In this document: positions 1-35,649 of the stretch, piece after piece
Layout: every line of letters starts with the position of its first letter
How positions within the stretch are numbered: position 1 is the first letter of the stretch
IMG/VR virus record: IMGVR_UViG_3300025785_000044
Span: 1-35,649 of that record
Reading direction: 5' to 3' (one strand)
Origin: a virus
DNA length: 35,649 bases
Notes under the pieces: model-generated
What the model saw: only the letters and a program-made list of their open reading frames with translations
The model's database searches: none
Told to the model about the DNA's origin: nothing
Position numbers and translations under genes: made by a program

Positions 1-90
1 TTGAACGGCTACATAACCAACACCATTTGGAATTGTGACTAGCAAAGTTGGAGTTGTACCGACGGTGATATTTGAGTGATTAAGAGCCAT
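1..90 (-). CDS. Small virion protein, N-terminal part (split by the window end)
   Basis: The ATG at 90-88 is preceded by a GAGAAGGA ribosome binding site and opens 30 codons that run off the left edge. The peptide starts MALNHSNITVG and is a short beta-rich sequence like the small structural proteins found between MuF and protease genes in actinophages. The matching C-terminus appears to lie at 35505-35649, because the gene would continue across the ends of a circular genome. Direct joining is out of frame, so some bases are missing. Role as a decoration or minor head protein is inferred from position only. Confidence 0.7.
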   Translation of the reverse strand, partial: MALNHSNITVGTTPTLLVTIPNGVGYVAVQ

Positions 91-136
91 TGTTTTCCTT
101 CTCTCGGATTATCGTTTAATTGTAATGGTTATTGCT

Positions 137-1018
137 TTACTCTGCTTGATCCGTGTTATCAGTCTGATCCGTAAATCCACTCGGAGCCTCAGGCGGTATG
201 CCCATAGTCGAGCAACGGCAGTTTGGATGAACCGGAATATCCTCAGCGGTTAATCCATTACTGAACTCCCCATCAACATCGGTAACCTCACCATCGATAT
301 CGCACTCCTCATCATCAGGGTCGGAGGCTACCCATTGGATCTGCTCAACTCCTAGAGCGGCATAAGAATCCATCGCGGCAACATTTGCGGCTCGAGATCC
401 TTCGGTCAGCGCAATCATTAACGAGCGATCAGGCGAACCAATTACATCCTTGAGCATTGTTGAAAGAGTTGTTGGGCTTGCACCAATAGAAAAACCTTCG
501 GCAAGGCGGCTACCTATTTGGTCGTAAGTTGTTCCGTTCAGCGTTTGTGTTGTGAGCGTAACCTTTCCGAGCAGTTTCTCTAATCCCCCCGGGGGTTTCA
601 GTAACGCTTCTGCCGCAAAGTTACCCGGCACCCATGTATCCCAGTTGATAGCGTTCTCGAGAACTGCGCTTGCCCACGACACCGCATCCCAGTTGTGGAC
701 GGGTTTTTTCTCAGCCTTTTTGGCTCTTAGTGCCTTACCGTAAGCATCATAAGTCGAGGCAATACCCGTGACATACATATCGGCATAGTGCTGACGAAGT
801 ACGGCTATTAGAGCGGTGTTATCAAGGGTTACATTGTGCATTGCCCACGCTCTAGCCCTAGCCCGATCCTGCGACATAAACTCGCTCACGGTTGGGTGGG
901 TTTGTAAGTATCCCTCAACTATTTTTCGAGGGTCAATGCTTTCGCGTAGCGCAGCCGAAATCTTTAGTGCCGCGCTACTAGCGATGCGCCCATCTACTTG
1001 ATGAACGCCGAGGGTCAT
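137..1018 (-). CDS. MuF-like head morphogenesis protein
   Basis: This 293-residue protein has an alpha-helical N-terminal two thirds and ends with the typical MuF signature: an acidic segment, then V-H-P-N-C-R-C at about residues 263-269. MuF proteins are minor capsid components that act with the portal during procapsid assembly and are often ejected with DNA. Its ATG overlaps the portal stop codon by four bases, so the two are translationally coupled, as usual for portal-MuF pairs. No C-terminal toxin or enzyme domain is attached; the protein ends about 24 residues after the HPNCRC motif with a polar acidic tail. Confidence 0.85.
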   Translation of the reverse strand: MTLGVHQVDGRIASSAALKISAALRESIDPRKIVEGYLQTHPTVSEFMSQDRARARAWAMHNVTLDNTALIAVLRQHYADMYVTGIASTYDAYGKALRAKKAEKKPVHNWDAVSWASAVLENAINWDTWVPGNFAAEALLKPPGGLEKLLGKVTLTTQTLNGTTYDQIGSRLAEGFSIGASPTTLSTMLKDVIGSPDRSLMIALTEGSRAANVAAMDSYAALGVEQIQWVASDPDDEECDIDGEVTDVDGEFSNGLTAEDIPVHPNCRCSTMGIPPEAPSGFTDQTDNTDQAE

Positions 1019-3330
1019 TGCAGATACGCCTTTGCGAGTGACTTTGCGGTATCCATATCTCCGTCAAAGTAGCAACGATTCAGAGCATCCCCGACGATAG
1101 AGTCGAGGGACTTAAACTCGAACTGACGAGCCCTTTTACCTTTACTCGCCCACTTCAGGAACGCCTTGACTTCTGCGCTTGCTTCCTTAGCCTTATCAGG
1201 AGTGCCAAGCCATACCGGAACCTGATCCATACCTAAGAGCCACATAGCGAAGAGGCGATGGTGTCCGTCCACGATTACCTGCTTTTCGCCATCATCAAAG
1301 ACGAGCGGGTAGCCACGGTAAGGAGTGAGGGCTTGACCCATAGACTCAATATGGTCGGCAACATTAGAACGATCGAGAGCGGTATCAGTACCGTAGAGAT
1401 CCTTTACATTGACGAGGGTAAGTTGCGCCTTAGACCATACATCCGGATCGACGGGATAATTGCCGCTATCGGTTTCTACGATTGGCCACGGGCTTGCTAC
1501 TGAGTCTGCCAACATCTCAGGATTGTCTGAGGCAGGATGATCGCCAGCGGCATTTGGAAGGATATGCAACTTCGAGAGCGCATCCTTTACCTCAGCCTTA
1601 GACGGTACGCCAGCCTTCTCGAAATCAGGTGTTTCAGTATTTTGTACATTTCCCGTTGGGTTTTGTACATCTTCTGTTGGCTTTGAATCCGGAGCAGTAT
1701 CAGCGGCAGGTTCAACTGGCGCCATCGGATCAACATCATCGGAGACATTTTCAACACCGGCAGTCGGAGCGGCGGCGTTCACGATTCCCTCAGGAGTGAA
1801 GAGATAAACACCATTGCCAGCGACAAGGATTGGCTGATCAGCGGCAGGAGTGTCTAATAGTGGAAGTCCGAGTTCGCTACGGCGCTCGTTCATAGTCTTT
1901 GTTCCACCACGAAGTTCGAGATCAGACTTCTTTGCCATCTGCTCGTTGTCGCGGATCTCGCCAACCATAAACTTGAACTCAAGTTCGCGTGGCATACCGA
2001 GGTATGTGTAAGAAATGTTGGTGAGCATTTTGCTGATCCATTGGACAAGCGGAGCCACACCGATTGACTGAGCGGCCTCTGCTTCACCTTCTTGGTGTCC
2101 GGACTGTCCTAGTCCACCCTTAGCGGAGAATCCAATTTCGGTTGGAAGTACGCCGAAGTGCCCAGTAATCGAAGTGATGAGGTACTCGTCGAGGTTCGAC
2201 TTAAACTTCTCTCCATAGCCTTCATAGAACTGAGGCTTGAGGCCGGATGGCAAGATCAGAGCGCGCTTGCGTTGCTCAGTCTGTCCAGCAAGGTTGTCGT
2301 TAATGATGTTTTCGTATTGCTTCATTACGAGCGGATCGTTACCGAAGTCCGCATCTGAAGTCAGCATCATCTCAGGGCTAACGCCATCGGTATATTCAGC
2401 ACGAAGCCATTGTTGGCGACGAAGGTAGAGATCGGCTAGAGGTAAGCAACGCTCAACTGGTGATGATCCATAGACGGAGTTTGCTCTACGGTTACGGATG
2501 AAGTAAGAAAGATCGTCCGAAGTGAACTCTCCATCGGCTTCGATATTATCGGAGTTTGCTTGGAACTCAGAACGAGGGAAGCCGTAAAGGATTTGCTGGT
2601 AAGCGGCCTGCGGAGGCATTGGGCGCATACCACGATCATCAAGGAGTGGCTTAATAGTAGATCCATCGAGGATTTGGAAGCCGTAGAGATCTCCACCAAC
2701 GGTGCGTTGTGGCCAGATTGCCCACGCATCAAGAACGAGGATTTCTTCGAGCGCCATCATCATCCAGTCGATGAAGGTCAGACCATTAGCACGATCGGGG
2801 TTCTCCCAAAATGTACGAAGGCGATAAATCTCATCAGAGAACTTTGAGCGGGCTTGGCTCATAGCACGAGTGTGATCTCCACCGATCTCAGCAATAATTT
2901 TTTCGCTTGCATCTTCGGCGATAGTGATATCCCAGTCGAGTCCGGAGATCTTAGCCTTTAACACTTCTACGCAACGGCGAACAATGTCGATCTGTTCAGC
3001 GGCACCACGGAGTGTTTTGAATGGTACGAGTTTCTGCTCAGTACCGATGTTGATGTTTTGGGCAACTTGGTATTCATAACGGCGAGGATCTGCGCGGCCG
3101 TCTTCACGAAGTGGGTTGATTGCACCCGGAAGAATTGGAGAACCTGGTCCAAATGGAACGCCTGCAAGAATTGGATTACGAGGCAGTGGAGTTTGTGCGC
3201 CGTAAGTGTTCTGAGTATTTGCATCTCTCATCTGCTGTTCAGTCATAACGACTGCACCCGCAGGTAAATTAGATGGAGCCTTTTCAATCTGTTGTGCTAC
3301 TGCCTTGGCTAGACGGTCGATTAGACCCAT
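1015..3330 (-). CDS. Portal protein with C-terminal ParB/sulfiredoxin-like domain
   Basis: A 771-residue protein. Residues 1 to about 500 look like a phage portal: position between TerL and MuF, a conserved stretch on binding an unusual vertex (RRCVEVLKAKI, residues about 115-125) and the stem/crown-like region with a QSGHQEGEAEAAQ segment. A low-complexity Pro/Asp/Thr linker (about 540-610) follows, then a ParB/Srx-fold domain with the D-G-H-H-R motif at 688-692 and a following hydrophobic helix ending LLG. The extension makes this portal much longer than the usual 450-550 residues. Portal identity is supported by context and length; the ParB-like domain by motif. What it binds or cleaves is unknown. 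Confidence 0.85.
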   Translation of the reverse strand: MGLIDRLAKAVAQQIEKAPSNLPAGAVVMTEQQMRDANTQNTYGAQTPLPRNPILAGVPFGPGSPILPGAINPLREDGRADPRRYEYQVAQNINIGTEQKLVPFKTLRGAAEQIDIVRRCVEVLKAKISGLDWDITIAEDASEKIIAEIGGDHTRAMSQARSKFSDEIYRLRTFWENPDRANGLTFIDWMMMALEEILVLDAWAIWPQRTVGGDLYGFQILDGSTIKPLLDDRGMRPMPPQAAYQQILYGFPRSEFQANSDNIEADGEFTSDDLSYFIRNRRANSVYGSSPVERCLPLADLYLRRQQWLRAEYTDGVSPEMMLTSDADFGNDPLVMKQYENIINDNLAGQTEQRKRALILPSGLKPQFYEGYGEKFKSNLDEYLITSITGHFGVLPTEIGFSAKGGLGQSGHQEGEAEAAQSIGVAPLVQWISKMLTNISYTYLGMPRELEFKFMVGEIRDNEQMAKKSDLELRGGTKTMNERRSELGLPLLDTPAADQPILVAGNGVYLFTPEGIVNAAAPTAGVENVSDDVDPMAPVEPAADTAPDSKPTEDVQNPTGNVQNTETPDFEKAGVPSKAEVKDALSKLHILPNAAGDHPASDNPEMLADSVASPWPIVETDSGNYPVDPDVWSKAQLTLVNVKDLYGTDTALDRSNVADHIESMGQALTPYRGYPLVFDDGEKQVIVDGHHRLFAMWLLGMDQVPVWLGTPDKAKEASAEVKAFLKWASKGKRARQFEFKSLDSIVGDALNRCYFDGDMDTAKSLAKAYLQ

Positions 3331-3357
3331 GTTGTCCCCTTAGTTATGTCCCTTGTA

Positions 3358-4731
3358 TTACGGACTAGGTGTAATGATAGCGGTATTACATCGCGGACAG
3401 AACTTAGTCTTTTTAACAACTGGCAATCTGCAAGACGGACAGAAATCAGCCATGGCCGCCAGAGATCGAAGAGCATTAGATCCGCTCATCAAATCAGAAA
3501 CCGCCCAGACCATCGCATCCATACGATCGGGCGACTTATCTGAATCCGGCTCCCATGTGACTAACTGATCTTCAAGTTGAGAGAAATCTGATCCAACTAA
3601 ATGAAGGCGCAACTGTTCAGAGAGCGCAGAGATCGGTTCTGCTCGCACTCGCTTGCCTCGAGAGGCGTGAACTTTCCGATACGGGACCGTTGCATCAACT
3701 TGCCGGAGCAGGGACTCAATCATGTCGCCGCCATTGTTGGCCTCGCCGATGATTCGATCACATTTCCATTTGCGATACATCTCGATCGCTTTTCTTGCCC
3801 AATTCTCAGGCGTTCCTCTCATCGAGGCATCTTCAAGGATGTAGTAATGACCATCCGGCGTAGCGCCAGCGACCACGATTCCAGTTTCGTCCGAGCCTTC
3901 TCCGCTTGTGACGGCGGGGTCGATAGCAACGACAACCCTGAAATAAGGCGGGGCATTTTCGGGCTTGATTCGAGCCTCCTCGATCAGCGCTCTCGTCCAT
4001 AGGGCTGAGTCTGATTCGTCAAGGATCTCGCCGTAAAGTTCCTGTCGTCCCATTCTGGTGCCTGCGTATCGGGCTTGTAGTTCGACTAGAGCCTGCGGAG
4101 CGAGGTTGTCGGCATTATCGAAGGTCGAGCCCCTGACGATCTTCACAGTGCCATCTGTGCGGCTAACAAGATTCCTAATTAGGGCAACAGGGCGCGGGGT
4201 TGTGGTGACAATAGTTCGAGGATGGCTACCTAAGCGCATACCGAACTGAAGTTGATCCCATGTATCCGGATAACGCCACGCCGCCAATTCGTCGCACCAA
4301 GCCCCGTGATGCTGAGGACCGCGCAAGCGATCAGGCTCATCGGCTGAGAAGAGTTTGATCTTTGAGCCATTGGTTAAAGAGATCGCTCCCTGAGATCTGT
4401 TGTAATCGGCAAGCGATCCGTAATCTCTGAGGATGTTGATAATTCCCGACTCACCTTCGGCGCATACATCACGGACATCGCTAAAGGTCGGAGCGACAAT
4501 CGCCCACCTAGTGTTGTTCTGCGTTGTTGCTTCCCACGCCAGCCATTCAGCGGCAGTGCGAGTCTTGCCAGCGCCTCGACCTGCTAAATAAAGATAGATT
4601 GACCAGTTTTCATCATCACTCGGTAATTGCTCCGGCCTCGCTAGATCGTTCTCCCACGCTATCCGGCGATCCTGAAACTTCTCGTATAACTTTGATAATT
4701 TCTCGTGTTCTCTGTCGTAAAAGGTTTCCAT
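3358..4731 (-). CDS. Terminase large subunit with C-terminal zinc ribbon
   Basis: DNA-packaging motor ATPase and nuclease, 457 residues. The Walker A motif G-R-G-A-G-K-T is at 51-57, the Walker B D-E at 147-148, and the RNase H-like nuclease starts with V-A-I-D-P at about 268-272 (catalytic D271 expected). The end carries an unusual zinc ribbon: C431, C434, C445, C448, in two CPxC knuckles. The start codon lies 116 bp inside the TerS gene; there is no other in-frame Met before Walker A and the spacing from start to Walker A is normal, so the overlap is probably real. Confidence 0.93.
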   Translation of the reverse strand: METFYDREHEKLSKLYEKFQDRRIAWENDLARPEQLPSDDENWSIYLYLAGRGAGKTRTAAEWLAWEATTQNNTRWAIVAPTFSDVRDVCAEGESGIINILRDYGSLADYNRSQGAISLTNGSKIKLFSADEPDRLRGPQHHGAWCDELAAWRYPDTWDQLQFGMRLGSHPRTIVTTTPRPVALIRNLVSRTDGTVKIVRGSTFDNADNLAPQALVELQARYAGTRMGRQELYGEILDESDSALWTRALIEEARIKPENAPPYFRVVVAIDPAVTSGEGSDETGIVVAGATPDGHYYILEDASMRGTPENWARKAIEMYRKWKCDRIIGEANNGGDMIESLLRQVDATVPYRKVHASRGKRVRAEPISALSEQLRLHLVGSDFSQLEDQLVTWEPDSDKSPDRMDAMVWAVSDLMSGSNALRSLAAMADFCPSCRLPVVKKTKFCPRCNTAIITPSP

Positions 4732-5101
4732 CGTAACTCGTCACCTCCACCTCAGTTTTTACTGGCGCGTCAATTCCATAGAGTTTTGCATCGCGCTCCA
4801 ATATCTTGAGCATAACCTTAATTGCCTCGAGATCGCCTTTAACGACATCAGGCCAAATAGCAGTGAGAGCAACTTCGAGCCTCTGCCTATGCAACTCACG
4901 CATCTCAGCGCTAAGGGCATCATCACGCATACGCTCCATCGCTCGTTTGAACGCGGCTCGAGCGCCTGACTCATCTGCATAATTTAAGCGCTTGGCGATC
5001 TGATCGAATGTTGCTCCGCCTTGGCGATACTGAACAACCTGCCGCTCCTTCTCAAACAGAGCAGGGTCAATACTAATTACATCCGGATTATTTTCACCCA
5101 T
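4616..5101 (-). CDS. Terminase small subunit
   Basis: 161 residues when started at the ATG at 5101, eight bases after the upstream stop; a longer form from 5152 would overlap the Mom-like gene. An N-terminal helix-turn-helix (QYRQGGATFDQIAKRLNY, about residues 24-41) is followed by long amphipathic helices and a segment that includes KVMLKILERDAKLYGID, a motif typical of HTH-type TerS proteins that recognise phage DNA and recruit TerL. Its last 116 bp are also the start of TerL in another frame. No obvious ribosome binding site is seen, so coupling to the upstream gene is likely. Confidence 0.82.
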   Translation of the reverse strand: MGENNPDVISIDPALFEKERQVVQYRQGGATFDQIAKRLNYADESGARAAFKRAMERMRDDALSAEMRELHRQRLEVALTAIWPDVVKGDLEAIKVMLKILERDAKLYGIDAPVKTEVEVTSYDGNLLRQRTREIIKVIREVSGSPDSVGERSSEAGAITE

Positions 5102-5108
5102 AAACGGA

Positions 5109-5885
5109 TTACGATTCTTCGTTAGGTTGGAGCCCTGAAGTCGGAATTGCACCGCTATCTTCTAACAGGAAGTTAGACGCATCGCTGTTTATGCTTTCAG
5201 GGCGTGAACCTTTGTACATCCTAGCACCTGCCTTGTCGATCTCAGAGAACGGCAAGATAGGAACTGTGAGGCGCTCTTTAGCCGCAGGATCGAGGAAATA
5301 GACATACCTCAGTTGGAATCCCTCAGCCTTCTGTGCGCCAATACTGTTGAGGAACTTATGGCTTGACTCAGTGCCAACCTTGCCCCACTTTTTCTGCAAC
5401 TCTGATGAAACCCCTGTGGTGAAGTTAATGTCTGCGGCATATTCGCCGTCAGGCAGTCTCCAAATAGTCTTGTTCTTGTTAATCTGAGTCAGCACGAAGC
5501 CTGAGGCGCGGTAGATCGTTCCATCTCCGCACTGAGTGCCATCGGCGAAAGAGATTACCCACTGCAAATGGGGAGCGTGCTTCTTGAGCATCTTAAGCGC
5601 TACGCCTATTGCGCGGGACTCACTGTTCTTAGGCAGGGCATCGCTAAAGGCCATCCGGTTTAATTCGATGAAGCCGTTCCACGGGGTATCTTTGACGAGC
5701 CCCTGAGTCTTGCGCTTATCCATAGACGGGCCAAATTGAAGCGCTCCCTCTAATTTCCCGTTATAGAAAACGCCGATGTGGATTTGGGAGTTTGGCGCGA
5801 CCTTTTTACTGTAATGAATCTTCCGGACTAAGGCATTGGCCTCAGCGGAGGTGATCGGCTTTAAGATTATGTCTTTCGCGCTCAT
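5109..5885 (-). CDS. Mom-like DNA adenine hypermodification protein (GNAT-type fold)
   Basis: This 258-residue protein resembles phage Mu Mom, which converts adenine in DNA to a carbamoylmethyl form and shields DNA from restriction. Visible motifs: I-H-Y-S at 23-26, G-A-L-Q-F-G-P at 47-53, E-L-N-R-M-A-F at 74-80, S-F-A-D-G-T at 112-117 and I-Y-R-A-S-G-F at 124-130. H24, Y25, D115 and Y125 have the same order and D-to-Y spacing as the residues reported, as I recall, to be critical in Mu Mom. The start overlaps the ParB-like gene by four bases. The last 60 residues are a polar extension with no recognised domain. Family assignment is from motif memory; the exact modification is unknown. Confidence 0.85.
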   Translation of the reverse strand: MSAKDIILKPITSAEANALVRKIHYSKKVAPNSQIHIGVFYNGKLEGALQFGPSMDKRKTQGLVKDTPWNGFIELNRMAFSDALPKNSESRAIGVALKMLKKHAPHLQWVISFADGTQCGDGTIYRASGFVLTQINKNKTIWRLPDGEYAADINFTTGVSSELQKKWGKVGTESSHKFLNSIGAQKAEGFQLRYVYFLDPAAKERLTVPILPFSEIDKAGARMYKGSRPESINSDASNFLLEDSGAIPTSGLQPNEES

Positions 5886-6481
5886 ACCTGAGTCCCTAGG
5901 AATATCTCAGCCATCCGAGTCAAGGCGTTGCCATTCTTGTTCGTATTTTCCTCATCAGGGAATTCGCCCAACGCAAGGGAGGCAGAAATCGCGTTGTTCA
6001 CGATTTCGACTTGCTCATGGCTCAGGGTAAAAGTGACTTGCTGAAATGGCGACTGCTCTTTAGTGGTCTTATCAAACGCATCTGACCAGTCATCGGCGGA
6101 GGCTTTAGCGACCTTCTCAAATCCTAGGCCTTCAATATCCCAACCAAGATCCTCAAGATCAACAAGTTGGTTAGATAGCGCGATCTCATCCCATTCGGCT
6201 AATTCAGCGGAGCGATTATCTGCGAGCGCATAAGCCTTGGCGGTCTCGGAATCCCAATCATCAGGACATACGCTTACTGCGATCTCTTTCCATCCGAGAG
6301 ATCGAGCGGCTTCAAGCGTTCCGTTGCCAGCAATTACTACGCCATTATGAACAACGAGAGGTTTGCGCTGGCCAAACTTTTCGAGGCTGGCCTTAATCGC
6401 GGCAAGATTACGGCTCGAATGTTTCCGAGCGTTCTGTGGATCGAGAGTCAGGCCCCCGATTGCTACCGTTTCCAATTCCAT
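5882..6481 (-). CDS. ParB-like domain protein next to Mom
   Basis: A 199-residue protein whose first 95 residues are a ParB/Srx-like domain: DPQNARKHSSRNLAAI (17-32), the QRKPLVV strand (about 37-43) and the phage-type I-A-G-N-G-T-L-E-A-A motif (about 50-59) in place of the chromosomal GERRxxA. Helical, acidic C-terminal half without a recognised DNA-binding domain. Such proteins commonly sit beside DNA methylases or modification enzymes in phages. Four-base overlap with the Mom-like gene suggests that they are made together, possibly acting on the same DNA or nucleotide substrate. Its own 5' end overlaps the upstream small gene by 74 bp. Confidence 0.85.
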   Translation of the reverse strand: MELETVAIGGLTLDPQNARKHSSRNLAAIKASLEKFGQRKPLVVHNGVVIAGNGTLEAARSLGWKEIAVSVCPDDWDSETAKAYALADNRSAELAEWDEIALSNQLVDLEDLGWDIEGLGFEKVAKASADDWSDAFDKTTKEQSPFQQVTFTLSHEQVEIVNNAISASLALGEFPDEENTNKNGNALTRMAEIFLGTQV

Positions 6482-6659
6482 TATTTACTGCCTCTAATCT
6501 AGCGTCAAGTAATGAATCCATCTCGCCCATCAGGAACGCCTTCCGCTGATGGGTGAGCCTATTTCCGTACCGATCCTTGAGCATAACGGCAAGATGGGCG
6601 ATCGCTTCGTCTATATCGGCGAGCGTGATCACTTCCTTGTCGATAATCATGGGGATCAT
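6408..6659 (-). CDS. Small conserved-looking protein of unknown function
   Basis: 83 residues, helical and charged, with ITLADIDEAIAHLAVMLKD near the start and MDSLLDARLEAV in the middle. The start follows the stop of the excisionase-like gene by one base (TAATATG-type junction), and the end overlaps the first 74 bp of the ParB-like gene in another frame; the last 20 residues, encoded in the overlap, are low-complexity. I know of similar short proteins in actinophage early regions but cannot name a function. Confidence 0.65.
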   Translation of the reverse strand: MIPMIIDKEVITLADIDEAIAHLAVMLKDRYGNRLTHQRKAFLMGEMDSLLDARLEAVNNGIGNGSNRGPDSRSTERSETFEP

Positions 6660-6660
6660 A

Positions 6661-6843
6661 TTACCGTTTGCGGGCCTCGCGTTTTTCCCTATACGCCTTA
6701 ATATCTTCAGCGCGATAGAAAACAGACTTTCCTTCTTTTTTCACCCATGCAATAGTTTTACGAAATTGCAACTGACGAAGATTGTTGATCGTAATCTGTA
6801 AGTGATCGACAACCTGTTGCGAGTTCCAGAGTTCATCTACCAT
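6661..6843 (-). CDS. Excisionase/MerR-like helix-turn-helix protein
   Basis: 60 residues forming one winged helix of the HTH_17 type: W-N-S-Q-Q-V-V-D-H-L (6-15), a recognition segment ITINNLRQLQ and a wing followed by F-Y-R-A-E-D-I (42-48). Such proteins bend DNA as excisionases or act as small regulators. There is no integrase in the window, so a regulatory or DNA-architecture role is more likely. The start overlaps the SSB stop by seven bases. Confidence 0.75.
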   Translation of the reverse strand: MVDELWNSQQVVDHLQITINNLRQLQFRKTIAWVKKEGKSVFYRAEDIKAYREKREARKR

Positions 6844-7205
6844 GATGGCATTTCCTCAACCTGAGTAAATGATGATTCCTTAGGCTTTGTGCGCGCCTTT
6901 AGATAAAAATCTGTTCCAGAAATTTCAAGTGAGATTTTTTTCTCGCCATCTTTTGTCGTATAAGTTGATTGTGCCAATCGGCCAACGACTGCGATGCGAT
7001 CTCCTTTTTGGAGATTCTCGATCACTGCATCTGACTTGCTATTCCAAAAAGTAACTCGGAACCAAATTGTTTCGCCATCTTCATACTGGCCATTGACCTT
7101 CTTGCGCGGCGTATGGGCTAACGAGAACGATGCAAGCACTTCGTCCTTGAGCATTTTAATTTCCGGATCTGACCCGAGATTGCCTTCGATAATGATCTGA
7201 TTCAT
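6837..7205 (-). CDS. ssb: Single-stranded DNA-binding protein
   Basis: A 122-residue OB-fold protein: I-I-I-E-G-N-L-G-S-D-P-E at 4-15, W-F-R-V-T-F-W at 48-54 and L-Q-K-G-D-R-I-A-V-V-G-R-L at 64-76 are the hallmark SSB segments. The tail is short and ends EEMPSW, with acidic residues and a terminal aromatic rather than the bacterial DDDIPF, so it may bind host SSB partners less well. It coats ssDNA during replication and recombination. Ribosome binding site AAAGG with the leader AACAGGAAAGGCAA also seen before other genes here. Confidence 0.93.
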   Translation of the reverse strand: MNQIIIEGNLGSDPEIKMLKDEVLASFSLAHTPRKKVNGQYEDGETIWFRVTFWNSKSDAVIENLQKGDRIAVVGRLAQSTYTTKDGEKKISLEISGTDFYLKARTKPKESSFTQVEEMPSW

Positions 7206-7235
7206 TTAATTGCCTTTCCTGTTGGATCGCTTACA

Positions 7236-7556
7236 TTACATTACTTGAACGCTTCCGTCATTTTTCAAGATTACCCACTTGCCATCAGGTTGCAGAAATG
7301 GCTCGGCCTCCGGATCTGCCCAACTACTGACCATCCACCCTTTATCCGTTGCGATAGATGGGTTCTTATGAATTGAATTAGTCCCGAGGTTATGGCACTC
7401 ATGGTGAACGCGGATCAAATTAGAAACGGAATCCTTGCCGCCTCGGGACTTTAATTTTCTGTGGTGGAGCGCCATAGACTCAAGGGCAGGGCCACCGCAG
7501 GTTTCGCAGTAATACCCCGCCCTTGCCTCTACAAGCGCAACGATTTTTTGATCCAC
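7236..7556 (-). CDS. HNH endonuclease
   Basis: 106 residues. Zinc knuckle C17-x2-C20, catalytic-type H-H at 31-32, N46, then H51-H52 and C54-H55-N56 give the HNH fold. The GTG start at 7556 follows directly after the stop of the upstream cell-wall hydrolase. HNH proteins in phages act in packaging or as homing or nicking nucleases; this one is far from TerS/TerL and next to SSB, so no role is assigned. The C-terminal 40 residues (WADPEAEPFLQPDGKWVI) are an uncharacterised tail. Confidence 0.85.
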   Translation of the reverse strand: MDQKIVALVEARAGYYCETCGGPALESMALHHRKLKSRGGKDSVSNLIRVHHECHNLGTNSIHKNPSIATDKGWMVSSWADPEAEPFLQPDGKWVILKNDGSVQVM

Positions 7557-7913
7557 CTAGTACCAGCCGTATCTCATCTCGTGCCTCCATGCGGCGCAGG
7601 GAGAGCCGTAACGGACCTTAATATAGTGCAGGCCGTAGTCGATCTGAGTCATTGGGCTTTTAGGCTTGTATTCGAACTTGTAATTACCCCATGTGGTCGG
7701 CAGGAATTGAGCGATACCGAACGCACCGGAGGATTTGTTCAAGGCTTTAGCGTTCCAGTGCGACTCCTGTGTCCACAATTTATCGAGGCACACGAATTGA
7801 CCCATGCTTGGCACTTTCATGTGAGCGTAAAGTTTTGGGTGCATGAGAAACGAGAGGCTTTCACGCGGAGCGTTTGCCGCCTGCGCTACAACCGTTTGAA
7901 AAGATCCCACCAA
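7557..7913 (-). CDS. Lytic transglycosylase-like cell-wall hydrolase (start uncertain)
   Basis: The C-terminal 75 residues match the actinobacterial SLT/aggregation-promoting-factor type domain: W-T-Q-E-S-H-W-N with the catalytic-type Glu, S-G-A-F-G-I-A-Q-F-L-P and the terminal W-R-H-E-M-R-Y-G-W-Y. The listed start is a TTG at 7913, but the open frame upstream encodes AKGKILLVAILVGSF, which with QTVVAQA forms a convincing Sec signal peptide; the frame is open only up to 7958 and holds no ATG, GTG or TTG there. A non-standard start (for example ATA at 7950 overlapping the previous stop, near the purine-rich AAAGGAAAG) is possible. Cleaves peptidoglycan outside the membrane. Confidence 0.8.
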   Translation of the reverse strand: MVGSFQTVVAQAANAPRESLSFLMHPKLYAHMKVPSMGQFVCLDKLWTQESHWNAKALNKSSGAFGIAQFLPTTWGNYKFEYKPKSPMTQIDYGLHYIKVRYGSPCAAWRHEMRYGWY

Positions 7914-7945
7914 GATGGCTACTAAAAGGATCTTTCCTTTAGCCC

Positions 7946-8044
7946 TTATCGGGCGACCTTACCCCGATTCGTGCAGACTTGGCAGGCGTTACCCTCGTAA
8001 ATCCATTCACCACATTTGTGGCGGCTTACTTTTGTATCATCCAT
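7946..8044 (-). CDS. 32-residue zinc-binding-like micro-protein
   Basis: ATG at 8044 with a GAAAGGA ribosome binding site nine bases upstream. The peptide has a C-G-E-W knuckle and a C-x2-C pair (KCGEW...CQVCTNRG), three cysteines in all, and a basic C-terminus. Its stop overlaps the start region of the cell-wall hydrolase. Function unknown; one of a run of micro-genes. Confidence 0.6.
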   Translation of the reverse strand: MDDTKVSRHKCGEWIYEGNACQVCTNRGKVAR

Positions 8045-8090
8045 TTTCGTACATCCTTTCGGGAGATAGCGGACTGTCTAAGTTTAGCGG

Positions 8091-8255
8091 CTATTTACTT
8101 CCGCCCCATCCGTCGCCTTTGAAGGAAACGCCGAAGGACGAGAAGATCCGCTCCATCTTTCCGCAACATTCGGGTAATTCGGGCGTGGCATGGATTGAGG
8201 CGCTAACCTCATAGATCCTAAAACATCCATCGCACTTGTACTCATATACGGGCAT
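8091..8255 (-). CDS. FmdB-family zinc ribbon protein
   Basis: 54 residues starting M-P-V-Y-E-Y-K-C-D-G-C, the standard FmdB/Zn-ribbon_8 opening, with the second knuckle at E-C-C-G-K-M-E-R-I-F. The C-terminal G-V-S-F-K-G-D-G-W segment is also typical of the family. Start codon overlaps the preceding stop as TAATG. FmdB-like ribbons are frequent in actinophages; their role is not known, regulation of transcription being the usual guess. Confidence 0.9.
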   Translation of the reverse strand: MPVYEYKCDGCFRIYEVSASIHATPELPECCGKMERIFSSFGVSFKGDGWGGSK

Positions 8256-8362
8256 TAGTGACCTCTTGTTGAAGTGAGAATCGTAACGATATTAAAAATT
8301 ATGGCGATAATGCTTAATACGATTGGAATTGTATGATCGTGATCTCTTGTGTCGTATCCCAT
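8255..8362 (-). CDS. 35-residue single-span membrane peptide
   Basis: ATG at 8362 overlaps the TAA of the upstream gene. A polar start (MGYDTRDHDH) is followed by a transmembrane helix, IPIVLSIIAIIFNIVTIL, and a short TSTRGH tail. Function unknown. The overlapping stop/start at both ends and clean composition support expression. Confidence 0.7.
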   Translation of the reverse strand: MGYDTRDHDHTIPIVLSIIAIIFNIVTILTSTRGH

Positions 8363-8568
8363 TACTGTAACTCCTTCTCAATGGCTTGAATGGTTGGGCA
8401 GGGATAAGGAAGTTGATAAGCACCTTCGTTTGTCCATTGTTCGCAAGCATTACATTTCCCTTCAATCGGCTTATGCAATTCCAATACAGCACGAAGGGCA
8501 TCTTTCATAAAGATACCGTCAACAACTGTAAAGTTGTTTATACTTGCCAGCAATTCATCGTGTGTCAT
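8362..8568 (-). CDS. Small actinophage protein with CxxC (unknown function)
   Basis: 68 residues from the ATG at 8568, which overlaps the previous stop as ATGA; this decides the start over the ATG at 8586. Begins MTHDELLASIN, contains ALRAVLELHKP and ends with C-x2-C and Y-P-C-P-T-I. I recognise this pattern from short conserved actinophage proteins without known function. Cysteines suggest metal binding. Confidence 0.8.
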   Translation of the reverse strand: MTHDELLASINNFTVVDGIFMKDALRAVLELHKPIEGKCNACEQWTNEGAYQLPYPCPTIQAIEKELQ

Positions 8569-8885
8569 CGACCCGTTACCGCCCATACGAAAGACTCGTA
8601 ATCTTCCCGCGCTTGATCGTGATCTTCTCTAGGGTTTTCAGGTACTAGCGAAGTAATTGCCTCAGTATGACAACAAGGGGTCACAAAGTAATTTTCTTCT
8701 TCGTTAAACATCATCTCAGGAATTGTCCATAGATCGTTGTTTGAACACCAACCACAGGTGAACTGGTCTGAGTCGTCATAGTCGTACTGCGCGTAATACA
8801 CCGCAACAAGAACCGGCGTTGATTTCGTCAACTTGCCGCATTTATTTCCGCAAGTTGGAATGTTCATCATTTCATCGTATCGCAT
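8565..8885 (-). CDS. Cysteine/histidine-rich small protein
   Basis: 106 residues from the ATG at 8885 in a TAATG junction with the preceding gene. Contains C-G-N-K-C, C-G-W-C and C-C-H, arranged as two likely zinc knuckles (about residues 12-16, 45-48 and 72-74), with an acidic C-terminus that includes REDHDQAREDYESF. No family recognised; a zinc-bound adaptor or regulator is possible but unproven. Confidence 0.75.
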   Translation of the reverse strand: MRYDEMMNIPTCGNKCGKLTKSTPVLVAVYYAQYDYDDSDQFTCGWCSNNDLWTIPEMMFNEEENYFVTPCCHTEAITSLVPENPREDHDQAREDYESFVWAVTGR

Positions 8886-9049
8886 TAGAGACCGCCTTCG
8901 CACTTGATCATGTCGCCCCAACAGTAGCCTGAGCCTGTCCACCAAATGTGATTGACGATAAAGTACGCGCCGATCAAGGCAACGATCGCCAGCGTTCCGA
9001 ATACCACCCGGCGGCGAATTACATATTTACGATCCATCTTCTTAATCAT
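8885..9049 (-). CDS. 54-residue membrane protein
   Basis: ATG at 9049 nine bases after a GGAG motif. Basic N-terminus (MIKKMDRKYVIRRR), one transmembrane helix (VVFGTLAIVALIGAYFIV) and an external-type tail with two cysteines (GYCWGDMIKCEGG). Basic inside, small tail outside by the positive-inside rule. Function unknown. Confidence 0.75.
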   Translation of the reverse strand: MIKKMDRKYVIRRRVVFGTLAIVALIGAYFIVNHIWWTGSGYCWGDMIKCEGGL

Positions 9050-9194
9050 CCCAATCAACTCCTTTTTTTAGTAGGTCAACGCTTATTTTTAGCGAGCACC
9101 ATTCGCACTCGTAGATCGCCTCATCATCTCCGACGAGGTTAATTATCAAGCGGTTCACAAATCCGCCCTTAGTTCCGCACCAAATGCAATTCAT
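9042..9194 (-). CDS. 50-residue zinc ribbon protein
   Basis: ATG at 9194 overlaps the previous TGA (ATGA). Two cysteine pairs, C-I-W-C (3-6) and C-E-W-C (31-34 region), separated by a beta-rich NRLIINLVGDDEA segment, make a clear zinc ribbon. Acidic end (VDWDD). Function unknown. Confidence 0.75.
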   Translation of the reverse strand: MNCIWCGTKGGFVNRLIINLVGDDEAIYECEWCSLKISVDLLKKGVDWDD

Positions 9195-9295
9195 AAGGTC
9201 ACATCCTCATCCCAATCGGGAGTCTGCTCAAGCCACAAGATAATGCAGAAAAGTGCGGTAACTGTCGCCAGCCCTAATCCGATGATCTCAATCAT
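9191..9295 (-). CDS. 34-residue single-span membrane peptide
   Basis: ATG at 9295 overlaps the previous stop (ATGA). Residues 3-22 (EIIGLGLATVTALFCIILWL) are a transmembrane helix beginning almost at the N-terminus, followed by an acidic tail (EQTPDWDEDVTL). Function unknown. Confidence 0.7.
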   Translation of the reverse strand: MIEIIGLGLATVTALFCIILWLEQTPDWDEDVTL

Positions 9296-9582
9296 TGAAG
9301 GATCCCTCCATAGTTTGTTGTGATCATGTAACTATCGTCAGCGGTATCCCAATAAATCCGATACTCATGGCCAAGCGATTCAAGAAATGCTTTAATGAAT
9401 AATACCGCCGGATAATCCTGAGCCCAGTAAGCGCGCTCGAAGGAGTAATCGACTTCCGTGTCTGGTTGAGCGAAATCAACATCCTCGAAGCGGCCTTCTT
9501 GCTCTCTCCATGCGCTCGCCGTTGATTTCCAGTTAGTCGAATTGACTGTTAAGTGATCAAAATCGTTGCTAGTAATTCTCAT
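9292..9582 (-). CDS. Unknown 96-residue protein
   Basis: Start set at the ATG at 9582, which overlaps the stop of the zinc-finger gene (ATGA). Begins MRITSNDFDHL, acidic and aromatic-rich (SFERAYWAQDYPAVLF, EYRIYWDTADDSY). Looks like a compact globular alpha/beta protein. No family recognised; codon use matches its neighbours. Confidence 0.72.
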   Translation of the reverse strand: MRITSNDFDHLTVNSTNWKSTASAWREQEGRFEDVDFAQPDTEVDYSFERAYWAQDYPAVLFIKAFLESLGHEYRIYWDTADDSYMITTNYGGILQ

Positions 9583-9773
9583 GCTTTTACCGCCCATCCT
9601 GTTGAGTGTGTTGTTCCGCAATTCAAGCAAGTGCCTGAGCGAATGTCGTAATCTTTGCCGCAAGTGCATCCGGCCGCGCTTACGATTGGCTCGCCCTTGT
9701 GGAAGTCATAGTGGAGAAACAATTGGTATTGCTTTGCAAATTTCTTGCCGCAGTTGAAGCACTCGTACTTCAT
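9579..9773 (-). CDS. C2H2-type zinc finger protein
   Basis: 64 residues. The N-terminus fits the classical C2H2 consensus: C4-x2-C7-x12-H20-x3-H24, with Phe and Leu at the conserved hydrophobic positions (C-F-N-C-G-K-K-F ... L-F-L-H-Y-D-F-H). The second half has C-T-C and C-L-N-C, a likely zinc ribbon. Probable nucleic acid or protein binding; the target is unknown. Start follows the previous stop by one base. Confidence 0.8.
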   Translation of the reverse strand: MKYECFNCGKKFAKQYQLFLHYDFHKGEPIVSAAGCTCGKDYDIRSGTCLNCGTTHSTGWAVKA

Positions 9774-9774
9774 G

Positions 9775-9882
9775 TTATGCCCCTGCCTTTTCCACTAAAT
9801 CCCGCGCCTTTGCGATTTCATCGTTCCAATTTAATGAAAGTTGATGATTAAGATTTTCTAAAATTTCTTTCATTGTGATCAT
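9775..9882 (-). CDS. 35-residue charged helical peptide
   Basis: ATG at 9882 follows the LPD29 gene stop by one base (TAACATG), and the same TAACATG junction repeats at its end. Sequence MITMKEILENLNHQLSL then a charged helix. An internal ATG at 9873 is an alternative start. Function unknown. Confidence 0.6.
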   Translation of the reverse strand: MITMKEILENLNHQLSLNWNDEIAKARDLVEKAGA

Positions 9883-9883
9883 G

Positions 9884-10393
9884 TTATGCCACCGCCTTTT
9901 CCTGAGCAGGGAAGATGTAGGACATACGGCTTACGATTTGGCATCCATACATTCGAGGCATACCGAAAAACGATCCGAAGGCATAAAGTCCAGTTTCGGC
10001 TAATTCGTAAGTTTCATTGTCGTTGTATTCTTTGCCTGAGATCTCTTCAAACTTTGCGATGAGATTGGCTTTGTATTCCTTTGAAACTTCGCGGTTCGTG
10101 AAAACAAAATCCGCTCCAAAATGAACCTCTGTTGGAAGATCGTCGCCCTCAAGGATAATGAGCGAGTTGTGGTAATCCTTCATGTCGGTCATTCCGTCAA
10201 ATGATGCGCCTTGGTAAAACTTTGAGATTGCATCTACTTCGCTTTCCATTGGTCCGTCAATCCATGAAATGTGGATCGAGGATCCGCCTGAATATGAGTG
10301 AGAGCGAACCGAAAACTTAGTTGAAGGGAAAGAATTTTTGAGAGCCTTGCGGATCATCTTCGCGGTATCTGTTGTTGAGATACTTGTTGCCAT
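9884..10393 (-). CDS. LPD29-domain protein
   Basis: 169 residues. D-T-A-K-M-I-R-K-A-L-K near the start, F-S-V-R-S-H-S-Y-S-G-G-S-S-I (27-40 region) and F-Y-Q-G-A-S-F-D-G-M-T-D match large polyvalent-protein-associated domain 29, known as a module in phage polyvalent proteins and as a stand-alone gene. Molecular function is not established. The gene is preceded by an 86-bp leader with a conserved element and a GAAGG ribosome binding site, so it probably starts a transcript covering the micro-gene cassette. Confidence 0.85.
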   Translation of the reverse strand: MATSISTTDTAKMIRKALKNSFPSTKFSVRSHSYSGGSSIHISWIDGPMESEVDAISKFYQGASFDGMTDMKDYHNSLIILEGDDLPTEVHFGADFVFTNREVSKEYKANLIAKFEEISGKEYNDNETYELAETGLYAFGSFFGMPRMYGCQIVSRMSYIFPAQEKAVA

Positions 10394-10479
10394 TTGCTTG
10401 CCTTCTTCCTGTTTGGGGGCTGATGCCCTGTTAAGAAGAACTGTAGCCCATAAATTACGGTCTAGGGGTCAATTTGGCG
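10394..10479 (-). promoter_or_regulatory. Leader with conserved 32-bp element, hairpin and RBS (copy A)
   Basis: The 32 bp at 10428-10459 match 15049-15080 at 29 positions; the core on the minus strand is CGTAATTTATGGGCTAC. Next come a small hairpin (GGGC/GCCC arms at 10417-10420 and 10425-10428) and the sequence AACAGGAAGAAGGCAAG before the ATG. Order and spacing are the same as in copy B. Probably a phage promoter or operator for the LPD29 gene and downstream cassette; a TTGACC lies upstream but at an unsuitable distance from an obvious -10 box. Confidence 0.6.
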
Positions 10480-10851
10480 TTATTTTTGGAAAATTTTTAT
10501 GTCCGCTCCGGCTTCATCAGAATAGACTTTTACGGCTTTTATGTCTATTACTTGCGAATCGTCCGCATAACAGATCCCCGTAAGCGCATCAAGAACGCCA
10601 CGGATGTATTTATCGAGGTCGGGAGCCACAGTCGGGAACTCCCTTTTCACTGTTTTAGGCCTCCGGACTCGGAAAATGATCTCAATCCCGATCCCGCCCT
10701 CAACAGGCTTGGCTCCGGCAAATCGAGCCGAAAGAGCCACTGTGGAGCGCCACACGGCAAGGGCTGAGCCCTGAGAGTGCAGAACATGGCCGTTGATCAC
10801 CTTCATCGAGCCCTGTGGCACGGGAGTGCCATCGCAGGAAAAGGAGATCAT
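10480..10851 (-). CDS. rusA: RusA-family Holliday junction resolvase
   Basis: 123 residues with the complete RusA signature: G-T-P-V-P-Q-G-S at 8-15, A-P-D-L-D-K at 76-81 and V-L-D-A-L-T-G at 86-92, A-D-D-S-Q-V at 96-101. D78, D80, D88 and the D97-D98 pair are the likely metal ligands. Dimeric endonuclease that cuts four-way junctions and prepares concatemers for packaging. It lies downstream of the replication protein gene, as often in lambdoid-like modules. Confidence 0.93.
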   Translation of the reverse strand: MISFSCDGTPVPQGSMKVINGHVLHSQGSALAVWRSTVALSARFAGAKPVEGGIGIEIIFRVRRPKTVKREFPTVAPDLDKYIRGVLDALTGICYADDSQVIDIKAVKVYSDEAGADIKIFQK

Positions 10852-10861
10852 TCGGCTAATT

Positions 10862-11041
10862 CTAGCCGAGCAACGCGATGTGATCTGCGACCACAGAATG
10901 AACTACCTTGGTGCCATCGGTCAAATAAAGATCGTAAGTGCCAGTGTGATCCGGCCCCTCAATATCCTTGACGATCATCGCTTCCCCATTATGAGAAACG
11001 CGGTCGCCAAATTGAACTTTGTCCGGTGTAACGATAGTCAT
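10862..11041 (-). CDS. Small beta-rich protein of unknown function
   Basis: 59 residues, ATG at 11041 with a strong GAGGGGAAG ribosome binding site. Begins MTIVTPDKVQFGDRV and has alternating beta strands and turns (GTYDLYLTDGTKVVHS), like an SH3-like or KOW-like small barrel. I do not recognise a family. Preceded by a promoter-like region with an inverted repeat. Confidence 0.75.
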   Translation of the reverse strand: MTIVTPDKVQFGDRVSHNGEAMIVKDIEGPDHTGTYDLYLTDGTKVVHSVVADHIALLG

Positions 11042-11096
11042 AACTTCCCCTCTCGGTTCGTAATGCTTACGATAATAGTAACAGATTACTTACGAA
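11042..11096 (-). promoter_or_regulatory. Intergenic promoter/operator candidate with inverted repeat
   Basis: Arms TTCGTAA (11057-11063) and TTACGAA (11090-11096) enclose 26 AT-rich bases with ACTATTATC on the minus strand, which could supply a -10 box. The distal arm overlaps the stop of the replication gene. The layout suits a regulator site controlling the RusA transcript, perhaps for one of the phage HTH proteins. Confidence 0.45.
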
Positions 11097-11860
11097 TTAC
11101 GGCGAACTTGGTCAAGAAATGCCCTGACCGATTCGGGCATTGGAGCCCCTTCTACCCGATCCTCTTCGGAGAATCTAGGCGGGACTATGGTTGGGGTCGT
11201 GATCGGCTCCCTGAAGCCACCCTGTGGCTTTTTAAGGGGTAACGGGGAGTCAAGCCATCGGTCGCCATTGAGCCAAGTCGAAGGATGAGCAGTAAAGGCC
11301 GGATCCCGATTCGGATCTCGAGCATAGCGATCAGCGCCTTCGACGATCACCTCAACCGTTGTTTTCTTGATCGCCTTGACCCACGCCTTCATCGCTGAGC
11401 CTTTTCCAACCTTGATCGGATAGACCGCCCAAAACTTCTCGAAATCTTCACTGTATATATCTTTTTTTGTATCTGTATCTGTATCTGTATATACAAGCGT
11501 TTGCTCAACATTCGCACTGCGATCGCTTAGCGAACGCTTAACGAACGCACTACGAGCGCTTGTTGAGGCCTTCTCTGATTTCTCTCGAACTTTCGCCAGA
11601 TCATTCTCAACTCTTGCATGAGTCCAAATATCTCCGTCAATCCAGAAAAACTCCGCCAGAATCTCTCGATTGTCTTCCCATTCCTCCGGAGTCATTCGAG
11701 CAACTGTGGCTAGGCGTTCGCGGCTATTGTTGAGCGGCTTGCCCTGTTGCCAGTAATTCATCAGTAGTAACATATACGCGCCATGCTGAACGGCGTTGAG
11801 ATGGGCGGTATCAGCAAGATAATCGTTCACATACAGTTGCATATAAGGCAGGGAATTCAT
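11090..11860 (-). CDS. DUF1376-type replication initiation protein
   Basis: 256 residues. The N-terminal 85 residues are a DUF1376/YdaU winged-helix domain: Y-M-Q-L-Y-V-N-D-Y-L-A-D-T at 6-18, then H-G-A-Y-M-L-L-L-M-N-Y-W-Q-Q-G. A charged low-complexity linker (about 90-135, with a DTDTDT run) follows. The C-terminal domain resembles that of phage replisome organisers: F-W-A-V-Y-P at 143-148 and H-P-S-T-W-L-N-G-D-R-W at 192-202. Expected to bind the origin and load the host helicase. The linker DNA carries iterons and an AT-rich run. Confidence 0.85.
   Translation of the reverse strand: MNSLPYMQLYVNDYLADTAHLNAVQHGAYMLLLMNYWQQGKPLNNSRERLATVARMTPEEWEDNREILAEFFWIDGDIWTHARVENDLAKVREKSEKASTSARSAFVKRSLSDRSANVEQTLVYTDTDTDTKKDIYSEDFEKFWAVYPIKVGKGSAMKAWVKAIKKTTVEVIVEGADRYARDPNRDPAFTAHPSTWLNGDRWLDSPLPLKKPQGGFREPITTPTIVPPRFSEEDRVEGAPMPESVRAFLDQVRRNS
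11452..11554. other. Candidate replication origin inside the replication gene
   Basis: Positions 11513-11554 are built of short repeats: CGCACTGCG, then CGCTTAGCGAA and CGCTTAACGAA in direct tandem, then CGCACTACG. Immediately next to them, 11452-11495 is AT-rich with three TATCTG copies (11470-11487) and a long T run. Iterons beside a melting region in the linker between the two domains of a replication protein is the plan of the lambda origin in gene O. Confidence 0.55.
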
Positions 11861-12343
11861 TTACTCCCTCCCGACTGACTGCATAATCATTTGTTTAGTT
11901 ATCCCGTATCGCTCAAAATCTTTTATGACTTTGTCGCGAACCGATGATTTGTTGTGGCTCAATAGAGATTGCCTTTCGTCGTTAGTCATTCCGCCCCAAA
12001 CTCCGTATTGTTCTTGATTGGTGGCGTACTTTAAGCATTGACTCCAAATTGGGCAAGGAGCGCAGGTGAAGCGGAAAACATCTATGTCGATCAACTTTGA
12101 TACGCCTCGATCCTCGATCTTGTAGAAAAAGTTTGTCGGCAAATCCTTGCAAGCGGCTCGATCCCAATCGACATCCATGTAGGTCGGATTTTCATAATTA
12201 TCAACAAGGGCATCAAGTTGATCGCGATCATAAGTTCCGTCCGCAAATTGGTGGATCTCGTACTTTTTAATCCACCTGTGAATTGTCCGTTGCGTGACTC
12301 CGTATCGGCTGACCGCTTCGGAGATTGTTATTTTGATGAGCAA
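11861..12343 (-). CDS. Helix-turn-helix/WhiB fusion transcription factor
   Basis: 160 residues. Residues 1-50 are a homeodomain/MerR-like HTH (ISEAVSRYGVTQRTIHRWIK, 7-26). Residues 58-130 are a WhiB domain: C65, C94, C97, C103 in the family spacing C-xn-C-x2-C-x5-C for a 4Fe-4S cluster, and G-V-W-G-G at 114-118. A helical C-terminus (about 138-160) resembles another HTH. WhiB proteins bind the host sigma factor region 4 and redirect RNA polymerase. The start is TTG at 12343, seven bases after AGGAG, overlapping the nuclease gene. Phage WhiBs are usually only the WhiB domain, so the HTH is an unusual addition. Confidence 0.9.
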   Translation of the reverse strand: MLIKITISEAVSRYGVTQRTIHRWIKKYEIHQFADGTYDRDQLDALVDNYENPTYMDVDWDRAACKDLPTNFFYKIEDRGVSKLIDIDVFRFTCAPCPIWSQCLKYATNQEQYGVWGGMTNDERQSLLSHNKSSVRDKVIKDFERYGITKQMIMQSVGRE

Positions 12344-12987
12344 CCGTTTACTCCTGTCGCATCGTAATAATCACAATAAGAGCGGCAAAAATAAACATCT
12401 TTTTCAGGTTCCGGAACTTCGCCGTTCGCCGCCATTTCTTGAAGATTGGCAATCCACGCCAAGCCTTGCTGAGCCATCTCGGGATCATAAGGCTCGGTGT
12501 GTTCTCGAACATCTTCGGATTCGCCATCACGCGCCACTGCTACAAGGGTGACTGTTTCTACCGGATAGCCATTCTCACTTACAAGATAGCCATAAAGTTG
12601 AACCTGCATCCTTTGTTGGAGCGAAGGAAAGTAGCGAAGGGACTTTTTCTTTGTTGTTTTCCAGTCCACGATCTGTTGTTTATCTTTAATGTAGAGATCG
12701 ACATGGCCCCGCAACCCTTCGATTGCGAACTCCTGCTCGATCATAAAGTTATCCCCGAACGGATCTTCTCGCTTGATCGCTTCGGCAATTCCGGCGTGAA
12801 TAAATGTCCCGAGTATCGCGGGTAATTTATCCGTTGGATTTACCTTCGGGGCCTGCGTGATATTCATAAACACGCGCCGCTTACAATCGCCAACGGCTGA
12901 CGGACCGATGTCGATTTGTAAAGATCTGTCGCGCTGAGCATCATGTCCGGCCAGCGCTCCAACCAACATTTTCTTAATATCGCTCAC
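12328..12987 (-). CDS. Cas4/RecB-like PD-(D/E)xK nuclease with Fe-S cysteines
   Basis: 219 residues. H64, D97 (G-H-V-D-L-Y), D108 and K110 (I-V-D-W-K-T-T-K) and Q130-x-Y132 make the PD-(D/E)xK core. C35 and C201, C205, C216 have the Cas4/AddB order for an iron-sulfur cluster. Likely 5'-3' exonuclease giving ssDNA for the annealing protein encoded upstream (13887-14435). CRISPR genes are absent, so this is a recombination rather than adaptation gene. Confidence 0.9.
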   Translation of the reverse strand: MSDIKKMLVGALAGHDAQRDRSLQIDIGPSAVGDCKRRVFMNITQAPKVNPTDKLPAILGTFIHAGIAEAIKREDPFGDNFMIEQEFAIEGLRGHVDLYIKDKQQIVDWKTTKKKSLRYFPSLQQRMQVQLYGYLVSENGYPVETVTLVAVARDGESEDVREHTEPYDPEMAQQGLAWIANLQEMAANGEVPEPEKDVYFCRSYCDYYDATGVNGCSSK

Positions 12988-13349
12988 GAAGCATCAAATC
13001 CTGTGCGAACCGAAGTTCCGATCGAGCGAGCAATATCTACCTGAACTCTAAGGCGAGCCACATTTGCCCGATTAGCCTTGACGGTCGCTTCAGATTCGGC
13101 AAGCGCCATGTGAGAATCTTTGTTATCAAGGAGTGCAATATCTTCGCGCTCCTGCACCGTGTAATTCCTACCAGTAGGTGAAGATATTTGCGCTAACCCC
13201 ATGCGGGAAGTAGCCATCGCAACTTCGTAATATGCCTTGTGTTGATGATAAGCGGCTTCAGCATCTACGAGATCGTTGTGCGCCTCGTCGATTAACTTGC
13301 TGAGATCCTTGAGGCGGGTTTCAACTTGCACAGGGGTGACTACGCTCAC
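12984..13349 (-). CDS. Coiled-coil protein of unknown function
   Basis: 121 residues, mostly two long helices (about 8-50 and 75-110) with a Q-E-R-E-D-I-A-L-L-D segment between. Start overlaps the previous stop (ATGA). Sits between the nuclease and small-protein genes, so a partner of the recombination proteins is possible but not shown. Confidence 0.7.
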   Translation of the reverse strand: MSVVTPVQVETRLKDLSKLIDEAHNDLVDAEAAYHQHKAYYEVAMATSRMGLAQISSPTGRNYTVQEREDIALLDNKDSHMALAESEATVKANRANVARLRVQVDIARSIGTSVRTGFDAS

Positions 13350-13612
13350 TTTTTCTCACCTAACGCAATCTGAGCGCAAATATCCTGCACTTGCAGAGCG
13401 ACATTCTCGATACCCGCTTTGACGATCACTTTTCGATTATTAGTGAAATCGAGAGCGCAGATCTGATCGTAAATATCGAGGCGGATCTCTGCCTCAAGGC
13501 GAGCCGTCATCTTTGCAAGTTGCTGAGCGAGGAACTCGTCAGTTTTTGCTCCGAGGATTAACTTGCCGTTGTTGATTTCCCAGTGTTGTTTAGTTTTGCA
13601 AAACAGTTTCAT
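13346..13612 (-). CDS. Unknown 88-residue protein
   Basis: Start set at the ATG at 13612, overlapping the upstream stop as ATGA. Starts MKLFCKTKQHWEI, then a long amphipathic helix AQQLAKMTARLEAEIRLDIYD and a final helix IENVALQVQDICAQIAL. No family recognised. Confidence 0.7.
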   Translation of the reverse strand: MKLFCKTKQHWEINNGKLILGAKTDEFLAQQLAKMTARLEAEIRLDIYDQICALDFTNNRKVIVKAGIENVALQVQDICAQIALGEKK

Positions 13613-13890
13613 AACATCATCCCATTCTCGGCGTATCGCCATACGATGCACCGGTTGCCTTTTTCGTTATCTCTAGTTGTGCCGCTATCTATTACGAAGC
13701 CATCTGTTACGAGGGATCCGCGAATCGGTCGTACTGTATTGCCATCTAAGTGGAGATACTTCTCGATCTCATTATCAGTTAAGCCGGTGAGTCCTCGGTT
13801 GATGAAAAGTTCATAGACTTTGCGGCGAAGTGATCCAACTTTCGGCTCGATCTTCTCCCTTGCCTCTATTGAGGTGCGTTGTGTCGTCAT
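13609..13890 (-). CDS. Winged-helix DNA-binding protein
   Basis: 93 residues from the ATG at 13890 (ATGA overlap with the annealing protein). L-R-R-K-V-Y-E-L-F-I-N-R-G (21-33), G-L-T-D-N-E-I-E-K-Y-L (36-46), then N-T-V-R-P-I-R-G-S-L recognition helix and a wing with D-S-G-T-T-R-D. This is a typical winged helix of the kind used by early phage regulators. Target unknown. Confidence 0.75.
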   Translation of the reverse strand: MTTQRTSIEAREKIEPKVGSLRRKVYELFINRGLTGLTDNEIEKYLHLDGNTVRPIRGSLVTDGFVIDSGTTRDNEKGNRCIVWRYAENGMML

Positions 13891-14435
13891 CCTGCCAACT
13901 CCTGAACTCTTCGATTGAGCGCGTCCTTTAGCGTTGTGCCTTTGATCGAGAAGTCTAAAAAATCCTTCTGTTCTGCCCATATTTCACGAAGTCGGGAAAC
14001 TTCGTTGGTTTTGTAGATCTCATCCAGAACAATCTCAAGTTTGTCCAATTCCTCCGGAGTTAATGTGCGAACCGCGTAAAGATTCTTTCGAGGATTCTTT
14101 TCATAGCGCTCAACCTTTTCCATCTCTTCGCGTGATGGGCGCTTATTGCCGGAGAAGATAAAGTTGGCGAGTGCGCGGCCGATCGCTGAGGTTTCGCATA
14201 CTTCGAGAGCGGAAGTCTTGGTGACCATTGAAGAGCCAACAATCTCCTCAGCCATTCCGCTAGTCACGGAGCGCTGATCTTCTCGATCGGTGTAGATCCA
14301 AGCCTGAACAATGAATCGAGAATCGTCGTTGTGCATAATCTGGGTATGAATTCGCCCGTTTGGGAACTGCTCCCAAAACTTTTTGATTCGAGATTCGACT
14401 GTGTCGTAATCCTCGAGGTTGAAGCGACCCGCCAT
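13887..14435 (-). CDS. Probable ssDNA-annealing recombination protein (ERF/Sak-like)
   Basis: 182 residues. The segment E-V-C-E-T-S-A-I-G-R-A-L-A-N at about 80-93 and the preceding V-G-S-S-M-V-T-K-T-S-A resemble the conserved core of ERF/Sak single-strand annealing proteins in actinophages. Variable polar linker, then a helical C-terminal region. With the Cas4-like nuclease, SSB and RusA it would form a phage recombination pathway. Family assignment is by pattern memory and less sure than for the others. Confidence 0.6.
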   Translation of the reverse strand: MAGRFNLEDYDTVESRIKKFWEQFPNGRIHTQIMHNDDSRFIVQAWIYTDREDQRSVTSGMAEEIVGSSMVTKTSALEVCETSAIGRALANFIFSGNKRPSREEMEKVERYEKNPRKNLYAVRTLTPEELDKLEIVLDEIYKTNEVSRLREIWAEQKDFLDFSIKGTTLKDALNRRVQELAG

Positions 14436-14669
14436 TTATTTGCCTTCCTTTTCTAGTTTGGTTTTCTTGGTTGTTTTCTTTGCGTACTCGATAGCGACAT
14501 CGACCAATCGCATCCCGTAAAATTGTTTTGCATGGCTATAAGGAACTCCGACCAATCCATCGGTGAGTTGATAAGCCTCAAACTTTGTAATGAGATCAGG
14601 CACTCCGAGTTCGCGCCACTGCATTAGATACTTAAATGCTTTTTGACCTTCGCGTTTTGTGTGAGTCAT
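14436..14669 (-). CDS. Small basic protein of unknown function
   Basis: 77 residues from the ATG at 14669, one base after the previous stop (TAACATG); a GTG at 14678 is a less likely start. Contains F-K-Y-L-M-Q-W-R-E-L-G and a lysine-rich tail (KKTTKKTKLEKEGK). Could bind nucleic acid; no family recognised. Confidence 0.7.
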   Translation of the reverse strand: MTHTKREGQKAFKYLMQWRELGVPDLITKFEAYQLTDGLVGVPYSHAKQFYGMRLVDVAIEYAKKTTKKTKLEKEGK

Positions 14670-14670
14670 G

Positions 14671-15012
14671 TTATGCACTTACCTTAATCTCAGACCAGCA
14701 CCATGAGCAAAATCCCTCACGGGTTGGGCGGGGAGTTCCTTGTGTGTTGGCGATGGAATTCCAATTCTTAGCCTGAGAGTCTAAGCACTCAGGACGATCG
14801 CAAACTTGTAAAGATGCACCCATTTCAGCGCGCTGAATATATTTTCCGTTAATGCGAAGATTGGTATCCAATTCACCGCATAGCATTTGGCTAAGGTTTA
14901 GAATGAACTCGCGCTTTTCTTCGCTTGTTGCTTTGCTTTCAGATTGAACATTGAGTGCACGGATAATAAGATCAAGTTCTTCCGCTGTAAGTCCTACGCT
15001 TGCCTTGAACAT
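14671..15012 (-). CDS. Zinc-ribbon-containing early protein
   Basis: 113 residues: N-terminal helices with LTAEELDLIIRALNVQ, then a C-terminal metal site made of C-D-R-P-E-C and C-S-W-C. First gene after the conserved leader B, with RBS AAAGG. Function unknown. Confidence 0.75.
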   Translation of the reverse strand: MFKASVGLTAEELDLIIRALNVQSESKATSEEKREFILNLSQMLCGELDTNLRINGKYIQRAEMGASLQVCDRPECLDSQAKNWNSIANTQGTPRPTREGFCSWCWSEIKVSA

Positions 15013-15086
15013 TTTGTTGCCTTTCTGTTGGGATCCGTTCTCTCGGATCTGTTAAAAGGAACAGTAGCCCATAAATTACGAAAAGG
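15013..15086 (-). promoter_or_regulatory. Leader with conserved 32-bp element, hairpin and RBS (copy B)
   Basis: The 32-bp element at 15049-15080 is the match to copy A. It is followed on the minus strand by a hairpin with different bases (GATCCG/CGGATC at 15032-15037 and 15044-15049) and AACAGAAAGGCAAC before the ATG. Different stem sequence at the same place implies that the hairpin itself is selected. Likely promoter of the recombination operon. Confidence 0.6.
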
Positions 15087-15146
15087 GAAGATCCTGCCCA
15101 TTTCTGCCCGTCGGCGCGGCGCGGGGATTTATGCGAGGATTGAGCC

Positions 15147-15350
15147 ATGATCCGAGTCCAAATCTCCCTGTGGAGCCTTGCCGTCATGGTGGAGGCTGAG
15201 TTGAAGTATCCCGATCAGATCGACGACATTGTTAACCGCGCCTCTACACTCTTCGTAACGGGGCTTATGGCGGCCAAAAATCAGGATCTAGACATCACAC
15301 AAGTCAATTTTATCGACCTCGGGGATGAATCATCCGCCGAAGAGGATTAG
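15147..15350 (+). CDS. Small acidic protein, the only plus-strand gene
   Basis: 67 residues; ATG at 15147 seven bases after GCGAGGA. The sequence has a hydrophobic N-terminal strand (MIRVQISLWSLAVMV), ALFTG-like helix (ASTLFVTGLMAAKNQ) and an acidic end (LGDESSAEED). Its stop and the stop of the convergent Ntn hydrolase gene share bases (TTAG), which supports both reading frames. No family recognised. Confidence 0.7.
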   Translation: MIRVQISLWSLAVMVEAELKYPDQIDDIVNRASTLFVTGLMAAKNQDLDITQVNFIDLGDESSAEED

Positions 15351-15907
15351 ACGAATTGGGTAAAAATGTCTATATTTCCGCCCGAGAAATTGTCGCATTG
15401 GATGGCCGCTTCGATCGCTTTTTTAACCAAAACTGCCGCAACTTCAGGGAATTCCACATCCTCCGCGCCTAGAGCCTTGAGCGCTCCGAGAGCATAATCT
15501 CCGCCGGATCCAGCCCTGTAAAGTTTGCTTGTCGATGTTTCCCACGAATAATCATCTGAAACCTTGAATATCTGCCCTCGGACGGCAACTAACAAATTGT
15601 TATCGAGGCGGACTGTTTCATCTTCTTTTTTCCACTCAGATCCGGCGTCTAATAATTTCCGGCGAAGGGATGGAATGAAGAGTCGAGTCATATAACTTTC
15701 CGGCGATCCACGGAATCGAGGCGCAGTCCATCCATGTTCGAGGATATTCAATCCGCGAACGGCACCTGAACCGGCAATAAAAGTCGGTCCGTTTTGGAAA
15801 ATCTTAGGATCTCGGACATAAATGAATTCACCGTTTGTATCACTTGCCTTTGAGTCGGCTCCTAATACGCACCAGCCGTCGCCTTGAATTCCTACGAGGG
15901 TAGTCAT
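15347..15907 (-). CDS. Proteasome beta/HslV-like Ntn hydrolase
   Basis: 186 residues. Counting from the Thr after Met as 1, T1, D17 (G-A-D) and K34 fall where Thr1, Asp17 and Lys33 do in proteasomal peptidases. Downstream, A-G-S-G-G-D-Y-A-L-G-A-L and the D-x-x-S-G-G motif near the end (CDNFSGGNIDIF) are also family features. Threonine peptidase requiring Met removal; the full domain is retained with no ATPase partner in the window. May assemble into a ring or act on host proteins with a host ATPase. Start overlaps the previous stop by one base. Confidence 0.88.
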   Translation of the reverse strand: MTTLVGIQGDGWCVLGADSKASDTNGEFIYVRDPKIFQNGPTFIAGSGAVRGLNILEHGWTAPRFRGSPESYMTRLFIPSLRRKLLDAGSEWKKEDETVRLDNNLLVAVRGQIFKVSDDYSWETSTSKLYRAGSGGDYALGALKALGAEDVEFPEVAAVLVKKAIEAAIQCDNFSGGNIDIFTQFV

Positions 15908-16959
15908 TACTCAAGCCACAACCGGTATTCGGAAGTTACGCGACCCTTCTCAGGATCAACGAAGTGCAAGCGCTGAGAGGCTTCGCCATTTGCGGCAAGA
16001 AGATCACGAGCGTATCTGTTGCCAGTCTCAACTGCTCCGGACATAAACACAGATCCTTCGCCGTTGGCCATATTCCACGACTGATGCTGATGGTAATGAC
16101 CGATATAGAGGTCGCGAAAATCAAATCCCTTAGTGATCTCATCAACTTCATCGAAGAACTTATACGCGCCGGATTTCCAACGATCGGCAAAACGCACGAT
16201 TGTTGATGCGGTTCCCCAACGGATTTCGTCTCCATGAATGAGCAACGCTTTATAGTTTCCAATAGTCACGCGCTGAATGTCCTCCTTGGTCATTTGCCAA
16301 GTAAGGCGCTTCTCATCTCTAAGTGCTTGCCCTGCGAACATATAAGTCAATTTGTCCCAGTTAATATCTTTAGGCAATTCGCCAAACTTTCCAATGCGAC
16401 CGTGGTTGCCCGGTTCGCAAATAACTGTAACTTTCTCAAAATTAGCAAGAAGTGTGCGAACTATGTCGATCAAAATACGCGAAGCCTCAACAAATTGAGT
16501 CATGATGTCTGAGTCAACTTCATAAACTTGCGCAGGGAAGATTGTTGTATTTTCAACAATATCTCCGCCAAGCATGAGGACAATCTCTTTGACCGGATGA
16601 TCTGCTCGCTGAATGTCTGCAATCCGGATTGTTTTTTCAACTGATTGCTTTACAAGGCGCTCGCACTCTTTAGTGTTATATGTGAGAGTTTGCTTGCCTA
16701 ATTGCCAGTCAGTCGAATGTAGAAGGGCAACCTCTCCTCGTTTCTTTCGAGAATCTTTAATAGGAGTTGGAACGGGCAAAACCGGCCCATGTGACAACAT
16801 CGCATCATGGGCGGCATTAACTACGGCTTGCGTAAAGTCTTCTTTGTTTCTTTTAAGATCAGCAATAGTTTTCTGAGATCTTAAAAGGGCTCTGCGAAGT
16901 TCATTAACATCTTGCGATTCCGGCTCGGGGATATTTTTTAGTCGGTCGCTGAGGCTCAT
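15907..16959 (-). CDS. Calcineurin-like metallophosphoesterase
   Basis: 350 residues. An N-terminal coiled coil (about 15-50) and linker precede a complete five-motif metallophosphoesterase: D84 (S-T-D-W-Q), G-G-D133, G-N185-H186, H242 (I-H-G-D) and G-H288-Y-H290. The usual D-x-H of motif one is D-W-Q. Family covers nucleases such as Mre11/SbcD and nucleotide phosphatases; phage members of this length are common but uncharacterised. Overlaps the DUF6378 gene by four bases. Confidence 0.88.
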   Translation of the reverse strand: MSLSDRLKNIPEPESQDVNELRRALLRSQKTIADLKRNKEDFTQAVVNAAHDAMLSHGPVLPVPTPIKDSRKKRGEVALLHSTDWQLGKQTLTYNTKECERLVKQSVEKTIRIADIQRADHPVKEIVLMLGGDIVENTTIFPAQVYEVDSDIMTQFVEASRILIDIVRTLLANFEKVTVICEPGNHGRIGKFGELPKDINWDKLTYMFAGQALRDEKRLTWQMTKEDIQRVTIGNYKALLIHGDEIRWGTASTIVRFADRWKSGAYKFFDEVDEITKGFDFRDLYIGHYHQHQSWNMANGEGSVFMSGAVETGNRYARDLLAANGEASQRLHFVDPEKGRVTSEYRLWLE

Positions 16960-17219
16960 TCGATCCCCATTATGTCTTTACCGTGTTTCGTGTAACCCTC
17001 TTTATCGAGCCACGAATCATTTTTGTAAGGGTTGTAGAAAAGACGAACGGACTTAAGTGCATCCATCATCAACGCAACTTGATACGCAGGAATATCGTCC
17101 TCAAGTTTTAAGAATCCAGCCCATACGCGACCAATAGCAGTGAACTCAATAAACGCGTCGCCGTACTCATCTAAGCGTTCTTCGAGGATTTCATCTACTC
17201 GACTACGGGGCATTTGCAT
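16956..17219 (-). CDS. DUF6378-like protein
   Basis: 87 residues with the pattern of DUF6378: V-D-E-I-L-E-E-R (8-15), Y-G-D, A-L-M-M-D-A-L-K-S-V-R (49-59), N-D-S-W-L-D-K-E-G-Y-T (67-77). An all-helical NTP-pyrophosphohydrolase-like shape has been suggested for such domains, but activity is not known. Start overlaps the upstream gene; a second ATG at 17213 is possible. Confidence 0.8.
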   Translation of the reverse strand: MQMPRSRVDEILEERLDEYGDAFIEFTAIGRVWAGFLKLEDDIPAYQVALMMDALKSVRLFYNPYKNDSWLDKEGYTKHGKDIMGIE

Positions 17220-17431
17220 CGTCCATTTCTATGATTGTTGAAAGTAACTTCAGCGATGTGATAACCCTCAGACCTAAGAGCGGCTACGAGTGTCATAGAC
17301 GGAGTGCCTTTTTTAATATGATCAAGGAGATCTTTGCGATCTACTTCGTCCAGCATCTCGAGAATAATTGCGAGAGTGCATTTGCTTTCAGATTTGGTTG
17401 TGTGTCGTTCAATAGAATCGGCTAGCGCCAT
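17195..17431 (-). CDS. First early gene; small HTH-like protein
   Basis: 78 residues after AAGGGGG. L-A-I-I-L-E-M-L-D-E-V-D-R-K-D-L-L-D (20-37) and a helix-turn-helix-like S-M-T-L-V-A-A-L-R-S-E-G-Y (45-57) followed by F-N-N-H-R-N. Similar proteins in actinophages are labelled DNA-binding. Located right after the major terminator, so it opens the early transcript. Confidence 0.72.
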   Translation of the reverse strand: MALADSIERHTTKSESKCTLAIILEMLDEVDRKDLLDHIKKGTPSMTLVAALRSEGYHIAEVTFNNHRNGRCKCPVVE

Positions 17432-17490
17432 AGTTGCCCCCTTATGAGAGAAGCGTACCGAGAAAAATCTTGAGAAGCGAGTAGAAACGC

Positions 17491-17542
17491 TAAAAAGAAA
17501 AGAGCCGCGGCGAATAATTTTTAGGGTTATTCGAGGCGGCTC
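17491..17542 (-). terminator. Strong rho-independent terminator
   Basis: Stem GAGCCGC/GCGGCTC (17502-17508 with 17536-17542) continued by CGAATAA/TTATTCG (17511-17517 with 17527-17533), with two-base internal mismatches and a nine-base loop. On the minus strand it is followed by TTTTCTTTTTA (17501-17491). It would stop late transcripts before the early genes. Confidence 0.85.
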
Positions 17543-17779
17543 AGTCTTGCACTCATGGTCAATAAAGTGCTACCGGCACTCTAGGGTTTTTTCCGGTGTG
17601 AATCCGTATTCAGTTTTTATGCCATTTGACATTAAGTTCAGCCTAGCAGAAAACCCTGTCGCTAATTAGCACGGGCTATCGAAGCCAGTACGACAGGGTT
17701 CTCGCGGTCAGCCATCGAAATGAACTGAGGGTGTTAATTCTATCGTACCGGAATATGTGGATAAACACATATTCAAGCA
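17543..17779. other. Noncoding region with structured repeats and a DnaA box
   Basis: No convincing gene in 237 bp. Nested inverted repeats: AGTTCA/TGAACT (17635-17640, 17721-17726), AACCCTGTCG/CGACAGGGTT (17652-17661, 17691-17700, perfect 10 bp) and two inner hairpins (GCTAATTAGC at 17661-17670; GGCT/AGCC at 17674-17677 and 17683-17686). GAATATGTG/CACATATTC (17751-17759, 17766-17774) forms a perfect 9-bp stem containing TTATCCACA, the DnaA box, at 17756-17764 on the minus strand. It could be an RNA, an origin or a packaging site. Confidence 0.7.
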
Positions 17780-18004
17780 TTACCCCTGAACATTGTTCAC
17801 ATAAGGCGTGATGATGTGAGATTCCGGCAACACATCCGGACTTGATGGGGGATTGTGTGGCACAGAACTACCAGCAAGGGCGGCACCTGCGGCAACGATC
17901 AAGTGATGAGAGTCCATCGCATACCCACTATTTGCCCACGCCGCCATAAATCCAGCACTCCCGAGAGCAATCGCCTTCGGGTTGGTTATCGGTACACGAA
18001 TCAT
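17780..18004 (-). CDS. Small hydrophobic protein after endolysin
   Basis: 74 residues with two weakly hydrophobic stretches (AIALGSAGFMAAWANSGYAM, 11-30; LIVAAGAALAGSS, about 35-47) and a proline-rich polar end. Overlaps the endolysin stop (ATGA). Location suits a holin or lysis accessory, but no holin family is recognised. Confidence 0.65.
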   Translation of the reverse strand: MIRVPITNPKAIALGSAGFMAAWANSGYAMDSHHLIVAAGAALAGSSVPHNPPSSPDVLPESHIITPYVNNVQG

Positions 18005-18858
18005 TGGATCCCCTTTACGAGTAAGGCATAAGTCACCTGATCCAGTATCCCAGTAACGGGGAGTCCAACTTTCTTCTGATACAACTTAACGGCGGCAAGA
18101 TCAGCCGCGGTGAAAGTCGAGTTCTGAGCCACGGCAGGAATCAGTCCGGCGTTATAGAGAGCCTTTTCGACTATCAGTTCGGCGGCGGTTTTCTTCCCTA
18201 CCACTAGATCCGATGCCTTCCACGCTGGCGCAGAGGCGGTTGTGAGCGGTTTAGCAGTTGGGGTCGTGGTGCTTTGATGGATAGCCACCCCGCCAGCCCC
18301 TAGAGCCGTTGTAGCGGCAGTTCCGATGGCTAAGGGTTTATTAGTTCCGAGGGAGGTGGTCGGCTTGAGTGGGGTTTCATACTCAGGTCGCACTATCGCC
18401 AGCACATAGAGGTAAGAGCGATGCCGAAGATAAACCCCATGCCCGTTGTATTGAGATACATCCGTCATATGCTCCGGTCCAGTATTTCCGCCAACGGTAG
18501 TGATTCCATCTCGGGAGGCATTTACAACGATCTCAACATGGTCGGCGATTCCATTACCAGCCCACGAGAAGAAAACTAGATCGCCCGGCTTTCCATCATA
18601 TTTATTGACTACGCCTTTGCGTTGCTGAAACCACGAAAGACCGGCAGGGCAATACGAGAACCCTTTAGGAGTTTGAGCGGCTACGAGATGAGAAAGATCA
18701 TTTTGCGCGAATACCCACGATACGAACATAGCGCACCACGGCTCATTTGGCACTCCGTACCAATCGCCATACGGGTTGGCATCAGTAGTGCCACCGTAAA
18801 AACCGACTTGCTTTTGTGCAGTCGTAACAATATCGAGCGCATTAGACACGATGAACAA
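18001..18858 (-). CDS. Endolysin: CHAP amidase/peptidase plus peptidoglycan-binding domain
   Basis: 285 residues from a TTG at 18858, or 282 from GTG at 18849 which has a nearer AAGG. The CHAP domain has C42 (E-P-W-C-A-M-F-V-S-W) and H107 (A-D-H-V-E-I). A Thr/Pro/Ala-rich linker (about 165-225) with a hydrophobic AIGTAATTALGAGGVAI part leads to a C-terminal peptidoglycan-binding domain (LKxxx-type A-V-K-L-Y-Q-K-K-V-G-L-P-V-T-G, 255-270 region). Cuts peptide or amide bonds in the host wall at lysis. No signal peptide. Confidence 0.92.
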   Translation of the reverse strand: MFIVSNALDIVTTAQKQVGFYGGTTDANPYGDWYGVPNEPWCAMFVSWVFAQNDLSHLVAAQTPKGFSYCPAGLSWFQQRKGVVNKYDGKPGDLVFFSWAGNGIADHVEIVVNASRDGITTVGGNTGPEHMTDVSQYNGHGVYLRHRSYLYVLAIVRPEYETPLKPTTSLGTNKPLAIGTAATTALGAGGVAIHQSTTTPTAKPLTTASAPAWKASDLVVGKKTAAELIVEKALYNAGLIPAVAQNSTFTAADLAAVKLYQKKVGLPVTGILDQVTYALLVKGIQ

Positions 18859-18925
18859 CCTTAAAAAGAATCAGAAAGGTGGTCAAGATAAAGGCAACAT
18901 GTAAAAAATCAGCCTTACGATTCAT
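18842..18925 (-). CDS. 27-residue membrane peptide, holin-like
   Basis: ATG at 18925 after GGGGGAAAG. Sequence MNRKADFLHVAFILTTFLIL then FKVVHRV: one transmembrane helix with basic ends. Its stop overlaps the endolysin start region. Size and place suit a small pinholin or lysis accessory peptide. Confidence 0.65.
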   Translation of the reverse strand: MNRKADFLHVAFILTTFLILFKVVHRV

Positions 18926-18935
18926 CTTTCCCCCT

Positions 18936-18973
18936 AAATAAAAATAGCCCCGACCCCTTGAGATCGAGGCTAT
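18936..18973 (-). terminator. Terminator hairpin after holin-like gene
   Basis: ATAGCC/GGCTAT stem (18944-18949 and 18968-18973) with further CGA/TCG pairing; the minus strand continues with TTTTATTT (18943-18936). Probably a leaky terminator between the holin-like gene and endolysin. Confidence 0.7.
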
Positions 18974-18982
18974 CTAATTTTA

Positions 18983-19279
18983 CTACTTAGTTTCTTCGGC
19001 CTTTACGACCTTGTTTGCATCTGCTAGAGCCGCATCGACTACCGCAGTCACGACCGGAGCAGGTGCACCAGTATCAGCCACGATTGTATTGACGAGCGAC
19101 TTAGGATTAACACGCGCCAAAATTGGAGCAAGCAATCCACCAACGAACGCCTCAATAGCGATCTTCTTAACTGCATCGTGAGGGTTGATCTGATACGAAG
19201 CGTATCCAGCGGCAACGATTCCGTATGCGTAATGCTCGAGGAGTGCCTTTTCTTTAGCCGTTATCTTCAACTTTGCCAT
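18983..19279 (-). CDS. Holin-like membrane protein
   Basis: 98 residues from ATG at 19279 (MAKLKITAKEK), preferred over 19297 as it follows a standard start context. Amphipathic/hydrophobic helices at about 16-30 and 40-60 (AIEAFVGGLLAPILA) and an alanine/valine-rich tail. I regard it as a candidate holin by its place next to endolysin; no named family. Confidence 0.6.
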   Translation of the reverse strand: MAKLKITAKEKALLEHYAYGIVAAGYASYQINPHDAVKKIAIEAFVGGLLAPILARVNPKSLVNTIVADTGAPAPVVTAVVDAALADANKVVKAEETK

Positions 19280-19700
19280 TTTTGTCCTTCTTTCCAATTA
19301 GGTTGCGAACATATTTTTCTGCTTCGAAATCACTAGCCGAAGCGTGGTGGATTCCGCCGACTCCCCTATGGTGTTTTTCGCAGAGCCATAAAAGATTCGC
19401 TCCCGATTCTACCCACTTTCCCACTTCATCGGGATTGCTGATTCCCGGATAGTCCATTTCGAGCCATTTAAGATCGACTCCATTTTGTAGGCTGAACTCA
19501 ACATGGGCGTGGTGTAACTCTAAGCCTCCGGCGCACTCAGAGAAGTCGCCTCGATGCTCTCCGATTGAGCATTTAGCCGAATCCTTTGTGGCGTTGCGGT
19601 ACGCATTAAAATCCCGATAGTGGGGATCACTCTCTCGCGCTTCGTGAGGCGGATAGTGAACAACATAATTGTTTGTAATCGCTTGATCGTGCGCTTCCAT
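19254..19700 (-). CDS. HNH endonuclease in the lysis region
   Basis: 148 residues. C44 and C56, H63-H64-A-H66, N102 and C107-x2-H110-H111 give the HNH/zinc site of the phage type (LELHHAHVEF ... ANLLWLCEKHHR). Overlaps the holin-like gene by 26 bp. Unusually placed between tail and lysis genes; could be a homing nuclease or an accessory packaging nuclease. Confidence 0.85.
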   Translation of the reverse strand: MEAHDQAITNNYVVHYPPHEARESDPHYRDFNAYRNATKDSAKCSIGEHRGDFSECAGGLELHHAHVEFSLQNGVDLKWLEMDYPGISNPDEVGKWVESGANLLWLCEKHHRGVGGIHHASASDFEAEKYVRNLIGKKDKNGKVEDNG

Positions 19701-19954
19701 TAAATATCGAGTTTGGTTTTGATCACGGCTTGATTCACTTGCAATTCGTGAAGTGCCACATCTTGACGATTCAGTTGATCCTTAATAGATCCCCCACCGT
19801 TTTCGTACATCTGATATTCGATTTTGTCTAAACGCTTGTCCATTTTATTGAACTTTTTGTTAATCCAGAAAATCGGCGCTCCTATAATTACCACGCTTTC
19901 CAAAACCGCCCATATAGCGTTTGAAACCGTGTTCGCGTTATTCCAAAATAGCAT
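19700..19954 (-). CDS. Membrane-anchored coiled-coil protein
   Basis: 84 residues: one transmembrane helix (AIWAVLESVVIIGAPIFWI, 13-31), then a charged coiled coil (KMDKRLDKIEYQMY) and a second helix (VALHELQVNQAVIKTKL). This TM-plus-coiled-coil form is typical of phage lysis-region proteins of the XhlA/holin kind. Confidence 0.75.
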   Translation of the reverse strand: MLFWNNANTVSNAIWAVLESVVIIGAPIFWINKKFNKMDKRLDKIEYQMYENGGGSIKDQLNRQDVALHELQVNQAVIKTKLDI

Positions 19955-19978
19955 CGTTGCGCCCTTTCGGGTTATTGT

Positions 19979-20194
19979 TTAGACGAGTGTGATTGTTCTA
20001 ATTGTACCGTTCGCATCGACAATTTTCAGAGTGTTAGTTGTAGAGTTGAGCCACATATCACCCTTGCGAGTATTAGTTGGATCAGTAGCCACAACGGGAA
20101 CAGTGAAGCGACCTGCGGTTTCTAATTTATTTAGGCGAGCGTCAAGGTTCTGAAAGAGATCACGCAACGCAGGTGGCTGATTTACATAAGGCAT
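19979..20194 (-). CDS. Small tail or fibre-associated protein
   Basis: 71 residues: a short coiled-coil helix (DLFQNLDARLNKLETAG) followed by a beta segment with D-P-T-N-T-R-K-G-D-M-W-L-N-S-T-T-N-T-L-K, a motif found at the tips of phage fibres. Minor virion protein likely. Confidence 0.75.
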   Translation of the reverse strand: MPYVNQPPALRDLFQNLDARLNKLETAGRFTVPVVATDPTNTRKGDMWLNSTTNTLKIVDANGTIRTITLV

Positions 20195-20201
20195 TAGATC
20201 C

Positions 20202-21299
20202 TCAATTCGATGTTGTTGTAAGAGTTAAGGTTACGCGCTCTGGTCCATTTTCACCCGGTGTTACATTAAGCCCAATGATACGGAAGTTACCATCGAACTC
20301 AGATGGATAGAACGGATCTGTAATAACTACGCGAGCCTGATCTCCGAGATTATATGTACCGAATACAGGATCGGCATAAGGGGGTGCAACAACTTGTAAT
20401 GTCTGTGGAGGATAAGAGGCGGCCAATACTTGACCATTTGCTAACCCAGTAAGCAAGGTTGAATCCGTAATGTTGGAATAGTTAGTTGCATCCTCAAGGA
20501 GCGGCCAGCCCGAGCCAGTCTTAGTTGCATCAGTACCAGTAGCGATTAACTTGCCTTCGTTTGATCCAGCGCCAGTTGCGTACACGGTATTAACGGCCTT
20601 CGATCCATCCTCTTTGTAATTATATTGCACCATATTTCCGGCAGGGAGGATGAAAGTAGGAACGCTTGATGATAATGCAGAATAGGTGTTGCCTAGTCGT
20701 GGATACCCAAGTTGAAGGGTCTTTGTGGGGTTTCCATCGCCATCATAAGCAACTTTAATGTTGAAATCGAATCCGTTGTTATTCTTAGCAAGATCCGAGA
20801 GCGCATTAAAATATGACTTCAATTCATAAGAGTAATAAACCTGCGACACAGTAACGCCCGAAGTATTTGACGGAATGATCACGCCAATATTTCCATACGG
20901 AACGGCTTGTGCGGCTTGGATCAACTGTTGGGCAATAGTAAGTTGATCGACATTTGTATAAGCCTGAGTCGTAGTGATACGACGGCGCTCGAAATAGGAC
21001 TCGAACTCTCTAGCCGTAATCTTTATGTGCTGACTTGCTGAGTCATATTCTCTGCCCCATATAATTCCGCCCCATACAAGAACACCCGAACGATCTACAT
21101 ATATCGCACACCGTCCAGGTATTGTTGAATTGAGAACATTGAGACCCGCCGAATTAACGCCGGATAGCAAAAGATCACCCGTAAAAGTTCCAGCCGCATT
21201 AAGTTGCTGAGTAAAATTAACATTTGTTAAAGGCAACTCAGCGAGGATCTGATTAGTCAGAACATCGGCAAGAAGGTAGCGGTAATAGGTTGTAGCCAT
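20202..21299 (-). CDS. Minor tail protein (baseplate hub-like)
   Basis: 365 residues, beta-rich. Opens with MATTYYRYLLADVLTNQILAELPL, then G-V-L-V-W-G-G-I-I-W-G and a middle helix; C-terminal V-F-G-T-Y-N-L-G-D-Q-A-R-V-V-I. This is the pattern of the actinophage minor tail proteins of the Gp37/hub type that follow the distal tail protein. Part of the tail tip that opens the envelope. Confidence 0.82.
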   Translation of the reverse strand: MATTYYRYLLADVLTNQILAELPLTNVNFTQQLNAAGTFTGDLLLSGVNSAGLNVLNSTIPGRCAIYVDRSGVLVWGGIIWGREYDSASQHIKITAREFESYFERRRITTTQAYTNVDQLTIAQQLIQAAQAVPYGNIGVIIPSNTSGVTVSQVYYSYELKSYFNALSDLAKNNNGFDFNIKVAYDGDGNPTKTLQLGYPRLGNTYSALSSSVPTFILPAGNMVQYNYKEDGSKAVNTVYATGAGSNEGKLIATGTDATKTGSGWPLLEDATNYSNITDSTLLTGLANGQVLAASYPPQTLQVVAPPYADPVFGTYNLGDQARVVITDPFYPSEFDGNFRIIGLNVTPGENGPERVTLTLTTTSN

Positions 21300-21308
21300 G
21301 CGACTACT

Positions 21309-21518
21309 TTACGCTACGGGTTTGGATCTTGCCGCTATCGCTTGGATTGTTGCGAGATCCACGACCTGCTCAATAACAGGCGGTAACTCAACAGGATCGC
21401 CAATCTGTACATATTCTTCGCCGCATAAATCGCAAGCCTTAAACCATTGAGGCTCGCCGAATCCGCGAGTTTCTGAGTATTGTTTCTTGCACTTTACACA
21501 TTCGTAGTTGTATTTCAT
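21309..21518 (-). CDS. Second FmdB-like zinc ribbon protein
   Basis: 69 residues starting M-K-Y-N-Y-E-C-V-K-C-K-K-Q-Y, with the second pair in A-C-D-L-C-G-E-E-Y. Proline/valine-rich tail and an alanine-rich helix. Sits among tail fibre genes, unlike the FmdB gene at 8091; perhaps a chaperone or regulator. Confidence 0.75.
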   Translation of the reverse strand: MKYNYECVKCKKQYSETRGFGEPQWFKACDLCGEEYVQIGDPVELPPVIEQVVDLATIQAIAARSKPVA

Positions 21519-21532
21519 TTTTTAATCTCCTA

Positions 21533-22588
21533 TTAGTAGTAAAGAAGAATGCAACCGTTGCCACCGTTGCCACCATATTGCGTGCTTGCTGTTCCCGATG
21601 CAACTCCTGCAACAGAGCCCCCGCCACCGCCACCGCCTGAGCCGCCATTACCGCCAATCGCGTTGGTGCTTGTGGTTGCAAAAAATTGTCCTGCGGATCC
21701 GTTGGCAAGATAACCCGCCCCACCGCCACCGCTTGATATTACAAGATTAGGAGACCCTCCCGTACCTGACCCACCCGCTCCGCCGGTAAATGAAGCGGAG
21801 TTCCCGCCATTTCCGCCAGTTGTTATTGTTCTAGTGCCAGAGCCCGAATTATTAAGATATACCGCACCGCCACCACCGCCAACAAGCCCAGAACCACCAG
21901 AACTGCCAGAAACAGTTATGGTTTGGGCGTTGCACTGTAGAGAACCACCGCCGCCCCCCGATGTGCCACTTACTCCGTTTTGTACAGTAAGTGACCCTGA
22001 AGCGGCAGAGTTGAAGCAGAATCCATTAGCACCTGCCCCTCCAACCGAAGTCAAATATGCGGAACCGGGTCCACCCATCATGGCGATTGGGAAGTTGAAG
22101 GTATTGCCCGAACTTCCGCCGCCGCCTGAACCGCCTTGCCCCGAAGGAGCATAATAAGTAACTGTTCCTGTTGTATTTTGAACGAATGTTTCACTCCCGG
22201 GCGCTCCACCTAGTGCGCTTACAAAGCCAAACTTAGTGGTTCCTCCGTAAGAGGCTGGTGGTGCCTGGCCTACAGATATACTCCCTGCCGCTGTTGTTGT
22301 GCCGATACCGCCTGCTCCTATAGTGCAACTCGTTGCGGGTGACATCCATCCCATCACTACCGCACCGCCACCACCGCCTGCTCCTACATTTGCCCCGCCC
22401 GTACTACCTCCTCCGCCGCCACCGATCAAAATAGCGAAAACTTGAGTTACAGTTCCCGGAATAGAAACCGCACCGCTTGAGGTAATAGTTTGTTGAAGCG
22501 AGATACCTGACGGAATAGCCGAAGGATAGGATTGAATATACGCAGTTGGCAGAGTAACGCCAGCCGTAGGTACTTGAGCGATAGCCAT
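21533..22588 (-). CDS. Glycine-rich tail fibre/adhesin
   Basis: 351 residues with a Gly/Ser/Ala-rich body (many GGGGGG runs from about 60 onward) after a beta N-terminus (TQVFAILIGGGGG). Such glycine-rich domains form polyglycine-II bundles in phage adhesins and recognise receptors. The end N-G-C-I-L-L-Y-Y is typical of this domain. Likely host-range determinant. Confidence 0.85.
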   Translation of the reverse strand: MAIAQVPTAGVTLPTAYIQSYPSAIPSGISLQQTITSSGAVSIPGTVTQVFAILIGGGGGGSTGGANVGAGGGGGAVVMGWMSPATSCTIGAGGIGTTTAAGSISVGQAPPASYGGTTKFGFVSALGGAPGSETFVQNTTGTVTYYAPSGQGGSGGGGSSGNTFNFPIAMMGGPGSAYLTSVGGAGANGFCFNSAASGSLTVQNGVSGTSGGGGGSLQCNAQTITVSGSSGGSGLVGGGGGAVYLNNSGSGTRTITTGGNGGNSASFTGGAGGSGTGGSPNLVISSGGGGAGYLANGSAGQFFATTSTNAIGGNGGSGGGGGGGSVAGVASGTASTQYGGNGGNGCILLYY

Positions 22589-22600
22589 TTATTTACTCCC

Positions 22601-22918
22601 TTATGAGATTTCTACGCCGGAAATGTGAAAGTTAATTGTTGTTGCAGATGCTCCACCAGTAATTGTGTTGGTGGTCAGCAAAACTTGCTTGAGGTCGATA
22701 TAAATAGTTGTGTTTGCAGGGATCGCAGTTGTCGTGTTGATTGCAACTTGACCCGCCGCTGGCCCCATAGCGAGAGTAAAAGTACCAGCCGAAGCCGCGG
22801 TGTTAGTAACTGCGATATTAGATACGACAGTCGAGGTCGAAGCGGGAACCGTATAAAGAACAGTTGTAGTCGTAAGCGAAGCCGCAGTACGAGCGAGGAC
22901 TTGAGGTGTTGCTGCCAT
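22601..22918 (-). CDS. Small beta-rich virion protein
   Basis: 105 residues, Thr/Ala/Val-rich: VLYTVPASTSTVVSNIAVTN matches the short beta-sandwich proteins often found beside phage fibres and on heads. Similar in style to the split protein at the window ends. Confidence 0.75.
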   Translation of the reverse strand: MAATPQVLARTAASLTTTTVLYTVPASTSTVVSNIAVTNTAASAGTFTLAMGPAAGQVAINTTTAIPANTTIYIDLKQVLLTTNTITGGASATTINFHISGVEIS

Positions 22919-22919
22919 T

Positions 22920-23942
22920 TTAGATTGCTCCCATGATTGACGCGATTATTTTATCGTTGATATTGCCTATACCTTTTGCTGCCGTAAGCGAAAGAGTTGT
23001 TGGAACAGAAACCGCACCTGCGCCTGAAATAGTTATAGCATCAGTTGCCGAAGAGTTAGTTACGAAGTGTAGCGAGTTATTTCCGAAAGTACCGATTGCC
23101 ATATCAGTAGATCCAGTTGCATAAAATCCATAACCCGGAGCGTTAAGCGCGCCCGTTCCTGAATAAGTCGAAGAGTTAATACCCATTGAGGCGTAGTTAG
23201 TCGATGCGGTACCTTGATCGTTATAGACAATTACTTCGGCAGATGCGGCGGCGTTGTTTGAAGTATTCTGAACTGTTAACTGATTGTATCCAGCGATAGA
23301 AGATTGGAAAGTTGCAAGTAATCCAGTATCAGAAAATGAGTTTGTACCGACATTGAGAACGCCTGATGTTGATGAAGTTCCGGCAGTTGGTGTGAGGTTA
23401 AGAGTCTTGTTGGTAAGAGTCTGAGTTCCGGTTGTCGTTACATTTCCGAACGGTCCGGTTGCAAGCGTTCCATAGTTTGTAATATTTGCAGTGACGATTG
23501 AAGTAACGCTAGTGCCAACTGCGATCTGACCTAACGCTAAAGAGTTAGCAGGGGTCGCAGGAACAGTTGGGGATGCGGCAGGAGTTCCTGCGATAACTTG
23601 GAACGACACATTGTTAAGCGTTCCTGAATAGTAAGCATCGTTGATTGTAATAACGATAAGGTCAATACGAGGGTTCGATGGGCTTGAAGTAGAAATAGTG
23701 AGGTTTGTAGTTGCATCGTTATACGCCATGTATGTGCCCATATTGGCTTGCGTTGTTCCAACGATAGCGGCATAACCTGACGACACATTTACGGACATAT
23801 TTGGAGTACCGTTTTGTGTAATCTGAAGATCGGAAGCATTGACGATACCAGTCGTCTGCCATATTGCCTTAGTAGTTAGGCGATCATTTTCCGCAGGGTG
23901 AGATCCATTTTGTAACCAACTCGGTGGTGTTCTTAATGCCAT
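22920..23942 (-). CDS. Tail fibre or minor tail protein
   Basis: 340 residues. Opens MALRTPPSWLQNGSHPAEND, a motif seen at the starts of siphovirus fibre proteins, followed by a beta domain (GTTQANMGTYMAYNDATTNL) and a repeat-rich Thr/Ser C-terminal half (GNVTTTGTQTLTNKTL is a common fibre motif). Structural role; receptor not known. Confidence 0.82.
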   Translation of the reverse strand: MALRTPPSWLQNGSHPAENDRLTTKAIWQTTGIVNASDLQITQNGTPNMSVNVSSGYAAIVGTTQANMGTYMAYNDATTNLTISTSSPSNPRIDLIVITINDAYYSGTLNNVSFQVIAGTPAASPTVPATPANSLALGQIAVGTSVTSIVTANITNYGTLATGPFGNVTTTGTQTLTNKTLNLTPTAGTSSTSGVLNVGTNSFSDTGLLATFQSSIAGYNQLTVQNTSNNAAASAEVIVYNDQGTASTNYASMGINSSTYSGTGALNAPGYGFYATGSTDMAIGTFGNNSLHFVTNSSATDAITISGAGAVSVPTTLSLTAAKGIGNINDKIIASIMGAI

Positions 23943-23951
23943 CTTGTCCCC

Positions 23952-25079
23952 TTAGATATAACTGTTGTACCAAGTAACTGTTGCGGAAGTTGTACCCGCA
24001 AGTGTACCTGTTCCTGATAGGTAAAACTGATTCGCGCCCGGCTGAGCATAGAACCAGTTTGAGCCGCCCGCAACTAGATTTCGAGCAGTAGATCCGTTAA
24101 GTGTAACAAGGCGTTGCCCGAGATCAACTACGAGCGTATCCGTATTCGCGTAACTTCCTTGAATCGTAATGTAGTTACCCTGAGTGCTATTACCCACGAT
24201 CGCATTGGTAATCGGCCCAGTAATCGTGATGATTGGGTAGGTGTTAGCCCATCCAGCGTTGTTGATAGTAGTACCAGCCGCGCCACCGCCGAAAGTCAAA
24301 GGATAAACACGGTTGTATGTGCGACCGAGATAGTTCAGACCAATCAGAGAGGCAGACTGTTGAGTATTGTCGTAGAACTTAGGATCAGGCGCAAAGAAAG
24401 TCCATTGGCTTGTAATGTATCCATAAGTAAAGTCGGGAGTAATGACCGTCTTGGAATCTCTTACGCGAGCGTTAAAGAATTGAATGCTCGAGGACTGAGG
24501 CAACTTAAATTGCAACTGATTCGTTGTGGAAAAAGGTGTGTACGAGGAGGTCGGCAATAGATTACTTTTTAACAGGTTGTAGTTAGCCTGTGCGCTCATA
24601 GTCGAGTTGGCAGATCCGCCCGAGGTGTAAGTATCGGTAAGAGTCACGGGAATCGTGAAGTGAGTATTGTCGATCACGGTAAGAGTCTGAGCGGTCTGAT
24701 TGAATCCAGTACCAGCCATACCTGTAGGGTTTCCACTAGAAAGTACGCCAGTAATGGTAACAATTTGACCAGTATTAAAACCGTGATAAGCCGAAGTCGT
24801 ATAGGTGATTACACCCGTACCCGTAGCAGTCGCGCCAGTAATAGTCGCAGTGATATTGCTTGAAAGAGTCAGGATGGTCAAAGTAATAGATCGACCTCCG
24901 AGGAAATCACGACCCGAGAACATACCGTCATTGAAACCCTGATTATCATCCTGATTACGGATAACCGGCAAGCCTTCAATTCCATCAGCGGCGTTAATTT
25001 GATAAGGAGATCCAGCGCCACCGAAGGCGAATCCGTTCCATGTAAATCCGTACTGATTAAGCGAAGTCAGGGTTGCCAT
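23952..25079 (-). CDS. Distal tail protein with inserted beta domain
   Basis: 375 residues. The N-terminus (FTWNGFAFGGAGSPYQI ... EGLPVIRNQDDNQG) and the middle (LQFKLP, FNARVRD, QWTFFAPDPKFYD) match the siphovirus distal tail (Dit) family. About residues 74-160 are an extra module (HGFNTGQIVTITG ... DNTHFTIP) of a type found in other phage tail proteins. C-terminal half is a second beta sandwich. Connects tail tube and tip. Confidence 0.8.
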   Translation of the reverse strand: MATLTSLNQYGFTWNGFAFGGAGSPYQINAADGIEGLPVIRNQDDNQGFNDGMFSGRDFLGGRSITLTILTLSSNITATITGATATGTGVITYTTSAYHGFNTGQIVTITGVLSSGNPTGMAGTGFNQTAQTLTVIDNTHFTIPVTLTDTYTSGGSANSTMSAQANYNLLKSNLLPTSSYTPFSTTNQLQFKLPQSSSIQFFNARVRDSKTVITPDFTYGYITSQWTFFAPDPKFYDNTQQSASLIGLNYLGRTYNRVYPLTFGGGAAGTTINNAGWANTYPIITITGPITNAIVGNSTQGNYITIQGSYANTDTLVVDLGQRLVTLNGSTARNLVAGGSNWFYAQPGANQFYLSGTGTLAGTTSATVTWYNSYI

Positions 25080-27667
25080 TAGTAAGCCACCGCCTTATTT
25101 GATCCAGTTGGAACGGCAGGGATAATGCCCTGAGTTTGCCCGAGAGTAATAGCGGCAAGAACGCCCGCAGATACGGTAGGGAGTGAAGGGTCGGTTGTCG
25201 ATACATAGAAATTAGCGTTGCCAATAGCAGGAGCAGGGTTAGCAATTCCCGGCCCATAAGGCGCAGGTGTTGTAGAAGGTGCTGGCATATAAGCGGAAGC
25301 ATAAGGAGACGAACTTGCCACACCTAAAGTGGCAAGCAAAGCGAGAGTTGCTTGAATTTGTTTTTGCAACCCAACTAATTTGTCATCCATCGCCTTTGAG
25401 ATAGCAGAAATTTGATCGTTATACGCCTTTAGCGAAGCGGCATTAGCATCATCAAGTGCTCGTTGAGCCGTATCCATACCATCTTTGAGAGTTTGATCCG
25501 CGGCGGCTTTAGCATCATTTAAGCGTTGTAATTCAGAGGCAAGCGCATCTGATAATGTCTTGTCAGCGGCGGCAACTGATTTATTGTAAGAATCAGTAGC
25601 GGCATCGAGAGACTTATCATAAGCCCCGTTTTCTTTTGCTACCGCATCTGCAAGTTTGGCTGAATTGTCGGCAAGCAGATTAGTGAGATCAACACCGACT
25701 TGCTTATACTGATCCATCATTTGCTGAGTGGCTAATTGTGTTCCACTATTCATTTGCTTAGCAAGATCATTTAAGCCGTTATTAGATACATCTTCGATTT
25801 TGCTATAAAGAGATTTAAGTTGAGTTGCAGTTTCGGGCGTAGCATTAAGAATTGCCTGAGACATTTGATCGCCAACTTGTGGACCTTTAGCAAGAACTTG
25901 ATCAATAAAAGTTTGTGAATACCCTTGAGCGGCTAATGCACCCGCATCTTTTTGTAATTGAACTACGGAATCAAGTTGATCCTGAAGAGCAGTTTGAAGA
26001 TCTGATGCAGTATCGCCCGTCTTAAACAATGATCCAATATCGACTTTTGTAGCGTTAGCGAACGCTCCGGTCATTAAGTCAATCGAAGATTGAACGATTG
26101 CTTGACGCTTATCAGCGGCCTGTTGTTCTAGGGCAGTTGCTTGATCTGCATACTGTTTCTGAATAGCGAGCAGGTTGTCATTATGTTGAGTTAATAGATC
26201 AGCCTTTTTAGCCGCAAAATCTGCATCGATTGCCTTGATCGCTTCTGTATGAGTTTTTTCGGCATTAGCAGAAGCCTCATCGTAAGCCTTTTGAGCCGAA
26301 GCATAAGCCTCTGCGTGTCTGCGATTAAGATCATCTTTTGTATTGTTAAAAGTTTGCAACGCTCTTGCTTCAGCATCTCTCTTGGTCTGCATAGCCGCAT
26401 CCATCTGAGTTTGCCGATCAAGAAGATCAGTATTGTATTGCTCATCTAATTTTGTAAGAGTAGCGAGATTGCTCTTAACCAATGCTTCGTGTTTAGCCGC
26501 GGCAGTCTGAGCCGCTTTGAGAACATTTCCAGCCGCACCTAATCCGCCACCGACTTCCGTATCCCCGCCTGTAGATATACCACCGGAACTTGCAAGCGCG
26601 CCACCGAGAGTTGGGAGCGTAATCTTTTTATTTGCTAGGGAGTCAAGGCTTGTTCCGAACTTGCCAACTGCTAGAGCGGCTTCGTCCACACCTTTACCAA
26701 TAGCCTTAAAAGGCTCACCGAGAATTGGAATCTTTGCGACGGTATCGACTACCTTAGCGATCGCTCCGAGCAGGTAGCCGAATGCCCCTACAACGACCTC
26801 TACGACCCCTACAATGACCTTTCGCAAGCCTTCGTGGGTATTCCATAGGTTAATGAGTTGCTTGATCCACGCGCCCAATGTGGCGTTATAGAGGAACTCG
26901 ATCGCAGGGATCAGTACCCCAGTAATAAACTCCATTAACTTCGTCAGGATAGGCATAACGACTGCGCCCACCTTGACGGCTACATCATCAAACTTAGCCT
27001 TGAGGATTTCCATTTCGCCAGCGAAGGTATGGGTATAACCAACGGCTTGCCCACCGATCTTGCCGTTCAATTCATCCATCGCCTTAGCAATAGCCTGATT
27101 CTTAGGGAGAGTGGTATCTAAGGTGATACCGAATTCCTTAAATGCCTTCGCCGATCCCATTGTTCCTTTTTCAAGGGTTCCGGCGGCCTCTGCCAATGAC
27201 TCGTGCTTGTAGCGAGCAAGATCAGCCGCCATCGACATAAGTTTTGTTGATTCAGTCGTAGATCCGGTGGCAGTAATTAACTTGGTATATGCGGTTTCGG
27301 AATCCTTAACGGAAAATCCTAGAGAACTCATCTTCTCTGTAGTCGCAGTAACCTCAGCACGGTTAGCGGCGGTATTCTGCTTTGCGTTATTCATCGCAGT
27401 CGAGAGTTGCTCAGTAGCGACCTGCGTATCTTGGATAGCCTTTACTGCATCATGGAGTCCGGTAGTGAGAATCTGCAATCCCTGAGTCATTACATTGCCA
27501 GCGAATACGCCAAGCATCGTGGACTTGAGGGAGTCGAACTTTGAATTCTGCTCTTTAGCGGTATCGCCGATCTTATTTAATCCGGCGGTAGCCTCTTGAA
27601 CTGCGGCAGTAAGGTTGGAGAGTTGTACGAGGATTTCGACATTTAATGGAGGAACTTCACCTGCCAT
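25079..27667 (-). CDS. Tape measure protein
   Basis: 862 residues, right after the chaperone and gp10-like genes. N-terminal helical domain (FDSLKSTMLGVFAGNV), transmembrane-like stretches around residues 235-300 (IEFLYNATLGAWI, VIVGVVEVVVGAFGYLLGAI), then long coiled coils with repeated A/K/D-rich segments. At about 1.5 angstrom per residue it predicts a tail near 130 nm. One-base overlap with the distal tail gene. Confidence 0.92.
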   Translation of the reverse strand: MAGEVPPLNVEILVQLSNLTAAVQEATAGLNKIGDTAKEQNSKFDSLKSTMLGVFAGNVMTQGLQILTTGLHDAVKAIQDTQVATEQLSTAMNNAKQNTAANRAEVTATTEKMSSLGFSVKDSETAYTKLITATGSTTESTKLMSMAADLARYKHESLAEAAGTLEKGTMGSAKAFKEFGITLDTTLPKNQAIAKAMDELNGKIGGQAVGYTHTFAGEMEILKAKFDDVAVKVGAVVMPILTKLMEFITGVLIPAIEFLYNATLGAWIKQLINLWNTHEGLRKVIVGVVEVVVGAFGYLLGAIAKVVDTVAKIPILGEPFKAIGKGVDEAALAVGKFGTSLDSLANKKITLPTLGGALASSGGISTGGDTEVGGGLGAAGNVLKAAQTAAAKHEALVKSNLATLTKLDEQYNTDLLDRQTQMDAAMQTKRDAEARALQTFNNTKDDLNRRHAEAYASAQKAYDEASANAEKTHTEAIKAIDADFAAKKADLLTQHNDNLLAIQKQYADQATALEQQAADKRQAIVQSSIDLMTGAFANATKVDIGSLFKTGDTASDLQTALQDQLDSVVQLQKDAGALAAQGYSQTFIDQVLAKGPQVGDQMSQAILNATPETATQLKSLYSKIEDVSNNGLNDLAKQMNSGTQLATQQMMDQYKQVGVDLTNLLADNSAKLADAVAKENGAYDKSLDAATDSYNKSVAAADKTLSDALASELQRLNDAKAAADQTLKDGMDTAQRALDDANAASLKAYNDQISAISKAMDDKLVGLQKQIQATLALLATLGVASSSPYASAYMPAPSTTPAPYGPGIANPAPAIGNANFYVSTTDPSLPTVSAGVLAAITLGQTQGIIPAVPTGSNKAVAY

Positions 27668-27670
27668 CGG

Positions 27671-28138
27671 TTACGCTCCCATCGCTCGTCGAACTTCGTC
27701 ACGGATATAAGCGGAAGCCCTGCCCGATTGTACCAAGTAATCACGCGCTGGAATCATATAAGGGAACTTGACTCCATCTTTCCAGCGACTTGATCCCAAT
27801 TCAACGGCTCGTGCGTATTCAGCACCGGAGGTTGCACTCGCAGTATAAGTTTCGAAGCCAACACGACGGACAGGATTGCCAATAATGTTGCGAAAGAGAT
27901 TTCCGGTCGCATAGTTTGGACCTTCGCCATCTCTCGGACCAATATGAGGGTTATAGCGAAGCCTGTTATTTTTTTGCACCGGTGGGTTCTTGACTTCGCT
28001 TGCATTTTTTTTTGCTTGGAAAACTAAGTCCTGAGTAATCTTTTGAGTCGCACGATAGCCGGCATCATCCATACGCTTTTGCCAAGCATTGAGAGCCGCT
28101 AGGACTTCAGGCAAGTTGCTCGATACGCTATCGCTCAC
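27671..28138 (-). CDS. HK97 gp10-like neck or tail protein
   Basis: 155 residues from the GTG at 28138, which overlaps the stop of the frameshift product (GTGA). Contains an N-terminal helix, G-P-R-D-G-E-G-P-N-Y-A-T-G-N-L, and S-G-A-E-Y-A-R-A-V-E-L-G-S-S-R-W near the end, typical of gp10/tail-completion proteins. Placed between chaperone and tape measure instead of in the neck block. Confidence 0.75.
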   Translation of the reverse strand: MSDSVSSNLPEVLAALNAWQKRMDDAGYRATQKITQDLVFQAKKNASEVKNPPVQKNNRLRYNPHIGPRDGEGPNYATGNLFRNIIGNPVRRVGFETYTASATSGAEYARAVELGSSRWKDGVKFPYMIPARDYLVQSGRASAYIRDEVRRAMGA

Positions 28139-28685
28139 TTACGGCTCTCCATCTTTTCGATCTTAACTTCTTCGACTGCATCTGCAATCGCTAAGAGCCA
28201 ATCTGCCTTAGCCGCTGGCAAGTTATCCACCTGCTCAGGAGTCCAGCCAAAACGATCAGCGAACTTGAAGTAAAACCACTCTGTTGTCGGATACTCAAGG
28301 GTATCCGATTTTTGGAATCCCCTGAATAAATCCTTGAGCCGTTCTAGTTTTCTAAAGGGCTATCGGGGTTCAGCCTATTCTCGTCTGAGTCATTAAGGCT
28401 TGGGAAAAGTTCAGTTGTAAGGTGATCTGTTTCCTTCATCAACGCGGTGTAGTCAGGGATAGACAATTCCTCAATCGAGTCAATCTTGACCGAAGGGATT
28501 AAAAGATCGAGTGACCAATCCTCAATGATCGCCGCTAACAGAGCGTTGCTGATAGCAATACCTTTTTCGGCTTGTGATTCAGCATCGCCAGCGCGCATAA
28601 TGCGGTTGCGATCCTTGACTTTTAATTCAGTCGCATCTTTAATTGTTACTGTCGCGCCTGACGGTAGCGTAATTTTCTTTGACAT
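28135..28685 (-). CDS. Tail assembly chaperone, long form by -1 frameshift
   Basis: The short form's frame slips at CCCTTTA (28359-28353): codons CCT-TTA are read, then the ribosome moves back one base and continues AGA-AAA-CTA. The added 72 residues (RKLERLKDLFRGFQKS ... EKMESRK) contain W-F-Y-F-K-F-A-D-R-F-G-W, a hallmark of the gpGT-type extension. Total is 183 residues. The product ends at 28135 and shares its TGA with the start of the next gene. Helps assembly of the tape measure. Confidence 0.9.
28344..28685 (-). CDS. Tail assembly chaperone, short form
   Basis: 113 residues; ATG at 28685 behind a perfect AGGAGG. Starts MSKKITLPSGATVTIKD, typical of chaperones located between major tail protein and tape measure. 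Ends SPLEN just after the slippery heptamer. This is the main product in the family; the long form is made in a small fraction of rounds. Confidence 0.88.
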   Translation of the reverse strand: MSKKITLPSGATVTIKDATELKVKDRNRIMRAGDAESQAEKGIAISNALLAAIIEDWSLDLLIPSVKIDSIEELSIPDYTALMKETDHLTTELFPSLNDSDENRLNPDSPLEN

Positions 28686-28730
28686 ATTGCCTCCTAGTTG
28701 TTTGCCTTCTCTTTATCCTAGCAAATCTAG

Positions 28731-28786
28731 GCAGTAGGGGTGCGGGATCCACGAAGGCGGGCGAATCGACCTGCCACCCCTACTGC
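28731..28786. terminator. Large stem-loop between major tail protein and chaperone
   Basis: Perfect 12-bp arms GCAGTAGGGGTG (28731-28742) and CACCCCTACTGC (28775-28786) with a GC-rich 32-base loop. No strong T tract follows, so it may be an attenuator or RNA-stabilising end that keeps major tail protein mRNA more abundant than chaperone mRNA. Confidence 0.7.
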
Positions 28787-28794
28787 GTTCTAGT

Positions 28795-29775
28795 TTATGC
28801 GACTGAAGTTGTTACTGCGTTCTTTACGACCCACTTGATAGGTGAGTATCCGACAGTTCCGGCATCAGTCAAGTTGCCTTGCGCGTTGAAATCGACGAGA
28901 ACTTCTACGAAGTCCTTTGAGCGTTCAATAACGGCGAGTGTGTATGCACCCTTAGTCATTGTTGCCTGAATCGAAGTCTGTGATGCACCTGTTCCAGTAG
29001 TCCAGTTAAAGACGAGAGCAGGTTGAGTGTTGGTGAGATAGTTAGTGAGTTGGGTGTCGTTTTCCATAAGGAAAGTCGCCTTGCCAGTCACTTCGAGCGC
29101 ACCGAGGAATACCTGATACGGAGTCTGCACATTTGAGATTCCATAGATAGGAGTTACTGGGCGCTTGAGGTCGATATTTCCCTGAGTTGAGTTAGAGATA
29201 GAAGTACCACCAACGCTAACTGTTCCAGTCCATACGACTGAAGGGAGAACGGTTGAGAATGATGGGGTTGGGGTGGAAGTTGTTGCTGAAACCCATCCGG
29301 TTGACTTTGCATCGTACTCAAGGAGTCCGTCTGCGTTCCACTTAAGCGAGAAGTCATGGAACTGGTGACCAGCCCACGCACGAACATTCGCACCGTAGTA
29401 ATCAAGGATTGTGTACGCAGATGGCTGAGCATCGGAAGCCGTAGCCGTTGTGTTCTTGAGGGCGAGAGTGTGAGTGTAAGGCGCAGATCCAGTAACTACA
29501 TCTTCGCCAAGTACGCCAGCGAGAGGGTAAAGGATTGTGTCTGCGAATACTGCTCCACCAAAATCGAAGGTTGAGTGAACGCGACCCTGCAAGTAGTTGT
29601 AATTCTTTACGAGAGATCCACGGAGACCTTCGTCGTAAAGAGGTGTGTAAATATCCTGAGGCTTGATGGTGTTCGCAATTACAGGGATATAAGCGGTTGG
29701 AGTTGTTACCGCAGTTCCCTTAGTAGTTTCCTTAGCGATTCCAATATACGAACGATGGGTATTTTGAACTGCCAT
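28795..29775 (-). CDS. Major tail tube protein
   Basis: 326 residues starting MAVQNTHRSYIGIAKETTKG, the classic opening of siphovirus tube proteins, with A-Y-I-P-V, G-L-R-G-S and the GAVFADTILYPLAGVLG segment that matches the Phage_TTP family. Extra loops (TPSFSTVLPSVVWTG) are present. Forms the tube hexamers; expected to be highly expressed, as the stem-loop after it also suggests. Confidence 0.9.
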   Translation of the reverse strand: MAVQNTHRSYIGIAKETTKGTAVTTPTAYIPVIANTIKPQDIYTPLYDEGLRGSLVKNYNYLQGRVHSTFDFGGAVFADTILYPLAGVLGEDVVTGSAPYTHTLALKNTTATASDAQPSAYTILDYYGANVRAWAGHQFHDFSLKWNADGLLEYDAKSTGWVSATTSTPTPSFSTVLPSVVWTGTVSVGGTSISNSTQGNIDLKRPVTPIYGISNVQTPYQVFLGALEVTGKATFLMENDTQLTNYLTNTQPALVFNWTTGTGASQTSIQATMTKGAYTLAVIERSKDFVEVLVDFNAQGNLTDAGTVGYSPIKWVVKNAVTTSVA

Positions 29776-29779
29776 TACT

Positions 29780-29965
29780 TCACTCTCCTACGGTTGTGTC
29801 AGGCGCGGCTGACGGTGCTGGTGTTGTTTTCTTTGATGCTGAAGCGAGAGTGACATTGGCTGAGATAACCTCATCCTTTGACTCAAAAGTGTCGCCGGGT
29901 TTAACGGTCAGTCCGAGAGTTGGGAACTCCTGAACATCGTCACCGTTGTATTGATAGGTGGCCAT
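29780..29965 (-). CDS. Small head-tail region protein
   Basis: 61 residues from ATG at 29965 after AAGGAG; a longer frame upstream is only open by chance. MATYQYNGDDVQEFPTLGLTV then a Pro/Thr/Ala-rich acidic tail. Short proteins of this kind follow the tail terminator in actinophages; function unknown. Confidence 0.75.
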   Translation of the reverse strand: MATYQYNGDDVQEFPTLGLTVKPGDTFESKDEVISANVTLASASKKTTPAPSAAPDTTVGE

Positions 29966-29973
29966 CGTTCTCC

Positions 29974-30465
29974 TTATGCCTGAATCATTTGGGTAACATC
30001 GAATCGAATCTCTGCAAAGGTTTCTGTCGCTCCGGACTCCGAAGTTGTCGGCTCTCCATAGATACAGTCGATCACAGGTTCCGCGCCTTGCCACACATTT
30101 ACTTGCGATGTATCACCGAAGTTATGACTGGCTCGAAGCGTATTCTTGATGTTGTCGATAAGTGTATCAAAATCCGTCATTGCATCTTCGGCGTTATTCA
30201 GAACGGAGTGGTGGAAAACCTGCAAGATCACTTGGAAATCAACACGCTTCCAACCACCGGTTGCGCCTCCTACTGCCAAACGAGTTTCGCGTTCGCTTTG
30301 GATAAAGATTACGACTGCGGCACGACTCATCTGACCCGGCTGAGCATTTACCTGATAGTTGATGCGCTTAGGAAATGAAGTAAAGATCTGATTGAGCGTA
30401 GGAATACTTGCACCAACGAGGTAATTGTAAAGAGTAGAGCGGAGTTGGGTTCTGCCGACTGCCAT
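29974..30465 (-). CDS. Tail terminator/completion protein
   Basis: 163 residues. L-R-S-T-L-Y-N-Y-L-V-G-A (8-19), a long beta region with A-A-V-V-I-F-I-Q-S-E-R-E-T-R and a terminal beta-strand E-I-R-F-D-V-T-Q-M-I. Position between connector and tube genes and length fit a gpU-type terminator that caps tail growth. Confidence 0.75.
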   Translation of the reverse strand: MAVGRTQLRSTLYNYLVGASIPTLNQIFTSFPKRINYQVNAQPGQMSRAAVVIFIQSERETRLAVGGATGGWKRVDFQVILQVFHHSVLNNAEDAMTDFDTLIDNIKNTLRASHNFGDTSQVNVWQGAEPVIDCIYGEPTTSESGATETFAEIRFDVTQMIQA

Positions 30466-31362
30466 TTAGCGCATCCGTCGGAATGGAGCAAGGAGTTGCT
30501 TGGCCAATTCAAGATCAGATCCGAATACGGAACTAGCGGCTGGACCAGCGGTTGCTCGCGTTGTGATTGCCATAGTCAAGGAGTTATCGCCACGAACCTT
30601 GAGGAAATCAGTAGTCGCCAAGATAGCCGCCTCTTTGACTGCCTGTGGCATATTGCCAACGGCTACACCGGAAGCGTGTGCGTACTTAAGGGCGGAAGTA
30701 ATAGCCACGGTGCTTGATCCATAGACATACGAAGGTGACACGACTACCTGCTCAGTATATTGACCGTCATAGATAGTCACGACTGTGCCAGCGGTTAGTC
30801 CGATTGGATCGATCATAGTAAAGGAGGATTGACCAGCGGTCGCGGATGAGATCAAGCCATTACAGTATCCGGCGCAATAGTTGTATGCGGCATAGATACG
30901 AGATCGAACTGTTGGGGGGAAGCCGAAAGATAATGGACCCTGAGATGAGTAGCCAATTCCGACCTGACTCATAGGGTAGATGATCTGTGACTTCTCGAAC
31001 CAGCAAGATTGCAACGCGCCATCGGTCACGGCAGTCATAGCGGTAGGAGTAGCCCCATACGACAAGGAGTTCAACGCCACGACATTGTTGTAGTCAGGCG
31101 AAATGACCATAAACCCCTCTTGGGTAATACGGGTACGGGACTGCTCTTGGAAGTTCTGAGCAATAAGAGGCTGGTTCACATAAATGTCGATCCATGAAGA
31201 TGCTCGTTGAATTACAGAGGCAAGTTCAGCATCCTGTTGCGCAGAGGTTCCGCCAACCACGAGGTTGTTGTAGTCGATCGCAGTCGGGGCGTTCTTATAC
31301 TCAGCAATAGTGAGATAAGAGCCTGACTGAAACTGGGTGATCGGCGAAACCGCTGAGGTCAT
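30466..31362 (-). CDS. Head-tail connector (adaptor) protein
   Basis: 298 residues. Helical N-terminus (ELASVIQRASSWIDIYV, about 45-61) and C-terminal helices (VKEAAILATTDFLKVRGD), the form of gp6-type adaptors. Between them is a beta-rich insert including GTVVTIYDGQYTEQVV, which makes it longer than the usual 100-200 residues. Binds the portal and starts the neck. Confidence 0.78.
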   Translation of the reverse strand: MTSAVSPITQFQSGSYLTIAEYKNAPTAIDYNNLVVGGTSAQQDAELASVIQRASSWIDIYVNQPLIAQNFQEQSRTRITQEGFMVISPDYNNVVALNSLSYGATPTAMTAVTDGALQSCWFEKSQIIYPMSQVGIGYSSQGPLSFGFPPTVRSRIYAAYNYCAGYCNGLISSATAGQSSFTMIDPIGLTAGTVVTIYDGQYTEQVVVSPSYVYGSSTVAITSALKYAHASGVAVGNMPQAVKEAAILATTDFLKVRGDNSLTMAITTRATAGPAASSVFGSDLELAKQLLAPFRRMR

Positions 31363-31365
31363 TTT

Positions 31366-31653
31366 TTAATCTCCGTCTGTTTTAGGTGCTGACGATTCGT
31401 GTCCACACTTAGAACACAATTTGAACCACGATCCGAAGCCACAGTTATCGCAATTATACCCGCGATCTCCGTCGCCAGTTGTATGTAACGCTAAGTTGCC
31501 TTCGGTAAAACCTTCTGCCTTCAATGCCTGAATATCTTTAGGATTTTCTACTCGATACATCCCATCTTTACCAGCCTTTAGGATCTTACTTCCTGACTGG
31601 CGGGTGATCTCAACTTCTCGAGCGAATCCGTCTCTTGGTACTAATCGTCCCAT
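31366..31653 (-). CDS. Small zinc-ribbon head protein
   Basis: 95 residues from ATG at 31653; the longer open frame overlaps the capsid gene and lacks a ribosome binding site, whereas AAGAAAGG precedes 31653. Contains RLVPRDGFAREVEIT, a beta region, and a C-terminal zinc ribbon C-D-N-C-G ... C-S-K-C-G. Follows the capsid gene, where small actinophage head proteins with this ribbon are common; function unknown. Confidence 0.8.
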   Translation of the reverse strand: MGRLVPRDGFAREVEITRQSGSKILKAGKDGMYRVENPKDIQALKAEGFTEGNLALHTTGDGDRGYNCDNCGFGSWFKLCSKCGHESSAPKTDGD

Positions 31654-31675
31654 TTGTCTGCCTTTCTTGTAGAAC

Positions 31676-31703
31676 AGGGAGAGAGCCGTTAGACCCTCTC
31701 CCT
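31676..31703. terminator. Stem-loop after major capsid gene
   Basis: Arms AGGGAGAG (31676-31683) and CTCTCCCT (31696-31703) around a 12-base loop, 19 bp after the capsid stop. T content is low, so it is more likely an attenuator or mRNA-protecting hairpin than a full terminator. Confidence 0.6.
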
Positions 31704-31721
31704 GCCGTTTTGCCGGTATTA

Positions 31722-33386
31722 CTATGCTGCGACAATACCTGAAACGATACCGTTCCAAGCAGGTGCGGAACAGAAGAATGTGCCGCGGAAGTAGGTGCTG
31801 AACTCGTACGCGAACTGTGTTACTGGCCATTGAATGCCCATGTAGTCCTGTACAAGGTAGTTCGCCCAAACATCGCTGACCTCTGTGTCAGGGATTGGAA
31901 GGGTGTATGACATAACAGGAGAAACGCCCTGTGGGAGCCATGGGTGAACTGTGATTCCGAGTGACTTACCGGTTGTTTCATTAACGATTCCGTTAACGAC
32001 TGAACCGAAGGTAACTCCAGTTGTCTCATCCTGAGAAATGTTGAGACGGTAGTTAGCGTTTGCTGAACCCTTGATTGCATCAGAGAGTTGCTTACGATCT
32101 GAACCGTTCATCAAGATCTCGTCTGGATCAGCCTTTACGCTTGCGTAGAGGTTAGCGAAGACAGTCTGGAACTCAGTACCAGCATTTGTGTTCGAGAAGG
32201 TTGAGTTGATGTTGTTGTTATATCCGGTGTTTGAACCGAGAAGGGTTGTAAGAATACCATCGTAACCTGTTGCGTATGCAGAGGTATCAGATGATGCGCG
32301 TGAAGCAAGGATTGAAGATGCAGTTGAGTAAACGAGAGTATCGCCTACTGATGCTGAACCTGCTCCTACGACATAACCTGTGAGGCTCTTGAAAGTACCC
32401 TGATACTTAGCGTTAGCAACGCCAGTTGTTGTACCGATATAGACATTGTAACCAAGTGCTCCAACGACCGCTGTGTTCACAACGATCTTGAGAACCTGAG
32501 ATGAAGTTGCCTGTGTAGCGACAGATGAAACTACTGACTCACCAAAACCTGTTGATGAGATACCAGCGTCTGCGGTTACATAGACATAGTAAGTTGCGTT
32601 AGCGAGTGCTACCTGACCGGTACCTGCTGAAGGAGCAGTAACGGTGATTGTAGGAGCAGAAAGTGCGCCAGCATAACCTGTTGCAGTTCCACGACCCATA
32701 AGCATCATGCGTTCTTCCATCAACATTGTTGCATAAAGTGTTGATGTTGAAGACAACTGACGGAGATCCTGATATCCAAGACCTGAGAAGTTAGCGTCGA
32801 ATGAAACGCTATCTGATAGTGAGTAAGAGTTGTAAGGAAGGATGATGTCGTCAGCAGTGTACGAAATCTTTGAACCGCGCTCAAAGTTAATTGAACCGAA
32901 TGCAGTTGTAGTTGATTCTGTGATTCCTGGCCAGATCTGTCCTTGTCCGCCAGTACCTGTACCTGTGTAACCGGTGATGCGCTTGATACGGTGTGAAGTA
33001 CCTACGCCCTTCTTACGAGGGATACGGTTACGAAGTGGTGTTGGGCGAGGTGTAAGCAACTTTGCAGGTGCTTCGAGATCGAAGGCTGCGAAAGATGTGC
33101 TAAGTGGTGATGTGAGCGAAATATCCTTCTGAACATCCTGCAAGGCAAGACGCTGAGATGCAATCGCGTTGTTCAATCCAGCAAGAGCATCTGGAGCAAG
33201 TGACTTAGTAGCCGCAAGTGCTTCGAGAGCCGCAGTTGGATCCTGAGCAGGGGTCATACCCTGTGTGTTTGGTAGTGAGAAAGACTTATTCAGTTCAGAC
33301 TGAAATTCGTCCATACGCTTAGCGGCCTTCTTAGGTGAGATTTCATCACCGAAGAGGTCGGAAGCCTTAGGTGCTTGGAGCGCCAT
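31722..33386 (-). CDS. Major capsid protein with inserted beta domain
   Basis: 554 residues. Helical N-arm (1-100), HK97-type core: A-K-L-L-T-P-R-P-T-P-L-R-N at 108-120, E-E-R-M-M-L-M-G-R-G-T near 224-234, W-P-V-T-Q-F-A-Y-E at the end. Residues about 243-355 are an added module rich in beta strands with T-Y-Y-V-Y-V and G-Y-N-V-Y-I, an FN3/Ig-like pattern, followed by continuation of the core. The insert probably stands out on the capsid surface. Confidence 0.93.
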   Translation of the reverse strand: MALQAPKASDLFGDEISPKKAAKRMDEFQSELNKSFSLPNTQGMTPAQDPTAALEALAATKSLAPDALAGLNNAIASQRLALQDVQKDISLTSPLSTSFAAFDLEAPAKLLTPRPTPLRNRIPRKKGVGTSHRIKRITGYTGTGTGGQGQIWPGITESTTTAFGSINFERGSKISYTADDIILPYNSYSLSDSVSFDANFSGLGYQDLRQLSSTSTLYATMLMEERMMLMGRGTATGYAGALSAPTITVTAPSAGTGQVALANATYYVYVTADAGISSTGFGESVVSSVATQATSSQVLKIVVNTAVVGALGYNVYIGTTTGVANAKYQGTFKSLTGYVVGAGSASVGDTLVYSTASSILASRASSDTSAYATGYDGILTTLLGSNTGYNNNINSTFSNTNAGTEFQTVFANLYASVKADPDEILMNGSDRKQLSDAIKGSANANYRLNISQDETTGVTFGSVVNGIVNETTGKSLGITVHPWLPQGVSPVMSYTLPIPDTEVSDVWANYLVQDYMGIQWPVTQFAYEFSTYFRGTFFCSAPAWNGIVSGIVAA

Positions 33387-33412
33387 TTAGGTATTTCCTT
33401 TCGAGTGGGTTT

Positions 33413-35497
33413 TTATTCTTCGCTTGAAGTTCCGCTAGCCTTCGAGAGATATTCCTTCTCGAGTGCTTTGTAACCTTTAGCAAGAATAGGGTCTGAGGTT
33501 GCTGATGCCTTGAGGCGATATTCAGCGGCTTTGATTAGTAGTTCATTTGAGCCATCAACTCTTACGCGACCAGTCCGCTTTGGACCACCGGCAACTGCTG
33601 CTGACTTTGCGATTGCGAGTTCTGATTCAAGTGCTACCGACTTTTCCTCTGCCGCCTTTAATGCGGTTTCGTATGAAGCGATCTCAGCCTTGACTGTTTC
33701 AGACGCACTCTGTACTGCTTTCTCGATGATCGAAGTTACGAACTTCTCCCCGAGAATATCTTTGACTTCTTCCTCGATCTTTTCTTCGATCTTTTCGACT
33801 TCTTCTTTGACTTCTTCAACGACAGTCTCGTCCTTGACTTCTTCAACAGGGGCATCGGCAGGAGTTTCGGCATCGGCTGACTTAATTGATCCAGCGTTCT
33901 GCTCAGGGGTAACGATTACGGCAGTTGATACATTTGCAACTGCGGCATTACCATCGCTTGTACCCGGTGTAAGAATCTGTGTCTTGCCGTGTGAGTTAGA
34001 TACATCATGGCATCCGCACTCGAGGCACTTGCCTACGAACTTGGCAGACATCTTTGTGCATCCCTTGCAGACATCATCATCGCATCCGCCATCTTTTTGG
34101 CAAGCGGCGCAACCATCGCAGTCGCAATCCTTCGAGGTCATATCAGCGGCGAGGTTAATCATGCCCGGAGCCATACCAGCCTCCTGATCTTCCTCCATCT
34201 CGCCATCGCGGAAGTTAAAGAGGTGCTTGATAGCAGATAGGAGCGTATCGATATCGTCGCGCTCGTCTGAATCAGTATCGCCCATCTCTGAGGCTTCGCT
34301 GATAATAAGTTGTGCTAGAGCCTTACGAGCGGCATCGTAAGATGCTTGGTCGAACTTGACCAACCCACCATTTGTTGCCTTATCGTGCATCTCTAGGATT
34401 GTGTCGATTACTGGTGACTTCTTCACGTTCCATCCTTCGGGTAGTTGGTCGATCGCGCCTAATGCACGAGCGCGGGTAATGATGTGTTGCTTAACCTTGT
34501 CGGGATTTTTAGCACGACCGAACGATTGGATTGCGTTCTTTAGATCAGCAACAGTCTTGATTGGGTAAGAGCCATCCGGCAACGCCATACCTTGATCGGC
34601 AAGTTGCTCGCGCTCTTTAGGCGATACTTCGCGCTTTTCGATTGCTTCTTCAGCGGACTCGATCTCTACGAGTTCCTCAACCTGTATGAGATTTGGTTCG
34701 CCTTCAACTGACTTGGCAAGCATCAACTTTGCGTTTGGGTTAGCAGGGCGATCAACGAGTGAAACTTCTACGATCTGACCGTCAATGATTCGACCGTTAG
34801 CGGCTTTCTGATCACGAACGACACGAGGTGACTTGATTCCGATAGAGAATCCCTTGAGTACGCCTGACTCAACTTTCTTTACGCTAACAGGATCAACTAC
34901 GAGAACAGAAATGTAATGACCATCGGGCTTGCTTTCATACTCTTTCGCTACTCCTGCGGCGATCGAAGAATGTTGCTCACGGATGTTGCCACCGGACTTG
35001 AACCACTCAGGCATCGCAGATGAGAGCCATGTGTCGTCGCAGATTTGCTGATCAATGTCCAGAGAGTCGTCAGTTGCTTTGCCATAGACAAGGAGTGATC
35101 CGTCCTCTTGCTTTTCTTGCTTAATAATAGCCGCATACGAATTAGCGAAATCATTTGCCATTGGTGCTTTCTCCTTGTTCAATTTAGCCGCAACACTTTC
35201 TGCCCACGACTTTCCAGCATCTCCGCCCCACGCATCCCAAGCCACACGACCGGGAGACGGGAAGCCTTTTTCTCCTTGATTAAATCCTTCTGCTTTCTTA
35301 TCAACTTCGTGGCGAGCGAAAAAACTCACCATACGCATAATGGTATCGCGTGATATTCCTTCACGCCTTGAAAGTTGTCCTGCTCTTGTTCTTCCGGTAC
35401 TAGTAAAACCTCCACCTGCGTGACCGTCAGCGATCCAACCGAGAGCGCGTTTAGCGGCTTCGGCTACTCCGGCTGGTGGTACGAAAGTTTCGCTCAT
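33413..35497 (-). CDS. Prohead protease-scaffold polyprotein
   Basis: 694 residues. An N-terminal domain (G-F-T-S-T-G-R-T-R-A, RHEVDKKAEGF, GRVAWDAWGGD; 30-95) common in actinophage heads comes first. The serine protease follows: H176 (R-E-Q-H-S-S) and S218 (G-F-S-I-G). A helical DUF6582-like module (ALPDGSYPI, 305-350), a cysteine cluster (10 Cys in 458-496) and an acidic E/K-rich coiled coil (about 550-640) serving as scaffold come after. It trims scaffold and capsid N-arms during maturation. No clear ribosome binding site. Confidence 0.9.
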   Translation of the reverse strand: MSETFVPPAGVAEAAKRALGWIADGHAGGGFTSTGRTRAGQLSRREGISRDTIMRMVSFFARHEVDKKAEGFNQGEKGFPSPGRVAWDAWGGDAGKSWAESVAAKLNKEKAPMANDFANSYAAIIKQEKQEDGSLLVYGKATDDSLDIDQQICDDTWLSSAMPEWFKSGGNIREQHSSIAAGVAKEYESKPDGHYISVLVVDPVSVKKVESGVLKGFSIGIKSPRVVRDQKAANGRIIDGQIVEVSLVDRPANPNAKLMLAKSVEGEPNLIQVEELVEIESAEEAIEKREVSPKEREQLADQGMALPDGSYPIKTVADLKNAIQSFGRAKNPDKVKQHIITRARALGAIDQLPEGWNVKKSPVIDTILEMHDKATNGGLVKFDQASYDAARKALAQLIISEASEMGDTDSDERDDIDTLLSAIKHLFNFRDGEMEEDQEAGMAPGMINLAADMTSKDCDCDGCAACQKDGGCDDDVCKGCTKMSAKFVGKCLECGCHDVSNSHGKTQILTPGTSDGNAAVANVSTAVIVTPEQNAGSIKSADAETPADAPVEEVKDETVVEEVKEEVEKIEEKIEEEVKDILGEKFVTSIIEKAVQSASETVKAEIASYETALKAAEEKSVALESELAIAKSAAVAGGPKRTGRVRVDGSNELLIKAAEYRLKASATSDPILAKGYKALEKEYLSKASGTSSEE

Positions 35498-35504
35498 TTA
35501 ATTT

Positions 35505-35649
35505 TTATGCTGAATAGATAACTGATACTGCACCGGTAGCGGTACCTGCGGCTGAAACTGCATAGAGAGAATCATTACCGTGCATCCATATTTGGACACT
35601 ACCTGCTGCGGCAAGATTTTGGCCACCATTTACACCAACTGTATTTGTT
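35505..35649 (-). CDS. Small virion protein, C-terminal part (split by the window end)
   Basis: The last 48 codons, including the stop, of an open frame entering from the right edge: VGVNGGQNLAAAGSVQIW then MHGNDSLYAVSAAGTATGAV and SVIYSA. This beta-rich pattern suits a small decoration-type protein and continues the fragment at 1-90 in gene order. Frame at the edge is one base off from the left fragment, so bases are missing between. Confidence 0.7.
   Translation of the reverse strand, partial: TNTVGVNGGQNLAAAGSVQIWMHGNDSLYAVSAAGTATGAVSVIYSA

Follow-up and report, generated by a model that had tools for sequence, protein, structure and literature searches.

A putative programmed −1 frameshift at C_CCT_TTA in the probable tail chaperone gene of an uncultured phage

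Tailed phages are well known to make two chaperone versions by frameshifting, and work by Xu, Hendrix and Duda from 2004 is said to have established the frameshift as a conserved feature of dsDNA phage tail assembly genes. The lambda slip heptamer is GGGAAAG. The frameshifted lambda pair gpG/gpGT, as described in an excerpt of PMC5009743, is the system to which we liken two overlapping frames in the window, meaning the whole 35,649-base IMG/VR virus record analyzed here (48% G+C). Sequence comparison leads us to a probability of about 0.93 that these frames encode a chaperone pair of the lambda G/GT type, made through programmed −1 ribosomal frameshifting, and the slip very likely takes place at CCCTTTA. 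The gene architecture, the relation of the two frames, their conservation and the coding signal are all directly visible in the window and its relatives. A frameshift at this place is ordinary in kind; its modest point of interest is that the slip codons switch between TTT and AAA.

Gene order and identity of the short form

The genes concerned all lie on the minus strand, in the order tail tube, 113-residue ORF, −1 extension, HK97-gp10-like gene and tape measure. The tail tube gene (28795..29775; PF18906, E = 3.6e-23) is the upstream neighbor of the zero-frame ORF, the G-like short form (28344..28685). This ORF starts at ATG 28685-28683, preceded by an SD-like AGGAGG at 28695-28690, and stops at TAG 28346-28344. 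The T-like extension in the −1 frame (28135..28356, 73 codons counted from TTT) is followed by a member of the HK97-gp10-like/neck protein family (27671..28138; PF04883, E = 0.00019; phrog_5, E = 1.4e-8) and then by the tape measure gene (25079..27667; phrog_1272, E = 8.1e-6). A short ORF is therefore found between the tail tube and tape measure genes, the position typical of lambda G/GT-type chaperones, with one gp10-like gene intervening before the tape measure. In-frame A_AAA_AAA and A_AAA_AAT runs also occur within the gp10-like gene itself, at 28013, 28010 and 27974.

The initial annotation named the 113-residue ORF a tail chaperone gene, a name that draws support from the tail gene context and from a weak match to an HK97-chaperone-like fold. 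The window short form scores E = 0.023 against Phage_TAC_7 (15.2 bits, below the cut-off of 25 bits), a profile matched weakly by 7 of 14 short forms (best E = 0.011). The phrog_166 tail protein is likewise matched weakly by 7 of the 14 (best E = 0.0026), and a named tail assembly chaperone PHROG is hit, again weakly, by a single short form among the 14 (E = 0.096) and a single extension among 22 (E = 0.019). Sequence searches found no solved chaperone structure up to E = 1. Among cultured-phage proteins, no homolog was found for the short form at an E limit of 1e-5, nor for the extension of a relative (L146) at an E limit of 0.01.

AlphaFold2 models the short form with moderate confidence (mean pLDDT 72.7). 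Foldseek identifies the HK97 tail assembly chaperone (2ob9) as its top match among solved structures, with middling scores (probability 0.82, E = 0.19, TM = 0.44) and 18% identity in the alignment. Realignment of the Foldseek list places 3klu YqbN first, which we take to be a tail chaperone relative (Z = 6.2, 79 aligned, rmsd 3.4), followed by 2ob9 (Z = 5.0, 75 aligned, rmsd 4.1) and 3fgx (Z = 4.5, 83 aligned, rmsd 3.9); with Z below 8, such matches may arise from chance arrangements. The natural reading, from gene context plus weak fold likeness, is that the short form is a tail chaperone. By analogy with lambda (PMC5009743, in excerpt), binding to the tape measure protein would fall to the short part, and recruitment of tail tube subunits to the extension.

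The junction of the two frames

The zero frame ends in AGC CCT TTA GAA AAC TAG, which places C_CCT_TTA (28353..28359) in X_XXY_YYZ phase within ORF 28685..28344, as first described. The distance from the heptamer to the short-form stop had been put at 7 bp and needs correction to six bases. A TAG that closes the −1 frame can be read directly 5′ of the heptamer (28360..28362). The frames overlap by 13 nt only, bounded by TAG in both, and the heptamer makes up the first seven of these bases. A −1 shift ahead of the overlap meets the upstream TAG and one behind it comes past the zero-frame stop, so any −1 shift must fall within the 13 nt. Read in the −1 frame, the sequence gives FRKLERLKDLFRG... 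and runs to TGA at 28137-28135. This stop overlaps the GTG of the next gene (28138-28136) as GTGA, in keeping with the earlier observation that the extension ends on the following start codon. CCCTTTA is not a rare word in the window, occurring four times on both strands against 3.45 expected. A scan of the 22 other long window ORFs for eight heptamer types returned 10 in-frame heptamers, none of them CCCTTTN; given these occurrences, an in-frame heptamer alone proves nothing.

Most ribosomes would read the zero frame to TAG 28346-28344 and release the short chaperone. In a minority, tRNA-Pro on CCU and tRNA-Leu on UUA would re-pair one base back with CCC and UUU; for tRNA-Pro(GGG), this move from CCU to CCC should be cognate. 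With a tandem slip, these ribosomes would continue to 28135 and gain 72 residues after the leucine; we infer both the slip and its efficiency.

The extension frame looks coding throughout. Over extension codons 5 to 42, the differences between the window and 57 CCCTTT-type rows number 484, 433 and 1143 at codon positions 1, 2 and 3, respectively, and pairwise comparison of 22 representative extensions gives 2179, 1470 and 4718. An alternative is that the second frame forms an independently initiated gene, the overlap then reflecting only translational coupling. The ORF caller does report a GTG-started ORF at 28230-28135, and among the matches listed many relatives have some earlier ATG, GTG or TTG in the extension. 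In the extension frame of the window, none of these three codons precedes 28230 (codon 43), and initiation there would lose 42 of the 73 residues together with 13 of the 19 columns that are invariant in an alignment of 22 chosen extensions. Furthermore, 7 of 142 relatives among the matches listed have no ATG, GTG or TTG anywhere in the extension, and the places of the first such codon vary in the others. The second frame is thus found in −1, overlapping and without a start of its own. This scarcity of start codons makes independent initiation unlikely, and we consider a separate gene very improbable. The programmed −1 frameshift proposed in the initial annotation is supported by the phase of the heptamer, the confined overlap, the coding −1 frame and the tail gene context.

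Relatives were drawn from four viral_contigs scans, as the best 80 each of 258, 151, 171 and 231 matches (L002-L309), a sample that leans to kin of three queries, namely the window, L146 and L069. Of the 308 loci among these listed matches, 307 matched the extension and 305 matched both frames, and the −1 relation holds in all 305. Five loci on three contigs (L003, L258, L062, L131 and L181), in which the zero frame stops early, were left out of the junction count, as were L080 and L216 (contig edge, zero-frame match absent) and one locus without an extension match. The premature chaperone stops of the five could represent decay or assembly error. The remaining 300 loci collapse to 142 distinct junction sequences, and L002 has a junction identical to that of the window. 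An in-phase slippery heptamer is present at 141 of these 142 junctions among the matches listed: 84 are CCCAAAA, 52 CCCTTTA and five CCCTTTG, bringing the TTT forms to 57. The odd one (L251, on the same contig as L033) reads TCCTTTA; the canonical heptamer is absent there, which counts against the slip. The junctions are not independent, forming 67 groups at 90% identity and 36 at 80%, none of which mixes AAA and TTT forms. Elsewhere in these reading frames, the background of in-frame XXXYYYZ is 107 among 17,584 positions, and the presence of a slippery heptamer in 141/142 of the listed junctions is beyond chance. A slippery heptamer is thus kept across relatives, as in a lambda G/GT-type frameshift.

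These counts also bear on the concern that a frameshift mutation or sequencing error has split one gene in the record. In its favor, the source is a metagenome assembly, and five relative loci do have a premature zero-frame stop. Such an accident is already contradicted, on the sequences compared, by the same −1 relation in 305/305 loci and the heptamer in 141/142 junctions among the matches listed, and we regard it as exceedingly improbable.

Five further loci come from a scan of a genome collection, all of them Actinomycetota (one MAG and four strains: Acrocarpospora, Actinomadura, Trebonia and Parafrankia), and an actinobacterial host is likely for the uncultured phage lineage. Three of the five (L312, L313 and L316) carry in-frame CCCAAAA. 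L315 has ACCCCT in place of the heptamer, and L314 (Actinomadura) contains no in-frame XXXYYYZ in the overlap; both count against the slip. L315 and Arthrobacter phage Mufasa8, as apparent distant kin, seem to use C_CCT-type sites, which may mean that the proline slip counts most. They favor a different slip route, either slippage of one tRNA, on C_CCU or at another place within the 13 nt, or transcriptional slippage, to which we give only a slight chance. AAA or TTT as second triplet would be unnecessary for a one-codon slip on CCU, yet 141 of 142 junctions among the matches listed have it, and three-base runs fall short of what transcriptional slippage usually requires. Tandem slippage at the heptamer is the reading we retain.

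Slip-site quality, stimulators and the exchange of slip codons

The initial annotation considered CCCTTTA an uncommon choice. This is fair insofar as the heptamer falls outside the best E. coli classes, but the family uses it as one of its two regular forms. The excerpted text of a survey of 64 heptamers in E. coli gives V_VV.A_AA.R, H_HH.U_UU.Y and a few single motifs as the best, and states that efficient heptamers want an A-site codon that is all purine or all pyrimidine (PMC4066793). By this high-efficiency rule (Sharma 2014; PMC4066793, in excerpt), the mixed UUA in the A site makes C_CCU_UUA second-rate and counts against the slip, whereas the CCCAAAA relatives do satisfy the rule. CCCUUUA is listed as a slippery motif in an FSDB table (PMC3500957, in excerpt), and the authors of PRFect report every base at every position among SEA-PHAGES sites (PMC10885494, in excerpt). 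C_CCU_UUA is an uncommon but not unknown slip site. No paper was found in the open-licence literature that names CCCTTTA as the tail chaperone slip site of a phage; where the motif appears in one phage paper (PMC8270828), it is an attachment site. A rare-codon pause at TTA was rejected, as TTA accounts for 12% of leucine codons in 22 ORFs and is not strikingly rare.

A possible stimulatory stem-loop (28273..28344, inner hairpin 28333-28289) begins 8 nt past the heptamer and is pronounced in the window and its nearest relatives. The 75 bases after the site fold in the window with −26.8 kcal/mol (z = −3.3), and 0 of 150 synonymous recodings are as low; a longer stretch gives z = −2.9. Among the 16 chosen sequences of this recoding test, the nearest kin L259 and L270 likewise fold below all 150 recodings and L248 is weaker (6/150 as low). 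The signal loses significance in L292 and L294, and the folds of L089 and L303 are worse than average. Measured against 60 dinucleotide shuffles, 55 representatives have a mean z of −1.2 (CCCTTT type −0.6, CCCAAA type −1.5), with the window itself at −5.2. No family-wide downstream structure was found across these 55, which counts against the slip reading. The local stem-loop may help slippage in the subclade of the window and is not a family feature. A pseudoknot proposed by eye, pairing CTCAAGG after the stop with the loop CCTTGAG inside TCGGATA...TATCCGA, was discarded: close relatives lose some of the pairs, and CCCTTT-type representatives reach a folding z of no more than −0.6 on average.

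Between 4 and 20 bases upstream, 51 of the 52 CCCTTTA rows lack an SD-like stimulator, which again counts against the slip. GAGG, GGAG or AGGA does occur in this interval in 5/5 CCCTTTG and 40/84 CCCAAAA rows among the matches listed, and the element may matter in those two forms.

A quick tree was built from 139 of 144 rows (the 142 junctions, the window and L312, less five short rows), with junction residues excluded. The AAA/TTT label needs eight changes on this tree, at least four of which are required by branches supported at 95 or more, so the slip property outlives its codons: the encoded zero-frame residues vary (Pro-Leu vs Pro-Lys) and the slippery pattern persists. Short-cassette recombination, as an alternative to point change, could lie behind some of the switches. 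The two forms also differ in their surroundings. A stop directly 5′ of the heptamer in the −1 frame is present in 54 of 57 CCCTTTA/G relatives vs 2 of 84 with CCCAAAA (among the matches listed), and the CCCAAAA form mostly has nine extra bases ahead of the zero-frame stop. TCC, found in two rows, would preserve the heptamer as well as AGC does; the TAG may reflect ancestry or function.

A broader proposal has two parts. The slip site would be an exchangeable module, in which C_CCU_UUA (mostly UAG-preceded) and C_CCA_AAA have been exchanged several times with slipperiness never lost, and C_CCU_UUA would be efficient in the actinobacterial host by virtue of tRNA-Leu(UAA) or the subclade stem-loop. 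We offer this joint claim tentatively and, taken as a whole, consider it rather unlikely. AAAA, TTTA and TTTG at homologous places, along with C_CCT in the apparent distant kin, constitute a natural series of slip sites, from which one may ask what sites actinobacterial ribosomes accept. The series is useful because the systematic rules (PMC4066793, in excerpt) were measured in E. coli.

Comparison with known frameshift systems

The window differs from lambda in its C_CCU_UUA heptamer and in the extra gp10-like gene between chaperone and tape measure, and its sequence similarity to named chaperones is marginal. The G/T pair of E. coli phage 9g also has a tail chaperone slip site that contains CCCUUU, but this site, CCCUUUUUUU, is described as −2 (PMC4276943, in excerpt). 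CCCUUUA itself has been proposed as the −1 heptamer in the CP/RdRp overlap of giardiavirus. Giardiavirus is a eukaryotic dsRNA virus, however, and the excerpted paper argues against −1 in its isolates (PMC8230311). Within bacterial sequences, CP003186.1 (THSA-485A) has at 6136-6402 a frame open in −1 relative to Tsac_2850, with a 55-nt overlap and an in-frame G_GGT_TTT. Weakly similar to the window extension, it is a candidate chaperone frameshift.

Mufasa8 (MN586027.1) has the same gene order as the window, with its minor capsid gene gp15 in the place of the gp10-like gene. A −1 open frame at 5413-5712 overlaps gp13 by 97 nt. This extension aligns to that of the window with an hhalign probability of 67% (E = 5.3e-5), and the alignment of the short forms is weak (probability 10%, E = 0.0033). 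The slip region reads TTCCCCT; in the record, gp13 and gp14 stand as distinct hypothetical genes. From these alignments, gp13/gp14 is probably an unannotated chaperone frameshift, suggesting that annotation can miss chaperone extensions even when the phage is cultured.
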